55,456 nucleotides of DNA, taken from contig NZ_BLAE01000009.1 of assembly GCF_009687865.1 (NCBI RefSeq), forward strand, positions 116,042-171,497, given 5' to 3'. The notes below the pieces were generated by a model. The model saw nothing but the letters and a program-made list of their open reading frames with translations. It made no database searches and was not told the origin of the DNA. Positions 1 through 55,456 of this stretch are shown one piece after another. Numbering within the stretch: the first letter of the stretch is position 1; each line of letters starts with the position of its first letter. A program made the translations under genes and the position numbers. Source of the DNA: Acrocarpospora macrocephala (GTDB lineage Bacteria > Actinomycetota > Actinomycetes > Streptosporangiales > Streptosporangiaceae).

Positions 1-117
1 CCGCTGGCACCCGCCGTACCGGAGCAGGCCGAGGAGCCGCCCCCGGCTCCGCGCGGGCCTGACGACGACCCGGAGTTTCTGCGGAACCTGGAGCGGCGGC
101 TCAGGGACGAGGATTAG
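1..117 (+). CDS. C-terminal fragment of an unidentified protein
   Basis: Frame 1 is open from the window edge to a TAG at 115-117. It gives about 38 residues: a Pro/Ala/Glu-rich stretch followed by an acidic, charged tail ending in RRLRDED. The stop overlaps the TAA of the convergent ccsB gene (TTAG shared by both strands), which supports a real gene end. Small actinobacterial membrane proteins with a PLDc_N domain often have a tail with PEFLR-like wording, and one could sit beside the cytochrome c genes. That assignment is only a guess, because the diagnostic N-terminus lies outside the window. Confidence 0.5.
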   Translation, partial: PLAPAVPEQAEEPPPAPRGPDDDPEFLRNLERRLRDED

Positions 118-1031
118 TTCACGTCAGCGTAGGAGTGCAGGCCGCCGAAGAAGATGTTCACGCCGACCAGGTTGAACAGCAGGCAGCCGAAGGCCACCAG
201 GGAGACGATGAGGGCGGCTTTGCCCTTCCAGCCGGCGGTGGCCCGGGCGTGCAGGTAGGCCGCGTACGCCACCCAGGTGATGAACGCCCAGACCTCTTTG
301 GGGTCCCAGTTCCAGTAGCGTCCCCACGCCTTGTCGGCCCAGAGCGCGCCGGAGATGACGGCGAACGTCCAGATCGGAAAGCCGATCACGATCACCCGGT
401 GCGCGATCCGCTCCAGGTCGGCGAGGGCGGGCAGCCGGGACTGGCCCTCGCCCCGGGAGCCGCGGAACAGGTAGAGCGCGGCGGCCACGCCGCCCACGGT
501 GAACAGCCCGCTGGCGGCGATGGCGGCGGTCACGTGAATGGCCACCCAGTACGAGTCCAGCGCCGGAACCACGGGACCTGCCTGCGTGTACAGCACCCGG
601 ACGCTGAACCCGAGCCCGACCGCCGCGATCACGCTCACGAACGCGCCCAGGAACCGGACGGGGTAACGCAGCTGCATGAACAGGTACACGGTCACGGCGG
701 CGAGGATCATCGCCACCACGAACTCGTACATGTTGCCCCACGGCCACCGTTCGACCGCGAGCCCCCGGGTCAGCGTGGCGGTCACGTTGGCGGCCCAGCC
801 GACCCAGGTCAGGCCGACCGCGATCCGCCCGGCGCGCATCGCCCAAGCGACGGGCTCGGCCTCCTGGGTCTCGGTGATCGTGCTGCCGTCTGAGGCGACG
901 AGTTCTCTGACCTGTGCCGGTCGGGTGGCGAAGGCCAGCTCAAGGGCGTACCCGACCATGGCGGCCAGGTAGAGGAGGATGGCGGCCAGGATGAGCTGGT
1001 CGCTCAGGGTGGCCAGAGTGTCAGCGGTCAT
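114..1031 (-). CDS. ccsB: Cytochrome c biogenesis protein CcsB (CcsA/ResC type), heme handling
   Basis: This is a 305-residue polytopic membrane protein. It is the heme-handling half of the System II cytochrome c synthase and pairs with ResB. The tryptophan-rich WWD signature WGRYWNWDPKE lies at about residues 236-246 between hydrophobic segments. Candidate heme-ligand histidines are at about 167, 211, 261 and 299. System II carries heme across the membrane and attaches it to CXXCH apocytochromes outside the cytoplasm. It is the last gene of the resA-ccdA-resB-ccsB run. Its ATG overlaps the end of resB by 11 bp, so translation is probably coupled. Confidence 0.95.
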   Translation of the reverse strand: MTADTLATLSDQLILAAILLYLAAMVGYALELAFATRPAQVRELVASDGSTITETQEAEPVAWAMRAGRIAVGLTWVGWAANVTATLTRGLAVERWPWGNMYEFVVAMILAAVTVYLFMQLRYPVRFLGAFVSVIAAVGLGFSVRVLYTQAGPVVPALDSYWVAIHVTAAIAASGLFTVGGVAAALYLFRGSRGEGQSRLPALADLERIAHRVIVIGFPIWTFAVISGALWADKAWGRYWNWDPKEVWAFITWVAYAAYLHARATAGWKGKAALIVSLVAFGCLLFNLVGVNIFFGGLHSYADVN

Positions 1032-2568
1032 CCGAGACTCCTGAACGGGGGTTGAGCGAGGCGACGATCTCGGCGAACTCGTCGGTGAAATTCGACCCCT
1101 CGGTGCGGGACAATCCTCCCACCGTCACCCTTCCGTCCTTCATCCGGACCCAGACCCGGCGGCGGCGGATGGTCAGCGAGAACACCAGGCCCAGGACGGC
1201 GGCGATAGAGGCCACCAGCGCGGGCATCCGCCCGGGGTCGTACGTGGTCTGCAAGGAGATCCACTCCTTGACGCCGGTGAACTCGATCTTCCCGGCGCCG
1301 CCCGGCAGGTCGAGGGCCTCGCCGACGGCCAGCGGGCGCGGCTGCACGGTCATCGTGCCCAGCGGTTTGAGGTTCTTGTGCGCGCTCAGGTCGTAGACCG
1401 ACTGCGGCTCGCCGGAGTCCAGCCCGAGGTCGCCCGCGAACGGCCAGACCTGCACGGTCGGGTTGGCGGCCCCGGGGAAGACCGAGATCCACTCCTCCCC
1501 GACCGGAAGCGTGGACGGCAGGAACCGCCCCAGGAAGGCCAGCTGCTGGGGCCGCGCGTCCGGCACCTTGATGACGCACTCGGATTCGTACGTCGAGGTG
1601 TTGGAGGTCAGGCACGGCACCGGTCCCTCGTACGCGACCTGCCCCTGCCCGTCGGTCACCTTGAAGACGGGCGCGTAGCCGTGGCCGATCAGGTAGGTCA
1701 ACGTGCCGTTGACGTCCAGTGGCTCGTTGACGCGCAGATCGACCACCCGCTCGGCCGCGCCGGGGGCGTCCTTGACGCTCAGCGTGGCGGAGAACGTGAG
1801 CGGCTGGCCTACCTTCTCGTGCCCTGGCCCGATATAGGTGGCCTGGAAGTCGGTGAGCTTGAACGAGAACGGTTCCAGCGACTCGGCGGAGACGGAAGCA
1901 CCGGGGACATAACGGTCGTAGGCCGCGACGGTGTTGGCGAAGCCGTCGCCTTCGACCACCAGGACGTTGCCCTTGTAGCCGTACAGCCCGCCGGCGCCGA
2001 CCGCGATCAGCAGGACCAGCAGCGCGACGTGGAAGACCAGGTTGCCGGTCTCCCGGAGGTGACCCTTCTCGGCCGCCACCCAGTCGGGTCCGGTTTCGAC
2101 CCGGAAGCGCCGCTTCTTGAGCGTGGCCGCGGCTTCGGCGATCGTGAGGTCCGCCGTGAACTCGTCGTGGTGTGGCAGGCGGAGCAGGTTGCGCGGCGCG
2201 GCCGGGGGTTTGCGGCGGATCTCCTTGAGGTGGGCCAGCGTGCGCGGCAGCACGCAGCCGACCAGCGACAGGAACAGCAGCAGGTAGATGGCCGCGAACC
2301 AGGGCGAGTGGAACACGTCGAACAGCCAGAACCGGTCCAGCCATTCGGCCTTGACCGGGTCGTTCGCGTAGTAGCGCGCCACGAGGCTGGCATCGACGTT
2401 GCGTTGCGGGAAGACCGAACCGGGCACCGATGCGAGCGCGAACAGGAACAGCAGGATGAGCGCGGTCCGCATCGAGGTGAGCGTGCGCCAGCCCCAGCGC
2501 AACCAGCCGACCACCCCGAGACCCACGGGCTTGGTGACTTCCTTCTGCTCTTCGTCGGTCAGCGTCAT
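1021..2568 (-). CDS. resB: Cytochrome c biogenesis protein ResB
   Basis: A 515-residue protein of the ResB family. It has an N-terminal cytoplasmic stretch and a hydrophobic segment near 35-55 (TALILLFLFALASV). Further transmembrane segments lie near 90-110 and 180-200, followed by a large external domain of about 230 residues. A last transmembrane helix near 455-470 leads to a basic cytoplasmic tail. ResB and CcsB together form the System II heme export and ligation complex. The ATG overlaps the ccdA TGA by one base (TGATG), and its 3-prime end overlaps ccsB, which indicates tight operon coupling. The length is normal for actinobacteria. Confidence 0.95.
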   Translation of the reverse strand: MTLTDEEQKEVTKPVGLGVVGWLRWGWRTLTSMRTALILLFLFALASVPGSVFPQRNVDASLVARYYANDPVKAEWLDRFWLFDVFHSPWFAAIYLLLFLSLVGCVLPRTLAHLKEIRRKPPAAPRNLLRLPHHDEFTADLTIAEAAATLKKRRFRVETGPDWVAAEKGHLRETGNLVFHVALLVLLIAVGAGGLYGYKGNVLVVEGDGFANTVAAYDRYVPGASVSAESLEPFSFKLTDFQATYIGPGHEKVGQPLTFSATLSVKDAPGAAERVVDLRVNEPLDVNGTLTYLIGHGYAPVFKVTDGQGQVAYEGPVPCLTSNTSTYESECVIKVPDARPQQLAFLGRFLPSTLPVGEEWISVFPGAANPTVQVWPFAGDLGLDSGEPQSVYDLSAHKNLKPLGTMTVQPRPLAVGEALDLPGGAGKIEFTGVKEWISLQTTYDPGRMPALVASIAAVLGLVFSLTIRRRRVWVRMKDGRVTVGGLSRTEGSNFTDEFAEIVASLNPRSGVSDDR

Positions 2569-3296
2569 CAGATCACCGGCTCGAATCCGCCCACCCAGCC
2601 CTGCAGGCCCGCGATGAGCTCACCCCACAGGCCGGTGACGAGCAGCAGCCCCACGGCCACCAGCATCGCGCCGCCGACCCGGGTGATGAGTTGGGAATGG
2701 CGGCGAACCGCCCGGAAGGTGTGCAACGCCCTGCGGTAGGCGAGCCCGGCGAGGATGAACGGCAGGCCCAGGCCCAGGGCGTACCCAAAGGCCAGGAGCG
2801 CCCCACGAGCGGCGCTGCCTTGGTCGACGGAGAGGGTCAGCACAACAGCCAGGGTGGGGCCGATGCACGGCGTCCAGCCGAGGCCGAAGACGACGCCGAG
2901 CAGCGGCGCGCCCGCAAGACCGGCGGTGGGGAGCTTGTGGAAGCGGAACTCGCGCTGCAACCCGGGGATGAGGCCGAGGAACGCGAGCCCGAGCACGATC
3001 GTGAGCGCGCCCAGCACCTTCGTGATGACCTGGGCATTGCCGAGAAGCGCCGCGCCGAGACCGCCGAAGAGCGCGCCGCCGAGCACGAAGACCAGAGCGA
3101 ATCCGAGCACGAAGAGCCCGCTGCCGAGCACCAGCGTGCGCCGGCGCGGGTCGGCGCTCATACCCGTGACGTACGACAGGTAGCCCGGCACCAGCGGCAG
3201 CACGCACGGCGAGAGGAACGAGACGAGACCGGCCAGCAACGCGATCGGCAGCGCGATCAGCAGCGAACCGGAGGCGACCGTCTCAGCGAGATTCAC
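2568..3296 (-). CDS. ccdA: Cytochrome c biogenesis protein CcdA (thiol-disulfide electron carrier)
   Basis: A 242-residue, six-helix protein of the CcdA/DsbD-core family. It moves reducing equivalents from cytoplasmic thioredoxin across the membrane to ResA. The two redox cysteines are visible: C31 in LSPCVLPLVPGYLS in the first helix and C144 in GWTPCIGPTLA in the fourth. It sits between resA, its electron acceptor, and resB. It overlaps resA by 14 bp and resB by 1 bp, so it belongs to one translationally coupled operon. Confidence 0.95.
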   Translation of the reverse strand: MNLAETVASGSLLIALPIALLAGLVSFLSPCVLPLVPGYLSYVTGMSADPRRRTLVLGSGLFVLGFALVFVLGGALFGGLGAALLGNAQVITKVLGALTIVLGLAFLGLIPGLQREFRFHKLPTAGLAGAPLLGVVFGLGWTPCIGPTLAVVLTLSVDQGSAARGALLAFGYALGLGLPFILAGLAYRRALHTFRAVRRHSQLITRVGGAMLVAVGLLLVTGLWGELIAGLQGWVGGFEPVI

Positions 3297-3852
3297 TGTT
3301 GACCTTGGTGACGGCGTCGAGCAACGCCTGGTACTTGACCGCGCCGAGAGCCCGCGCGGCGATCTTCCCGTTCCTGTCGATGATCAGCGTGGACGGGATC
3401 GCGGCGGGCGGCACGGTCCCCTGGAACCCGAGCAGCACCTGCCCCTGCTGGTCGTGAATGCTCGGATACCCCGGCTCCATGGCCCGGTCATAGGCGAGCG
3501 CCGCCGTCTTCTGATCCTTGAAGTTCACCCCGAGGAACTCCACACCCCCCGATTTGGTACGGGCGGCGACATCTTTCAGGATCGGCCCCTCGGCCCGGCA
3601 GGGCGCACACCAGGACGCCCAGAAGTTGAGCACGACGACTTTGCCCTTGGCCATCCCCGCAGTCGACCCATCCAGCGACTGCCCTTCAACCGCAGGCGCG
3701 GCCTTCCGCTCCCCCGGCTCAAAGATCTGGATTTTTCCGTCACCGGGGATAAATCGCGTATCTCCGGACTCCGGCTGCCCCGAACTCTGCGAACCCGCAC
3801 AGCCCGCCAGCACAAGGATGGCAAGCACGAAGACGAGAGGTTTGATGGGCAT
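3283..3852 (-). CDS. resA: ResA-like thioredoxin lipoprotein
   Basis: A 189-residue TlpA/ResA-type thiol-disulfide oxidoreductase. The N-terminus is a lipoprotein signal with lipobox LAGC (Cys18). The protein is therefore probably tethered outside the membrane. The thioredoxin fold starts near residue 55, with the active site WCAPC at 81-85 (C82, C85) after NFWAS. It should reduce the CXXCH cysteines of apocytochrome c using electrons from CcdA. It is the first cytochrome c maturation gene and overlaps ccdA. Two inverted repeats lie immediately upstream. Confidence 0.93.
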   Translation of the reverse strand: MPIKPLVFVLAILVLAGCAGSQSSGQPESGDTRFIPGDGKIQIFEPGERKAAPAVEGQSLDGSTAGMAKGKVVVLNFWASWCAPCRAEGPILKDVAARTKSGGVEFLGVNFKDQKTAALAYDRAMEPGYPSIHDQQGQVLLGFQGTVPPAAIPSTLIIDRNGKIAARALGAVKYQALLDAVTKVNSESR

Positions 3853-3867
3853 CGGAGAACGATCTCC

Positions 3868-3903
3868 TAGTACTACGGCCAGTAGAGCAACGTCACTCTA
3901 CTG
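3868..3903. promoter_or_regulatory. Palindromic operator candidates upstream of resA
   Basis: Two dyads lie 16-51 bp upstream of the resA start. TAGTACTA (3868-3875) is a perfect 8-bp palindrome. CAGTAGAG (3880-3887) and CTCTACTG (3896-3903) form a perfect 8-bp inverted repeat with an 8-nt spacer. The AGTA/TACT wording loosely resembles BlaI/CopY-type operators, but no such regulator is encoded nearby. A transcript hairpin is the alternative reading. Confidence 0.45.
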
Positions 3904-3934
3904 CGTCATGCCCGCGCCTCCGGCACGGGGGCTC

Positions 3935-4015
3935 GGGCGCCTTCAGCCTGTGTCTTCCCTCGTCTCTCCGGTCGCTTCGCTCCCTGCGTTCCTCAGTCCA
4001 GACACAGGCGCGCCC
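3935..4015. repeat. Long-range inverted repeat in the resA/phosphatase intergenic region
   Basis: GCCTGTGTCT (3946-3955) pairs perfectly with AGACACAGGC (4000-4009) across a 44-nt loop. An outer GGGCGC/GCGCCC pair (3935-3940 and 4010-4015) can extend the stem past a 5-nt bulge. The interior contains several CGCTTCGCTCC-like words that could fold further. It sits between two same-strand genes and has no T-run. It could be an attenuator or a dispersed intergenic repeat; only one copy is visible here. Confidence 0.5.
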
Positions 4016-4033
4016 TCACGGGGATAGCTCGCC

Positions 4034-4669
4034 CTAAGCTCCGGCCAGGGGATTGCTCTTGAGCAGGATCGCGGCCGGTTCCGTATAGCCAACGGTGACC
4101 AGCCGGTCGTCCTCGAAGGTGAAGCTCGTCAGGCTGGCCAGCGAACACTGGCGTCGCCGCGGATCATGCCAGAGCCGCCGGTTCTCCGCCGCCAGCCGGA
4201 TGATCCAGATCGGCAACTGATGGCTGACCATCAGGATCTCGTGCCCGCGAACCGCCGCTTTCGCGGAGTCGATGACGGACTTCATCCGGGCCACCACGTC
4301 CAGATACGCCTCCCCCCAGGAAGGCCGCCGCGGATCCCTGATGTGCCAGAAGTTGCGCGGATCCTTGAAGACCGCGCCCGCCAGCCGCTTGCCCTCGAAG
4401 ACGTTCGTCGCCTCGATCAACCGATCGTCCAGGGCGACCGCGAGCCCGCCCAGGGCCTCCGCGCTCGGCGCGGCCGTCTCCTGGGCGCGCTCCATCGGCG
4501 AACTCCAGATCGCCACGATGTCCCGCCCCGCGATGGACTTGGCCACCATGTCGGCCATCGCCCGGCCGTTGTCCGACAGGTGATATCCCGGCAATCTGCC
4601 GTAGAGGACGCCCGCGGGGTTATACACCTCACCGTGGCGCAGCAGATGAACAACGGTGGTCTCAGTCAT
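4034..4669 (-). CDS. Histidine phosphatase family protein (phosphoglycerate-mutase-like)
   Basis: A 211-residue protein with the RHGE signature at residues 11-14 (His12 is the phospho-acceptor). The second catalytic His is in MVSHQLPIW near 148. A conserved phosphatase of this superfamily lies between hemL and resA in many actinobacteria, in M. tuberculosis at Rv0525 as I remember it. That suggests a role linked to this block rather than glycolysis; the substrate is unknown. It starts with ATG 20 bp after the LysR gene. The 181-bp gap to resA, with its inverted repeats, suggests resA has its own control. Confidence 0.88.
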   Translation of the reverse strand: MTETTVVHLLRHGEVYNPAGVLYGRLPGYHLSDNGRAMADMVAKSIAGRDIVAIWSSPMERAQETAAPSAEALGGLAVALDDRLIEATNVFEGKRLAGAVFKDPRNFWHIRDPRRPSWGEAYLDVVARMKSVIDSAKAAVRGHEILMVSHQLPIWIIRLAAENRRLWHDPRRRQCSLASLTSFTFEDDRLVTVGYTEPAAILLKSNPLAGA

Positions 4670-4689
4670 GGTGGCGCCAGCCTACTGCG

Positions 4690-5628
4690 CTAAACCGGCG
4701 TGCTCTGACTCGCCGCGCCCGGCTCCAGCGCCAGCGGAGCACACGCGGTGCGCAGCGCCTCCACCGCCGCCCGGATCGCGGGACGGCGGGCCGCGTCGGT
4801 CCGCCACAGCGCATAAACACGGCGAATCGGCCGGGGCAGGATCGGGACCATCCGCACCTCGTCGGGCACCGCGCCCCGGCCCAACCGCGGGATGAGCGCG
4901 TAACCGTGCCCAGCCGCGACCATGGCCATCTGCGACGGATACTCATCGGCGTAGCACACCACCTGGGGCTCCTTCTCCGACGACCGGATCAGGAACATCA
5001 GGAAATCATGGCAGACCGTCCCCGGCGAGGAGATGATCCACTGATCGCCGGGCAGGTCGGCCAGGGCCACCTCGCGCTGGTCGGCCAGCGGGTGGTCGGC
5101 CGGCACGGCGACATCGGCCACGTCTTCGAGCAGCGCGGCCCGGGACAGACCGTCCGGGATGGCTATCGGCCGGTTGACCCAGTCCTGCACCACGGCCAGG
5201 TCGATCTCGCCCCGGGTGACCTCGCGCACCATCCGGTCCGGCTCGCGCTCGTAGACGAGCAGGTCCAGGTCCGGGTGCCGATCCTTGAGCAGGGTGAGCG
5301 CGTTCGGCATGATGCCGCGCGCGGCGGTCGGGAAGGCCGCCATGGACAGCCTGCCGACGACCGCGCCGCGCAGCGCTTCGAAGTCCGCCTCGGCGGTCTC
5401 CACCAGCGCGAGGATCTTCTCGGCGTGGTCGGCCAGCAGCCCGGCGGCGTCGGTCAGCTTGACCCCGCGCCCGTTGCGCTCGACCAGCACGGCGCCGGTC
5501 TCCCGCTCCAACTTGGCGAGTTGCTGGGAGATGGCGGACGGGGTCACCATCAACGCTTCCGCCGCCGCCCCCACCGAACCGTAGGTCGCGACCGCGTGCA
5601 GAGCCTTCAACCGGTGCAAGTCCAACAT
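4690..5628 (-). CDS. LysR family transcriptional regulator
   Basis: A 312-residue LysR-type regulator. The N-terminal winged HTH spans about residues 2-60 (HRLKALHAVATYGSVGAAAE, then SAISQQLAKLE). An effector-binding domain of the type-2 periplasmic fold follows from about residue 90. It interrupts the usual hemL-phosphatase-resA order. The regulator is divergent from a 39-aa ORF at 5701. The 72-bp space between their starts holds a GTGCT-N9-AGCAC inverted repeat, the usual position for LysR autoregulation and for control of the divergent gene. The effector cannot be deduced. Confidence 0.93.
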   Translation of the reverse strand: MLDLHRLKALHAVATYGSVGAAAEALMVTPSAISQQLAKLERETGAVLVERNGRGVKLTDAAGLLADHAEKILALVETAEADFEALRGAVVGRLSMAAFPTAARGIMPNALTLLKDRHPDLDLLVYEREPDRMVREVTRGEIDLAVVQDWVNRPIAIPDGLSRAALLEDVADVAVPADHPLADQREVALADLPGDQWIISSPGTVCHDFLMFLIRSSEKEPQVVCYADEYPSQMAMVAAGHGYALIPRLGRGAVPDEVRMVPILPRPIRRVYALWRTDAARRPAIRAAVEALRTACAPLALEPGAASQSTPV

Positions 5629-5667
5629 GTAGCTAGTCTAAACCATGCACCTAAGAAAATCTCGCTT

Positions 5668-5686
5668 GTGCTCAACTGTTAAGCAC
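5668..5686. promoter_or_regulatory. Candidate LysR-type binding site
   Basis: GTGCT (5668-5672) and AGCAC (5682-5686) form an inverted repeat with a 9-nt spacer in the divergent region between the LysR gene and the 39-aa ORF. Interrupted dyads of this size and place are typical LysR targets. The strict T-N11-A form is not met around the dyad centre, so this is position-based inference. Confidence 0.4.
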
Positions 5687-5700
5687 TGGAAAATGAAGAC

Positions 5701-5820
5701 ATGAGAATCCTAAACAACGTCTTCACGAAGACCACCCGCCCCGCCGAACTCTCCTACCTGGAGACCCTGGCCCGCCAGGCCCGTCAGTCCCGCTCCAAGA
5801 AGCTGAGTCGCTCAACCTGA
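5701..5820 (+). CDS. Small basic protein of 39 residues, divergent from the LysR regulator
   Basis: ATG at 5701 to TGA at 5820. The product begins [12 protein letters not shown] and carries an amphipathic, Arg/Lys-rich C-terminal half ([15 protein letters not shown]). I do not recognise a family. Support for expression is positional: it starts 72 bp from the LysR start, shares its control region, and ends with a 9-bp overlap into the convergent hemL gene. A purine-rich stretch (GAAAATGAAGAC) precedes the ATG, but it is a weak ribosome-binding site. It could be a small effector or a regulatory leader peptide. Confidence 0.45.
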
Positions 5821-7101
5821 AGCTGCTGCTCTTGCTGCAGCCGGTAGGGCTTCGGCGATCCGAGTCAGTGCGTCGTCGTCGTGCGCGGCAGAGAGGAACC
5901 ACGCCTCGTACGCGGACGGCGGCAGGTAGACGCCCTGATCCAGCATCGAGTGGAAGAACGCCGTGTAGGCCGCCGTGTTCTGGGTCTTCGCCGACGCGAA
6001 GTCCGTCACCGGCTGATCGGTGAAGAAAATGGAGAAGAGGTTCCCGGCGCGCTGGAGCCGATGCGGCACCCCCGCGGCGGCCAGCGCGTCCGAAGCCGCC
6101 CTGCCGATGATCAAGGCAGAAGCGTCGACCCGGTCGTAGACGTCGGCGTCGCAGGCGATCAACGTGGCCAATCCGGCGGCGCACGCGAGCGGGTTTCCCG
6201 ACAGCGTGCCCGCCTGGTACACCGGCCCCTCTGGAGCGAGGTAAGCCATCACGTCGGCCCGGCCGCCGAAGGCCGCCGCCGGGAGGCCGCCGCCCATCAC
6301 CTTGCCGAAGGTCATCAGGTCGGCGCCCACGGAGTCGAGGCCGTACCAGCCGGAGGCGGTCACCCGGAAGCCGGTCAGCACCTCGTCCACGATGAGCAGC
6401 GCGCCATGCTCGGTGCACAGCTCGCGCAGCCGCCGGTTGAAACCGTCAAGCGGCGGGACGACACCCATGTTCGCCGGGCACGCCTCAGTGATCACGCACG
6501 CGATCTCGGCGGCCGCGAACGCCTCCTCCACCGCCGACACGTCGTTGTACGGCAACACGATCGTGTCCGCCGCCGACGCACCCGTCACGCCCGGGGTATC
6601 CGGCAGGCCGAAGGTGACGACACCGGAACCCGCCGAAGCCAGCAGCGCGTCCACGTGCCCGTGGTAACACCCGGCGAACTTGATGATTTTCGATCGGCCG
6701 GTGAAGCCGCGCGCGAGCCGTACCGCGCTCATGGTGGCCTCGGTGCCGGAGCTGACCAGCCGCACCTTTTCGACGGCCGGGCTCATCCGGTTGACGATCT
6801 CCTCGGCGAGCAGCACCTCGCCCTCGGTGGCGGTGCCGTAGGAGAGACCGTGGGCGAGCGCGTCGGAGACGGCCTGCACCACGGCGGGATGCCGGTGGCC
6901 CAGAATCATCGGCCCCCACGAGCAGACCAGGTCCACATACTGGTTGCCGTCCACATCCGTGAGGTACGGCCCCTGCCCGGAGGCCATGAACCTCGGTGTG
7001 CCGCCCACCGCCCCGAAGGCGCGGACCGGGGAGTTCACCCCGCCCGGCACGAGCTCCTTGGCCCGGGCGAACAGTTTCGCGGATTGCTGGGTAAATTCCA
7101 C
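5812..7101 (-). CDS. hemL: Glutamate-1-semialdehyde 2,1-aminomutase
   Basis: HemL is a PLP enzyme that converts glutamate-1-semialdehyde to 5-aminolevulinate, the step after HemA in the C5 heme pathway. The family signature [11 protein letters not shown] is near the N-terminus, and the PLP lysine is in [26 protein letters not shown] supplies the aspartate that contacts the cofactor. The start is uncertain. TTG at 7122 would overlap the upstream gene; GTG at 7107 or 7101 is also in frame, and none has a clear ribosome-binding site. I chose GTG 7101 (reads [11 protein letters not shown]), which fits the usual HemL N-terminus. The gene ends convergently against the 39-aa ORF. Confidence 0.95.
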
Positions 7102-7111
7102 GCCCACGAGA

Positions 7112-7747
7112 TTAGTCGGCAATCAGGTCGAGCACGCGCAGGGGATCGGGCAGCGGACGCCCGTCCGGCGGGCGCAGCCAGGTCACCACCGAGCCGTCCG
7201 GAAGCGTCGACGGCGGCGCGAGCACGTAGCTGTCGCGGCAGTGCCAGCGCAGCCCAGGTGAGGAGTCGATCGTCTCGGGGCCGTAGTCGAGATGGCAGGA
7301 CCACCACTCGTCCTCGTCGTCGGGCGCACCTCGGGTAGCCACATAAAAAAGAACCCGGTCGCCGTTCGCGGCGACCGGGCCAGTGGCGAATCCGGCGGCG
7401 TCCATGGCCGCCAGCGCCGTGATCCCGGCGGCGGCGGGGACGTCGAACACGTCGAACACCCGGCCGGTGGGCAGGATCACGTTCGCCTCGGGGTTCTGCC
7501 CCCACCAGCGGGTGAGCTGGGCGGTGTCCAGCGTGGCCTGCATCTGCCAGGCGGGCGACAGCGGATGCATGCCGGGATCGGGACAGCCGATCCGATCGCA
7601 CGAGCAGGCGCGCCCGCCCTCGCGGAGCGGGTGCGCCCCTAGACAGCTGGCCCAGCCGAGCGCGGCGTAGTGCAGCACCGAGGTGATGGGGCGCGGCGTC
7701 CGGTGCGCGCGCCGCCTCGATCTCCGAGCCAGCGGTACCCCCACCAT
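7112..7747 (-). CDS. Small bifunctional-primase/polymerase-like (Prim-Pol) domain protein
   Basis: A protein of about 211 residues resembling the stand-alone prim-pol domain proteins of actinomycetes. Seen: an N-terminal YAALGW segment, a Cys-rich stretch ([15 protein letters not shown]), then TRWW and the FDVFDVPA motif typical of this group. [14 protein letters not shown] segment follows. The longer ORF could start upstream, but ATG at 7747 has an excellent ribosome-binding site (GGAGGGG four bases before it). The full archaeo-eukaryotic primase catalytic set is not obvious. The domain name is therefore homology-style reasoning, and DNA synthesis is not implied. It lies directly upstream of hemL, probably co-transcribed. 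Confidence 0.65.
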
Positions 7748-7861
7748 GGTGCCCCTCCCCGATGCCCGACGGAAACAACAACCACACGGGTGGCTGGTGT
7801 TGCACCCGATAATGCCTGTTACCAAATGACCTTCGCAGGGCGACCCCCGCATATGGCCCGG

Positions 7862-8848
7862 TTAGGCCAAGCGGCGGGCGATTTCCGTGGCCCAGTAGGT
7901 CAGGATCAGATCAGCACCAGCCCGCCGGATGGCGATCAGCGATTCCATGATCACTCGATCCCGGTCGATCCAGCCGTTCGCGGCGGCGGCCTCCACCATC
8001 GCGTACTCCCCGCTCACCTGGTAGGCGGCCACGGGCACGTCCACCATGTCGCGGACCTGCCGCAGGATGTCCAGGTAGGGCAGCGCGGGCTTCACCATGA
8101 CCGCGTCCGCGCCCTCGTCCAGGTCCAGCCGGACCTCGCGCAGCGCCTCCCCGACCGGCCCGGCCGGATCCTGCTGGTACGCGTTCCGGTCGCCGAACTG
8201 CGGCGCGCACTCGGCCGCCTCCCGGAACGGGCCATAGAACCCGGACGCGAACTTCGCCGAGTAGGCCAGGATCGGAATCTCCGCGAACCCTTCGGTGTCC
8301 AGCGCCGCCCGGATCGCCGCGACCTGGCCGTCCATCATGCCGCTCGGCGCGATCACCTGCGAGCCCGCCCGCGCCTGCGCGACGGCGGCGGCGGCATAAC
8401 GCTCCAGCGTGGCGTCGTTGTCGACCTCGCCGGTCGCGGTGAGCAGGCCGCAGTGGCCGTGGTCGGTGTACTCATCCAGGCAGGTGTCCGACACCAGCAC
8501 CAGCGCGTCGCCCACCTCGGCAGCCAGGTCGGCCAGGGCGAGCTGCACGATGCCGTCCGGGTCGTCGGCGGCCGAACCCCGGCCGTCCTTGTGCAGCGGG
8601 ATGCCGAACAGGATGAGCCCGCCGACACCCGCCTCAGCGGCTTCGTGCGCGGCTTTGCGGAGCGAGTCGCGCGTGTGCTGCAGCACGCCGGGCATCGACC
8701 CGACCGGGTTCGGCTCGGCGATGCCCTCCTTGACGAAGAGCGGCAGGATCAGCTCGGCCGGATGCAGCCGGGTCCCGGCCACCATGCGGCGCAGCGGCGC
8801 GGTCCGGCGCAACCGGCGCGGTCTAGCGACCGGAAACTCAGCGGTCAT
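7862..8848 (-). CDS. hemB: Porphobilinogen synthase (5-aminolevulinate dehydratase)
   Basis: About 328 residues. HemB condenses two 5-aminolevulinates into porphobilinogen. Both Schiff-base lysine contexts are present: ILAYSAKFASGFYGPFR and DAVMVKPALPYLD. A metal-site-like segment VSDTCLDEYTDHGHCG is also visible. The ORF could begin at GTG 8857, but ATG 8848 follows a GAGGTGAGGGG ribosome-binding site and gives the usual N-terminus. It is last in the rex-hemA-hemC-hemD-hemB run and begins 15 bp after the hemD fusion. Confidence 0.96.
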   Translation of the reverse strand: MTAEFPVARPRRLRRTAPLRRMVAGTRLHPAELILPLFVKEGIAEPNPVGSMPGVLQHTRDSLRKAAHEAAEAGVGGLILFGIPLHKDGRGSAADDPDGIVQLALADLAAEVGDALVLVSDTCLDEYTDHGHCGLLTATGEVDNDATLERYAAAAVAQARAGSQVIAPSGMMDGQVAAIRAALDTEGFAEIPILAYSAKFASGFYGPFREAAECAPQFGDRNAYQQDPAGPVGEALREVRLDLDEGADAVMVKPALPYLDILRQVRDMVDVPVAAYQVSGEYAMVEAAAANGWIDRDRVIMESLIAIRRAGADLILTYWATEIARRLA

Positions 8849-8863
8849 TCCCCTCACCTCATG

Positions 8864-10402
8864 TTATTTGGCCCGGCGACGGGCGCCCCTGCGCGTCTGT
8901 GACGGGCGACGCGGAACCTCACCCGCGGAGACGGCCGCCTGGCGCTGCTTCGCACCGTACTCCGCCAGCGCCGCCGCGAGGGCCGAAGCCGAAGGTTTGT
9001 CGGCCATCACGTCCACCCGCAGCCCGAACTCCTCCGCCGTTTTGGCGGTCTGCGGGCCGATGACCGCGATAACAGTGACGTTATGCGGTTTCCCGGCGAT
9101 CCCCACCAGATTCCGCACGGTCGAAGAAGACGTGAAAAGTACAGCGTCGAACCCGCCGCTCTTGATCGCCTCCCGAATCGGCGCCGGCGGCGGCGCGGCC
9201 CGGACCGTGCGGTAGGCGGTCACGTCGTCGCACTCCCAGCCGAGCTCGGTCAGCCCGGCCACCAGCGTCTCGGTGGCGATGTCGGCACGCGGCAGCAGCA
9301 CCCGGTTGATCGGGTCCAGCATCGAGTCGTACGGCGGCCACTCGGCCAGCAGCCCTTCCGAGGACTGCTCGCCGGTCGGCATCAGATCCGGCCGGACCCC
9401 GAACTCGACCAGGGCCCGCGCGGTGGCGTCACCCACGGCGGCCACCTTCAGCCCGGCGAAGGCGCGCGCGTCCAGCCCGTATTCCTCGAACTTCTCGCGG
9501 ACCGCCTTGACGGCGTTGGCGCTGGTGAAGGCCACCCACTCGTAGCGTCCGGTGACCAGGCCCTTGATGGCGCGGTCCATCTGCTGCGGCGTGCGCGGGG
9601 GTTCCACCGAGATGGTGGGCACCTCCTCGGGCACCGCGCCGTACGAGCGGAGCTGCTCGGACAGCCCGGCGGCCTGCTCCTTGGTGCGCGGCACCAGCAC
9701 CCGCCAGCCGAACAGCGCCCGGGTCTCGAACCAGGAGAGCTTGTCCCGCTGGCCGACCGCGTCGCCGACCACGATGACCGCGGGCTCGGTCATCCCGGCG
9801 TGCTTCAGGTCGGGGCCGAGCCGCCCGAGCGAGGAGACCACCGTGTACTGCTCGGTGGTGGTGCCGTCGCTGGTCACCGCGACCGGCGTGTGGTCGGGCT
9901 TGCCGCCGGCGATGAGCGCCTTGGCGATCGGGACCGCCTCGGCGAGACCGTTGTAGATCACCAGGGTGCCCTGGCAGGCGGCGTGCGGCGACCAGTCGGT
10001 GACCTGCGTGGCGTCCACGATCCGGAACTCCGGCACCGACGAGGCGGCCGGGATGCCGGCGTAGGTGAGCACCGCGGTCGCGGGCGGCACGCCGGGCACG
10101 ATCTCGAACTCCACCTCGGCCTTGGCGCAGGCCGCGACCTCCTCGGCGACCGAGGAGAACAGCGAGGGATCGCCGGGGCAGACCCGGACGACCCGCTTGC
10201 CCGCCTTGGCCGCGGCGATGAAGCCCTCCGTCATCACGATCACGTTGGGCGGGCAGTGGCGCAGCATCGCGCCGTACACCTCCTGGTCCAGCACGACGAC
10301 ATCGGCGCGCGACAGTAGGTCGGCGCCGCGAAGTGTGAGCAGGTTCTCGTCGCCGGGCCCAGCTCCGACAAATGCCACGAATCCAGATTCGGTATTGCTC
10401 AA
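8864..10402 (-). CDS. hemD: Uroporphyrinogen-III synthase fused to a SUMT-like methyltransferase domain
   Basis: A 512-residue two-domain protein. Residues about 1-245 resemble uroporphyrinogen-III C-methyltransferase (VGAGPGDENLLTLRGADLL, then EIVPGVPPATAVLTYAGIP). Residues about 255-480 are the HemD fold (WRVLVPRTKEQAAGLSEQL, VAFTSANAVKAV, AVLFTSSSTVRNL), which cyclises hydroxymethylbilane. The canonical SUMT motif KGGDPFVFGRG is replaced by RVCPGDPSLFSS, so methyltransferase activity is doubtful. This fusion is usual in actinobacterial heme operons. The start overlaps the hemC TGA by 4 bp. Confidence 0.92.
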   Translation of the reverse strand: MSNTESGFVAFVGAGPGDENLLTLRGADLLSRADVVVLDQEVYGAMLRHCPPNVIVMTEGFIAAAKAGKRVVRVCPGDPSLFSSVAEEVAACAKAEVEFEIVPGVPPATAVLTYAGIPAASSVPEFRIVDATQVTDWSPHAACQGTLVIYNGLAEAVPIAKALIAGGKPDHTPVAVTSDGTTTEQYTVVSSLGRLGPDLKHAGMTEPAVIVVGDAVGQRDKLSWFETRALFGWRVLVPRTKEQAAGLSEQLRSYGAVPEEVPTISVEPPRTPQQMDRAIKGLVTGRYEWVAFTSANAVKAVREKFEEYGLDARAFAGLKVAAVGDATARALVEFGVRPDLMPTGEQSSEGLLAEWPPYDSMLDPINRVLLPRADIATETLVAGLTELGWECDDVTAYRTVRAAPPPAPIREAIKSGGFDAVLFTSSSTVRNLVGIAGKPHNVTVIAVIGPQTAKTAEEFGLRVDVMADKPSASALAAALAEYGAKQRQAAVSAGEVPRRPSQTRRGARRRAK

Positions 10403-11298
10403 TGGGCCCCCATCAACGTGCCGGCCCCTTGCGCGATCATGGCGACCGCGAGCTCGCGCCCGAGGTCCATGGCTGCCGTCCGGGGTCCGGAGGCGGACTT
10501 GCGGACCGCTCGCGCGCCGTCGATCGCGACGACGGTGGCGGTCAAATTCAACGTGTGCCCGTCATCCGCCGCATACGCGCCCACCGGCGCGGAGCAGCCC
10601 GCCTCCAGGGCGGCCAGCACCGCACGCTCGGCGGTGACGGCGGCCCTGGTCCTGGCGTCGTCGAGCGCGGACAGCAGCTCGACCAGGTCGGGGCGCCCGG
10701 TCAGGCACTCCACCGCGAGCGCGCCCTGCCCAGGGGCGGGCAGCATCTCGTCGGTGTCGAACAGCTGGGCGATCTCGCCGTCGCGGCCCAGGCGGGCGAG
10801 CCCGGCGGCGGCCAGCACCACCCCGTCCAGCTCGCCGGCGGTGACCTTGCCGATCCGGGTGTCGGCGTTGCCGCGAATCGGCACGTACTCCAGGTCGGCG
10901 CGGAGCGCGCGCAGCTGGGCGATCCGGCGCGGCGAGCCGGTGCCGACCCTGGCCCCTGGCGCCAGGTCGGCCAGCTTGACCGCGCCCACCAGGGCGTCCC
11001 TGGGGTCGTCGCGGAGCCGGATGGCCGCGATGGTGATCTGCGGGTCCGCGGCGGTGGGCAGGTCCTTGAGCGAGTGCACGGCGAAGTCGATGTCGCCCTC
11101 GATCAGGTGGGTGCGCAGCTCGCTGACGAACACGCCGGTGCCGCCGAGCTGGCTGAGCTGCGCCTTGCTCACGTCGCCCAGCGTGGTGATGCCGACGAGT
11201 TCGACCGTCCGGCCGGTGAGCGCGGTCAGCCGGTCCGCCACCTGCTGCGACTGCGTCGTCGCCATCAGGCTCTTGCGGGTGCCCAGCCTCAGCTTCAC
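10399..11298 (-). CDS. hemC: Porphobilinogen deaminase (hydroxymethylbilane synthase)
   Basis: A 299-residue HemC. It polymerises four porphobilinogens into hydroxymethylbilane on a dipyrromethane cofactor. The cofactor cysteine is C235 in ALEAGCSAPVGAYA. The catalytic aspartate region HSLKDLP and the Arg-rich substrate-binding segments (GTGSPRRIAQLR, IRGNADTRIGK) are all present. It starts inside the end of hemA (4-bp overlap) and its own stop overlaps the hemD fusion, so it is an internal gene of one operon. Confidence 0.97.
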   Translation of the reverse strand: MKLRLGTRKSLMATTQSQQVADRLTALTGRTVELVGITTLGDVSKAQLSQLGGTGVFVSELRTHLIEGDIDFAVHSLKDLPTAADPQITIAAIRLRDDPRDALVGAVKLADLAPGARVGTGSPRRIAQLRALRADLEYVPIRGNADTRIGKVTAGELDGVVLAAAGLARLGRDGEIAQLFDTDEMLPAPGQGALAVECLTGRPDLVELLSALDDARTRAAVTAERAVLAALEAGCSAPVGAYAADDGHTLNLTATVVAIDGARAVRKSASGPRTAAMDLGRELAVAMIAQGAGTLMGAH

Positions 11299-12596
11299 TG
11301 TTCGAGCTCCATCCTGGATACGGCGCCCGGCGCCTTCGGGTCCAGATTGAACAGTTCGCGGAGCGCCTCGGCATAATGATCGCCTGCCGGGGACGCCGCG
11401 AGCTGCTTGACACGCACAGTCGGCTCATGGAGGAGTTTGTCCACCACGCGCCTGACCATGTGCGCGACCTCGTCTTTTAGCTTGCCATCGAGTTCGGGCA
11501 CTCGTGCCGCCAACCGGCCCATCTCGGCCTCGACCACGGCCGCCGCCCGGCTGCGCAGCGCGATCACGGTCGGCGTGACCCGGGCCGCGCGGGTCTGGTC
11601 CAGGTAGGCGGCGACCTCCTCGGCCACGATCCCCCGGACCGCCTCGATCTCGGCCCCGCGCCCGCCGTCGCCGCCGATCCCGGCCTGCTGCATCGAGTCC
11701 AGGTCGACCAGGGTGACGCCGGGGAACGTGCGCACGCCCGGGTCCACGTCGTGCGGCAGCGCCAGGTCCAGCAAGAACAGGGGTCGCGAACGGCCCGCCA
11801 TCGCCGCCAGCACCATGTCCGTGGTGATCGCGCGGTTGCCCGCTCCGACGCAGGAGACCACCAGGTCGGCCTGGGCCAGCTCGGCGGTCACTTCGGTGAG
11901 TTCGACCGCCCGGCCGCCGACCGTCTCGGCGAGCCGTACGGCGCGCTCGTAGGTGCGGTTGGCGATGACGATGTTGGTGACGCCCGCGCGGGCCAGGGTG
12001 GCGGCGGACAGGGCGCTCATCGAGCCCGCGCCGACGACCAGGGCGCGGCGGCCCTTGATCGGGCCGAGCACCCGCCCGGCCAGGTCCAGGCCCACCCCGA
12101 CCAGGGATGCCCCGGCCCGGTCGATGCCGGTCTCGCTGTGCGCGCGCTTGCCCGCCCGCAGCGCGTGCTGGACCAGCTCGTTCAGCGTCGGGCCGACGCT
12201 GCCCTCGTGCTGGGCGGTCCGCAGCGCCGTCCTGATCTGGCCGAGGATCTGGCCCTCGCCGACGACCATGGAGTCCAGGCCGCAGGCGACCGAGAACAGG
12301 TGGTGGACCGCGCGCTCCTCGTAGTGCACGTAGAGGTGCCGGGTCAGCTGCTCCTGCGGCACGTCCGAGTGGGCGGCCAGCAGGTCGGTCAGCGCGGTGA
12401 CCCCGCCGTGGAACTTGTCCACGTCGGCGTAGAGCTCGACCCGGTTGCAGGTGGAGACGACCATGGCCTCCGACACGTGCTCGTCCTGGCGCACGTCGTG
12501 CAGCAGCTTCAGCAGCGCGTCACCCGAGACGGTCACACGCTCCAGCAGAGCCACCGGAGCGGTCCGGTGGCTGAGCCCGACGATGAGCATGGTCAT
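11295..12596 (-). CDS. hemA: Glutamyl-tRNA reductase
   Basis: A 433-residue HemA, the NADPH-dependent enzyme that reduces glutamyl-tRNA(Glu) to glutamate-1-semialdehyde. It is the committed step of C5-pathway heme synthesis. The active-site cysteine is C50 in VVSTCNRVELYA, and GLSHRTAPV opens the protein. The nucleotide-binding region ALVVGAGSMSALSA lies near 185-200. A helical dimerisation domain ends the protein. It overlaps rex upstream and hemC downstream by 4 bp each. Confidence 0.97.
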   Translation of the reverse strand: MTMLIVGLSHRTAPVALLERVTVSGDALLKLLHDVRQDEHVSEAMVVSTCNRVELYADVDKFHGGVTALTDLLAAHSDVPQEQLTRHLYVHYEERAVHHLFSVACGLDSMVVGEGQILGQIRTALRTAQHEGSVGPTLNELVQHALRAGKRAHSETGIDRAGASLVGVGLDLAGRVLGPIKGRRALVVGAGSMSALSAATLARAGVTNIVIANRTYERAVRLAETVGGRAVELTEVTAELAQADLVVSCVGAGNRAITTDMVLAAMAGRSRPLFLLDLALPHDVDPGVRTFPGVTLVDLDSMQQAGIGGDGGRGAEIEAVRGIVAEEVAAYLDQTRAARVTPTVIALRSRAAAVVEAEMGRLAARVPELDGKLKDEVAHMVRRVVDKLLHEPTVRVKQLAASPAGDHYAEALRELFNLDPKAPGAVSRMELEQ

Positions 12597-13288
12597 CCGG
12601 CCTCCCCGGCCCAGTCCTCGGCCATCATGGGCCCCCCACTCACCTTGCGCTGCTCATGAAACGCGAGGATCTGCAGTTCAATGGATAGATCGACCTTACG
12701 GACATCGACACCGTCAGGCACCGTGAGCACGACGGGGGCGAAGTTCAAGATACTCGTGACGCCGGCGGCGATGACCCGGTCGCAGACCTGCTGCGCCGCC
12801 GTCGCGGGGGTGGCGATCACCACGATCGACACGCCGCGCTTGCGGATGACGGCCTCCAGGCCGTCGGAATGTTCCACCGTCAGGCCCGCGATGTGGTCCC
12901 CGACCACGGCGGGATCGGCGTCCAGCAGCCCGGCCACCCGGAATCCCCTGGACACGAAGCCGCCGTAGTTGGCCAGCGCCCGGCCCAGGTTGCCGACGCC
13001 CACGATGGCCACCGCCCAGTCCTGGGTGAGGCCGAGCTCGCGGGAGATCTGGTAGATCAGGTACTGCACGTCGTAGCCGACGCCGCGGGTGCCGTACGAC
13101 CCCAGGTGGGAGAGGTCCTTGCGGAGTTTGGCGGAGTTCACGCCCGCGGCCAGGGCCAGATCCTCCGAGCTCACCGTCGCGGTGCCGCGCTCGGCCAGGC
13201 CGTTCAGGGCACGCAGGTAGAGCGGCAGCCGCGCGACGGTCGCGTCGGGGATGCCGCGCTCACGAGCTTGCGGAATACGGCGGATCAC
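12593..13288 (-). CDS. rex: Redox-sensing transcriptional repressor Rex
   Basis: A 231-residue Rex. It has an N-terminal winged helix (LPLYLRALNGLAERG, VNSAKLRKDLSHLGSYGTRGVGY) and a Rossmann domain (VAIVGVGNLGRALANY) that binds NADH/NAD+. Rex represses respiratory and other genes until NADH rises. The GTG start at 13288 has a GGGGGAG element upstream. It is the first gene of the hem operon, and a near-perfect Rex operator sits in its own promoter about 60 bp upstream. Autoregulation together with control of heme synthesis is the likely role. The hemA-rex linkage is known from Streptomyces. Confidence 0.96.
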   Translation of the reverse strand: MIRRIPQARERGIPDATVARLPLYLRALNGLAERGTATVSSEDLALAAGVNSAKLRKDLSHLGSYGTRGVGYDVQYLIYQISRELGLTQDWAVAIVGVGNLGRALANYGGFVSRGFRVAGLLDADPAVVGDHIAGLTVEHSDGLEAVIRKRGVSIVVIATPATAAQQVCDRVIAAGVTSILNFAPVVLTVPDGVDVRKVDLSIELQILAFHEQRKVSGGPMMAEDWAGEAG

Positions 13289-13336
13289 TGGCCGGAGCTC
13301 CCGGGGGGAATGAGACGGATGTTGAGAACAAACCCC

Positions 13337-13368
13337 AGGTTAGTGCCTTTGTGAAGCCATGCACAAAG
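13337..13368 (-). promoter_or_regulatory. Rex operator within the rex-hem promoter
   Basis: CTTTGTG (13347-13353) and CACAAAG (13362-13368) form a 7-bp dyad. The core TTGTGAAGCCATGCACAA matches the Rex operator form TTGTGAA-N4-TTCACAA at all but one position. It falls in the spacer of a plausible minus-strand promoter: TTGTGC (read from 13366-13361), an 18-bp spacer, then TAACCT (13342-13337). Binding there would block RNA polymerase, which fits autorepression. Confidence 0.8.
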
Positions 13369-13449
13369 TCGAGGCTTATCCGTCCGTGCTCAATCACTGT
13401 GCCAGCCGGAGGGGCCGGTCTCCAATTCGCCCCCCGTACTGTGGAACGC

Positions 13450-13686
13450 ATGGCTCATTCGATCACGCTGTACGGGAAGCCAGGCTGCCACCTCTGCGCG
13501 GACGCCCGCGCGATCATCGCCCGGGTGGCCGGGGAGCTGGGCGTGCCGTGGGAGGAACGTGACATCACCGCCTCCGCCGAGGACCTGGAGAAATACGGCG
13601 AGATGATCCCGGTGACGTTGATCGACGGGGTGCAGCACGACTTCTGGCGGGTCGACGAGGCCCGGCTGCGCGCCGCGCTCGCCTAG
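13450..13686 (+). CDS. Glutaredoxin family protein
   Basis: A 78-residue thioredoxin-fold protein (MAHSITLYGKPGCHLC...). It has a CHLC dithiol active site at residues 14-17 and the cis-Pro region MIPVTLIDG. It is divergent from rex across a 161-bp region containing the Rex operator, so redox co-regulation is possible. The same neighbour occurs beside hemA in mycobacteria, as I remember it. A longer in-frame ORF starts at 13351, but that segment has no family resemblance, so I chose ATG 13450. The stop overlaps the convergent membrane-ABM gene by 4 bp. Confidence 0.9.
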   Translation: MAHSITLYGKPGCHLCADARAIIARVAGELGVPWEERDITASAEDLEKYGEMIPVTLIDGVQHDFWRVDEARLRAALA

Positions 13687-15080
13687 ATCCGGAACGCCGA
13701 GGGCAGCGGCACCACCTTTGCCGCGTTCACGCTCAGCTCGATGACGTTGGTCGCCAGCACCAGCACCTGGCGTTCGGTGGCGAAGCGTTCCATGTGCGGC
13801 TGCCGCTGGTGCTCGGAGAAGGCCACCTCGTCCCGGTAGAGCTCGTAGACGATGCGCTGCAGCGGGGCCGACTTCACGCCGTGGCAGACGAAGACCAGCG
13901 TGTCCGGCTCGGCCGCCTGGACCGCTTCGACGGTCTCCTCGGCCAGCTTGTCGAACGCCTCGCCGGAGCCGTCCAGGAGGGTGAAGACCGTCAGGATGCC
14001 GTAGATGTTGGGGGACGGCTTGGCGGTCGCGCCGATCGAGGCCGCGCCCGCGTAGACGACGCCGGTGGCCGGCATGTTGTATTCGGGGACGGCGGGCTGG
14101 GGGGCGGGCATGCCGTACTCGGGGGTGCCGCCGCCGTAGCGGTCGGCGGGCATCATCGTGCCCGTCATCGGGCCGCCGAACGCGTCAGGGCCGCTGGGGC
14201 CGACCGGGGCGCCGAAGCCGCCGGTCTGCATCCGGGCCGCGTAGTCGACCTCGCCGGTCTCGCCCGCGCGGTATTCGGCCACCAGGTCGCCGAGGCCGGA
14301 GCGCAGGGGTGGGAGCTCCGGTTCGGGTTCTTGCCGGCGGCCGTACCCCTGCCAGTCCTGCTGGGGCGGGGGGCTTGGCGGTGGGGCGGGTTCGTCCTCC
14401 TCGTCCTCGTACGGGGCGAGCGGCCGGGCCACCGCGTACCAGATCGCGCCGGCCAGGCCGCCCAGCAGAGCGGCCACGAACGGGCCGGGCACGGGGAACA
14501 GGAACGCGCCCACCAGGGCCATGCCGGTCGGGGCCAGCACCACGGTGGCGTTCATGTTGTCGGCGTCGTAGTCGTCCCCGCCGCGCCAGCGCACCACCGC
14601 CACCATCAGCGAGATCAGCAGGATCAGCAGGATCACGACATGCACGACGCGCAGCAGCTGCTCCGGCCAGAGGTCCCAGAACGTGCTCCCGATCGGCAGC
14701 TCTTTCGTGAAGTCCTCCGGAGCCACCACCGGGTCGATCAGCATGATGACGCCACCGACGAGGGTGAGGCCCACGCCGAGCGCCCAGCCGGAGAACTGGG
14801 CCGAACGTTTCTCCGCCAGCAGCTGGATCAGCCCGATGGCCAGCCAGAGCGGCGCCAGCAGCGCCCCGCCGATCTGGTAGATCCGGAAGGTGAGCGGCGC
14901 GAAACCGAGCAGGTGCCCGACCCCGACCGCGCCGAGGGCCAGGCAGAGCGAGAAGGCCGTGATGATCCAGGCGGTCAGCCACCCGGACGCCTCCTCCCGC
15001 AACCGCCCGATCAGGGCGCCCGTGGTGATGGCGGCCAGAAGGGCTCCGGCGAAGGCGATGACAGCAACTAGAACTTCCAT
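13683..15080 (-). CDS. Seven-helix membrane protein with C-terminal ABM (monooxygenase-like) domain
   Basis: About 465 residues. The N-terminal 240 residues form about seven hydrophobic helices, starting MEVLVAVIAFAGALLAAITTG. Next comes an acidic, Pro/Gln-rich linker (EDEEDEPAPPPSPPPQQD) and a Gly/Pro/Met-rich disordered stretch. The last ~95 residues look like a dimeric alpha/beta-barrel ABM domain: ILTVFTLLDGSGEAFDKLA, a central VYELYRDEVAFSEHQ, then PHMERFA. ABM proteins include quinol monooxygenases and IsdG-type heme-degrading enzymes. Which reaction applies here, if any, is unknown. ATG 15080 is chosen because AAGGA precedes it; a start at 15107 is possible. The gene is convergent with the glutaredoxin. 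Confidence 0.7.
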   Translation of the reverse strand: MEVLVAVIAFAGALLAAITTGALIGRLREEASGWLTAWIITAFSLCLALGAVGVGHLLGFAPLTFRIYQIGGALLAPLWLAIGLIQLLAEKRSAQFSGWALGVGLTLVGGVIMLIDPVVAPEDFTKELPIGSTFWDLWPEQLLRVVHVVILLILLISLMVAVVRWRGGDDYDADNMNATVVLAPTGMALVGAFLFPVPGPFVAALLGGLAGAIWYAVARPLAPYEDEEDEPAPPPSPPPQQDWQGYGRRQEPEPELPPLRSGLGDLVAEYRAGETGEVDYAARMQTGGFGAPVGPSGPDAFGGPMTGTMMPADRYGGGTPEYGMPAPQPAVPEYNMPATGVVYAGAASIGATAKPSPNIYGILTVFTLLDGSGEAFDKLAEETVEAVQAAEPDTLVFVCHGVKSAPLQRIVYELYRDEVAFSEHQRQPHMERFATERQVLVLATNVIELSVNAAKVVPLPSAFRI

Positions 15081-15262
15081 GGTGTTCCTTATGCTGCCGG
15101 ACATCACCTACGAACCGGTAGCCGATGCCCAGGTCCACTGGGTGTGCTCGGCCGAACACGCGAATTCTCACCTGAGTTCTGTCTGAGTGGATTGTGTTAT
15201 GTGGCCGGTATTTCTAGAGTGTGCAAGCACGCCGACTTCCCCTTCCCCGCAGGGATATCCGG

Positions 15263-15913
15263 ATGCCGAACACGTGGCCGTTCGCCGGGATCGCTCCTCC
15301 GGCTTCCGCTGGAGCGGTGCAGACCGCGCCCATCGAGCCAAGCACGATCACGCTCTCGCCGGAACACGACGAGATGCGCACGCTGGTCCTGCGCGCCAAG
15401 ACCGGCGACACCGAAGCTTTCGGCATGCTCTACGACCGTTACGTGGAGCTTGTCTACCGCTACGTCTTCTTCCGGGTCGGATCGCACCCGTTAGCCGAGG
15501 ACCTGACCAGCGACACCTTCCTGCGCGCGCTGCGCGGCATCGCCGACTTCACCTGGCAGGGCCGGGACTTCGGCGCGTGGCTCGTGACGATCGCCCGGAA
15601 TCTGGTGACCGATCATTTCAAATCAGGCCGAAATCGCTTAGAAGTCTCCACAGCGGAGGTCCTCGACACCCCGCTCGACGGGCCGCACATCCCGGAGAAC
15701 GCCGTCGTCACCAACATGGTGAACGAGCACGTGATGCGCGCCGTCCAGCAACTCGGCCCGGAGCAGCAGGAATGCGTCATCCTCCGGTTCCTGTACGGCA
15801 TGTCGCTGGCCGAGACCGCGCTCGTGATGGGCAAGAAAGCCGGGGCGATCAAGGCGTTGCAGTTCCGCGCCATCAAGGCGCTGGCCCGGGCGCTGCCCAA
15901 GGATCTCGGTTAA
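15263..15913 (+). CDS. bldN: ECF sigma factor, BldN-like (developmental)
   Basis: A 216-residue ECF sigma factor. Region 2 spans about residues 50-115 (AFGMLYDRYVELVYRYVFFRV, DLTSDTFLRAL). The segment FTWQGRDFGAWLVTIARNLV matches, from memory, Streptomyces BldN almost word for word. Region 4 follows (PEQQECVILRFLYGMSLAE, KKAGAIKALQFRAIKALAR). BldN controls chaplin, rodlin and rsbN genes during aerial development. Position also agrees: it follows hemA-rex and precedes a membrane protein gene, as in Streptomyces. Only about 40 residues precede region 2, whereas the Streptomyces protein carries a long cleaved pro-sequence. ATG 15263 has AGGGA upstream. Confidence 0.88.
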   Translation: MPNTWPFAGIAPPASAGAVQTAPIEPSTITLSPEHDEMRTLVLRAKTGDTEAFGMLYDRYVELVYRYVFFRVGSHPLAEDLTSDTFLRALRGIADFTWQGRDFGAWLVTIARNLVTDHFKSGRNRLEVSTAEVLDTPLDGPHIPENAVVTNMVNEHVMRAVQQLGPEQQECVILRFLYGMSLAETALVMGKKAGAIKALQFRAIKALARALPKDLG

Positions 15914-15922
15914 GACACGTGC

Positions 15923-15951
15923 CGTAACCTAGGCCGCCTGCGCGTCGTTGG
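15923..15951 (+). promoter_or_regulatory. Putative sigma-BldN promoter upstream of the DUF5667 gene
   Basis: CGTAAC (15923-15928), a 17-bp spacer, then CGTTGG (15946-15951). The Streptomyces sigma-BldN consensus, as I recall it, is CGTAAC-N16-CGTTGA, so this matches 11 of 12 bases with the spacer one longer. It lies 60 bp before the ATG at 16012, between bldN and the gene in the rsbN position. It therefore predicts autoregulation of the sigma/anti-sigma pair. Confidence 0.6.
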
Positions 15952-16011
15952 GCAGGAGGCAGGGCGGGGATCATCCGGGTTTTCCGGGGCTGACGAAACG
16001 CGGGAGCGTTC

Positions 16012-16695
16012 ATGGGGTGGTGGCGTCGGTGGCGCGCCGGTCGCTTCTCGGCCGACGTGGTGTCCCGCCTCGGCGACTTCGGCCACCGGCTGGGCAGCGG
16101 GCCGCGGGCCGAGTTCCGCGCCCGGCTGCGGGACGAGCTGCTCAGAACCCACCAGAGCGAGCGTGTGCCGGCCGGGCAGCCGCCGCACGACCGTCCGTCG
16201 ATTCCGGCCGTTCGGCGCTGGATCCGGATGCGGCCGTGGGCCGGGCTCGGCGCGATGATCGTGGCCACGGTGGCCACCGCCATGGTGACCTACTCGACCG
16301 TCCCCGGCGACCTGCTCTACCCGCTCAAGCGGGCGGCCGAGTCGACCCTGCTGACGCTGACCACCAGCGACGCCGACCTGGCCGACCGGCAGATGACTGC
16401 GGCCAAGGCGCGGGCCGGGGAGGCGGCGGCGCTCTTACAGGCGGCCACCACGCCCAACCGCAAGGAGTTACTCAAAGAGACGCTGCAGGACATGGACACC
16501 ACCACCCGGGCCGCCCTCAACCGGGTCAAGCCGCGCGCCAAAGCCGACGCCAGAGCCCAGGCGAAGGTACGGACATTCGCGCGCGAGCAGCGCAATCGCA
16601 TCGAGGGCATGCTCCCCAAGCTGGACGAGGAGAACCGGGAGCGGGCCAACGAGTATCTGGTCTTCATCGACGGATACACGGTCGGCGGCTACTAA
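16012..16695 (+). CDS. DUF5667 membrane protein, positional counterpart of anti-sigma factor RsbN
   Basis: A 227-residue protein. The basic N-terminal cytoplasmic part (MGWWRRWRAGRFSADVVSRL) is followed by one transmembrane segment near 83-98 (GLGAMIVATVATAMVTYS). The DUF5667 signature TVPGDLLYPLKRAAES comes next, then an extended helical region with many Lys/Arg/Glu. It directly follows bldN, where Streptomyces has rsbN, a single-span anti-sigma factor. An anti-BldN role is inference from position, topology and the BldN-type promoter. The N-terminal ~75 residues would be the sigma-binding part. GGGAG sits seven bases before the ATG. Confidence 0.75.
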   Translation: MGWWRRWRAGRFSADVVSRLGDFGHRLGSGPRAEFRARLRDELLRTHQSERVPAGQPPHDRPSIPAVRRWIRMRPWAGLGAMIVATVATAMVTYSTVPGDLLYPLKRAAESTLLTLTTSDADLADRQMTAAKARAGEAAALLQAATTPNRKELLKETLQDMDTTTRAALNRVKPRAKADARAQAKVRTFAREQRNRIEGMLPKLDEENRERANEYLVFIDGYTVGGY

Positions 16696-16803
16696 CCCGC
16701 TGCGGCGGTCCAGATCACGACTTTCCCATCAATACCGAACCGTCATACGCCGCTAACAGTGCGTACCCGATCTCGTCCGTCTCGGCGGTTAAGCTGATGG
16801 GCT

Positions 16804-17673
16804 ATGAAGCGGCTACTGAGACGGCAGGACCCGGCGGAGATCGCGGCCGAGGCGGCGGGCGCGATGGCACCCGCGGCGGCCCCGCCCGTCGAACCTGACC
16901 TCGCGGCTGCGGCGTTCTTCGACGTGGACAACACGATGATCCGTGGCGCGTCGATCTACCATTTCGCCCGGGGGCTGGCCTCCCGTGGCCTGTTCACCAC
17001 CCGCGATCTGGTGCGTTTCGCGTTCGGGCAGGCGATGTTCCGGGTCAGGGGTGACGAGAACCCGGAGCATGTGGCCAAGGCCAAGGAGATGGCGCTCGCC
17101 TTCGTCGCGGGCCTCAAGGTGGAGGATGTGGTCCGCCTCGGCGAGGAGATCTACGACGAGGTGATGGCCGACCGCATCTGGTCGGGCGCCCGCGCCCTCG
17201 CCCAGGCCCACCTGGACGCCGGCCAGCGGGTCTGGCTGGTCACCGCCACCCCCGTGGAGCTGGCCCAGGTGATCGCCCGCCGCCTCGGCCTCACCGGCGC
17301 CCTCGGCACGGTCGCGGAAACCGACTCCGGCGCCTACACCGGCCGCCTCGTCGGCGACCTCCTGCACGGCCCCGCCAAAGCCGACGCCGTCCGCGCCCTG
17401 GCCCGCCAGGAAGGCCTCGACCTGACCCGCTGCTCCGCCTACAGCGACTCCGCCAACGACCTCCCCATGCTCTCCATCGTCGGCCACCCCTACGCCATCA
17501 ACCCCGACTCAGAACTCCGCGACCACGCCAAAGCCCAGGGCTGGGCCATCAAGGACTTCCGCACCGGCCGCAAAGCCACCATGATCGGCCTCCCCGTAGC
17601 CGCCGCCGCAGGCGCGGTGGCAGGCGGCGTCGCCGCCGGAATAGCCCTCCGAAAGCATTACAGAACCCACTAA
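16804..17673 (+). CDS. HAD-IB family phosphatase (SerB-like) with C-terminal hydrophobic segment
   Basis: A 289-residue HAD hydrolase. Motif I FFDVDNTM (Asp40, Asp42) is nucleophile and acid. Motif II is VTATPVEL, and the motif III/IV region is [11 protein letters not shown]. The cap region resembles phosphoserine-phosphatase-like HAD-IB proteins. A C-terminal Ala/Gly-rich hydrophobic segment ([21 protein letters not shown]) suggests membrane association. The same family is found in this block in M. tuberculosis (serB1) and Streptomyces. The substrate is not known; phospho-lipid head groups are possible because an acyltransferase gene is next door. The gene ends against a very large inverted repeat. 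Confidence 0.9.
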
Positions 17674-17679
17674 GGGTTA

Positions 17680-17900
17680 CTCGCCGTTATCCGGCGCCGT
17701 TTACCTCCGCGCTGCGTCTCGCCGCACCGGCGCCAAGAGGGACCTCCCGGCCGAGAGCCAACAGCCAATGCCGAGAGCCAAGAAACCGCCCGGCCGAGAG
17801 CCAACAGTCAATAGTGTGCGTGGAGTCGATGCCTCGGCCCCTTTTGGCGCCGGTGCGGCGAGACGCATCACCTGCGTGAACGGCGCCGGATAACGGCGAG
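17680..17900. repeat. 221-bp composite inverted repeat with internal direct repeats
   Basis: Two perfect paired arms are visible: 17680-17701 with 17879-17900 (22 bp) and 17713-17736 with 17844-17867 (24 bp). An 11-nt unpaired internal loop separates them on each side. The 107-nt interior holds a 24-bp direct repeat beginning CCCGGCCGAGAGCCAACAG (17746-17769 and 17789-17812, one mismatch) and a partial third copy at 17770-17781. It fills the gap between the convergent HAD and acyltransferase genes. It could act as a two-way terminator or be a MITE-like or dispersed structured element. No ORF is inside it. Confidence 0.85.
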
Positions 17901-17913
17901 GAGCCTGGTGCGT

Positions 17914-18720
17914 TCAGCGGTGGAACGCAGGGCCGCGGCGCTCGCGTAGGGCGTCGAGTTGGTGTTGGAGGGTTTCGCGTACCTGGTCGGTGAGGTTGAA
18001 GACGGTCATGGGGTCGTCGGCGTCGCTGGGGGTGGTTTTGATGGGTTCGCCGAACTCGATCAGCCATTTGGAGGGGAGCGGGATCAGGCCGAAGGCTCCC
18101 AGCCAGGGGAAGAACGGGGTCATCGGCAGGTAGGGGAGGCCGAGCATGCGGGCGAGCAGGGTGAAATCGCCGATCTTCGGGTAGATCTCCTCAGCGCCGA
18201 CGATCGCGCAGGGGACGATGGGGACGCCGGCGCGCATGGCGGTGGACACGAAGCCGCCCCGGCCGAAGCGTTGCAGGCGGTAGCGGTGGGTGAAGGGTTT
18301 GCCGACGCCTTTGAAGCCTTCCGGGAAGACGCCGACGAGTTCGCCCTTGCGGAGCAGGCGGTCGGCGTCTTCGGGGCAGGCGAGGGTGTGGCCGAACTTT
18401 CTGGACAGGTGGCTCAGGGTCGGCAGGCGGTAGACGAGGTCGGCGGCCAGGAGCCGTACGGCGCGGTGAGCTTCGTCGTGGAGGCAGACCTGGAGCATGA
18501 GCGCGTCCAGCGGAAGCGTGCCGGAGTGGTTGGCGACGATCAGCGCGCCGTCGGCGGGCACATGCTCGAGTCCGGAGGTCTCCACCCGGAACCAGTGCCG
18601 GTAGAGCGGGCGGAGCAGCTCCAGCAGGACGGTGTCGGTGAGTTCGGGGTCATAGCCGAACTCGTCCACCTCGTAGTCGCCCGAAACCCGCCGCCGGACG
18701 AACGCGAGCAGCTCTTTCAC
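17914..18720 (-). CDS. Lysophospholipid acyltransferase family protein (PlsC-like)
   Basis: A 268-residue acyltransferase of the PlsC superfamily, probably transferring acyl groups in phospholipid or glycolipid synthesis at the membrane. Motif I reads VANHSGTLPLD, which places the Asp six residues after His rather than the usual four. The motif III region is VFPEGFKGVGKPF, and motif IV is PIVPCAIVGAEE. The block homologue in M. tuberculosis lies beside galE2, as here. The ATG overlaps the SDR gene stop by 4 bp, so they are co-translated. The 3-prime end abuts the 221-bp inverted repeat. Confidence 0.88.
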   Translation of the reverse strand: MKELLAFVRRRVSGDYEVDEFGYDPELTDTVLLELLRPLYRHWFRVETSGLEHVPADGALIVANHSGTLPLDALMLQVCLHDEAHRAVRLLAADLVYRLPTLSHLSRKFGHTLACPEDADRLLRKGELVGVFPEGFKGVGKPFTHRYRLQRFGRGGFVSTAMRAGVPIVPCAIVGAEEIYPKIGDFTLLARMLGLPYLPMTPFFPWLGAFGLIPLPSKWLIEFGEPIKTTPSDADDPMTVFNLTDQVRETLQHQLDALRERRGPAFHR

Positions 18721-19742
18721 CGGACCAGACCCGCGAGCGCGTCCACCACGGCGAGTGGCAGATTGCTGGTCAGTCCACGCGAGCGCAGGAAGTCGGCGTA
18801 GGCGGCGGCCGTGTCGTAGGCGAAGGTCCAGCCGAGCTCGGCGACCAAGCGGGAGGAGTCCACCGCCCGCCCGTGACTCATCAGCGCCACCTGCTCGGGC
18901 GAGTAGTCCACCTGGTCGAGCCCCCGGGCCAGCTCACCAAGGAGCCGGAACGCGGGACCGGGCACCGGCAGCGTGGGCCGCCCCGCCCGCCGCACGCACT
19001 GCGACAGCAGCAGCACCCCGTCCCCGGCCGCGTTGAACGTGCCAGGATGATCCTCGGTGGCGGTCCTGCGCAACACCTCGACCGCGTCGTCCTCGTGGAT
19101 GAACTGCAGCCGGGGATCGAAGCCGAGCACGGTCGGCAGCACCGGCTGGGTGAAGAACCGGGTCAGCGGCGAGTCCACCCCCGGACCCATCAGGTTGGCG
19201 AAACGCAGCGTCGTCACGGCCACATCCGGACGCCGCCGGGCGAACCCGCGCACGAAGCCTTCCACCTCGACCGTGTCCTTGCCGTACCCGGACGTGGGCG
19301 GCTCGGCGGGCTCGCTGCTCTCGGTGAAGACCGCCGGATCCAGCGGCGAGGAGCCGTACACGACCGTGCTGGAACGCACCACGACCCGGCGCACCGTGTC
19401 CGACCGCTGGCAGGCGGCCAGCAGCTGCAGGGTGCCGATGACATTGTGCTCTTTCATCGCCGACCGGCTCAGGGCCGGTCCGCTGAGCAGGCTCATGTGC
19501 ACCACGGTGTCGATGTCGCACGCGGCGATCACCCGGGTGATATCCGGGCTGCGCAGATCGACGTGGACGAACTCCAGCGAATCACGGAGTTGGGCGCCGC
19601 CATCCCGCCCATCGCGCTCAGGCGACGTCGGCGGCACCGTATCGACTCCGATGACCCGGATGCCCGGGTCGGCTGCGAGCACGGCCGCCACGCGGGCGCC
19701 GATGTGTCGGCCGACCCCTGTGACCAGCACGGTGTGGGTCAT
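18717..19742 (-). CDS. NAD-dependent epimerase/dehydratase family protein (extended SDR)
   Basis: A 341-residue extended SDR. The Rossmann motif TGVGRHIG is at residues 8-15, followed by VIGVDTVPP for NAD binding. Downstream are DTVVHMSLL and SSTVVYGSS. At the catalytic Tyr the protein reads TSGYGKDTVEVE, which does not show the canonical Tyr-x3-Lys spacing, so the chemistry is uncertain. It corresponds by position to galE2 (Rv0501) of M. tuberculosis, from memory. A sugar nucleotide substrate would be a natural guess but is unproven. It is coupled to the downstream acyltransferase. Confidence 0.85.
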   Translation of the reverse strand: MTHTVLVTGVGRHIGARVAAVLAADPGIRVIGVDTVPPTSPERDGRDGGAQLRDSLEFVHVDLRSPDITRVIAACDIDTVVHMSLLSGPALSRSAMKEHNVIGTLQLLAACQRSDTVRRVVVRSSTVVYGSSPLDPAVFTESSEPAEPPTSGYGKDTVEVEGFVRGFARRRPDVAVTTLRFANLMGPGVDSPLTRFFTQPVLPTVLGFDPRLQFIHEDDAVEVLRRTATEDHPGTFNAAGDGVLLLSQCVRRAGRPTLPVPGPAFRLLGELARGLDQVDYSPEQVALMSHGRAVDSSRLVAELGWTFAYDTAAAYADFLRSRGLTSNLPLAVVDALAGLVR

Positions 19743-19808
19743 TGCCGCCTCGCAAGATGGTGCACGGTCGCTCGCCCATATCTGACCACGGGCGAGCGGC
19801 TCCGTCGG

Positions 19809-19907
19809 TTACTTCTTGTTTCTGCGCTGGATGCGCGTCTTCTTCAGCAGCTTGCGGTGCTTCTTCTTCGCCATGCGCTTACGACGCTTCTTGATGACAG
19901 AGCCCAC
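19809..19907 (-). CDS. Small ribosomal subunit protein bS22 (AURKAIP1/COX24 domain)
   Basis: A 32-residue, extremely basic peptide starting at GTG 19907: [19 protein letters not shown], then [13 protein letters not shown]. This is the typical actinobacterial bS22 sequence, a small 30S-associated protein easily missed by gene callers. GGGGG lies about four bases upstream of the GTG. It stands between the bdtA-like gene and the SDR gene, the same order as Rv0500A-Rv0500B-galE2 in M. tuberculosis as I remember it. Confidence 0.93.
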
Positions 19908-20062
19908 GGGACCCCCAGGAGTCGGTTGCCGAGCCGGTGCGCGCTCGCACACCGGCTCAACAGACTACCGGCGATCGACCGTCGATCGCTCCCCCGGGGG
20001 GATCCCATTGAGCCACTAATGAACCATCGCCTGGTGAGCGTTGGTTCCGCCGCCTGGTTACT

Positions 20063-20266
20063 TCATCCAGCCTCGATGAAAGCATCCCTCAGATAGTCGT
20101 GGACTGCCTGTTCGGGCACTCTGAAGGATCGGCCTACCCTGATGGCCGGCAACTCACCCGAGTGCACGAGCCGGTACACCGTCATCTTGGACACCCGCAT
20201 GACCGTGGCCACTTCAGCCACCGTCAGGAACTTCACCTCGCTGAGAGGTCTTTCGCCTGCACCCAT
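20063..20266 (-). CDS. bdtA: Excisionase-type small HTH DNA-binding protein (BdtA-like)
   Basis: A 67-residue protein that is almost entirely one winged-HTH: FLTVAEVATVMRVSKMTVYR, LVHSGELPAIRVGRSFRVPE. Actinobacterial homologues are annotated as excisionase family; in Streptomyces this is the BdtA/SCO3328 type, as I recall it. It is a chromosomal regulator and no integrase is nearby. ATG 20266 is preferred over the upstream start at 20314 because AAGAGG stands seven bases before it. It lies in a conserved pair with bS22. Confidence 0.85.
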   Translation of the reverse strand: MGAGERPLSEVKFLTVAEVATVMRVSKMTVYRLVHSGELPAIRVGRSFRVPEQAVHDYLRDAFIEAG

Positions 20267-20568
20267 CGGACGCCTCTTCCGCACGTGTTTACGGGTTATC
20301 CCCACTGGTGCCATTGCTCACGCACGTGTACTGCCGTCAGCGTAAGTCGCGACCCCGAGAAGGCAAACCCCCCATTTCATCAGTCCTCGGGGGCTCGTGC
20401 CGCCGAAACCGGGAAAATCGCTGGCCAGCAGCCGGACCGTGCCCCTCGCCAAGATCTTGGAACGGACCAACTTCTCTCACATTAGAGTCGCTCAGGCCCA
20501 CAAAAAAGTTGGCAACCGGTCGACACACTGGTGCAAAAGCGGGCGCGAAATACCCCAAATGGGCGGTC
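20267..20568. other. 302-bp non-coding region upstream of the BdtA-like gene
   Basis: No convincing ORF; a 73-codon minus ORF here has atypical composition. It holds a perfect 12-bp palindrome CCAAGATCTTGG (20449-20460) and a 7-bp arm pair CCAACTT/AAGTTGG (20467-20473 and 20506-20512) around an A-run. The bdtA promoter must lie here. I see no clear -35/-10 pair and no BldN-type promoter. Confidence 0.5.
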
Positions 20569-21351
20569 CTAAAGCCCAGCGGTGATCCAAGCCAGCAGGT
20601 ACCGGGTCAACGGACCGTAATATCTGGGGAGCACATTGTCATCAAGCGGCACAGTCACCGCGATTTTCCCCTCTGCCTCCCCGACGAAGAGGCCGGGGTC
20701 GTTACTGTCCGCGAAGGCCACCGTCTCAATTCCGGCCTCGCCGGCCGCCCCGGCCCAGCCGTGGTCGGCGATCACGAAGTCCGGCCGCTCCTCGGCCAGC
20801 ATCGCCCGCATCGGGGCGGCGTCGTGGGTGTGCACCAGCGCGCCGCCGTCGTCGAGCAGGGCGACGTCCTCGATGTACCTGATCCGCCTGCGGCGGCCGT
20901 ACGAGCCGGGCTGGTACATCCAGCCCTCGGCCGGGGTGACCAGGGTTGCGCCGTGCGCGGCCAGAAACCGGGCCAGGGCCAGGTGGATGACCATGATCCC
21001 GGTGGGGTGCCCGGTGGCCAGGGTGAACCGGCTGCCCGGCCGGCTCAGGGCGGCCGCGATGCGGTCGCCCATCGCCTCGGTGGCGGCGACCGTGCGCTCG
21101 GGGTCGATGGTGTCCTGGCCGTAGCGGTGTTCCGGGTCGGCGATCACCCCGGCCGACTTGGCCATCAGCGCCAGCACGTCCCGGTAGCTCCAGGTGCTCT
21201 CGAAGGTGAGCCCGAGCAGGTAGTGCGGGTCCCCGACGGCCAGCGAGCGGTAGTGGTCGAGATTGTTGTCCCGGGGTGTCGCCACGTCGCCGGCGACTTG
21301 AGTGCGGACGAGCTGTTCGATCAGTTCGTCGCGCGTGGGGGCTTTCGTCAT
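20569..21351 (-). CDS. Conserved actinobacterial phosphatase-annotated protein
   Basis: A 260-residue soluble protein found widely in actinobacteria and usually annotated only as phosphatase. Seen: VAGDVATPRDNNLDHYRSLA near the N-terminus, HRYGQDTIDPERTV, ATGHPTGIMVIHLALARFL, then DFVIADHGWAGAAGEAGIET and ADSNDPGLFVGEAEGKI. The repeated His/Asp/Asn motifs suggest a metal-dependent hydrolase, but the mechanism and substrate are unclear to me. It overlaps acuC by 4 bp. The C-terminus ends within 20 residues of the YYGPLTRYLL motif, as in relatives. Confidence 0.7.
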   Translation of the reverse strand: MTKAPTRDELIEQLVRTQVAGDVATPRDNNLDHYRSLAVGDPHYLLGLTFESTWSYRDVLALMAKSAGVIADPEHRYGQDTIDPERTVAATEAMGDRIAAALSRPGSRFTLATGHPTGIMVIHLALARFLAAHGATLVTPAEGWMYQPGSYGRRRRIRYIEDVALLDDGGALVHTHDAAPMRAMLAEERPDFVIADHGWAGAAGEAGIETVAFADSNDPGLFVGEAEGKIAVTVPLDDNVLPRYYGPLTRYLLAWITAGL

Positions 21352-22511
21352 GGCATCGGGTCCAGACCGTGGAGGGGGAAGACCGCGTTCCGGGTGGCCA
21401 TGATGGCGCGGTCAATGGGGTCCGCCGGGTCGAAACCCTGGGCGATATCACGATATTCCGGATTTCGGCCGTCGGTCATCGTGAGCGGCGGGACCTCGCC
21501 GGTCCGCTGCCGCACGAACGCGCGCCACTCGTCCGGCGTCCGCGTCTCGGGGTCCACCGGCACTCCGGCGGCCTCGGCGATCAGATGGGTCCAGGCCCGG
21601 GGAACCACCTGGACCAGCTCGTAGCCACCGCCCCCGGTCGCCACCCACCGCCCGCCGGCCGTCTCGTGCGCGAGCTTGTGCAGCTCCTGGTACGCCGTGC
21701 GCTGCCCGTCCAGGCTCAGCATCAGATTGGCCAGCGGATCCAGCGCATGGCTGTCGCACCCCTGCTGGCTCACCAGGACCTGCGCGTCGAACTCCCGCAG
21801 CAGCGGCGGCACCACCGCGTGAAAGGCCCGCAGCCACCCCTGATCACCGCAGCCCGCCGGAAGCGCCACATTCACCGCGCTGCCCGCGATTCCGGTCTCC
21901 TCCGGATATCCGGTGCCCGGGAAGAGGGTGCGCGGCGACTCGTGCAGGCTGATCGTCAGCACCCGGGGGTCGTCGTAGAACATCGCCTGCACCCCGTCGC
22001 CGTGGTGCACGTCCACGTCCACGTACGCGACCTTCGACGCCCCCTGCTCCAGCAGCCACGCGATCGCGAGTCCCGGATCGTTGTAGACGCAGAAACCGCT
22101 CGCGCGCGCGGGCATCGCGTGATGCAGCCCGCCCGCCACGTTGATCGCGTGCTCCGCCTCCCCCAACCAAACGGCTCTGGCGGCGGCCAGCGTGGCTCCG
22201 GCGACGAGCGCGGAGGCCTCGTGCACGCCCACGAAGGCGGGATTGTCCGGCGTGCCGAGCCCGGCGTTCAGGTCGGGCCTGCCGGTCTTGGAGACCCGCT
22301 TGACCGCGTCGATGTAGTGCCGCTCGTGCACCAGGCCGAGCTCGTCGTCCTCGGCGGGGGCGCATCCGACCAGCTCCACCGCGTCCAGCACGCCGAGCTC
22401 GCGGGCCAGCGCCATGGTGAGCTCGACCCGGACCGGCGCGAGTGGATGCTGTGGCCCGAAGTCGTACGACGTCAGCGCGTCATCCCAAACCACCCGCACC
22501 GCGTCGCTCAT
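21348..22511 (-). CDS. AcuC-like histone-deacetylase-family protein
   Basis: A 387-residue zinc hydrolase of the arginase/deacetylase fold. Key motifs are the GGLHHA tandem His, the metal site DVDVHHGDG, and ISLHESPRTLFPGTG. Later come the GCDSHALDPL metal Asp region and TGGGGY. Family members remove acetyl groups from lysines or small polyamines; AcuC deacetylates acetyl-CoA synthetase in Bacillus. The target here is unknown. It begins at ATG 22511, 22 bp after the ABC permease gene, and overlaps the phosphatase gene by 4 bp. It may be part of the same transcript. Confidence 0.9.
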   Translation of the reverse strand: MSDAVRVVWDDALTSYDFGPQHPLAPVRVELTMALARELGVLDAVELVGCAPAEDDELGLVHERHYIDAVKRVSKTGRPDLNAGLGTPDNPAFVGVHEASALVAGATLAAARAVWLGEAEHAINVAGGLHHAMPARASGFCVYNDPGLAIAWLLEQGASKVAYVDVDVHHGDGVQAMFYDDPRVLTISLHESPRTLFPGTGYPEETGIAGSAVNVALPAGCGDQGWLRAFHAVVPPLLREFDAQVLVSQQGCDSHALDPLANLMLSLDGQRTAYQELHKLAHETAGGRWVATGGGGYELVQVVPRAWTHLIAEAAGVPVDPETRTPDEWRAFVRQRTGEVPPLTMTDGRNPEYRDIAQGFDPADPIDRAIMATRNAVFPLHGLDPMP

Positions 22512-22533
22512 GCCATGAAATTACCGCATCACC

Positions 22534-23718
22534 TCATTCGGCCCGCAGCGCCACCACCGGATCGAGCTTGCCCGCCCGCCGCGCCGGGGCCACCCCGAAG
22601 AACACCCCGACCCCGACCGACACGCCGAACGCGAGGGAGATCGACCACCAGGTGATCGCGGCCGGGACCGGCGAGACCGCCGCGATCAGCAGCGCCCCGC
22701 CGACCCCGAGCAGGATGCCGATCACCCCGCCGATGGTGGTCAGCAGCACGGCCTCGATCAGGAACTGGCCGAGGATGTCGCGCTGCCGCGCCCCGAGCGC
22801 CTTGCGTAGCCCGATCTCCTTGGTCCGCTCGCGCACGCTGACCAGCATGATGTTGGAGACGCCGACCCCGCCGACCAGCAGCGAGATGCCCGCGATGGCG
22901 GCCAGCACGCCGGTCAGCATGCCGAGCACGGTGCCGATGGTGCCCAGCAGCTGGGTCTGGGTGACGGCCGAGAACTTCTCGCCCGGGTAGCGCTGGACCA
23001 GCGCGTCCACCACCTTGCGCTGGAGCGGCTCGATCTCGTCGGGTCCGGACGCGCCGACCGCGATACCGTTGATCCTGGCCACCCCGATCAGGCGCTGCGC
23101 GGTGGTGACCGGCACGTGCACCTCCTGGTCGCGGGCCACCCCGAAGGTCGCGCCGACCTTCTCGTAGACGCCGATGACCCGGAACCGCACCCCGGAGATG
23201 GTGGCCTGGCGGCCGACCGGGTCCACGTCGCCGAACAGCCGGGCGGCCACCTCGGAACCGAGGATCACCACCCGGCGGCGGGTGTCCACGTCGGTCTCGG
23301 TGAGGTATCTGCCGCGCCGCAGCGGCCGATCGAAGATGTTGGGCAGGAACTGGTCGGTGCCGAGCACGGTCACGAACGCCTCGTCCCGGCCGACCCTGAT
23401 CGTCTCGCCGGACTGCACGGAGACGGTCACCCGGGATTCGTCGCCGACCACCCGGCGGACGTAGGCGACGTCGGTGAGGTCCAGGCGGCTCTGGGTGGGG
23501 GCGGCGGCGAAGTTCAGCTGGCCGGGCACGACCAGGATGATGTTGCTGCCGAGCCCGGCGATCTCCTGTTCGATCGCGTTCTTGGCGCCGGTGCCGATGG
23601 CGACCAGGACCACCACGGCGGCCACGCCGATGATCACGCCCAGCATGGTCAGCCCGCTGCGGAGCCGGTTGACGCGCAGGGCTTCCAGCGCCATCCGGAG
23701 CGCTTCCGCGGTTCTCAC
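22534..23718 (-). CDS. MacB-type ABC transporter permease
   Basis: A 394-residue permease with the MacB/FtsX layout. The first transmembrane helix is near 20-45 (SGLTMLGVIIGVAAVVVLVAIG), followed by a ~210-residue extracytoplasmic MacB_PCD domain. Three helices end the protein (GISLLVGGVGVSNIMLVSVRERTKEIG is the classic signature). These exporters use mechanotransmission to move peptides, lipoproteins or drugs rather than a classic channel. It overlaps the ATPase gene by 4 bp. Together with the adaptor gene it makes a complete tripartite exporter. Confidence 0.93.
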   Translation of the reverse strand: MRTAEALRMALEALRVNRLRSGLTMLGVIIGVAAVVVLVAIGTGAKNAIEQEIAGLGSNIILVVPGQLNFAAAPTQSRLDLTDVAYVRRVVGDESRVTVSVQSGETIRVGRDEAFVTVLGTDQFLPNIFDRPLRRGRYLTETDVDTRRRVVILGSEVAARLFGDVDPVGRQATISGVRFRVIGVYEKVGATFGVARDQEVHVPVTTAQRLIGVARINGIAVGASGPDEIEPLQRKVVDALVQRYPGEKFSAVTQTQLLGTIGTVLGMLTGVLAAIAGISLLVGGVGVSNIMLVSVRERTKEIGLRKALGARQRDILGQFLIEAVLLTTIGGVIGILLGVGGALLIAAVSPVPAAITWWSISLAFGVSVGVGVFFGVAPARRAGKLDPVVALRAE

Positions 23719-24404
23719 GACGACCCCGTGTCGAGCTCGATGACGCCGTCCCTGACGTGGATCTGGCGGCGGGCCCGGCCCGCGACCTCGGGTTCGTGGG
23801 TGACCAGGATGACCGCGACACCGCTGTCGGCGTTGAGGCGTTGCAGCAGGTTCATCACCTCGGCGCCGTTGCGGGAGTCCAGGTTGCCGGTCGGCTCGTC
23901 GGCGAGCACCACCTTGGGGTCGCCGACGAGGGCGCGGGCGATGGCGACCCGCTGCTGCTCGCCGCCAGACATCTGGGCGGGGCGGTGGGCCAGCCGGTGC
24001 GCCAGGCCGACGGCTTCCAGGGCGGCTCTGGCCCGGGTCCGGCGTTCGGCGCGGGGCACGCCGCGGTAGACGAGCGGAAGGGCCACGTTGTCCAGGGCCG
24101 AGGTTCTGGCCAGCAGGTGGAAGGACTGGAAGACGAAGCCGATGGTCTGGTTGCGTAACTCGGCCAGTTCGGTGTCGGTGAGCGTGGCGACGTCGACGCC
24201 GCCAACCCGGAGGGTGCCGGAGGTGGGGCGGTCCAGGCAGCCGAGCAGGTGCATGAGGGTGGACTTGCCGGAACCGGACGGGCCGATGATCGCGGCGAAT
24301 TCCCCGGATGCGACGGTGAGATCGACGCCTCTGAGCGCCTCCACCGAGACGCCTTCCAGCTGGTAGGAGCGGGTCAGGGCGACCGCCTCGAAGGCCGGGG
24401 TCAC
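23715..24404 (-). CDS. MacB/LolD-type ABC transporter ATP-binding protein
   Basis: A 229-residue ATPase. Walker A is GPSGSGKST, the Q-loop region is IGFVFQSFHLL, the signature is MSGGEQQR, Walker B is VVLADEPTGNLD, and the H-loop is LVTHEPEVA. Sequence features match the MacB/LolD subfamily that pairs with the downstream permease. It overlaps the adaptor gene upstream and the permease downstream by 4 bp each. Confidence 0.95.
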   Translation of the reverse strand: MTPAFEAVALTRSYQLEGVSVEALRGVDLTVASGEFAAIIGPSGSGKSTLMHLLGCLDRPTSGTLRVGGVDVATLTDTELAELRNQTIGFVFQSFHLLARTSALDNVALPLVYRGVPRAERRTRARAALEAVGLAHRLAHRPAQMSGGEQQRVAIARALVGDPKVVLADEPTGNLDSRNGAEVMNLLQRLNADSGVAVILVTHEPEVAGRARRQIHVRDGVIELDTGSS

Positions 24405-25768
24405 CCGAGCTCCTGTCCTTCGCGTACGGTGTCGGCGCCCTTGACCACGATCCGGTCGCCGACCTGGAGGCCGGTGAGGATCTCCACCATGGTGTCGCCT
24501 TGGGCGCCCAGTTTGACGGTTCTGCGCTGAGCTTTGCCGTCGCGTACCAGCCAGACCGTGCTCTCCCGGCCGCTGGAGACGATCGCGGCGGCGGGCACGG
24601 CGACCGTGTCGGGGGAGTCGCGGACGGTGAGGCGGATGACGGCGCTCATGCCGGGTTTGGGGGCGGGGGCTTCGCTGCCGTCGTCGTACAGGCCGTCGCC
24701 GAGGGAGAGGCGGACCGGGTAGCTGACGCCGCCGGTGGCGCCCTCCTTCGGGGTGACGCCGACGCCGGTGACGCGGGCGGCGTAGGTGGCGCCGGCGACG
24801 GCGTCGAACTCGACCGTGGCCTCGGTGCCGTCCGTGACGAGCAGGACGTCGGTTTCGTCCACGTCGGCGGCGAGGCTGAGTTTGGAAATATCGGTGATCG
24901 TCACGATCGCGTCGCCGGTGGCGACGGGGACGCCGGTGGCGATCACGCCCGCCGATCGGCCGGTGGAACCGCTGGAGGGCAGGGCCATGCCCGCGGGCAG
25001 CAGCGCGCTGAGGTCAGGCTGAGCGCCGCCGGAACCGGCTCCGCCGAGGGTGACCACGCCGCCGAAGGGGGCTTTGATGGTCAGCGCGTCCACGGTGGAT
25101 TTGGCCGTTTTCACCGCCGCTTTGGTCTGGGTTCTGGACGCGGCCTGCAGGGAGCTCATCGACTCGGTCAGGCCGCCGAGGCCCGCGCCGAGCTGGCCTG
25201 TCACCTGGGAGAGCGACCGGTTGACCGAGGTGTTGAGGCCGTCCACGAGCTCGCCGAGGGCGTCGTGCTGGGCTTCCGCGGCGTCCAGGGCGCTGAGCAG
25301 CTGCTCCCGGATCACGGGGTCCTCGATCTTCTTGGCGGAGGTACGGGCCTTCGCGAAGTTGCGCCGTACCTTCGCGTCGAGCTTGCCGGAGAGCTCCAGC
25401 TTCGGCAGCTGGATCGACGGCGCGGCTCCGCCGGAGGAGACGCTCCTGGCCGCCTGGGCGTCGGCCTTGCGGGCCTGGTCCAGCTGGTCGCGGGCCTGCT
25501 TGGAGGTGATCTTGGCCAGGATCTGGCCCTTCTTCACCGTGTCGCCGTCGCTCACGTAGAGCTTGCCGACCGTTCCGGCGGCCGGCGAGGTGAGGGTGGC
25601 GGTCGCCCGCGCGCCGACGGTTCCCGGAGCCTCCACGACCTCGCTCACCGACGCCCTGGTCACCTGCGCGATCTGGACGTTCGGGGGCTCGTCGCCGGTG
25701 CAACCGGTGAGCAGGAAGGTCAGGATGAGAAGCGGGGGGATGCCGCGACGAATCGTCACTCGACCCAT
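24401..25768 (-). CDS. Membrane-fusion/periplasmic-adaptor lipoprotein (HlyD/MacA-like)
   Basis: A 455-residue adaptor with a lipoprotein signal (LLTGC, Cys23). The lipoyl/barrel-sandwich half VGKLYVSDGDTVKKGQILAK is near 70-90. A helical hairpin rich in Lys/Ala lies at about 95-215, then the second lipoyl half and a C-terminal barrel (VPAAAIVSSGRESTVWLV). MacA-type adaptors link the MacB pump to the envelope; in this Gram-positive it would be lipid-anchored outside the membrane. It starts 13 bp after the MFS gene stop, on the same strand. Confidence 0.9.
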   Translation of the reverse strand: MGRVTIRRGIPPLLILTFLLTGCTGDEPPNVQIAQVTRASVSEVVEAPGTVGARATATLTSPAAGTVGKLYVSDGDTVKKGQILAKITSKQARDQLDQARKADAQAARSVSSGGAAPSIQLPKLELSGKLDAKVRRNFAKARTSAKKIEDPVIREQLLSALDAAEAQHDALGELVDGLNTSVNRSLSQVTGQLGAGLGGLTESMSSLQAASRTQTKAAVKTAKSTVDALTIKAPFGGVVTLGGAGSGGAQPDLSALLPAGMALPSSGSTGRSAGVIATGVPVATGDAIVTITDISKLSLAADVDETDVLLVTDGTEATVEFDAVAGATYAARVTGVGVTPKEGATGGVSYPVRLSLGDGLYDDGSEAPAPKPGMSAVIRLTVRDSPDTVAVPAAAIVSSGRESTVWLVRDGKAQRRTVKLGAQGDTMVEILTGLQVGDRIVVKGADTVREGQELG

Positions 25769-25781
25769 CGTAATGTGATGC

Positions 25782-26990
25782 TTACTCGGCCTTTGTGACA
25801 GCTCTCAGGTTTCGTACGGCAGGGGTCGCGAGCAGCACGACAATGCCCAGCAACCCCGTCGCGCAGCCGAGCAGCAGCACGTTGTCGGCGCCCACCCGCG
25901 CCCCCACCACCGGCGCCAGCGCCTGCCCGATCGGAATGCTCAGCACCGAACCCGCCACCTCGTAGGCGGTGATCCGGTTGAGCACCTCCCCCGGCACCTG
26001 CGTCTGCACGCTGGTCGCCCACATCACCGACCAGAACGCCCAGGCCGCCCCGGCCAGGATCATCGCCGACACGATGTACGGCAATGGCAGCCGCAACGCG
26101 ATGACCAGCGGCATCGCCATGAACGCGATCATCCCGACAGCCCCGGAGAACAGCGGCCTGGACGGGCGGTACCGCATGGCGATCAGGCCGCCGAGGATGC
26201 TGCCGACGCCTTCCCCGGTGACCCCGATCACGAACGCGCTCTCGCCGAGACTCTTGGTGACCAGTTCCGCGCCGAGGGGCCAGCTCGGGCCGAACAGCGT
26301 GATGCCGTACACCGACCAGACCAGGATCACCGACCACATCCAGGTGCGGGAGCGGAACTCTCGCCAGCCCTCGCGCAGGTCCTTGATCAGTTTGCTGCCG
26401 GTGATGGGCGCCAGGCGCACGCGCAGGGCGAGCAGGCAGGCCGCGCTGATCGCGAAGGTGCCCGCGTTCACCGCGTACACGACCCCGGCGCCGCCGAGCA
26501 GCACGATCGCGCCCGCCAGGCCGGGGCCGACCAGGCGGGCGATGGCGTCGGCCACCCGCAGGATCGCGTTGGCCCGCTGCGGGTCGTCGGCGATCTGCGG
26601 GATCATGCTGTTCACGCCGGGTTGGAACAAGGCGGCGCCGAGGCCGCTGAGCGCGGACATGACGATCAGCAGCCACAGCGCGGGACGTCCGGCGAAGAAG
26701 GCGAACGCGATGACGAGGTGGGTGACGACCCGCAGCAGGTCGGCGCCGATCATCATCTTCCTGGCGGTGAACCAGTCGGCGAACACGCCACCGAACAGGA
26801 CGAGTCCCCCGAAAGCGGCCATCCACGCGGCGAGCACGACGCCCACCCCGACCGGGCCGTAGAGCCGTAAAACGCCGAGCGTCACGGCGATGGGCAACAT
26901 CGCGTCGCCCATGAGCGCGACCGACCGCGCCACGAAATAGAGAGAAAAATCCCGCGACCACAGCGCACGACGCGCTACGACAACCGTCAC
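25782..26990 (-). CDS. MFS transporter (drug-efflux type)
   Basis: A 402-residue, 12-helix major facilitator. The motif A region reads GGVFADWFTARKMM after helix 2, the second pseudo-repeat follows KDLREGWREF, and the last helix ends in a short basic tail. It resembles actinobacterial MFS_3-type exporters (enterobactin/macrolide exporter relatives). The substrate is unknown. The GTG start at 26990 overlaps a GGGG run, so the ribosome-binding site is poor. It is followed closely by the MacA/MacB genes, so the four may form one export operon. Confidence 0.88.
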   Translation of the reverse strand: MTVVVARRALWSRDFSLYFVARSVALMGDAMLPIAVTLGVLRLYGPVGVGVVLAAWMAAFGGLVLFGGVFADWFTARKMMIGADLLRVVTHLVIAFAFFAGRPALWLLIVMSALSGLGAALFQPGVNSMIPQIADDPQRANAILRVADAIARLVGPGLAGAIVLLGGAGVVYAVNAGTFAISAACLLALRVRLAPITGSKLIKDLREGWREFRSRTWMWSVILVWSVYGITLFGPSWPLGAELVTKSLGESAFVIGVTGEGVGSILGGLIAMRYRPSRPLFSGAVGMIAFMAMPLVIALRLPLPYIVSAMILAGAAWAFWSVMWATSVQTQVPGEVLNRITAYEVAGSVLSIPIGQALAPVVGARVGADNVLLLGCATGLLGIVVLLATPAVRNLRAVTKAE

Positions 26991-27067
26991 CCCGGCCCGC
27001 CCCGAATACCCGAAATACAGGAAAGGTTCTTTATGATTCCCTACGTCGGGGCAGGTTGGCTAGCTGA

Positions 27068-27862
27068 TTATCCGGAGGCGAGCTGGCGACTGCGGTCCCT
27101 GGCCGCCTCGATGGCGTCCAGGAACGCGGCCCGCACCCGATGCCGCTCCAGCTCGGCGATCGCCGAAATCGTCGTGCCACCCGGGGACGTGACGGCCTCG
27201 CGCAGGATCACCGGATGCTCCCCGGAATCCCTGAGCATGATCGCCGCACCCACGATCGACTGGGTCACCATGTCGAGCGCGGCCGCGCGCGGCATCCCGA
27301 GCAGGATGCCCGCGTCCACCATCGCCTCGACCAGATAGAAGAAGTAGGCGGGCCCGCTGCCGGACAGCGCGGTCGCCGCGTCCTGCTGGGACTCCGGGAT
27401 GCGCAACACCTTGCCCACCGGGCTCAGCAGCGCCTCGGTCTGCTTCATGTGCTCCTCGGCCGCGTGCGCGCCCGCCGAGATCACGCTCATCGCCTCGTCC
27501 ACCAGCACCGGCGTGTTGGACATCACCCGGACCACCGGCACGGACGCGCCCAGGCGGGACTCCACGAACGCGGTGGTGATGCCCGCCGCCACCGAGATGA
27601 CCAGCCGATCGGCGGGCACGTAGGGGGCGATCTCGGCGAGCAGGGTGGCCATGTCCTGCGGTTTGACCGCCAGGATCAGGGTGTCGGCCGTCTTGGCGGC
27701 CTCGGCGTTGCTGACCACCCGCACGCCGTACCGCTCCTGCAGGGCCTCGCCGCGGTCCCGGCGGCGGGCGGTGGCCATGATCTCGTTAGGCCGCCGCCCG
27801 GCGCGGACGAGACCGGACAGCAGGGCCTCGCCCATCTTTCCGGTTCCGAGAATCGCGATCAT
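27068..27862 (-). CDS. proC: Pyrroline-5-carboxylate reductase
   Basis: A 264-residue ProC. It reduces 1-pyrroline-5-carboxylate to proline with NAD(P)H. The N-terminal Rossmann motif is ILGTGKMGEALLSGL. The C-terminal helical dimerisation domain carries ALSGSGPAYFFYLVEAM and the substrate-loop region REAVTSPGGTT. The ORF extends to GTG 27871, but ATG 27862 has GAGGTG six bases upstream and is the usual start. proC lies near bdtA/bS22 in mycobacteria; here transport genes intervene. Confidence 0.96.
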   Translation of the reverse strand: MIAILGTGKMGEALLSGLVRAGRRPNEIMATARRRDRGEALQERYGVRVVSNAEAAKTADTLILAVKPQDMATLLAEIAPYVPADRLVISVAAGITTAFVESRLGASVPVVRVMSNTPVLVDEAMSVISAGAHAAEEHMKQTEALLSPVGKVLRIPESQQDAATALSGSGPAYFFYLVEAMVDAGILLGMPRAAALDMVTQSIVGAAIMLRDSGEHPVILREAVTSPGGTTISAIAELERHRVRAAFLDAIEAARDRSRQLASG

Positions 27863-27896
27863 GCCGTACACCTCGCTGTTAGGGGACGGCGGCAGT

Positions 27897-28631
27897 TTAC
27901 GGCGTCCTGCGGCGCAGGGTGGCCGCGCCCAAGCCGAGCGCGAGCAGGATCGATCCGACGACCACGATCACGTCGCGCCAGAAGTCGCCGTTCAGGTCCG
28001 CGCCCATGACCGCCAGTTTCATGGCCTCGATCGCGTACGACATGGGCAGCACGTTGGAGATCCACTCCAGCACGGTGGCCATCTGGTCGCGCGGGACCAG
28101 GATGCCGCCGAGCAGGATCTGCGGGATCATGACCACCGGCATGAACTGCACGGCCTGGAATTCGGTCCGGGCGAACGCGCTGCACAGCAGGCCGAGCGCG
28201 GTGCCCAGCAGCGCGTTGAGCAGCGCCACCAGGATCAGCGGCCAGAGCGCCCCGGCCAGCTCCATGCCCAGCCAGGTGAGCGAGACCGACAGCGCCAGCG
28301 CCACCTGCAGGCAGGCCATGACACCGAACGCCAGGCCGTAGCCGAGCAGCAGGTCGAGCTGCTTGAGCGGGGAGGCCATCAACCGTTCCAGCGTGCCCGA
28401 CGTGCGCTCCCTGAGCGTGCTGATGGAGGTGACCAGGAACATCACCAGGAAGGGAAACACGCACAGCAGCACGGGCGCCCAGGCCGCGAACGACCGCTCG
28501 TCGTCCATCACGTAGTAGAGCAGCACCATGACCAGTGTCGGCACCAGCACCATCAGCGCCACCGTGCGGCGGTCGTTGCGGAGCTGGCTCATGATCCGGC
28601 GGGCGGTGGCCAGGGTGATCGTCGCGTTCAT
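27897..28631 (-). CDS. ABC-2 type transporter permease
   Basis: A 244-residue, six-helix ABC-2 permease (DrrB/NodJ-like), start ATG 28631. It begins with a short cytoplasmic stretch (ARRIMSQLRNDRRTVALM). The ABC-2 signature is visible in STLRERTSGTLERLMASPL and in PQILLGGILVPRDQM. It partners the adjacent ATPase to export a drug, lipid or polysaccharide-like substrate; which one cannot be read from sequence. The 4-bp ATGA overlap with the ATPase stop fixes the start. A much longer in-frame ORF upstream is a shadow of the ATPase gene. Confidence 0.93.
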   Translation of the reverse strand: MNATITLATARRIMSQLRNDRRTVALMVLVPTLVMVLLYYVMDDERSFAAWAPVLLCVFPFLVMFLVTSISTLRERTSGTLERLMASPLKQLDLLLGYGLAFGVMACLQVALALSVSLTWLGMELAGALWPLILVALLNALLGTALGLLCSAFARTEFQAVQFMPVVMIPQILLGGILVPRDQMATVLEWISNVLPMSYAIEAMKLAVMGADLNGDFWRDVIVVVGSILLALGLGAATLRRRTP

Positions 28632-29356
28632 GCCGCCAGCCTCTCCTCGATCAGGCGCAGGAACGCCTCTTCCAGATCCGTCGTCCTGGTCCGGTCGCGC
28701 AGAGCCTCCGGGCTGTCGTCGGCGAGGATCTCCCCGTCGCGGAGGATGAGCAGCCGCTGGCAGCGGGCCGCCTCGTCCATCACATGGCTGGACACGACCA
28801 GGGTGACGCCCCGGTCGGCCAGGCCCTGGAACAGCGTCCACAGCTCCTTGCGGAGCACCGGGTCGAGGCCGACGGTCGGCTCGTCGAGGAGCAGCAGTTC
28901 CGGGCTGCCGAGCAGGGAGACCGCCAGGCTGGCCCGGCTGAGCTGCCCGCCGGAGAGCGTGCCGCCGAGCTGGCGGCGCTGCCCGGTGAGGCCGACCTCC
29001 GCCAGCACCCGATCCACGTCGTTCCTGGGCGCGCCGAGCACGGCGGCGAAGTAGCGCAGGTTCTCCTGCACCGACAGGTCCCGATATATGGCGGGATTCT
29101 GGGTGGAGTAGCCGATCGTGCGGCGCAGGTTCGGGCTTCCGGCGGGCTCGCCGAGCACGGTGACCTCGCCCCCGGCGACGACCTGCACGCCGACGATCGA
29201 CCGGATCAGCGTCGTCTTGCCGCAACCGCTCGGGCCGAGCAGGCCGGTCACCTGGCCGCGCGGCACCTCGAACGAAACCCCGTGCAGCACCTCGTGGCCG
29301 CCTCGGGTAACCCGCAGATCTCGTACGGAGATCGCCGGCTGAGCTAAATTCATCAT
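28628..29356 (-). CDS. ABC transporter ATP-binding protein (DrrA-like)
   Basis: A 242-residue ATPase. Walker A is GPSGCGKTT, signature LSGGQLSR, Walker B LLLLDEPTVGLDP, H-loop VVSSHVMDEA. This is the DrrA/CcmA-like class that works with ABC-2 permeases. The first codons are ATG ATG, and the transcript is probably leaderless: a -10-like TTAAAT ends seven bases before the first ATG and no ribosome-binding site is present. A palindrome sits between the -35 and -10 boxes, so repression by an unlinked regulator is likely. Confidence 0.94.
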   Translation of the reverse strand: MMNLAQPAISVRDLRVTRGGHEVLHGVSFEVPRGQVTGLLGPSGCGKTTLIRSIVGVQVVAGGEVTVLGEPAGSPNLRRTIGYSTQNPAIYRDLSVQENLRYFAAVLGAPRNDVDRVLAEVGLTGQRRQLGGTLSGGQLSRASLAVSLLGSPELLLLDEPTVGLDPVLRKELWTLFQGLADRGVTLVVSSHVMDEAARCQRLLILRDGEILADDSPEALRDRTRTTDLEEAFLRLIEERLAA

Positions 29357-29363
29357 GCGGTGA

Positions 29364-29391
29364 ATTTAACTCTGGGCTATACCAGAGTCAA
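29364..29391 (-). promoter_or_regulatory. Promoter with embedded operator for the ABC-2 exporter, probable leaderless start
   Basis: Read on the minus strand: TTGACT (29391-29386), a 16-bp spacer, TTAAAT (29369-29364), then seven bases to the ATG at 29356. A dyad ACTCTGG-N6-CCAGAGT (29369-29375 and 29382-29388) lies across the spacer. This is the classic place for a TetR-like or MarR-like repressor to block RNA polymerase. No such regulator gene is adjacent. Confidence 0.7.
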
Positions 29392-29433
29392 TGGTTTTAT
29401 GAACCCGCGCCGGGACTCGGCCGTCATAGGGAC

Positions 29434-29862
29434 ATGAGACGGATCTGGCTGATCGCGCTCCTGCTTACGGCGGTCGCGTGTGGAGAGGGGACCTCTGTGA
29501 CCACTGGCCAACCGGTCAACCCGGAACAGCCGGTCAGCACGCCGGCGAGTTCGGGCGTCCCGAGCACCGGCCCTTCCATGGCCGTCGCCGTGGGGAACAC
29601 CATCAACCCCCGCAAGATCCCGTGGACCGAGGTCAAGCCCGTGGCCGACGGCCTGGAGATCTTCTGGTGGTCGGGCGTGGAACCCTGCAACAGCCTTGAC
29701 CGTGTGGACGTGACGTATTCCGCCACCGAGGTGACCGTCACACTGTGGGAAGGCACCACCGACAAGGATGCGATCTGCATCGAGATCGCCATCGAGAAGA
29801 AGACGATCGTCAAGCTCTCCGAACCGGTCGGCGACCGGAAGATCGTGGACGGTGCGAAATGA
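29434..29862 (+). CDS. Secreted lipoprotein of unknown function (paralogue 1 of a tandem pair)
   Basis: A 142-residue protein with a lipoprotein-type signal (LLLTAVACGEG, Cys16), a Pro/Ser/Thr-rich linker to about residue 50, then a compact domain. The domain shares INPxKIxWT, WWSGxxxC, LDxVxV, VTVTLxEG, a second Cys in CIxIA, and a C-terminal VDGAK with the next gene. Two conserved cysteines suggest a disulfide, fitting an extracellular domain. I recognise no family. The stop overlaps the next start by 4 bp (ATGA), so the two are co-translated. Confidence 0.8.
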   Translation: MRRIWLIALLLTAVACGEGTSVTTGQPVNPEQPVSTPASSGVPSTGPSMAVAVGNTINPRKIPWTEVKPVADGLEIFWWSGVEPCNSLDRVDVTYSATEVTVTLWEGTTDKDAICIEIAIEKKTIVKLSEPVGDRKIVDGAK

Positions 29863-30245
29863 CCATTCGACGGGCAGCCGTGGCTCTCGCCGCGGCGCTC
29901 ACGCTGAGCGTGGGCGCGGGGGCTCTCCCGGCCCAGGCCGTGGTGGCCGACCCCATCGTGAAGCCGCAGCGGGGGACGATCAACCCGCACAAGATCAAGT
30001 GGACGTCGGCGAAGCCGTACAAGAAAGGCAAGTACCTCAAGGTGACCTGGTGGTCCGGGCCGCAGCAGTGCTACGCGCTGGACCACGTCAAGGTCAAGGA
30101 GACGCGCAAGAAAGTCACCGTCACCCTGTATGAAGGCTCGGTGAAGGACAACGGCTTCTGCATCGCGATCGCGGTCAAGAAGACCACACTGGTCAAGCTC
30201 AAGGCTCCGCTGGGCAAGCGCAAGGTGGTCGACGGCGCCAAATGA
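29859..30245 (+). CDS. Secreted protein of unknown function (paralogue 2 of a tandem pair)
   Basis: A 128-residue protein with a Sec signal peptide (AAALTLSVGAGALPAQA, cleavage near AQA). It carries the same domain as the preceding gene: INPHKIKWT, WWSGPQQC, LDHVKV, VTVTLYEG, CIAIAV, then VDGAK at the end. It is much more lysine-rich than its lipoprotein neighbour, so one copy would be tethered and acidic and the other free and basic. The pair looks like a tandem duplication with functional split. A strong hairpin follows the stop. Confidence 0.8.
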   Translation: MTIRRAAVALAAALTLSVGAGALPAQAVVADPIVKPQRGTINPHKIKWTSAKPYKKGKYLKVTWWSGPQQCYALDHVKVKETRKKVTVTLYEGSVKDNGFCIAIAVKKTTLVKLKAPLGKRKVVDGAK

Positions 30246-30252
30246 TGTTGGG

Positions 30253-30284
30253 GACGGCCCGCGCTGATACCGGCGCGGGCCGTC
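30253..30284 (+). terminator. Strong hairpin terminator after the paralogue pair
   Basis: A 12-bp perfect stem (30253-30264 with 30273-30284; core CGGCCCGCGC) closes an 8-nt loop, starting 8 bp after the stop of paralogue 2. There is no T-run, as is common in actinobacteria. It separates the pair from the dnaK operon. Confidence 0.75.
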
Positions 30285-30324
30285 GGCATGTGCGGGTTTG
30301 GGAACTTTTCGCGCGGCTCAAGGG

Positions 30325-30343
30325 TTGAGCGCATTAGACTCAA
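30325..30343. promoter_or_regulatory. HAIR operator 1 (HspR binding site)
   Basis: TTGAGC-N7-ACTCAA, which matches the HspR-associated inverted repeat CTTGAGT-N7-ACTCAAG with one mismatch in the core hexamers. It lies just upstream of the dnaK promoter. HspR with DnaK as co-repressor binds such sites until heat stress titrates DnaK away. Confidence 0.85.
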
Positions 30344-30363
30344 GCTGTTTGACAGCCCCGCGC

Positions 30364-30392
30364 TTGACAAGGGCGGGAAGCCCATCCCAATA

Positions 30393-30393
<1 letters not shown>
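30364..30393 (+). promoter_or_regulatory. Probable vegetative promoter of the dnaK operon
   Basis: TTGACA (30364-30369), an 18-bp spacer, then CAATAT (30388-30393). A second TTGACA lies at 30349-30354. The predicted start site near 30400 falls inside HAIR operator 2, a steric arrangement suited to repression by HspR. Confidence 0.65.
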
Positions 30394-32964
<2,571 letters not shown>

Positions 32965-32978
32965 AATTCCCCGGGAGC

Positions 32979-33001
32979 CCCCTCCCGCACGCCGGGAGGG
33001 G
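32979..33001 (+). terminator. Hairpin between grpE and dnaJ (attenuator or processing site)
   Basis: CCCCTCCCG and CGGGAGGGG form a perfect 9-bp stem with a 5-nt loop, 15 bp after the grpE stop. It has no T-run and lies inside the operon. It may lower dnaJ-hspR-clpB expression relative to dnaK-grpE or protect the upstream mRNA end. Confidence 0.6.
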
Positions 33002-33043
33002 ACCCGATCACATATGCGGCAGCACAACCGGAGGAAGCGGTAG

Positions 33044-34213
33044 ATGAGCACCAAGGACTACCTGGAGAAGGACTACTACGCCGTCCTTGGTGTGCCCAAG
33101 ACCGCGACCCCCGACGACATCAAGAAGGCCTACCGCAAGCTCGCCCGGCAGTATCACCCGGACGCGAACAAGGGCAACACCGAGACCGAGGAGAAGTTCA
33201 AGGAGGTCTCCGAGGCCTACGACGTGCTGTCGGACACCAAACGCCGCAAGGAGTATGACGAGGCCCGCACGCTGTTCGGCTCCGGCCTGGGCGGCTTCGC
33301 CCGCAACCAGGGCGGCGGCCGGGGCGGCTTCGACTTCGGCGACCTGTTCGGGGGCAGCGGCCAGCAGGGCGCGGGCGACCGCATCGGCGACCTGTTCGGC
33401 GGCATCTTCAACCGGGGCGGCAGCCAGCGCCCCAGCTCGGCCGGCCGGGCCAGGCGCGGCCAGGACATCGAGTCCGAGGTGACGCTGTCGTTCGCCGAGG
33501 CGGTGGACGGCGCGACCGTCTCGCTCCGCCTGACCAGCTCCTCGGCCTGCGCGGCCTGCGCGGGCACGGGGGCCAAGGCGGGCACCACGCCGCGGGTCTG
33601 CCCGACCTGCGAGGGCACCGGGGCGGCCAGCCGCAACCTGGGCAACTTCGCCTTCTCCGAGCCGTGCCGCGACTGCCGCGGCCGGGGCCTGCTGGTGGAC
33701 GACCCGTGCCCGGTCTGCGATGGCAGCGGGCGGGGCAAGAGCACCAGGAACATCCAGGCCCGGGTGCCCGCCGGGGTGAGCGACGGCCAGCGGATCAAGC
33801 TCAAGGCCAAGGGCGCGCCCGGCGAGAACGGCGGCCCCGCCGGAGACCTCTACGTGGTGGTGCACGTGCAGCCGCACCCGGTGTTCGGCCGCAGCGGCGA
33901 GAACCTGACCGTGTCGGTCCCGGTGACGTTCCCGGAGGCCGCGCTGGGCGCCGAGATCAAGGTCCCGACGCTGCGCGGCATGCCGGTCACGCTCCGCATC
34001 CCGGAGAGCACGCCGAACGGCCGCACCTTCCGGGTCCGCGGCCGCGGCGCGGCCCGCAAGGACGGCACCAAGGGCGACCTGCTCGTCTCCGTCCAGGTGA
34101 CCGTGCCGGAGCACCTGAACGACAAGGCCAGGGCGGCGCTGGAGGAATTCCGCGACGCGACCGAGGGTGCGGACCTACGCGAGGAACTGATCAAGCAGGC
34201 CAGAAGCGAGTAG
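33044..34213 (+). CDS. dnaJ: Chaperone protein DnaJ (type I)
   Basis: A 389-residue type I Hsp40. The J-domain has the HPD motif at 38-40 ([11 protein letters not shown]). A Gly/Phe-rich linker ([20 protein letters not shown]) follows, then four zinc-binding repeats [24 protein letters not shown] and CPVCDGSG. The C-terminal substrate domains ([19 protein letters not shown]) complete the protein. It stimulates DnaK ATPase and delivers substrates. GGAGGAA stands eight bases before ATG 33044. Confidence 0.97.
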
Positions 34214-34216
34214 CCG

Positions 34217-34564
34217 ATGGACGCCAATTTCTTCGACCTGTCCGATGAAACGCCCGTCTACGTGATCTCGGTGGCGGCCCAGCTGTCGGGTCTGCACCCG
34301 CAGACGCTCCGGCAGTATGACCGCCTCGGGCTGGTCAGCCCCGGCCGCACGGCCGGGCGTGGCCGCCTCTACTCGACCCGGGACATCATCCTGCTGCGCG
34401 AGGTGCAGCGCCTCTCCCAGGAGGAGGGCATCAACCTCGCCGGGATCAAGCGGATCCTGGAGCTCGAAACCGAGAACCTGCGCCAGCGGGACGAGCTGTC
34501 CCGGCTGCGCAGCGAGCTCACGATGATCAGGGCGCTGATCCGCTACCAGCTTCCCCCCGCCTAA
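34217..34564 (+). CDS. hspR: Heat-shock repressor HspR (MerR family)
   Basis: A 115-residue MerR-type regulator. The winged [24 protein letters not shown] and [19 protein letters not shown] is followed by a coiled region with [18 protein letters not shown]. HspR binds HAIR sequences with DnaK and represses dnaK-type operons. Two HAIR sites lie upstream of dnaK. It begins 3 bp after the dnaJ stop, so it represses its own operon in a feedback loop. Confidence 0.96.
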
Positions 34565-34598
34565 CTTCTCTCTTTTCTTGTACTGGGGGCCCACGAAA

Positions 34599-37226
<2,628 letters not shown>

Positions 37227-37338
37227 ATACAGCCGCGTAAGGTTCTTGCCACGCTTGGGGCAAGCGGGCCTCTCCCCCTGGGACTGCGGGCTACGTTCGG
37301 CGCTTGTCGGACTACCGTAAGCGAACAGGGGGACATGC

Positions 37339-38088
37339 GTGTCACGCAACATCGGGCGGTGCGCTGCCGTGCTGGCGGCGGTCACCGTCGTGGGAGTCGC
37401 CTGGGCCGCCCAAGCCCAGGCTCAGGTTCGGGTTCATCCGGGGGCGGCCGACATGTGCGCCCGGGCGGCCGTGGTCGGGCTCGCCAACAAGGCCGCCAAC
37501 AAGGTCACGGCGACGACCGGAGCGGTGGCCGGGCGGAACGGCCGGGCCGCCGTCGGCACGGCGCTGGTGGCCGTGGGCCGCACCGGCGTGTTCACCGTGC
37601 TGCCGTGCGACGTGGATCCACGGGCGGGCTACCGGCTGGCCGCCCTCGCCGGGCTGCCGGGCCTGTCGGCGGCGTCGGGGGTGCTCAGCGTGGCCGACGC
37701 GGCGGGCGTGGCGGCCGGTTCCGGCCGGGTCGCGCTGCCGGGGCTGGAGGGGAAGCCAGGTCTGCCGGACGTGCCGGGGCTGCGGGACGCGAGCTCGCTG
37801 GTCACGCTGCCCGAGCTGCCGGGCGTGCCGCCGCTCCCGGGGAAGCCGAAGTCGCCCGCGCCCAACCTGGTGCTCGCCAAGACCATGCCCAGCGAGCTGA
37901 GCGGGGTGGCCGCCGGGATCCCGGCCACGTCCGGGCTGCCGGAGGCTCCCGCTGTTCCGGCGGTTCCCGCCGTACCCGACGACGAGCTGCTGCCCGCGGC
38001 GTCGCTGCTGCCGAAGGCCCTGCCGGACGCCCCCGGCACGGTCACCAAGATCGCCAAGAGCCTGCTGGGCGACACCCTGGTTCCCTGA
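37339..38088 (+). CDS. Secreted Leu/Pro/Gly-rich low-complexity protein of unknown function
   Basis: A 249-residue protein with a signal peptide (LAAVTVVGVAWAAQAQAQ). An N-terminal globular part of about 90 residues has two Cys (ADMCARAAVV and TVLPCDVDP). The remainder is dominated by LPGLPG-, PELPGVPPLPG- and PAVPAVPAVP-like words, an extended wall-spanning or phase-separating type of composition. I do not recognise a family. GTG 37339 is chosen because AGGGGG lies six bases upstream; an overlapping ATG in another frame at 37335 gives only a Gly/Arg-rich shadow. A strong terminator follows. Confidence 0.75.
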   Translation: MSRNIGRCAAVLAAVTVVGVAWAAQAQAQVRVHPGAADMCARAAVVGLANKAANKVTATTGAVAGRNGRAAVGTALVAVGRTGVFTVLPCDVDPRAGYRLAALAGLPGLSAASGVLSVADAAGVAAGSGRVALPGLEGKPGLPDVPGLRDASSLVTLPELPGVPPLPGKPKSPAPNLVLAKTMPSELSGVAAGIPATSGLPEAPAVPAVPAVPDDELLPAASLLPKALPDAPGTVTKIAKSLLGDTLVP

Positions 38089-38108
38089 GCCGCCACCAGG
38101 GACCACGA

Positions 38109-38138
38109 GAAGGGGCCGCGCACCCGCGCGGCCCCTTC
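38109..38138. terminator. Bidirectional hairpin terminator
   Basis: A perfect 13-bp stem (38109-38121 with 38126-38138, GAAGGGGCCGCGC and its complement) closes a 4-nt loop and is followed by TTTCG. It sits 20 bp after the secreted-protein stop and 7 bp before the stop of the convergent TPR-like gene, so it can serve both. Confidence 0.9.
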
Positions 38139-38145
38139 TTTCGCG

Positions 38146-38679
38146 TTAGCGGGAGACGTCGAGCAGGGCGTCGAGGTCGTCCTCGGGGAGGCCGAGGTCG
38201 ATGCGGATGCGGTAGCGGGTGCGGAGCAGGGCCTCGCGGAGCAGGCCGGGCGGGCAGGCGTCCACGCCGTCGGTGGCCCATTCGTGCGCGCCGTTCAGGT
38301 CACCGTACGCGGCGAGGGTCTCGGCGATGGTGAGGGCGGTCGCGGGGGTCCAGCCGGCCGTTCTGATAGTGGCGATCATGTCGACCGCCTCGTCGGGGCG
38401 TTCCAGTTCGAAGAGGGTGTCGGCGATGCCCGCGCGCGGGTCCACCGGCGCCTCACCGCCGTCGTCGGCCGCCTGCTGGAACCGGTCGAGCGCGGCCGCC
38501 GGTTGGCCCGACTGCCGCCATTCCTCCGCCGCCAGGACGAGGATCGCCGCCCTCGATACCTCGCCGGTCTCGTACGACTGGGCGAGCACGTCCAGCTGAC
38601 GGGCGAGGGCACCGTGGTCGTCGAGAAGGAGTGCCTGTTCGAGCAGACGATCAAGCTGCTCCCGCGTCACATGTGCCAC
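38146..38679 (-). CDS. TPR-like helical protein of unknown function
   Basis: About 177 residues of paired helices typical of tetratricopeptide folds: AAILVLAAEEWRQSGQPAAA, LDRFQQAADDGG, ADTLFELERPDEAVDMIATI, LTIAETLAAYGDLNGAHEWA. An acidic C-terminus ends LPEDDLDALLDVSR. It is probably a protein-interaction module; no partner is indicated. The ORF is open further upstream to 39030, but that part has unrelated composition. GTG 38679 or 38670 are the likely starts, without a clear ribosome-binding site. Confidence 0.75.
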   Translation of the reverse strand: MAHVTREQLDRLLEQALLLDDHGALARQLDVLAQSYETGEVSRAAILVLAAEEWRQSGQPAAALDRFQQAADDGGEAPVDPRAGIADTLFELERPDEAVDMIATIRTAGWTPATALTIAETLAAYGDLNGAHEWATDGVDACPPGLLREALLRTRYRIRIDLGLPEDDLDALLDVSR

Positions 38680-38835
38680 AGGGATGAGGCTATCTAGAGA
38701 GGGGGGTCTTTGACTGGACAACGGCAGGCATTCGTCTGTCCACGATTGGTCCAGGATCAGTTCAGCCGCGTCTGCTGGTGAGCCGGACGGGCATATTTCC
38801 CTCGCCTGAGGTGCGTCGAGGGCGAGGGGGCTGCG

Positions 38836-39159
38836 GTGGCGAAATCCAAGCAGACGACCTTTACGCTCCTGTGTGCGGCCGTGCTGTCCGTGGCACTGCC
38901 GGGGTTCGCGGGGTACGCTTCCGCAAAGTTCGAGGCCTATGACCAGACGAAGAGGGAACTGGCCCGGTTGCGCGCCCAGCTCGACGAGCCCACCATCCAG
39001 GGGCCGAGGATTCAAGGACCACGAATTCACAAGCCGGGCGTGGCGAGACCCACGAACTCCCCGGAACCATCCGATCCCGCCATCGCGGGATATTTCATGG
39101 GCGTTCCCGGAGTTGCCGGGAGAGATAGCTGCGGATCAGCTCTTTGGCCTGAGCGATGA
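38836..39159 (+). CDS. Small exported protein of unknown function
   Basis: A 107-residue ORF. GTG 38836 has a good GAGGGGG ribosome-binding site five bases upstream. The N-terminus is a signal or anchor (FTLLCAAVLSVALPGFAGYA). A charged helical stretch (YDQTKRELARLRAQLDE) follows, then a repeat IQGPRIQGPRI and a Pro-rich tail. The last 65 bases overlap the convergent TetR gene, and the tail there reads like antisense of TetR. The functional end could therefore be less conserved. No family is recognised. Confidence 0.5.
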   Translation: MAKSKQTTFTLLCAAVLSVALPGFAGYASAKFEAYDQTKRELARLRAQLDEPTIQGPRIQGPRIHKPGVARPTNSPEPSDPAIAGYFMGVPGVAGRDSCGSALWPER

Positions 39160-39748
39160 TCTCGGGGGCGCCGTTGGGGTCGCGGCGGAACGCGAGCTTC
39201 AGCACCGCGTCCCCCGCTTCCACGGCGACCAGGACCGCCAGGTCGATGCGCTCGCTGTCGGCCATGCCGTACTCCTCGAGGAGCATGCCGCGCAGGCGTC
39301 CGGCGATCACCGTGTTGCTGTCGGAGACCGAGTCGAGCAGGTTGAGGTCGACCGCGTCGCTGAAGTGCAGGGAGCGGAAGCCGGGCACGGTTCGGTGCAT
39401 GTCGACGTACTCGTCGATGATGGTGTCGACCGCGCCCCACCATCCGTCGAAATCTTCTGACATGAACCGGCGCCCGACCCGGGACACGAACAGTTCCACG
39501 TTGCGCCGGGTCAGGGCCTGGCTGATCGCGCGTTTGTCGGGGAAGAACTGGTAGACCGAGCCGATCGCGACCCCGGCGCGTTCGGCGATGCGGGTGGTCG
39601 ACAACGATTCGTAGCCGACTTCGTCCAGGAGTGAGGCGCACGCGTCGAGCATGCGCTCGACGCGTCGCGCGCTGCGGCGCTGCGTGGGCCGACGGCGTAA
39701 CGAGGAGGGTTCGAAGTCGTCGAAGTCGTCAAGTGGCTGGCTGGACAC
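39095..39748 (-). CDS. TetR family transcriptional regulator
   Basis: A 217-residue TetR-type regulator. The HTH lies at about residues 25-75 (RRVERMLDACASLLDEVGYE, TTRIAERAGVAIGSVYQFFPDK). The helical ligand domain is of the TetR_C class with WWGAVDTIIDEYVDMHR. GTG 39748 directly abuts a GGGGGA run, so the ribosome-binding spacing is unusually short. A downstream start is hard to propose because the HTH begins soon after. Its neighbour on the same strand is the DUF2252 gene 73 bp upstream. The regulatory target is unknown. Confidence 0.9.
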   Translation of the reverse strand: MSSQPLDDFDDFEPSSLRRRPTQRRSARRVERMLDACASLLDEVGYESLSTTRIAERAGVAIGSVYQFFPDKRAISQALTRRNVELFVSRVGRRFMSEDFDGWWGAVDTIIDEYVDMHRTVPGFRSLHFSDAVDLNLLDSVSDSNTVIAGRLRGMLLEEYGMADSERIDLAVLVAVEAGDAVLKLAFRRDPNGAPEIIAQAKELIRSYLSRQLRERP

Positions 39749-39820
39749 TCCCCCATTTTGCCCGTTCTTCCGAGCATGGGTCAGGTCTTTATTGGCTAGT
39801 TCCCCATTTCACGTACTGCT

Positions 39821-41116
39821 TTACAAGCCCGGGAAACGCCCGTTGCGGAACAGGTCCACGAAAAGCTGGTGATCCTGGCGGGCTCGCGCGCCGTAGGCGT
39901 GGGCGAAATCCACGAGCATCGCGACGAACCCGTCGTGGTCGCCGTTGACCACGCCCGCGATCGCCTCCTCGGTGGAGAAGTCGACCAGGTCGTGGCTGGA
40001 CTCGTCGTCGGCGACCGAGTGCATGCGCGCGACCGCCCGCCCGAGGTCGCGCACCACCGACGACAGGTCTCCCGGCTCGTTGACGTCGCTCCAGTCCAGA
40101 TCCGCCGAGTACGGCGACACCTCCGCGACCAGCTGTCCGACCCCGTTGAGCACCGTGTAGCCGAGCCACGGATCGGCGTAGGCCTGCAACGCCCGCTGCG
40201 ACTCCGCCGTGCGATGCCCCTGATGCCGGAAATATCCGTGCACCTTCTCGTCGGTGATGTAGCGCGCCACCGCCGGGACCTGCGCCTGCTTCATGTACAG
40301 GATCACGTCGTTCTCCAGCGCCTGCGTGTGCCCTTCGAGCAGCAGGTTGTAGGACGGCAGCCCCGCCGACCCGATCCCGATGCCCTTGCGCAGCGCCACA
40401 TCCTTGATCACGTGCTCGACCGGGTTGAGCGGCGCGGGCAACGTGCCCAGATAGTCCTGGAACGCCTCGATCACCGTGCCCTGGGTGATCGCGTCCACCG
40501 GCAGCCGGCTCTCGGTGATCGTGAACCGGCGCTCGAAGTTGTCGATCGTGGTCTCCAGGTCGAGCATCGACACCCGGGTGTTCAGCCGCGCGGTCTGCAG
40601 CACCCGGTGCAGCACTCCGGCGGTGGTGTCCAGCGTGAGCGACCCGATCGCGTCGTCCCCGCCGTGCGCGATCCCGAGCAGTTCCCCCAGGTAGGAATGC
40701 GCGAAATCCCCCACCAACCTGGTGATCACCTCATCGGAGAGCGCCTTGGCGTACCCGATCAAGGCGACACTCGCCACGAACCTCTTCAAATCCCAGGTGT
40801 ACGGCCCGACATACGCCTCGTCGAAGTCGTTGACGTTGAAGACCAGCACCCCGGAGGCGTTCATGTACGTGCCGAAGTTCTCGGCGTGCAGGTCGCCGTG
40901 GATCCAGACGCGGCGGGTGAGATCGTCGAGATAGGAGTCGTCGGCCAGTTCAGCGGACAGATCCGCGTAGAACAGGCACGCGCTGCCGCGATAGAACGCG
41001 AACGGCGTGGCCGCCATCTTCCGGAACTTCCGCTGGAAAGCCGCTGGTTCCCGGGCGATCGAGTCTCCGAACTCGGCCAGGAGAACGTCGAGAATGTACT
41101 GAGACCGCTGCGTCAT
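39821..41116 (-). CDS. DUF2252 domain-containing protein (kinase-like fold)
   Basis: A 431-residue DUF2252 protein. The catalytic-loop-like RVWIHGDLHAENFGTY and the metal-loop-like VFNVNDFDEAYVGPYTWDLKR resemble those of aminoglycoside/choline kinases. FYRGSACLFYADL near the N-terminus is typical of the family, and the C-terminus ends with YGARARQDHQLFVDLFRNG. Small-molecule kinase activity is inference from the motifs; no substrate is established to my knowledge. It is preceded by a short gap from the CapA gene. Confidence 0.85.
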   Translation of the reverse strand: MTQRSQYILDVLLAEFGDSIAREPAAFQRKFRKMAATPFAFYRGSACLFYADLSAELADDSYLDDLTRRVWIHGDLHAENFGTYMNASGVLVFNVNDFDEAYVGPYTWDLKRFVASVALIGYAKALSDEVITRLVGDFAHSYLGELLGIAHGGDDAIGSLTLDTTAGVLHRVLQTARLNTRVSMLDLETTIDNFERRFTITESRLPVDAITQGTVIEAFQDYLGTLPAPLNPVEHVIKDVALRKGIGIGSAGLPSYNLLLEGHTQALENDVILYMKQAQVPAVARYITDEKVHGYFRHQGHRTAESQRALQAYADPWLGYTVLNGVGQLVAEVSPYSADLDWSDVNEPGDLSSVVRDLGRAVARMHSVADDESSHDLVDFSTEEAIAGVVNGDHDGFVAMLVDFAHAYGARARQDHQLFVDLFRNGRFPGL

Positions 41117-41183
41117 GAGTGGACGTTAATGCCGCAGCCGCGTCTTGCACCATGACAGGTCGGGGAAATTCTGGTGACTCCAG

Positions 41184-42263
41184 TTAGGACGGTTTCGCTG
41201 TCAGGCCCGTACAGCCGCGTAGAGCCCGCCAGTTCGCGGTCGCCTGCTTGCCCGCGGACCCGGTGACCGGCACGGGCACCCCGCCGTTGATCCGCGCGGG
41301 AGTCCACTGATCTTTCAGCACCCGGCGGCCGTTGATGGTCAGGGTGAGCACCCCGGTCTGCCCGGTTTCCGGCCCCCAGTTGTAGAAGACGAAGTTGCCG
41401 AGCCCGTAGCTCACATAGCTCTTGTCGAGGTAGCCGGCGCCCAGCAGGATGTGCGCGTGCCCGCCCACGATCACGTCGGCGCCCGCCTCGACCAGCTTCG
41501 GAGCCAGCGCGCGCTGCGCGTCGTTGGGGCATTTCTGCAGTTCGGTCCCCCAGTGCAGGTGCACGATCACGGTGTCGGAGTTCTTGCGCGCGTTCCGGAC
41601 CGCCTGTAAGAGCCGCCCCTCCTCCTTAGCCGACGCGAGCCCGCCCTTCGTGCTGGTGGCCGTCCAGGCCGAGATGAACTCGGCGTCCAGCACCTGCGTC
41701 GCCCCGATGATCGCGACCCGGTTCCCGTTCACCGTGGTCCGCCACGGCCGGTACGCCTCCGCCGCGTTCTTGCCGATCCCCACGATCGGATACTTGGTGC
41801 GCTTGATCGCCGCCAGCGAATCCTGCAACCCGGTGTCCATGTAGTCCATGCCGTGGTTGTTCGCCATCGAGGCGACATCCACCCCGGCCGCCTTCAGCGC
41901 CGTGAACGCGCTGGGCGGTGTCCGGAACGTGTACTGCTTGCCGGGCGCGGGCGTGCCGCCCGTGGTCACCGCCGTCTCCAGGTTGACCATGGCCAGGTCG
42001 GCCCGCCTGAGCACCTTCGCGATCGGCCCGAGCGCGGTCCGCGGATTGGCATTGAGCCGGGTCCGCAGCACCCCCTCGAAGTGCACGTCCCCCCCGAACG
42101 CGATCGTGTACGGCTGGCGCACCGGTTTCGGCGGCACCGTGGCCGTGGCCTCGGGCTCATCCACCGACTTGGAGACCGGCTCCCCCTCGGCCGCACTGCA
42201 TCCCATCGCAAGCACGGCAAAGACGAGGACGGCCACCAAATAGCTCTTCACGCCCCTGAGCAT
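41184..42263 (-). CDS. CapA family metallophosphatase (poly-gamma-glutamate capsule type)
   Basis: About 359 residues. The N-terminus MLRGVKSYLVAVLVFAVLA is a signal ending near GCSAAEG, possibly a lipoprotein though the lipobox is imperfect. Then comes a CapA/YwtB calcineurin-like fold: IAFGGDVHFEG, LAMVNLETAVT, SMANNHGMDYMDTG, HLHWGTELQ and GGHAHILLG metal-site motifs. CapA-type proteins process surface polymers. An upstream GTG at 42302 gives a longer N-terminus; I prefer ATG 42263 so that the signal peptide starts the protein. The 3-prime neighbour is the DUF2252 gene. Confidence 0.85.
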   Translation of the reverse strand: MLRGVKSYLVAVLVFAVLAMGCSAAEGEPVSKSVDEPEATATVPPKPVRQPYTIAFGGDVHFEGVLRTRLNANPRTALGPIAKVLRRADLAMVNLETAVTTGGTPAPGKQYTFRTPPSAFTALKAAGVDVASMANNHGMDYMDTGLQDSLAAIKRTKYPIVGIGKNAAEAYRPWRTTVNGNRVAIIGATQVLDAEFISAWTATSTKGGLASAKEEGRLLQAVRNARKNSDTVIVHLHWGTELQKCPNDAQRALAPKLVEAGADVIVGGHAHILLGAGYLDKSYVSYGLGNFVFYNWGPETGQTGVLTLTINGRRVLKDQWTPARINGGVPVPVTGSAGKQATANWRALRGCTGLTAKPS

Positions 42264-42363
42264 GCCATCTCGGACGGCCTCCCAGGCAGTTCCCCGCGCC
42301 ACACTGGAAATATTCCTTTACTTGAATGATTCAGCTCAGTGTCATGATTCCGCAAAAAGGCCT

Positions 42364-42406
42364 GCGTCCCCTCCCGGGGACGCGGGCCCTTCATACGTAA
42401 GGGCCC
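42364..42406 (-). terminator. Tandem hairpins downstream of the DUF397 gene
   Basis: Two adjacent hairpins: GCGTCCCC/GGGGACGC (42364-42371 and 42376-42383, 4-nt loop) and GGGCCCTT/AAGGGCCC (42384-42391 and 42399-42406, 7-nt loop). A direct repeat GGGCCCTCA (42401-42409 and 42411-42419) runs into the DUF397 stop. They would end minus-strand transcription before the CapA gene. Confidence 0.75.
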
Positions 42407-42416
42407 TCACGGGCCC

Positions 42417-42620
42417 TCAGAAATCGAACTCTCCATCCTTGATCCCGGCGGACAGGGCCCGCCAATCTTCCACAGTCACGACGAGAGTCGCCCCGCTCCG
42501 GTCGTTACTGTCCCTGATACCCACGTGCGTGAGACCCAGCTGGGCCACCTCAACGCAGTTCCCATTGGCGCTGTGGCGACTCTTACGCCAGTCGGCCTTG
42601 GACAGGTCGGAATCCAGCAC
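42417..42620 (-). CDS. DUF397 domain-containing protein (orphan copy)
   Basis: A 67-residue DUF397 protein: WRKSRHSANGNCVEVAQL, VGIRDSNDRSGATLVVTVE and WRALSAGIKDGEF. Family members are small partners of DUF5753-type HTH regulators in actinomycetes, often discussed as toxin-antitoxin-like or developmental pairs. Here no HTH gene is directly adjacent; the nearest is 500 bp upstream, behind another DUF397 copy. GTG 42620 is chosen because GGGG stands six bases upstream and because a promoter-like pair ends near 42651. Confidence 0.88.
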   Translation of the reverse strand: MLDSDLSKADWRKSRHSANGNCVEVAQLGLTHVGIRDSNDRSGATLVVTVEDWRALSAGIKDGEFDF

Positions 42621-42650
42621 TGCCCACCCCTTTTCGTCGAAGCTACCATA

Positions 42651-42692
42651 AGGATAAAGGCGTACGAGAAATCCCACAAGGTTACAAACCTT
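42651..42692 (-). promoter_or_regulatory. Promoter and palindrome upstream of the orphan DUF397 gene
   Basis: Minus strand: TTGTGG (42679-42674), a 17-bp spacer, TATCCT (42656-42651). A 15-bp dyad AAGGTT-ACA-AACCTT (42678-42692) touches the -35 box, a likely operator. The region is visibly AT-richer than its surroundings. Confidence 0.6.
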
Positions 42693-42884
42693 ACCTAAAT
42701 ACCATTAATCGCGTTCCCGAGCGCGCTCGGCCTCCCCATGGTGTATAAACATGATCGTCACAAGAATGATCTAGTAAAAGTCGGCATATCAGGACAGACC
42801 GGCTTGATTTCTTGGCAGGAGTGGGGCCGGTCCTGGTGGTCATCTGAGACGGCTCCGGTGCAAGCGCATCGGGGCCGTTTGCTG

Positions 42885-43094
42885 CTACAAGTCGAATTCA
42901 GAGCCCTTCACGCCCTGGACGAACGCGGTCCATTCCCCGGGAGTGAAAACCAGAGTGCTCCCGTCCCGGTCCTTGCTGTCCCGGACCGCGACGTGCCCGC
43001 CGTCCAGCCGGGCGACCTCCACACAGTTCCCGTTAGAGCTCCACGAGCTCTTCTTCCACACCACATCGTTCGTGCTCATACGTGCTATATCCAT
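42885..43094 (-). CDS. DUF397 domain-containing protein (paired with HTH regulator)
   Basis: A 69-residue DUF397 protein: VVWKKSSWSSNGNCVEVARL, HVAVRDSKDRDGSTLVFTPG, EWTAFVQGVKGSEFDL. It starts 19 bp after the DUF5753 regulator stop and is co-directional, the classic two-gene arrangement. ATG 43094 (GAAGG seven bases upstream) is preferred; ATG 43079 is an alternative. Its similarity to the orphan copy 260 bp downstream suggests a local duplication. Confidence 0.92.
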   Translation of the reverse strand: MDIARMSTNDVVWKKSSWSSNGNCVEVARLDGGHVAVRDSKDRDGSTLVFTPGEWTAFVQGVKGSEFDL

Positions 43095-43113
43095 CTCCGC
43101 GCCTTCGCCGGCC

Positions 43114-43986
43114 CTAGGCCTGCCAGTACGCCATCGTGTCCCGGATGAGACGCCGCGAGGTGGGCTCGCTGAGAGCCACCTTCATGAGGTAATCGAAGGC
43201 TCGTTCGTACAGAAAGACAGCTGTCGCGTCTTCGAGGAAACGGGTGCCCGTGAGATCTTCCAGGCACGCCGTGTCAGGGAAGTCGCGAAACTTGAAGTGG
43301 ACAAAAGGACCTGTGGTCATCGGCAACTGAGTCGACTGGGTGATGATCCGCATCTCCACGTTCTCCCGGTCGGCGACCTCGTCCAGATGCTGGAGTTGCC
43401 TCCGCATCACGGCCTTGTCGCCCACCATGCGCTGGAGCACGGACCCATCGAAGATGGCCATCAGGTTCAGGGGTTCCTCGGCGTAAAGCACTCGGTGCTG
43501 GCGCTGCAGGCGCGCCTCGACCCGGCTGTGCAGAAACGCCGGCGGAATCTGATTGATCGGCTGGATCACGTTCCCCAGCAGCGCCCGGGCGTAGTCCTCG
43601 GTCTGGAGGAGGCCGGGCACCACGTGGGGTTCCCAGTTGCGCATCTCAATTGCTTCTGCCTCAAGCCCTATATATGCGATCAAGCCCTGGTCAAGGGCAG
43701 CGCCATGTTTCTCCCACCAGCCTTTTTGGGCGGCGTCCTTACGGATTTTGAGTACATCCCCTAAGACCACGCCATCCACCCCGTACAGGTTGAGCAGGGC
43801 GGTGATGTCGTCCTCACTGGGGAGTGTCCTGGCGGTCTCGATACGACTCACCTTCGCGGCGGACCAGCCCAGCTGCCGGGCCGCTTCTTCACCGGTGAAC
43901 CTGGTGGTTTCGCGGAGTCGGCGTAACTCTTGACCGAGCCGTCGGCGGCGCGGCGTGGGTGCTTCGACGTCTGCCATCCCCACCAC
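43114..43986 (-). CDS. HTH (XRE) regulator with DUF5753 domain
   Basis: A 290-residue regulator of the large actinomycete WhiJ-like family. The XRE HTH spans about residues 15-70 (LGQELRRLRETTRFTGEEAA, WSAAKVSRIETART). DUF5753 follows, with EAEAIEMRNWEPHVVPGLLQ, TEDYARALLG and HFKFRDFPDTACLED. Homologues act with DUF397 proteins in developmental or stress control. GTG 43986, GTG 43983 (AGGGG six bases upstream) and ATG 43977 are all in frame. A 10-bp hairpin in the leader and a perfect 19-bp palindrome further upstream suggest tight autoregulation. Confidence 0.92.
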   Translation of the reverse strand: MVGMADVEAPTPRRRRLGQELRRLRETTRFTGEEAARQLGWSAAKVSRIETARTLPSEDDITALLNLYGVDGVVLGDVLKIRKDAAQKGWWEKHGAALDQGLIAYIGLEAEAIEMRNWEPHVVPGLLQTEDYARALLGNVIQPINQIPPAFLHSRVEARLQRQHRVLYAEEPLNLMAIFDGSVLQRMVGDKAVMRRQLQHLDEVADRENVEMRIITQSTQLPMTTGPFVHFKFRDFPDTACLEDLTGTRFLEDATAVFLYERAFDYLMKVALSEPTSRRLIRDTMAYWQA

Positions 43987-44011
43987 CGTCCCCTACTGCT
44001 CGCGCCAGGCT

Positions 44012-44038
44012 GGAGGGCTCCTATCGGAGGAGCCCTCC
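44012..44038 (-). promoter_or_regulatory. Hairpin in the leader of the DUF5753 regulator gene
   Basis: GGAGGGCTCC (44012-44021) pairs with GGAGCCCTCC (44029-44038) around a 7-nt loop, 26 bp upstream of the regulator start. Without a T-run it may be a translational or attenuation element. Its arms contain ribosome-binding-like GGAGG words. Confidence 0.6.
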
Positions 44039-44044
44039 CTGCAT

Positions 44045-44063
44045 CGTATGCAAATTGCATACG
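44045..44063. promoter_or_regulatory. Perfect 19-bp palindrome, operator candidate
   Basis: CGTATGCAA-A-TTGCATACG is a perfect 9-1-9 palindrome. It lies in the 340-bp divergent region between the DUF5753 regulator and the 73-aa ORF, 59 bp from the regulator start. Its length and symmetry suit a dimeric HTH protein, most simply the adjacent regulator itself. Confidence 0.75.
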
Positions 44064-44231
44064 TTCTTGCACTGTATTCCTCGGGATTTGTTTCGTCATG
44101 TCTTGCAGTGGAATCTGTTCTGAGCGACCATCGAAACAGGAAGGAACATCGAAGATCACCGAGCCTGCCGATGATCGTCCGGCCTGGGCTCCGCTATCCG
44201 GCAAAGGCGCCGTTCCCCAACCCCGTAGATG

Positions 44232-44289
44232 TCCTTGCGACGAAGCAAGGAAAAGGCCGGGTCGAAGGCTGCCACCGACGACCCGGCCT
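44232..44289 (+). promoter_or_regulatory. Two-hairpin structured leader of the 73-aa ORF
   Basis: Hairpin A: TCCTTGC/GCAAGGA (44232-44238 and 44245-44251). Hairpin B: AGGCCGGGTCG/CGACCCGGCCT (44254-44264 and 44279-44289, 11-bp perfect stem). They are stacked two bases apart, 38 bp before the ATG of the 73-aa ORF. The rest of 43987-44326 holds the palindrome and leader hairpin listed separately and no other gene I can support. Confidence 0.6.
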
Positions 44290-44326
44290 GAGAGCTCCAG
44301 TCGAAGCCACCGAAAAGGAGTCTCCT

Positions 44327-44548
44327 ATGCACTTCCACGGTACCAATGCCCTCTTGCTATGCAAGGCCCAGCTCATACTGCTTCTTGACGGTGCGGACCG
44401 GCGGCTCTGCGCGGACCAGGACCGCTGGGCTTACGAGCTGGAATGGACCATAACGCGGGCCGGCTTCGGCGCCCGGCAGTACCGCGACCCCCGCTTCGAC
44501 CTCGTGCAGGAAGTAGAAGAGGCCGGCCGAATGGCCCTCATGAGCTGA
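44327..44548 (+). CDS. 73-residue protein of unknown function, divergent from the DUF5753 regulator
   Basis: ATG 44327 has an ideal ribosome-binding site (AAGGAG, six-base spacing), which is the best evidence that this is a gene. The product starts MHFHGTNALLLCKAQLILLL. It continues with DRRLCADQDRWAYELEWTIT and RAGFGARQYRDPRFDLVQEV and is mildly acidic. There are two Cys and a short hydrophobic patch but no convincing transmembrane helix. No family is recognised. It faces the HTH/DUF397 pair across a palindrome-containing control region, so a shared system is possible. Confidence 0.7.
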   Translation: MHFHGTNALLLCKAQLILLLDGADRRLCADQDRWAYELEWTITRAGFGARQYRDPRFDLVQEVEEAGRMALMS

Positions 44549-44622
44549 GCCGTTTCCGCGCCTCCCCGCTGGAAAGGGTTCAGAAGGGCGCCTTGGCGGT
44601 CCGCGGGGGCGTCAGGGCGCCA

Positions 44623-44663
44623 GGAGGCCCCAGAACAGAGCTATATTCGGTTCTGGGGCTTCC
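44623..44663 (+). terminator. Long hairpin between the 73-aa ORF and the molybdopterin oxidoreductase
   Basis: GCCCCAGAAC (44627-44636) pairs with GTTCTGGGGC (44650-44659). Flanking bases (44623-44626 with 44660-44663) extend the stem to 14 bp with one G-T. The loop is 13 nt and AT-rich. It ends 22 bp before the next ATG. It could terminate the small ORF transcript or be a leader or operator of the oxidoreductase gene. Confidence 0.65.
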
Positions 44664-44685
44664 GCCATTCCCCTCAGGAGCGCAC

Positions 44686-46818
44686 ATGAGCATCGTTTAT
44701 CGAACCTGTCCGCTCTGCGAGGCCGTGTGCGGCCTGAAGATCACCCTCGACGACGCCGGACATGTCACCGATGTGCGCGGCGACCGGGAGGACCCCTTCA
44801 GCCGGGGATTCATCTGCCCTAAAGGCGCCTCGCTCGGCCGCCTCGACGAGGACCCCGACCGCCTGCGCGCCCCGCTCGTCCGGGACGGCGACCAGTGGCG
44901 CGAGGTCTCCTGGCCGGCGGCGTTCGCCGCCGTCGAACGCGGCCTGGCCGCCGTGCCCGGCCCTGCCCGGGCCATCTACCTGGGCAATCCGAGCGCGCAC
45001 ACGATGGCCGGCGCGCTGTACGGCTCGGCGGTCGCCCGCAGCCTCGGCACCCGCGCCGTCTTCTCCGCCAGCACCGCCGACCAGATGCCCAAGCACGTCT
45101 CCTGCGGCCTGATGTTCGGCAACCCGCTGGCCATCCCGGTGCCCGACCTGGACCGCACCGCCTACCTGCTCATGCTTGGCGCCAACCCGCTGGAGTCCAA
45201 CGGCTCGCTCTGCACCGCGCCCGACTTCCCCGGCCGCCTGAAGGCGATCAGGAAGCGCGGCGGACGCCTGGTCGTCGTCGACCCGCGCCGGACCCGCACC
45301 GCCGACCTGGCCGACGAGCACGTCTTCGTGCGGCCCGGCACGGATGCGTACCTGCTGGCGGGCATCGCCCACACGCTGTTCGCCGAGGGTCTGGTCACGG
45401 TGGACACGCCGGTCAGCGGCCTGGCCGAGGTGGAGGCCGCGCTCCGGGACTTCCCCGCCGAGCTCGCCGCGCGGGCGTGCGGGGTGCCCGCCGCCGTGAT
45501 CGTACGGCTGGCGCGTGAGCTCGCCGCCGCTCCGAGTGCCGCCGTGTATGCCCGCCTTGGCACCTGTACGGCCGAATTCGGGACGATCACCCAGTGGCTG
45601 GTGGACGTGCTCAACGTGCTGACCGGCAATCTGGATCGGCCTGGTGGGGCCATGTTCGCTCGGCCGGCTACCGAACGGGGCGCGCGGCGCAAGCCGTACC
45701 GGACGGGGCGGTGGCACAGCAGGGTGCGCGGGCTGCCGGAGGCCAACGGCGAGTTGCCGGTGGCGACGCTGGCCGATGAGATCGAGACGCCCGGTGAGGG
45801 GCAGGTCAGGGCGCTGATCACGATTGCCGGGAATCCGGTGCTTTCGGCGCCCAACGGGGCTCGGCTGGATCGGGCGTTCCGGGGGCTTGAGTTCATGGTG
45901 AGCGTGGATCCGTACCTGAACGAGACCACGCGGCACGCGCATGTGATCCTGCCGCCGCCGCGGATTCTCAACTCCGGGCATTTCGACTTCGCGCTGCTGG
46001 GGTTCGCGGTGCGCAACTACGTCAGGTATTCGCCTCCGGCGCTGCCGCTGGACGGCGCGCCGCCGGAGACCGAGATCCTGGCCCGGCTGGCGATGATCGC
46101 GTCCGGGCAGGGCGCGGACGCGGATCCGGCGCTGCTGGACGAGCTCATCCTGACCGGCTTGCTCGGCGACTCCCCGGAACGGCGCGCCGCGCTGGACGGC
46201 TCTTCGGGGGCCGAACTGCGGCTGGACGCGATGTTGCGGCTGGGCCCGTACGGCGAGTGGTCCGGCGGCGGTGACCTGTCCTTGCGCAAGCTCCGCGAGC
46301 ACCCGCACGGGATCGATCTCGGCCCGCTGGAGCCCCGGCTTCCGGGCAATCTGGCGACGGCTTCCGGCCTGATCGAGCTGGCCCCGGAGGGGATCATGGC
46401 CGATCTGGTACGGCTCCGCGCGCGGCTTTCTGCGGAAATACCGGAATTTTTGCTGATTGGGCGGCGGCATCTGCGGTCGAACAACAGCTGGCTGCACAAC
46501 GTGGGGCCGCTGGTGGGCGGGAGCAATCAGTGCACGTTGCAGATCAATCCGGTGGATGTGGCGCGGCTGGGGCTTGGGCGGGAGGCGGTGGTGCGGTCGG
46601 CGAAGGGCGAGCTGACCGTGCCGCTGGAGCCGACTGACACGATCATGCCGGGGGTGGTGAGCCTGCCGCACGGCTGGGGGCACGAGGGCAGCGCGCAGGC
46701 GGTCGCGGCCAAGAACGCGGGGGTGAGCGTCAACGTGCTCACCGACGAGGATGTGATCGACCCGTTGTCCGGGAATGCCGTGTTCAACGGGGTTCCGGTG
46801 AGCTTGGCGATACGATGA
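44686..46818 (+). CDS. Molybdopterin-dependent oxidoreductase (4Fe-4S containing)
   Basis: A 710-residue member of the formate-dehydrogenase/nitrate-reductase family. The N-terminal cluster site is CPLCEAVC, then FICPKG. MGD-binding segments include LGANPLESNGS, VVVDPRRTRTADLADEHVFV, RPGTDAYLL and the TGNLDRPGGA loop. The molydop-binding C-terminal domain starts near FLLIGRRHLRSNNSWLHN. No subunit or chaperone genes are next to it, so it seems to be a stand-alone single-subunit enzyme; the substrate is unknown. ATG 44686 has AGGAG six bases upstream; the ORF is open further back to 44443 but without relevance. Confidence 0.9.
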   Translation: MSIVYRTCPLCEAVCGLKITLDDAGHVTDVRGDREDPFSRGFICPKGASLGRLDEDPDRLRAPLVRDGDQWREVSWPAAFAAVERGLAAVPGPARAIYLGNPSAHTMAGALYGSAVARSLGTRAVFSASTADQMPKHVSCGLMFGNPLAIPVPDLDRTAYLLMLGANPLESNGSLCTAPDFPGRLKAIRKRGGRLVVVDPRRTRTADLADEHVFVRPGTDAYLLAGIAHTLFAEGLVTVDTPVSGLAEVEAALRDFPAELAARACGVPAAVIVRLARELAAAPSAAVYARLGTCTAEFGTITQWLVDVLNVLTGNLDRPGGAMFARPATERGARRKPYRTGRWHSRVRGLPEANGELPVATLADEIETPGEGQVRALITIAGNPVLSAPNGARLDRAFRGLEFMVSVDPYLNETTRHAHVILPPPRILNSGHFDFALLGFAVRNYVRYSPPALPLDGAPPETEILARLAMIASGQGADADPALLDELILTGLLGDSPERRAALDGSSGAELRLDAMLRLGPYGEWSGGGDLSLRKLREHPHGIDLGPLEPRLPGNLATASGLIELAPEGIMADLVRLRARLSAEIPEFLLIGRRHLRSNNSWLHNVGPLVGGSNQCTLQINPVDVARLGLGREAVVRSAKGELTVPLEPTDTIMPGVVSLPHGWGHEGSAQAVAAKNAGVSVNVLTDEDVIDPLSGNAVFNGVPVSLAIR

Positions 46819-46869
46819 TCTTGCCAACTCGGCCGCTAAGGGTGATCACGTCCGATTAGGCTTGCGCAG

Positions 46870-47472
46870 GTGACCACCGCGCATCACGAGGACCGCCTGT
46901 CGGGCCAGATCCAGTTCATTCTGGAGATCGACAAGCTGAAACGCGTCCTGCGGCGCAACCTGCTCATCGACGGCTCCCGGCGGGAGAACGACGCCGAGCA
47001 TTCCTGGCATCTCGGAATGCTGGCGTTGGTCATGGCCGAGCATGCCGAGCCCGGGGTGAATCTGGACCGGGTGGTACGGATGCTGCTCGTGCACGACATC
47101 GTGGAGATCGACGCCGGGGACACGTTCATCTACGACGTGGTGGCGGTGGAGGCGCAGGAGGCGGCCGAGCGGGCGGCGGCGGATCGTATCTTCGGGCTGC
47201 TGCCGGAGGATCAGGCTGCGGAGTTCCGGGCGTTGTGGGATGAGTTCGAGGCGCGCGAGACCCCGGAGGCGCGGTTCGCGAAGGCGCTCGATCGGCTGGC
47301 TCCGATCATGGCCAATCATCACAATGAGGGCGGCACCTGGGCGTTGTACAAGGTGACGGCGCGGCAGGTGCGGGAGAAGATCGCGATTATCGCGGATGGG
47401 TCGGCGACGCTGGGAGCGTTCGCGGTGGCGCTGGTGGAGACGTCTGTGGCGCGGGGACACCTGGCGCCCTGA
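46870..47472 (+). CDS. HD domain hydrolase (YfbR/HDDC2-like)
   Basis: A 200-residue HD-superfamily protein. Metal ligands are visible in AEHSWHLGMLALVMAEH and LLVHDIVEIDAGD (His-Asp pair), with a later Asp in AKALDRLAPIMANHHN. The closest known class removes phosphate from deoxynucleoside 5-prime monophosphates (YfbR, HDDC2). The exact substrate is inference. GTG 46870 is the start, with little ribosome-binding signal. A 9-bp stem just after the gene may terminate it. Confidence 0.85.
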   Translation: MTTAHHEDRLSGQIQFILEIDKLKRVLRRNLLIDGSRRENDAEHSWHLGMLALVMAEHAEPGVNLDRVVRMLLVHDIVEIDAGDTFIYDVVAVEAQEAAERAAADRIFGLLPEDQAAEFRALWDEFEARETPEARFAKALDRLAPIMANHHNEGGTWALYKVTARQVREKIAIIADGSATLGAFAVALVETSVARGHLAP

Positions 47473-47474
47473 CG

Positions 47475-47519
47475 CCTGGGCCGTTTGTGGCGGGAAGGTG
47501 GAGACCTCTGCGGCCCAGG
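47475..47519 (+). terminator. Hairpin after the HD gene
   Basis: CCTGGGCCG (47475-47483) pairs with CGGCCCAGG (47511-47519), a 9-bp stem with a 27-nt loop, right after the HD stop. It is a weak-to-moderate terminator candidate. Confidence 0.45.
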
Positions 47520-47602
47520 GGCACCCGAACCCTGATCCGGGGTCTTGCGGCCGGATGTTCGCCTTCCTGAGGCGGGGGTAGGTCGGTCAGGGGGTGAAAT
47601 CG

Positions 47603-48502
47603 ATGGATAAATCGACTGAACCGCGCCGGGCAAACCGTCTCATCGCTCCGCCTGGGGAGACCTTGGATCGGTTGGAGCACAGTAGTCGGCTTGATCCGCC
47701 GATACGGGTGCTGGCGAAAGCCGTACGAGCCAGGATCCGGCCAGGGCGGTTGCGGGACATGCTGCATGGGGTGCCGATCGGGCATCCGCTTCATCCGTTG
47801 CTGGCCACGTTCACGCTGGGGTCTCTGGCGGGGACCGCCGTGCTCGACCTGACCTCAGTTGATCCACGGGCGGCGCGCGTGCTCCTGACGACGGGGCTGG
47901 CGGCCGCGCTGCCCACGGCGGCGGCGGGGATCACCGACTGGTCGTCCCTGCATCGGGAACAACAGCGGGTCGGCTTCGTCCACGCGGTGGCCAATGTGAC
48001 CGCGCTCAGTCTCTACACCACCTCGCTCCTCATGCGGCTCACCGGCCGCACCCGAACCGGCCGGACCCTGTCCTTTCTGGGCCTCGGAGCCGCGAGCCTG
48101 GCCGGATATCTCGGCGGGCACCTGGCGCATCGCCAAGCCGCCGGCGCCAACCACGCCGAATCGGTCACCCATTTGGTCCCGACCGGCTGGCACGACCTGT
48201 GCACTCTCCGCGAGCTCCCCCACGGCCGCCCTGTCATCCGCCGCCTCGGCTACATCGACCTTTTCGTCCTCCGCCTGGGCGAAACCGTCACGATCCTCGC
48301 CGACGGCTGTTCCCACCTGGCCGGCCCGCTCCACCAGGGCCGCATCGCCGTCGAGGACGGCACTCCGTGCATCATCTGCCCGTGGCACGGCAGCGTTTTC
48401 CGCCTCACCGACGGCTCCGTAGTCCACGGCCCCGCCACCGCTCCCCAACCCTGCCTGCAAACCCGCCTCAGTGAGGATGGCATAGTCCAGGTCTGTGTCT
48501 AG
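47603..48502 (+). CDS. Membrane protein with DUF2231 and C-terminal Rieske [2Fe-2S] domain
   Basis: About 299 residues. A DUF2231-type four-helix membrane region runs from about 50-195 (GVPIGHPLHPLLATFTLGSL, AAGITDWSSL). It leads into a Rieske ferredoxin-like domain with cluster ligands C-S-H (ADGCSHLAGPL) and C-P-W-H (CPWHGSVFRLTDGSVVHGPA). The spacing between the two ligand pairs is 20 residues, longer than the usual 15-17. Such fusions are common in actinobacteria and likely move electrons at the membrane; the partner is unknown. ATG 47603 or GTG 47594 could start it. Confidence 0.85.
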   Translation: MDKSTEPRRANRLIAPPGETLDRLEHSSRLDPPIRVLAKAVRARIRPGRLRDMLHGVPIGHPLHPLLATFTLGSLAGTAVLDLTSVDPRAARVLLTTGLAAALPTAAAGITDWSSLHREQQRVGFVHAVANVTALSLYTTSLLMRLTGRTRTGRTLSFLGLGAASLAGYLGGHLAHRQAAGANHAESVTHLVPTGWHDLCTLRELPHGRPVIRRLGYIDLFVLRLGETVTILADGCSHLAGPLHQGRIAVEDGTPCIICPWHGSVFRLTDGSVVHGPATAPQPCLQTRLSEDGIVQVCV

Positions 48503-48571
48503 AAGGCGTATACCTCGATCCTGGTCCTATCGGTCTGCCACAAAATCGCTCGCCAGGTTGAGGAGATCTTG

Positions 48572-49327
48572 GTGACGCCGCTGGAAGCGGTCGCGGTTTT
48601 CGCGGCGGGGGTTGGGGCCGGGGGGATCAATGCCGTGGTCGGGTCGGGGTCGTTGATTACGTTTCCGACGTTGCTGGCGGTGGGGTATCCGCCGGTGGTG
48701 GCGAATGTGTCCAACAACATTGGGCTGGTTCCGGGTGGGATTACCAGCGTGCTCGGGTACCGGGCCGAGTTGCGGGGGCAGCTGGAGCGGTTGCTGCGGT
48801 TGGGCATCGGGTCGGTGCTAGGGGCGCTGGTCGGGGGGTTGCTGCTGCTGTGGTTGCCGGAGCAGGCGTTCCAGGTGATCGTGCCGGTGCTGATCGCGGT
48901 GGCGTGTGTGCTGGTGGTGGCGCAGCCCAAACTCAATGTGTGGCTGGCTGAGCGGCGGCCGCACGCGCATCCGCATGGGGGGCCGTGGTTGTGGCTGGGG
49001 GTGTTCGGGGCTGGGATGTACGGGGGATATTTCGGGGCGGCGCAGGGGGTTGTGCTGATCGGGCTGCTGGGAGTTTTCCTCGATGAGGGATTGCAGCGGG
49101 TCAACGCGGCCAAGAATCTGCTCTCACTGCTGGTCAACACATCGGCGGCAGTGCTGTTCGTGGTGATCGCTCAGGTCGACTGGACGGCGGTGGCCTTGAT
49201 CGCGGTTGGGTCCGCGCTGGGCGGATTCATCGGTGCCCGAGTCGGCCGGAAACTTCCCGCTCCCTTCCTGCGCGCCGTGATCGTCATCGTCGGCGTCACG
49301 GCCATCATCAAACTCCTGACATCCTGA
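48572..49327 (+). CDS. TauE/SafE family sulfite exporter-like permease
   Basis: A 251-residue permease with two similar four-helix halves: AGGINAVVGSGSLITFPTLL and the NVSNNIGLVPGG loop in the first, YGGYFGAAQGVVLIG and NAAKNLLSLLVN in the second. The family exports sulfite, sulfoacetate or other organic anions; specificity cannot be read. GTG 48572 is favoured because GAGGAG stands six bases upstream, while a TTG lies 3 bp earlier. A His-rich loop (HAHPHGGP) joins the halves. Confidence 0.9.
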   Translation: MTPLEAVAVFAAGVGAGGINAVVGSGSLITFPTLLAVGYPPVVANVSNNIGLVPGGITSVLGYRAELRGQLERLLRLGIGSVLGALVGGLLLLWLPEQAFQVIVPVLIAVACVLVVAQPKLNVWLAERRPHAHPHGGPWLWLGVFGAGMYGGYFGAAQGVVLIGLLGVFLDEGLQRVNAAKNLLSLLVNTSAAVLFVVIAQVDWTAVALIAVGSALGGFIGARVGRKLPAPFLRAVIVIVGVTAIIKLLTS

Positions 49328-49367
49328 AAAATGCGTACAAATGCTCGAATGTGGGTATGACAAGGGT

Positions 49368-49604
49368 GTGAAAGGGGATCGAGTAGAAATCGTCATCGAC
49401 GCCGGCGGCACCCCGCGCACCTACGAGGTCGTCGCGACCAAAGCCGGCCGCCGCGTCGAGGTAACCACCGGCCGCAGCATCGTCGAAGTAAGCGAAGTAA
49501 CCCGAAACGGCACCCCCGTCCGCACCGCCCGCTTCATGTCCAACCGCATCCTCGCCCTCGTCGAGCACCCGGTGGACGGCGGTCCCACTCCCCTCGGAAC
49601 CTAG
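49368..49604 (+). CDS. Small conserved hypothetical protein (beta-rich)
   Basis: A 78-residue protein, KGDRVEIVIDAGGTPRTYEV, then RRVEVTTGRSIVEVSEVTR and FMSNRILALVEHP. Alternating hydrophobic residues suggest a small beta-barrel. I recall similar short proteins in actinobacteria but no function. GTG 49368 is the likely start; ATG 49341 would add nine residues but lacks a ribosome-binding site. Its stop overlaps the convergent SPFH gene by 4 bp. Confidence 0.6.
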   Translation: MKGDRVEIVIDAGGTPRTYEVVATKAGRRVEVTTGRSIVEVSEVTRNGTPVRTARFMSNRILALVEHPVDGGPTPLGT

Positions 49605-50572
49605 GAAGAAGGACGGTCGATCTGACCGTCCTGCCGAGGGTTGACCGCGTCCCGCGGAGGTTCTACCGCATCACGCGGAGGGCTGAAGAGGCCGCCCAGG
49701 TTTTCGAGGGCGCGGCCCATTTCGGAGGGGACGATCCAGAGTTTGTTGGCGTCGCCCTTGGCGATTTCGGGGAGGGTTTTGAGGTACTGGTAGGCGAGGA
49801 GGCGGTCGTCGGGGGCGCCCTCGTGGATGGCTTTGAAGACCATGGCGATGGCGTCGGCCTCGCCCTTGGCGCGCATGGCCTTGGCTTCGGCTTCGGCCTG
49901 GGCGCGGAGGACGGCGGCTTCGGCTTCGCCGCGGGCCTTGAGGACGGCGGCTTCGCGTTCGCCCTGCGCGGTGAGGATGGCGGACTGCTTGTTGCCTTCC
50001 GCGGTGAGGATGGCGGCGCGTTTGTCACGGTCGGCGCGCATCTGCTTCTCCATCGAATCCTGGATGGAGGCAGGCGGATCGATCGCCTTGAGCTCGACCC
50101 GGTTGACGCGGATGCCCCATTTGCCGGTCGCGTCGTCCAGCACCCCGCGCAGCTCGGTGTTGATCTCCTCGCGCGAGGTGAGCGTGCGCTCCAGATCCAT
50201 CCCGCCGACCACGTTCCGCAGCGTCGTCACGGTCAGCTGCTCCACCGCGACAATGAAGCTCGCGATCTCGTACGTGGCCGCTTTCGGGTCGGTGACCTGG
50301 AAGTAGATGACCGTGTCGATGGAGACGACCAGGTTGTCCGAGGTGATCACCGGCTGCGGCGGAAACGTCACCACCTGCTCGCGGAGATCGACCTCGACCT
50401 TTATCCGGTCGATGAACGGCACCACGATGTTCAGACCCGCGTTGAGGGTCCGGTGGTAGCGACCGAAACGCTCCACGATCCTGGAGGTGGCCTGCGGCAC
50501 GATTCTGATCGTTCTGGCCAGGGCAAATCCCGCGACACCAACCACGATCAGGGCGGCGATGAGCTCAACCAT
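49601..50572 (-). CDS. SPFH/band-7 (slipin/HflK-like) membrane protein
   Basis: A 323-residue SPFH protein. One N-terminal membrane helix (MVELIAALIVVGVAGFALA) precedes the band-7 domain (ATSRIVERFGRYHRTLNAGL, VDLREQVVTFPPQPVITSDN). A long Ala/Glu/Arg-rich coiled coil (EGNKQSAILTAQGEREAAVL) is followed by a tail with duplicated PPRDAVE/PRDAVN words. SPFH proteins build membrane scaffolds and often regulate proteases; an NfeD partner is not in view. ATG 50572 has GGAG seven bases upstream. The further open frame to 50668 is not used. Confidence 0.92.
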   Translation of the reverse strand: MVELIAALIVVGVAGFALARTIRIVPQATSRIVERFGRYHRTLNAGLNIVVPFIDRIKVEVDLREQVVTFPPQPVITSDNLVVSIDTVIYFQVTDPKAATYEIASFIVAVEQLTVTTLRNVVGGMDLERTLTSREEINTELRGVLDDATGKWGIRVNRVELKAIDPPASIQDSMEKQMRADRDKRAAILTAEGNKQSAILTAQGEREAAVLKARGEAEAAVLRAQAEAEAKAMRAKGEADAIAMVFKAIHEGAPDDRLLAYQYLKTLPEIAKGDANKLWIVPSEMGRALENLGGLFSPPRDAVEPPRDAVNPRQDGQIDRPSS

Positions 50573-50646
50573 GCTCTCACTCCAGTCTTTGACCCCGGCT
50601 GGAATGCTATTTGGTTTTGCCGATACGCGTGGATTAAGACCACATA

Positions 50647-51435
50647 TCAGAACGGACGCGCGTACCACCGGCCGTTGTCGCCGCGGTCCAGGCTGAGCGG
50701 CACGCCGAATGTCTTGGACAGGTTGTCGGAGTTCATCACCTGCTCGAGCGGCCCCTGCGCGACCACCGATCCATGCCGCAGCAGCATCACGTGGGTGAAC
50801 CCGGCCGGCACCTCCTCGACGTGATGCGTGACCAGCACCATGGTCGGCGACTTCGCGTCCAGGGCCAGCGCGGACAGCCGCCTCACCAGATCCTCCCGGG
50901 CGGCCACGTCAAGCCCTGCGGCGGGCTCGTCCAGCAGCAGCAACTCCGGGTCGGGCATGAGGGCTCGAGCGATCTGCACCCGTTTGCGCTCGCCCTCGGA
51001 CAACGTGCCGAACCGCCGCCGGATCAGGTGCGCGCAGCCGAGTTGATCGATTAATTCGACCGCGCGGGTCACGTCGTTGGAGTCGTACTCCTCGTTCCAG
51101 CGGCCGAGAATCGCGTACGACGCGGTGATGACCAGGTCGATGACCTTCTCCTCGGGCGGCACCCGTTCGGCCAGCGCCGAGCTGGCCAACCCGATTCTGG
51201 GCCGCAACTCGAAGACGTCGGTCTGGCCGAGGCGCTCGCCGAGGATCTCCACCGAACCTTCGGTGGGGAACAACAACGCGGCGGCGACCTGCAGCAACGT
51301 GGTTTTGCCCGCGCCGTTGGGGCCGATCACCACCCAACGTTCGTCCTCGCGCACGGTCCATTCGATGCCGCCCAAGAGCGTCGCGCCGTCCCTCCGGACG
51401 GCCACGTCCTGCAGCCGAAGCACCTGACCGCCCAC
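50647..51435 (-). CDS. ABC transporter ATP-binding protein (stand-alone)
   Basis: A 262-residue ATPase. Walker A is GPNGAGKTT, signature LSEGERKR, Walker B LLLLDEPAAGLDV, and the H-loop is LVTHHVEEV. ModF/YdiF-like iron-uptake type ATPases show this WVVIGPNGAG context. No permease gene is next to it, so the transported substrate and partner are unknown. GTG 51435 has GGAGGGGG six bases upstream. The next gene is divergent. Confidence 0.92.
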   Translation of the reverse strand: MGGQVLRLQDVAVRRDGATLLGGIEWTVREDERWVVIGPNGAGKTTLLQVAAALLFPTEGSVEILGERLGQTDVFELRPRIGLASSALAERVPPEEKVIDLVITASYAILGRWNEEYDSNDVTRAVELIDQLGCAHLIRRRFGTLSEGERKRVQIARALMPDPELLLLDEPAAGLDVAAREDLVRRLSALALDAKSPTMVLVTHHVEEVPAGFTHVMLLRHGSVVAQGPLEQVMNSDNLSKTFGVPLSLDRGDNGRWYARPF

Positions 51436-51496
51436 GACAGTCCCCCTCCCGTTCGAACACGCTCAGACAAAACCTATTGCAGGACGAGCGCATATC

Positions 51497-52303
51497 GTGG
51501 ACTGGGTGCGCACCGATTCACCGATCTCCGCCACCCTTGTCGCCTGGGGCAACGCCTGGCTGACCGGGCACATCGGTCTTGACGAGGCCGTGGACCGGGT
51601 CGAACGCGCCGCGGGCCCGCAGCTCGTGGCCGTCCCCGTGGATGCCACCCCCGCCACCGAGACGGCCGGTTCGCCCTTGCCCGCCGAGGTTTCCGCGCCC
51701 GCCGCCGAGCTGGCCGACGTGCCGTTGCGCGGCTTCCTGGCGGAACTGCGCGGCGAAGGACTGACCTCGTTCCGGCTGGCCCTGCCCGCGCCCGGGGATC
51801 CGCTGGGGCTGACCGGGCCGCCCGCGTTCACCCGCTCGGCGGTGGCGGCCGAGCAGGCGGCGATCGCCGTACTGGACGGCAAGCGGCTCGGCCTGGTGCC
51901 CGCCGAAGACCGCCGCGGCTCCTCCTACTCGGGCGTACGGTGGGCGACCATGCCCGCCGCGACCACCGACGCCGACGTGCCACAACTAGCCGAAGCCGAA
52001 CGCGCCCTCACCCTCACCATGCGCTCCGCAACCGACGCCCTGATCGGCATAGACGGCCCCGCCCAAGGTTTCCCCTCCCTCGACGCCGCCGACGAGGCCC
52101 TCGCCCCCGGCTACCCCGGCCGGGCCCACCGTCTGGGCGCCCTGGCCGCCCGCCTCTCCCTCGCCCTCCGCCTCGCCGAGGAACGCGGCCTCACCACCAG
52201 CCAACTCACCACCCGCAACGAGGCCCTCCGCGACCTCGACCGCGCCGTACGCCGAGCAAGAATCGCCGCCCACCACGCAATCGTGGAACTCAGAACGCCC
52301 TGA
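51497..52303 (+). CDS. Conserved actinobacterial hypothetical protein
   Basis: A 268-residue soluble protein beginning MDWVRTDSPISATLVAWGNA. It contains LRGFLAELRGEGLTSFRLAL, a PPAFTRSAVAAEQAAIAV segment and a C-terminal helical half with arginine-rich words (SLALRLAEERGLTTSQLTTR). It has no transmembrane helices or known catalytic motifs. It is divergent from the ABC ATPase across a 61-bp gap, and I recall homologues beside a similar ATPase in other actinobacteria. GTG 51497 or 51506 could be the start. Confidence 0.75.
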   Translation: MDWVRTDSPISATLVAWGNAWLTGHIGLDEAVDRVERAAGPQLVAVPVDATPATETAGSPLPAEVSAPAAELADVPLRGFLAELRGEGLTSFRLALPAPGDPLGLTGPPAFTRSAVAAEQAAIAVLDGKRLGLVPAEDRRGSSYSGVRWATMPAATTDADVPQLAEAERALTLTMRSATDALIGIDGPAQGFPSLDAADEALAPGYPGRAHRLGALAARLSLALRLAEERGLTTSQLTTRNEALRDLDRAVRRARIAAHHAIVELRTP

Positions 52304-52314
52304 AGCTCGAGTCG

Positions 52315-54702
52315 TCAGGGGGAGAATTCCTTGATTTGCCAGAGTTTCAGGCGGCGGTCTTTGCCTGCGGAGACGATTGCGGGTTTGTCGTCGAGTTCGA
52401 CTAGGTCGACGGAGAGGACGCCGCCTTTGTGGGCTTTGACTGGTTTGCCGAGGGCCTTGAAGGTTTCCAGGTCCCATAGGCGGATTGTTCCGTCGGTGCT
52501 TCCGGAGACCAGGACAGGGTGGTTGTTCACCTCGCCGAAAGCCAGGGAGTAGACGTTGTTCTTGTGGCCGGTGAGTGTCTTGCCGACGGCTTTCCCGGAC
52601 TTGGGGTCCCAGATCCTGATCTTGTTGTCCTCGCCGCCGGATATGACCACGTCACGGCCGTCGAGCACGCCGGTCGTGACCGAGTAGACCGGCTTCTTGT
52701 GGGCCCGGAACGTGGTGTTGATGCGTTTGCGGGTGGAGGCGTTCCAGACCCGGAGCGTGCGGTCCTCGCTCGCCGAGATGATGACGGTCTTGCCATCCCG
52801 CTTGCCCAGCGTCAGCCAGTTGATCACGTTCCGGTGTGCGGCGATGGCACGGCCGAGGGGTTTGCGTTTCTTCAGGTCCCACATCCGGATCCGGCCATCG
52901 GCACCGCCGGAGACCGCGACCCATTTATCCCCCACCTTGCCCACGGCCACCGCGTACACGGCGTCAGAGTGCCCACGCATCGGACTGCCGAGCGCCTTGC
53001 GCTTCTTCAGGTCCCAGACCCGGACGGTGCCGTCCCTGCTACCCGTAACCGCCAGCGCGCGACCGCTGACGTTGGCGGCGGCCACCGCGTACACCTCGTC
53101 GGAGTGGCCGGTCATGGGTTTGCCGATGGATGTGCGCTTGTCGGCGTTCCAGAGGCGTACCTGACGGTCCAGGCCGGTGGAGACCAGGACGTGGGTGTCG
53201 CCCACCGTCGTGGCGGCCACGGAGTAGACCGCGCCGCGATGGCCGGACAGCGGTTTGCCGATCGGCTTGCCCAGGGCCGGGGGCGGCGTGACCACCGGCG
53301 TCGGGCTCGGCGACGGCAACGGCGACGCGACGCTCGACGGTGGGAGGGGAACGGCGGAGGAGGTGACTTGAGCCACCGCCTGGGGATCCTCCTCCTCGCC
53401 GGAGAACATGGCGGGAACGACGAACAGAGCGGTGGCGGCCAGCGCCAGCACGACAGCGAGCCCACCACCGACCAGCCCCGCCCGCCTTCCCCGGCGCGGC
53501 ACATCGGTGTCGGGAAAGAACACCGGATCCGGCAGCCGATGGTTCACCGTGACCGACTGCTCAGACTCCGGGTCGTACGACGGCGAGGCGAACGCGTTCG
53601 GCCGCGCCGCGTCAAGTGACGGCGAAGCGAACGGATTGACCGGCGCCGCAGCAGACGGGTTGAGCGGCGCCGCGTCATGCGACGGCGAGACGAACGGATT
53701 GACCGGCGCGGCGTCATGTGACGGCGAAGCGAACGGATTGGCCAGCGCGGCATCAGGTGACGGCGGAGCGAACGGATTGACCGGCGCGGCGTCATGTGAC
53801 GGCGAGACGAACGGGTTGGCGGGTGTCGCCGCGACCTGCAGGCCCGCCGTCATCGAGCGTTCGAGGTCGTCGGTGTCAGCGCCCTGCTGGTCAAGCAGAA
53901 TGAACAGTGCCTCGGCCGCGGTCGGCCGGTCCTCCGGACGTTTGGCCAGGCACGACTGTACGAGCGGGCGCAGCCGATCCGGCAACTGGGAGACGTCGGG
54001 TTCCTCGTTGATCACCCGGTAGATCACGGCAGGCAGGCTGTCGAACCCGAACGCGGGCCGCCCCGTCGCCGCGAAAATCATCGTGACCGCCCAGCTGAAC
54101 AGATCGGACGGCGGCCCGACCCGCTGCGCGCCGATCTGCTCGGGCGACATGTACGCCGGCGTCCCCACCACCCCACTGGACAACGTCACGGAGGAGTCCA
54201 ACGCCCGCGAGATCCCAAAATCGATCACCCGGGGCCCGTCCGGCCCCAGCAGCACGTTGCTCGGCTTGAAGTCCCGGTGCACGATCCCCGCCCGATGGAT
54301 GGCGGCCAGCGCGGTGATCGTCCCCACCGCCAGCCGATACAGCGCGCCATCCCGGCGAGGACCCTCATCGTGCACGATCCGCTGCAACGACACGCCATCG
54401 ACCAGCTCGCTCACGATGTACGGATGATCGCCATCCATATGCGCGCCGATCACCCGGGCAGTGCAGAACTGCGCGACCCGCCGGGCGGCCGCCACCTCCC
54501 GCAGGAACCCGTCGGCATCATCCACCGCCTGCTCCCCGATCCGCGCCCGGAGCAGCTTGATCGCCACATTGGCGCCATCGGGCCCGGTGCCCGCGTACAC
54601 CACGCCCTGCGCGCCCTCGCCCAGCCGCCCGACCAGGCGGTAACCCCCGAGCGAGACCGGATCATCGGGACGGAGTGGTTGTGTCTGCGCCACGTCGGGC
54701 AT
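52315..54702 (-). CDS. Membrane Ser/Thr protein kinase with extracellular seven-bladed WD40 propeller
   Basis: A 795-residue receptor-like kinase. The kinase domain (about 20-280) has GRLGEGAQGVVYAG, a VAIK lysine, the HRDFKPSN catalytic loop, VIDFGIS for the DFG motif and the PAYMSPEQ activation-loop end. A linker of about seven 13-residue NPFxSPSxDAA repeats (about 295-375) follows. One transmembrane helix is near 407-435. A Pro/Ser/Thr-rich stalk leads to seven WD40 repeats (GHxxxVYxVA...RxWD) from about 478 to the end, enough to close a propeller outside the cell. The sensor ligand is unknown. ATG 54702 directly follows GGGGG. Confidence 0.93.
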   Translation of the reverse strand: MPDVAQTQPLRPDDPVSLGGYRLVGRLGEGAQGVVYAGTGPDGANVAIKLLRARIGEQAVDDADGFLREVAAARRVAQFCTARVIGAHMDGDHPYIVSELVDGVSLQRIVHDEGPRRDGALYRLAVGTITALAAIHRAGIVHRDFKPSNVLLGPDGPRVIDFGISRALDSSVTLSSGVVGTPAYMSPEQIGAQRVGPPSDLFSWAVTMIFAATGRPAFGFDSLPAVIYRVINEEPDVSQLPDRLRPLVQSCLAKRPEDRPTAAEALFILLDQQGADTDDLERSMTAGLQVAATPANPFVSPSHDAAPVNPFAPPSPDAALANPFASPSHDAAPVNPFVSPSHDAAPLNPSAAAPVNPFASPSLDAARPNAFASPSYDPESEQSVTVNHRLPDPVFFPDTDVPRRGRRAGLVGGGLAVVLALAATALFVVPAMFSGEEEDPQAVAQVTSSAVPLPPSSVASPLPSPSPTPVVTPPPALGKPIGKPLSGHRGAVYSVAATTVGDTHVLVSTGLDRQVRLWNADKRTSIGKPMTGHSDEVYAVAAANVSGRALAVTGSRDGTVRVWDLKKRKALGSPMRGHSDAVYAVAVGKVGDKWVAVSGGADGRIRMWDLKKRKPLGRAIAAHRNVINWLTLGKRDGKTVIISASEDRTLRVWNASTRKRINTTFRAHKKPVYSVTTGVLDGRDVVISGGEDNKIRIWDPKSGKAVGKTLTGHKNNVYSLAFGEVNNHPVLVSGSTDGTIRLWDLETFKALGKPVKAHKGGVLSVDLVELDDKPAIVSAGKDRRLKLWQIKEFSP
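53575..53820. repeat. 39-bp minisatellite inside the kinase gene
   Basis: About six in-frame copies of a 39-bp unit (words such as GACGGCGAAGCGAACGGATT and GACCGGCGCGGC) code for the NPFxSPSxDAA repeats of the juxtamembrane linker. Units differ by point changes and one copy is truncated, so expansion and contraction are likely. It is a coding repeat, not a CRISPR array. Confidence 0.85.
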
Positions 54703-54827
54703 CCCCCATCATCCCGAATCACGAAATTTACGACCCGGATTCTAGTGAGGGAAGATCGCCATCCTCATTCCAAAGTGATAATCATCAGATATACGGGGAT
54801 TACCATGACTCATCCAACGGAGACTCC

Positions 54828-55456
54828 ATGCGCCGCACTTCTGGCATGCTCGCAGGGCTCACTGTCTTAGTTCCGCTTGCGCTGACCGCACCGCCCGCCG
54901 CCGCGAAGATCACCGCGCCGACCACCGCGACAACCGCCACGGCTCTCCCGGCGAAGGCCGCCAAACGCGACCCCTACGCGAACTTCAAGATCCACCACGT
55001 GACCTACCCGAAGAAGGTCAAAGCCGGGGGCAAGGTCACCTACAGCTTCCAGATCACCAACGTCGGCCCGCACAGCGCCGACTACTACTACATCGGCGGC
55101 ATCCTCCCCAAGGGCATCGTCAGCACCCTCAAATGGGGCGGCCCCAAAGGCACCGAATGTTTCTGGGAAGGCCGCGAATTCTGGTGCTGGCCCCCGCCGA
55201 TCCTCTACCCCAACCCCGCCGAGGGCCAGACCGACACCACCTGGCTGACCATCCAGATCACCCTCCTCAAGGGCACCCGCGGCACGCTCACCACCAAGCT
55301 CGGCGCCATCACCTACGACGTCCCCACCGGCGCGGAGAACCTCGACAAGAGCCAGCTCAAAGAACTGGGCATCGACGGCTGGATCACCACCAGAACCGTC
55401 AAAACCAAAATCATCGCCCCCGGCTCCCGCGTCTACATCCCCCCGCCCCCCAAGCC
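54828..55456 (+). CDS. Secreted protein with DUF11-like beta domain, truncated by the window end
   Basis: ATG 54828 (GGAG five bases upstream) opens at least 209 residues. There is a signal peptide (LAGLTVLVPLALTAPPAAA) and a Thr/Ala-rich spacer. Then comes a beta-rich domain with VKAGGKVTYSFQITNVGPHS, ADYYYIGGILPKG, two Cys and several Trp in ECFWEGREFWCWPPP. The VTYSFQITNVGP wording resembles DUF11/conserved-repeat adhesin-like domains. It ends in a run of prolines at the edge. It is divergent from the WD40 kinase, which could share its control region. The function is unknown. Confidence 0.8.
   Translation, partial: MRRTSGMLAGLTVLVPLALTAPPAAAKITAPTTATTATALPAKAAKRDPYANFKIHHVTYPKKVKAGGKVTYSFQITNVGPHSADYYYIGGILPKGIVSTLKWGGPKGTECFWEGREFWCWPPPILYPNPAEGQTDTTWLTIQITLLKGTRGTLTTKLGAITYDVPTGAENLDKSQLKELGIDGWITTRTVKTKIIAPGSRVYIPPPPK

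Follow-up and report, generated by a model that had tools for sequence, protein, structure and literature searches.

The closest described systems are the REPs, known mostly from Proteobacteria, which are reported in the main text of PMC3733652 to occur for the most part downstream of coding regions, where the neighboring genes are convergent or codirectional, and whose GTAG members have termini that often provide a TAG stop codon. No word beginning with "actino" occurs in that main text. Inverted pairs of such short palindromes, able to form one long hairpin and dispersed over the genome, are described as REPINs in PMC2817692.

The window analyzed here is a stretch of 55,456 nucleotides from the 12.1-Mb genome of Acrocarpospora macrocephala (G000; the congeners are G001 to G004, with G001 the nearest). 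It contains a 221-bp palindrome, at positions 17680-17900, between two convergent genes (Table 1). The outer and inner arms are perfect complements with 11 unpaired nucleotides per side between the two pairs, and both coordinates and complementarity agree with the symmetric internal loop described in an earlier note on this DNA. The inverted-repeat search recovered arms of 70 nt with 84% identity. The folding z-scores of the palindrome on the two strands are -11.75 and -11.50, values that no shuffle among 200 reached on either strand, and a 20-nt pattern from the arm, searched with at most three mismatches, matched its own two places only (expected 0.02). The nested direct repeats noticed earlier are present, together with a 12-nt partial third copy (17770-17781), but the supposed 24-bp repeat is a not quite perfect one of 28 nt (17742-17769 and 17785-17812, 93% identity); the 12-nt interior repeat has three matches, a number reached in 4 of 100 shuffles, and is weaker evidence than the arms. 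At gathering scores, the Rfam 15 covariance models matched nothing in the window, and the tRNA scan found no tRNA.

Table 1. Features of the palindrome locus (positions in the window).
Feature	Position	Strand	Basis or remark
HAD-like hydrolase gene, 289 aa	16804..17673	+	ORF; Pfam PF12710, E 1.3e-31
Unit A	17675..17743	-	3' of HAD-like hydrolase gene; nhmmer E 1.5e-19, profile includes unit A
Outer arms, 22 bp	17680..17701 / 17879..17900		Perfect complements, read from sequence
Unit A hairpin, 5-nt loop (CGCCG-N5-CGGCG)	17682..17696	-	Sequence; consensus fold of 45 units
Unpaired stretch, part of unit A variable spacer	17702..17712	.	One side of internal loop
Inner arms, 24 bp	17713..17736 / 17844..17867		Perfect complements, read from sequence
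Unit A hairpin, 3-nt loop	17720..17732	-	Sequence; consensus fold of 45 units
Interior direct repeats	17742..17812	.	Not seen in orthologous interiors
Unit B	17836..17905	+	3' of acyltransferase gene; nhmmer E 1.8e-21, profile includes unit B
Unit B hairpin, 3-nt loop	17848..17860	+	Sequence; consensus fold of 45 units
Unpaired stretch, part of unit B variable spacer, other type	17868..17878	.	Sequence, alignments
Unit B hairpin, 5-nt loop GATAA	17884..17898	+	Sequence; consensus fold of 45 units
Acyltransferase gene, 268 aa	17914..18720	-	ORF; Pfam PF01553, E 5.2e-21

A blast search of G000 with a 231-bp piece returned, among the best 40 of 140 candidates, one full-length match and dozens of matches to a single arm, and the repeat unit is therefore one arm. 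The 221-bp palindrome is two inverted copies of a dispersed repeat of about 65-70 bp, forming a BIME-like inverted pair, and exists because each of the two convergent genes has a unit of its own, unit A lying 2 nt and unit B 9 nt beyond the stop codons (profile model edges; stops at 17673 and 17914). The conserved halves of the repeat make up the 22- and 24-bp arms, and the 11-nt loop corresponds to its variable spacer, which differs in type between the two copies. The view of the 221 bp as one composite element has to be abandoned: of the 79 G000 sources in the placement sample (78 genomic stretches and the window, 96 units), 66 hold a single unit, 7 have same-strand neighbors, and only 4 (L067, L069, L209 and the window) have an opposite-strand neighbor within 500 bp. 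The profile search of the window returned units A and B, with the next-best match at E 0.045. A further unit match lies at G000:C9:172191-172259, about 700 bp past the window end.

With a sequence model built from 45 units and a cut-off of E≤1e-3, G000 contains at least 107 unit matches among the best 150 of 23806 first-look candidates. At least 91 were found in G001, 149 in G003 and 5 in G004 (best 150 candidates each, a ceiling that the G003 figure reaches), and at least 49 in G002 (best 80 candidates, stricter filters than for the other congeners). The genome-wide search for the arms proposed in the earlier note thus finds other copies, and the sequence is neither unique nor lacking in conservation.

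On the unit strand the core approximates TTGGCGCCGGTGCGGCGAG-spacer-AACGGCGCCGGATAACGGCGAG, comprising two tandem hairpins, CGCCG-N3-CGGCG and then CGCCG-N5-CGGCG, with loops of 3 and 5 nt; the hairpin borders in the alignments are GG, and mostly AG or GG. One core length is shared by 126 of the 145 cores from G000 and G001. Stem letters are nearly invariant and loop letters tend to differ by genus; most loops measure 3 or 5 nt, with some of 6 nt in genus g65. Near-invariant stems across genera combined with varying loops, as well as the many dispersed sites, would also suit double-stranded binding sites for a nucleoid or chromosome-organizing protein, as would the outcome of the base-pair covariation check suggested earlier, which revealed no compensatory pair changes in the consensus fold of 45 units. 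Such a duplex role is nevertheless highly improbable, given the tie of the units to stop codons described below, the different palindrome spacings (3 versus 5), which fit hairpins better than one dimer, and the excess of G.U-type over A.C-type changes. Among 140 distinct cores of G000 and G001, stem changes on the unit strand comprise 77 G.U, 24 A.C and 47 other mismatches, with 46 of the 77 G.U changes at one pair in each stem of what are related copies; the 121 standard-length cores have 69 G.U versus 12 A.C. Hairpins are preferred over a duplex dimer site because the loop lengths are unequal and the stem changes on the unit strand keep G.U pairing.

Most units lie 3' of genes and show an orientation bias relative to the stop codon. 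According to gene calls made by a crude, unvalidated script from GC content by codon position, 2 of the 96 G000 units fall within genes and 94 are extragenic, of which 49 lie between convergent genes, 38 between codirectional ones (19 each way) and 3 between divergent ones, with one side unknown in 4. With a cut set after the distances had been seen, a facing stop codon lies no more than 37 nt away for 50 of 71 right ends and 10 of 69 left ends. In G001 (50 units, 40 stretches) a facing stop within 49 nt was found for 22 of 35 right versus 5 of 37 left ends. Genus g65 (32 units in 25 stretches, 2 within genes) has 17 of 30 units between convergent genes and the same stop-facing bias, 15 of 23 (two overlapping a gene call) versus 4 of 23. 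In G034 of genus g31 (19 units in 15 stretches, 2 within genes), 10 of 17 units follow the stop of one gene and precede the start of the next, codirectional one, and facing stops occur within 33 nt of the right end in 5 of 6 cases and within 49 nt of the left end in 1 of 13.

Longer inverted repeats, each containing a unit, were observed at L334:1556-3699 (588 bp, 99%) and L323:1621-3594 (462 bp, 93%) of G070 and at L318:1613-3149 of G112 (176 bp, 73%). They flank an ordinary gene, of the inositol monophosphatase family, SnoaL-like and MerR, respectively, and no transposase was found among the called genes.

Since many units occupy terminator positions, 1-37 nt after stops, they could be a lineage-specific terminator, made of tandem hairpins without a U-tract, that was selected in place and whose copies arose through gene conversion and not through mobility. 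We regard this as unlikely, as the core lacks a following T-run in both orientations; the terminator scan of the window gave three sites, all outside the hairpin cores. The comparison of orthologous loci bears on the same alternative from both sides. In G002 and G003 both units of the window locus are kept, each soon after its stop codon, despite interiors unrelated to that of the window, as a terminator selected in place would predict. In G001, with 98% identity on one side of the locus and 96% on the other, the sequence corresponding to window 17673-17922, including both units, is missing and the two genes directly adjoin each other without an intervening unit, which argues against it; by parsimony we infer this absence to be a loss. 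G004, with 5 genome matches among the best 150 candidates, has no unit at the window locus.

Because the units are kept in relatives while the interior is unrelated, the interior is filler. Alignment of the G000 and G002 interiors did not exceed shuffles in either orientation. Between the two units of L195 (G003), at about 2240-2440, several copies of a tandem repeat of about 30 bp, unlike the window interior, were seen by eye. The spacers of A and B appear swapped relative to G002 (crosswise 14/19 and 15/19 identities, in place 8/19 and 11/19) and to G003 (crosswise 13/19 and 14/19, in place 8/19 and 7/19), which may reflect a flip of the interior or gene conversion.

Gains and losses were followed at other loci of the close pair. 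A unit is shared with the corresponding G000 locus at 19 of 40 G001 loci examined; 18 of the remaining 21 were sought in G000 by their joined flanks, and 14 pairs were aligned. Six clean-break loci, chosen because G000 looked empty, were traced into G002 and G003, a choice that informs on the occurrence of gains and not on their frequency. By alignment and profile search, units are present there in G001 only (0 of 6 loci in G000, 0 of 6 in G002 and 0 of 5 readable ones in G003), implying probable recent gains in G001. Among the other eight aligned pairs, a partial unit remains in G000 in two (L345 and L346), and a remnant arm is present in G000 at the L258 locus; some differences are therefore losses. 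A direct repeat seen by eye around the L258 insert, 14 nt long in G001 and 13 nt in G000, is single-copy in G002 and G003; this pattern suggests that an insertion preceded a deletion in G000. Orthologous loci also differ in unit number, L209 (G000) having 4 and L260 (G001) 2, and L211 1 and L245 2; units at these loci are spaced about 113 and 134 bp apart.

The six gains are evidence against terminators selected in place, as is the persistence, seen by eye, of a native hairpin after the stop codon beside the units at two loci. In favor of that alternative, window 49580-49648 has a plain 8-bp hairpin (GGACGGTC..GACCGTCC) where the G001 ortholog (L275:1521-2038), about 450 bp longer, carries a unit immediately behind the stop codon. 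The opinion of the earlier note that the palindrome is no ordinary terminator, but rather a repeated non-autonomous and possibly mobile element, is borne out by the many copies in G000 and by the presence or absence of units among relatives.

MITEs are characterized by terminal inverted repeats and a target-site duplication at insertion. About half of the units occur in a longer form of about 128 bp with terminal inverted arms near CTTAGARCGCCYAACAGAATG, and these could be MITEs, reduced DNA transposons that a DDE transposase mobilizes in trans. Both arms were matched in 33 of the 145 units of G000 and G001, the right one only in 37 and the left one only in 15, against 0.2, 4.4 and 3.6 per 145 with shuffled flanks; by eye, the arms often extend to the neighboring stop codon. 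These copies and the presence or absence between relatives recall MITEs, as does the candidate 4-nt CTAA duplication at one locus. In contrast to MITEs, 60 of the 145 units, including both A and B, match neither arm. The arm pattern has 18 matches in the genome versus 6 for the reversed control, 16 of the 18 beside a known unit, and the same search found no correctly oriented arm pair around a transposase-sized gap, and thus no source transposon. The length of the inserts is not constant, being 125, 204, 254, 292, 356 and 461 bp at the six loci, where candidate target duplications, of unequal length, were seen by eye at two (CTAA and 14 nt). Because of the variable insert size and only two candidate duplications, no defined transposition event is established, and we consider a MITE nature of the long form quite improbable.

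The two-hairpin architecture extends beyond the genus. A further model, R2, built from 19 sequences and containing both hairpins, matched 27 of 120 Streptosporangiaceae genomes (E≤1e-3, best 45 candidates per genome, high counts being lower bounds). Three genera are rich in matches: Acrocarpospora with at least 45, 40 and 45 (2 in G004), g31 with at least 45, 37 and 28, and g65 with at least 36, 43 and 44. Elsewhere, G013 and G124 have 9 each, G125 has 6, G084 has 4 and the remaining matched genomes 1-2. At 80 loci of other genera covering the acyltransferase ortholog region, the unit model yielded 16 hits with E≤1, the best at 0.0073, and the hairpin-pair pattern gave three, in L127 and L135 of Planobispora, elsewhere in the locus, and in L129, with two substitutions. 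Weak blast matches from other genera, none better than E 1.5e-4, were taken as chance. A possible but doubtful further step is that a mobile double hairpin would be inserted in an oriented manner after stop codons and copied by a non-RAYT, one-strand mobilizer, its architecture having been amplified separately in at least three Streptosporangiaceae genera, with loop letters of its own in each.

Overall, each unit consists of two tandem palindromes that can form hairpins and whose register is nearly constant; the units occur in many copies, and close relatives differ through gains and losses of them. They probably represent a new REP/BIME-like family of short extragenic repeats, with a presumed hairpin role at 3' ends and spread by a putative mobilizer. 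Under this REP/BIME-like reading, units would insert at gene 3' ends through a putative mobilizer that would recognize the hairpins of one strand; after insertion, they would supply transcripts with a stable GC-rich 3' hairpin, which could hinder 3' exonucleases or antisense read-through, while inverted unit pairs would be unstable and become deleted or partly exchanged. From the position of the units we infer a putative RNA 3'-end function. Having gained and lost units at orthologous loci, the closely related G000 and G001 offer a means of testing the question.

No prior description of this repeat family was found among the open-access papers listed, including PMC12306157, PMC4681348 and PMC6006769; a table of PMC12306157 names three Actinomycetota. 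On the best reading, the family is new and its kind, REP-like, is already known. To our knowledge, none of these three Actinomycetota belongs to Streptosporangiaceae. The unit alignments contain neither the unpaired GTAG head at the hairpin end typical of the GTAG super-family nor the unpaired CGTC head and CCA-like tail that define the CGTC super-family in the main text of PMC3733652. As a lead only, the REPs of Escherichia coli and Salmonella quoted in PMC2817692 have GGATAA or CCGGATAA in common with the unit.

The resemblance to REPINs lies in the inverted pair of short palindromes, able to fold into one long hairpin, within a genome-dispersed family (PMC2817692). The difference concerns the RAYT, a Y1 transposase whose gene is flanked by the repeats in REPIN/REPtron systems: in a search of six genomes, G000-G003 of the genus among them, Y1_Tnp proteins (PF01797) gave two matches in G000, two in G001, one in G002 and none in G003, which nevertheless has at least 149 units, and no units occur at the five Y1 loci of G000-G002. 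From REPs and BIMEs the unit differs in consisting of two tandem hairpins in nearly fixed register. The general characters of REPs are present, namely a short palindrome in high copy number outside genes, with a preference for 3' ends and rarely between divergent genes, and the units share with REPs and BIMEs (PMC3733652) their short palindromic nature, high copy number, extragenic location near gene 3' ends and occurrence as inverted dimers.
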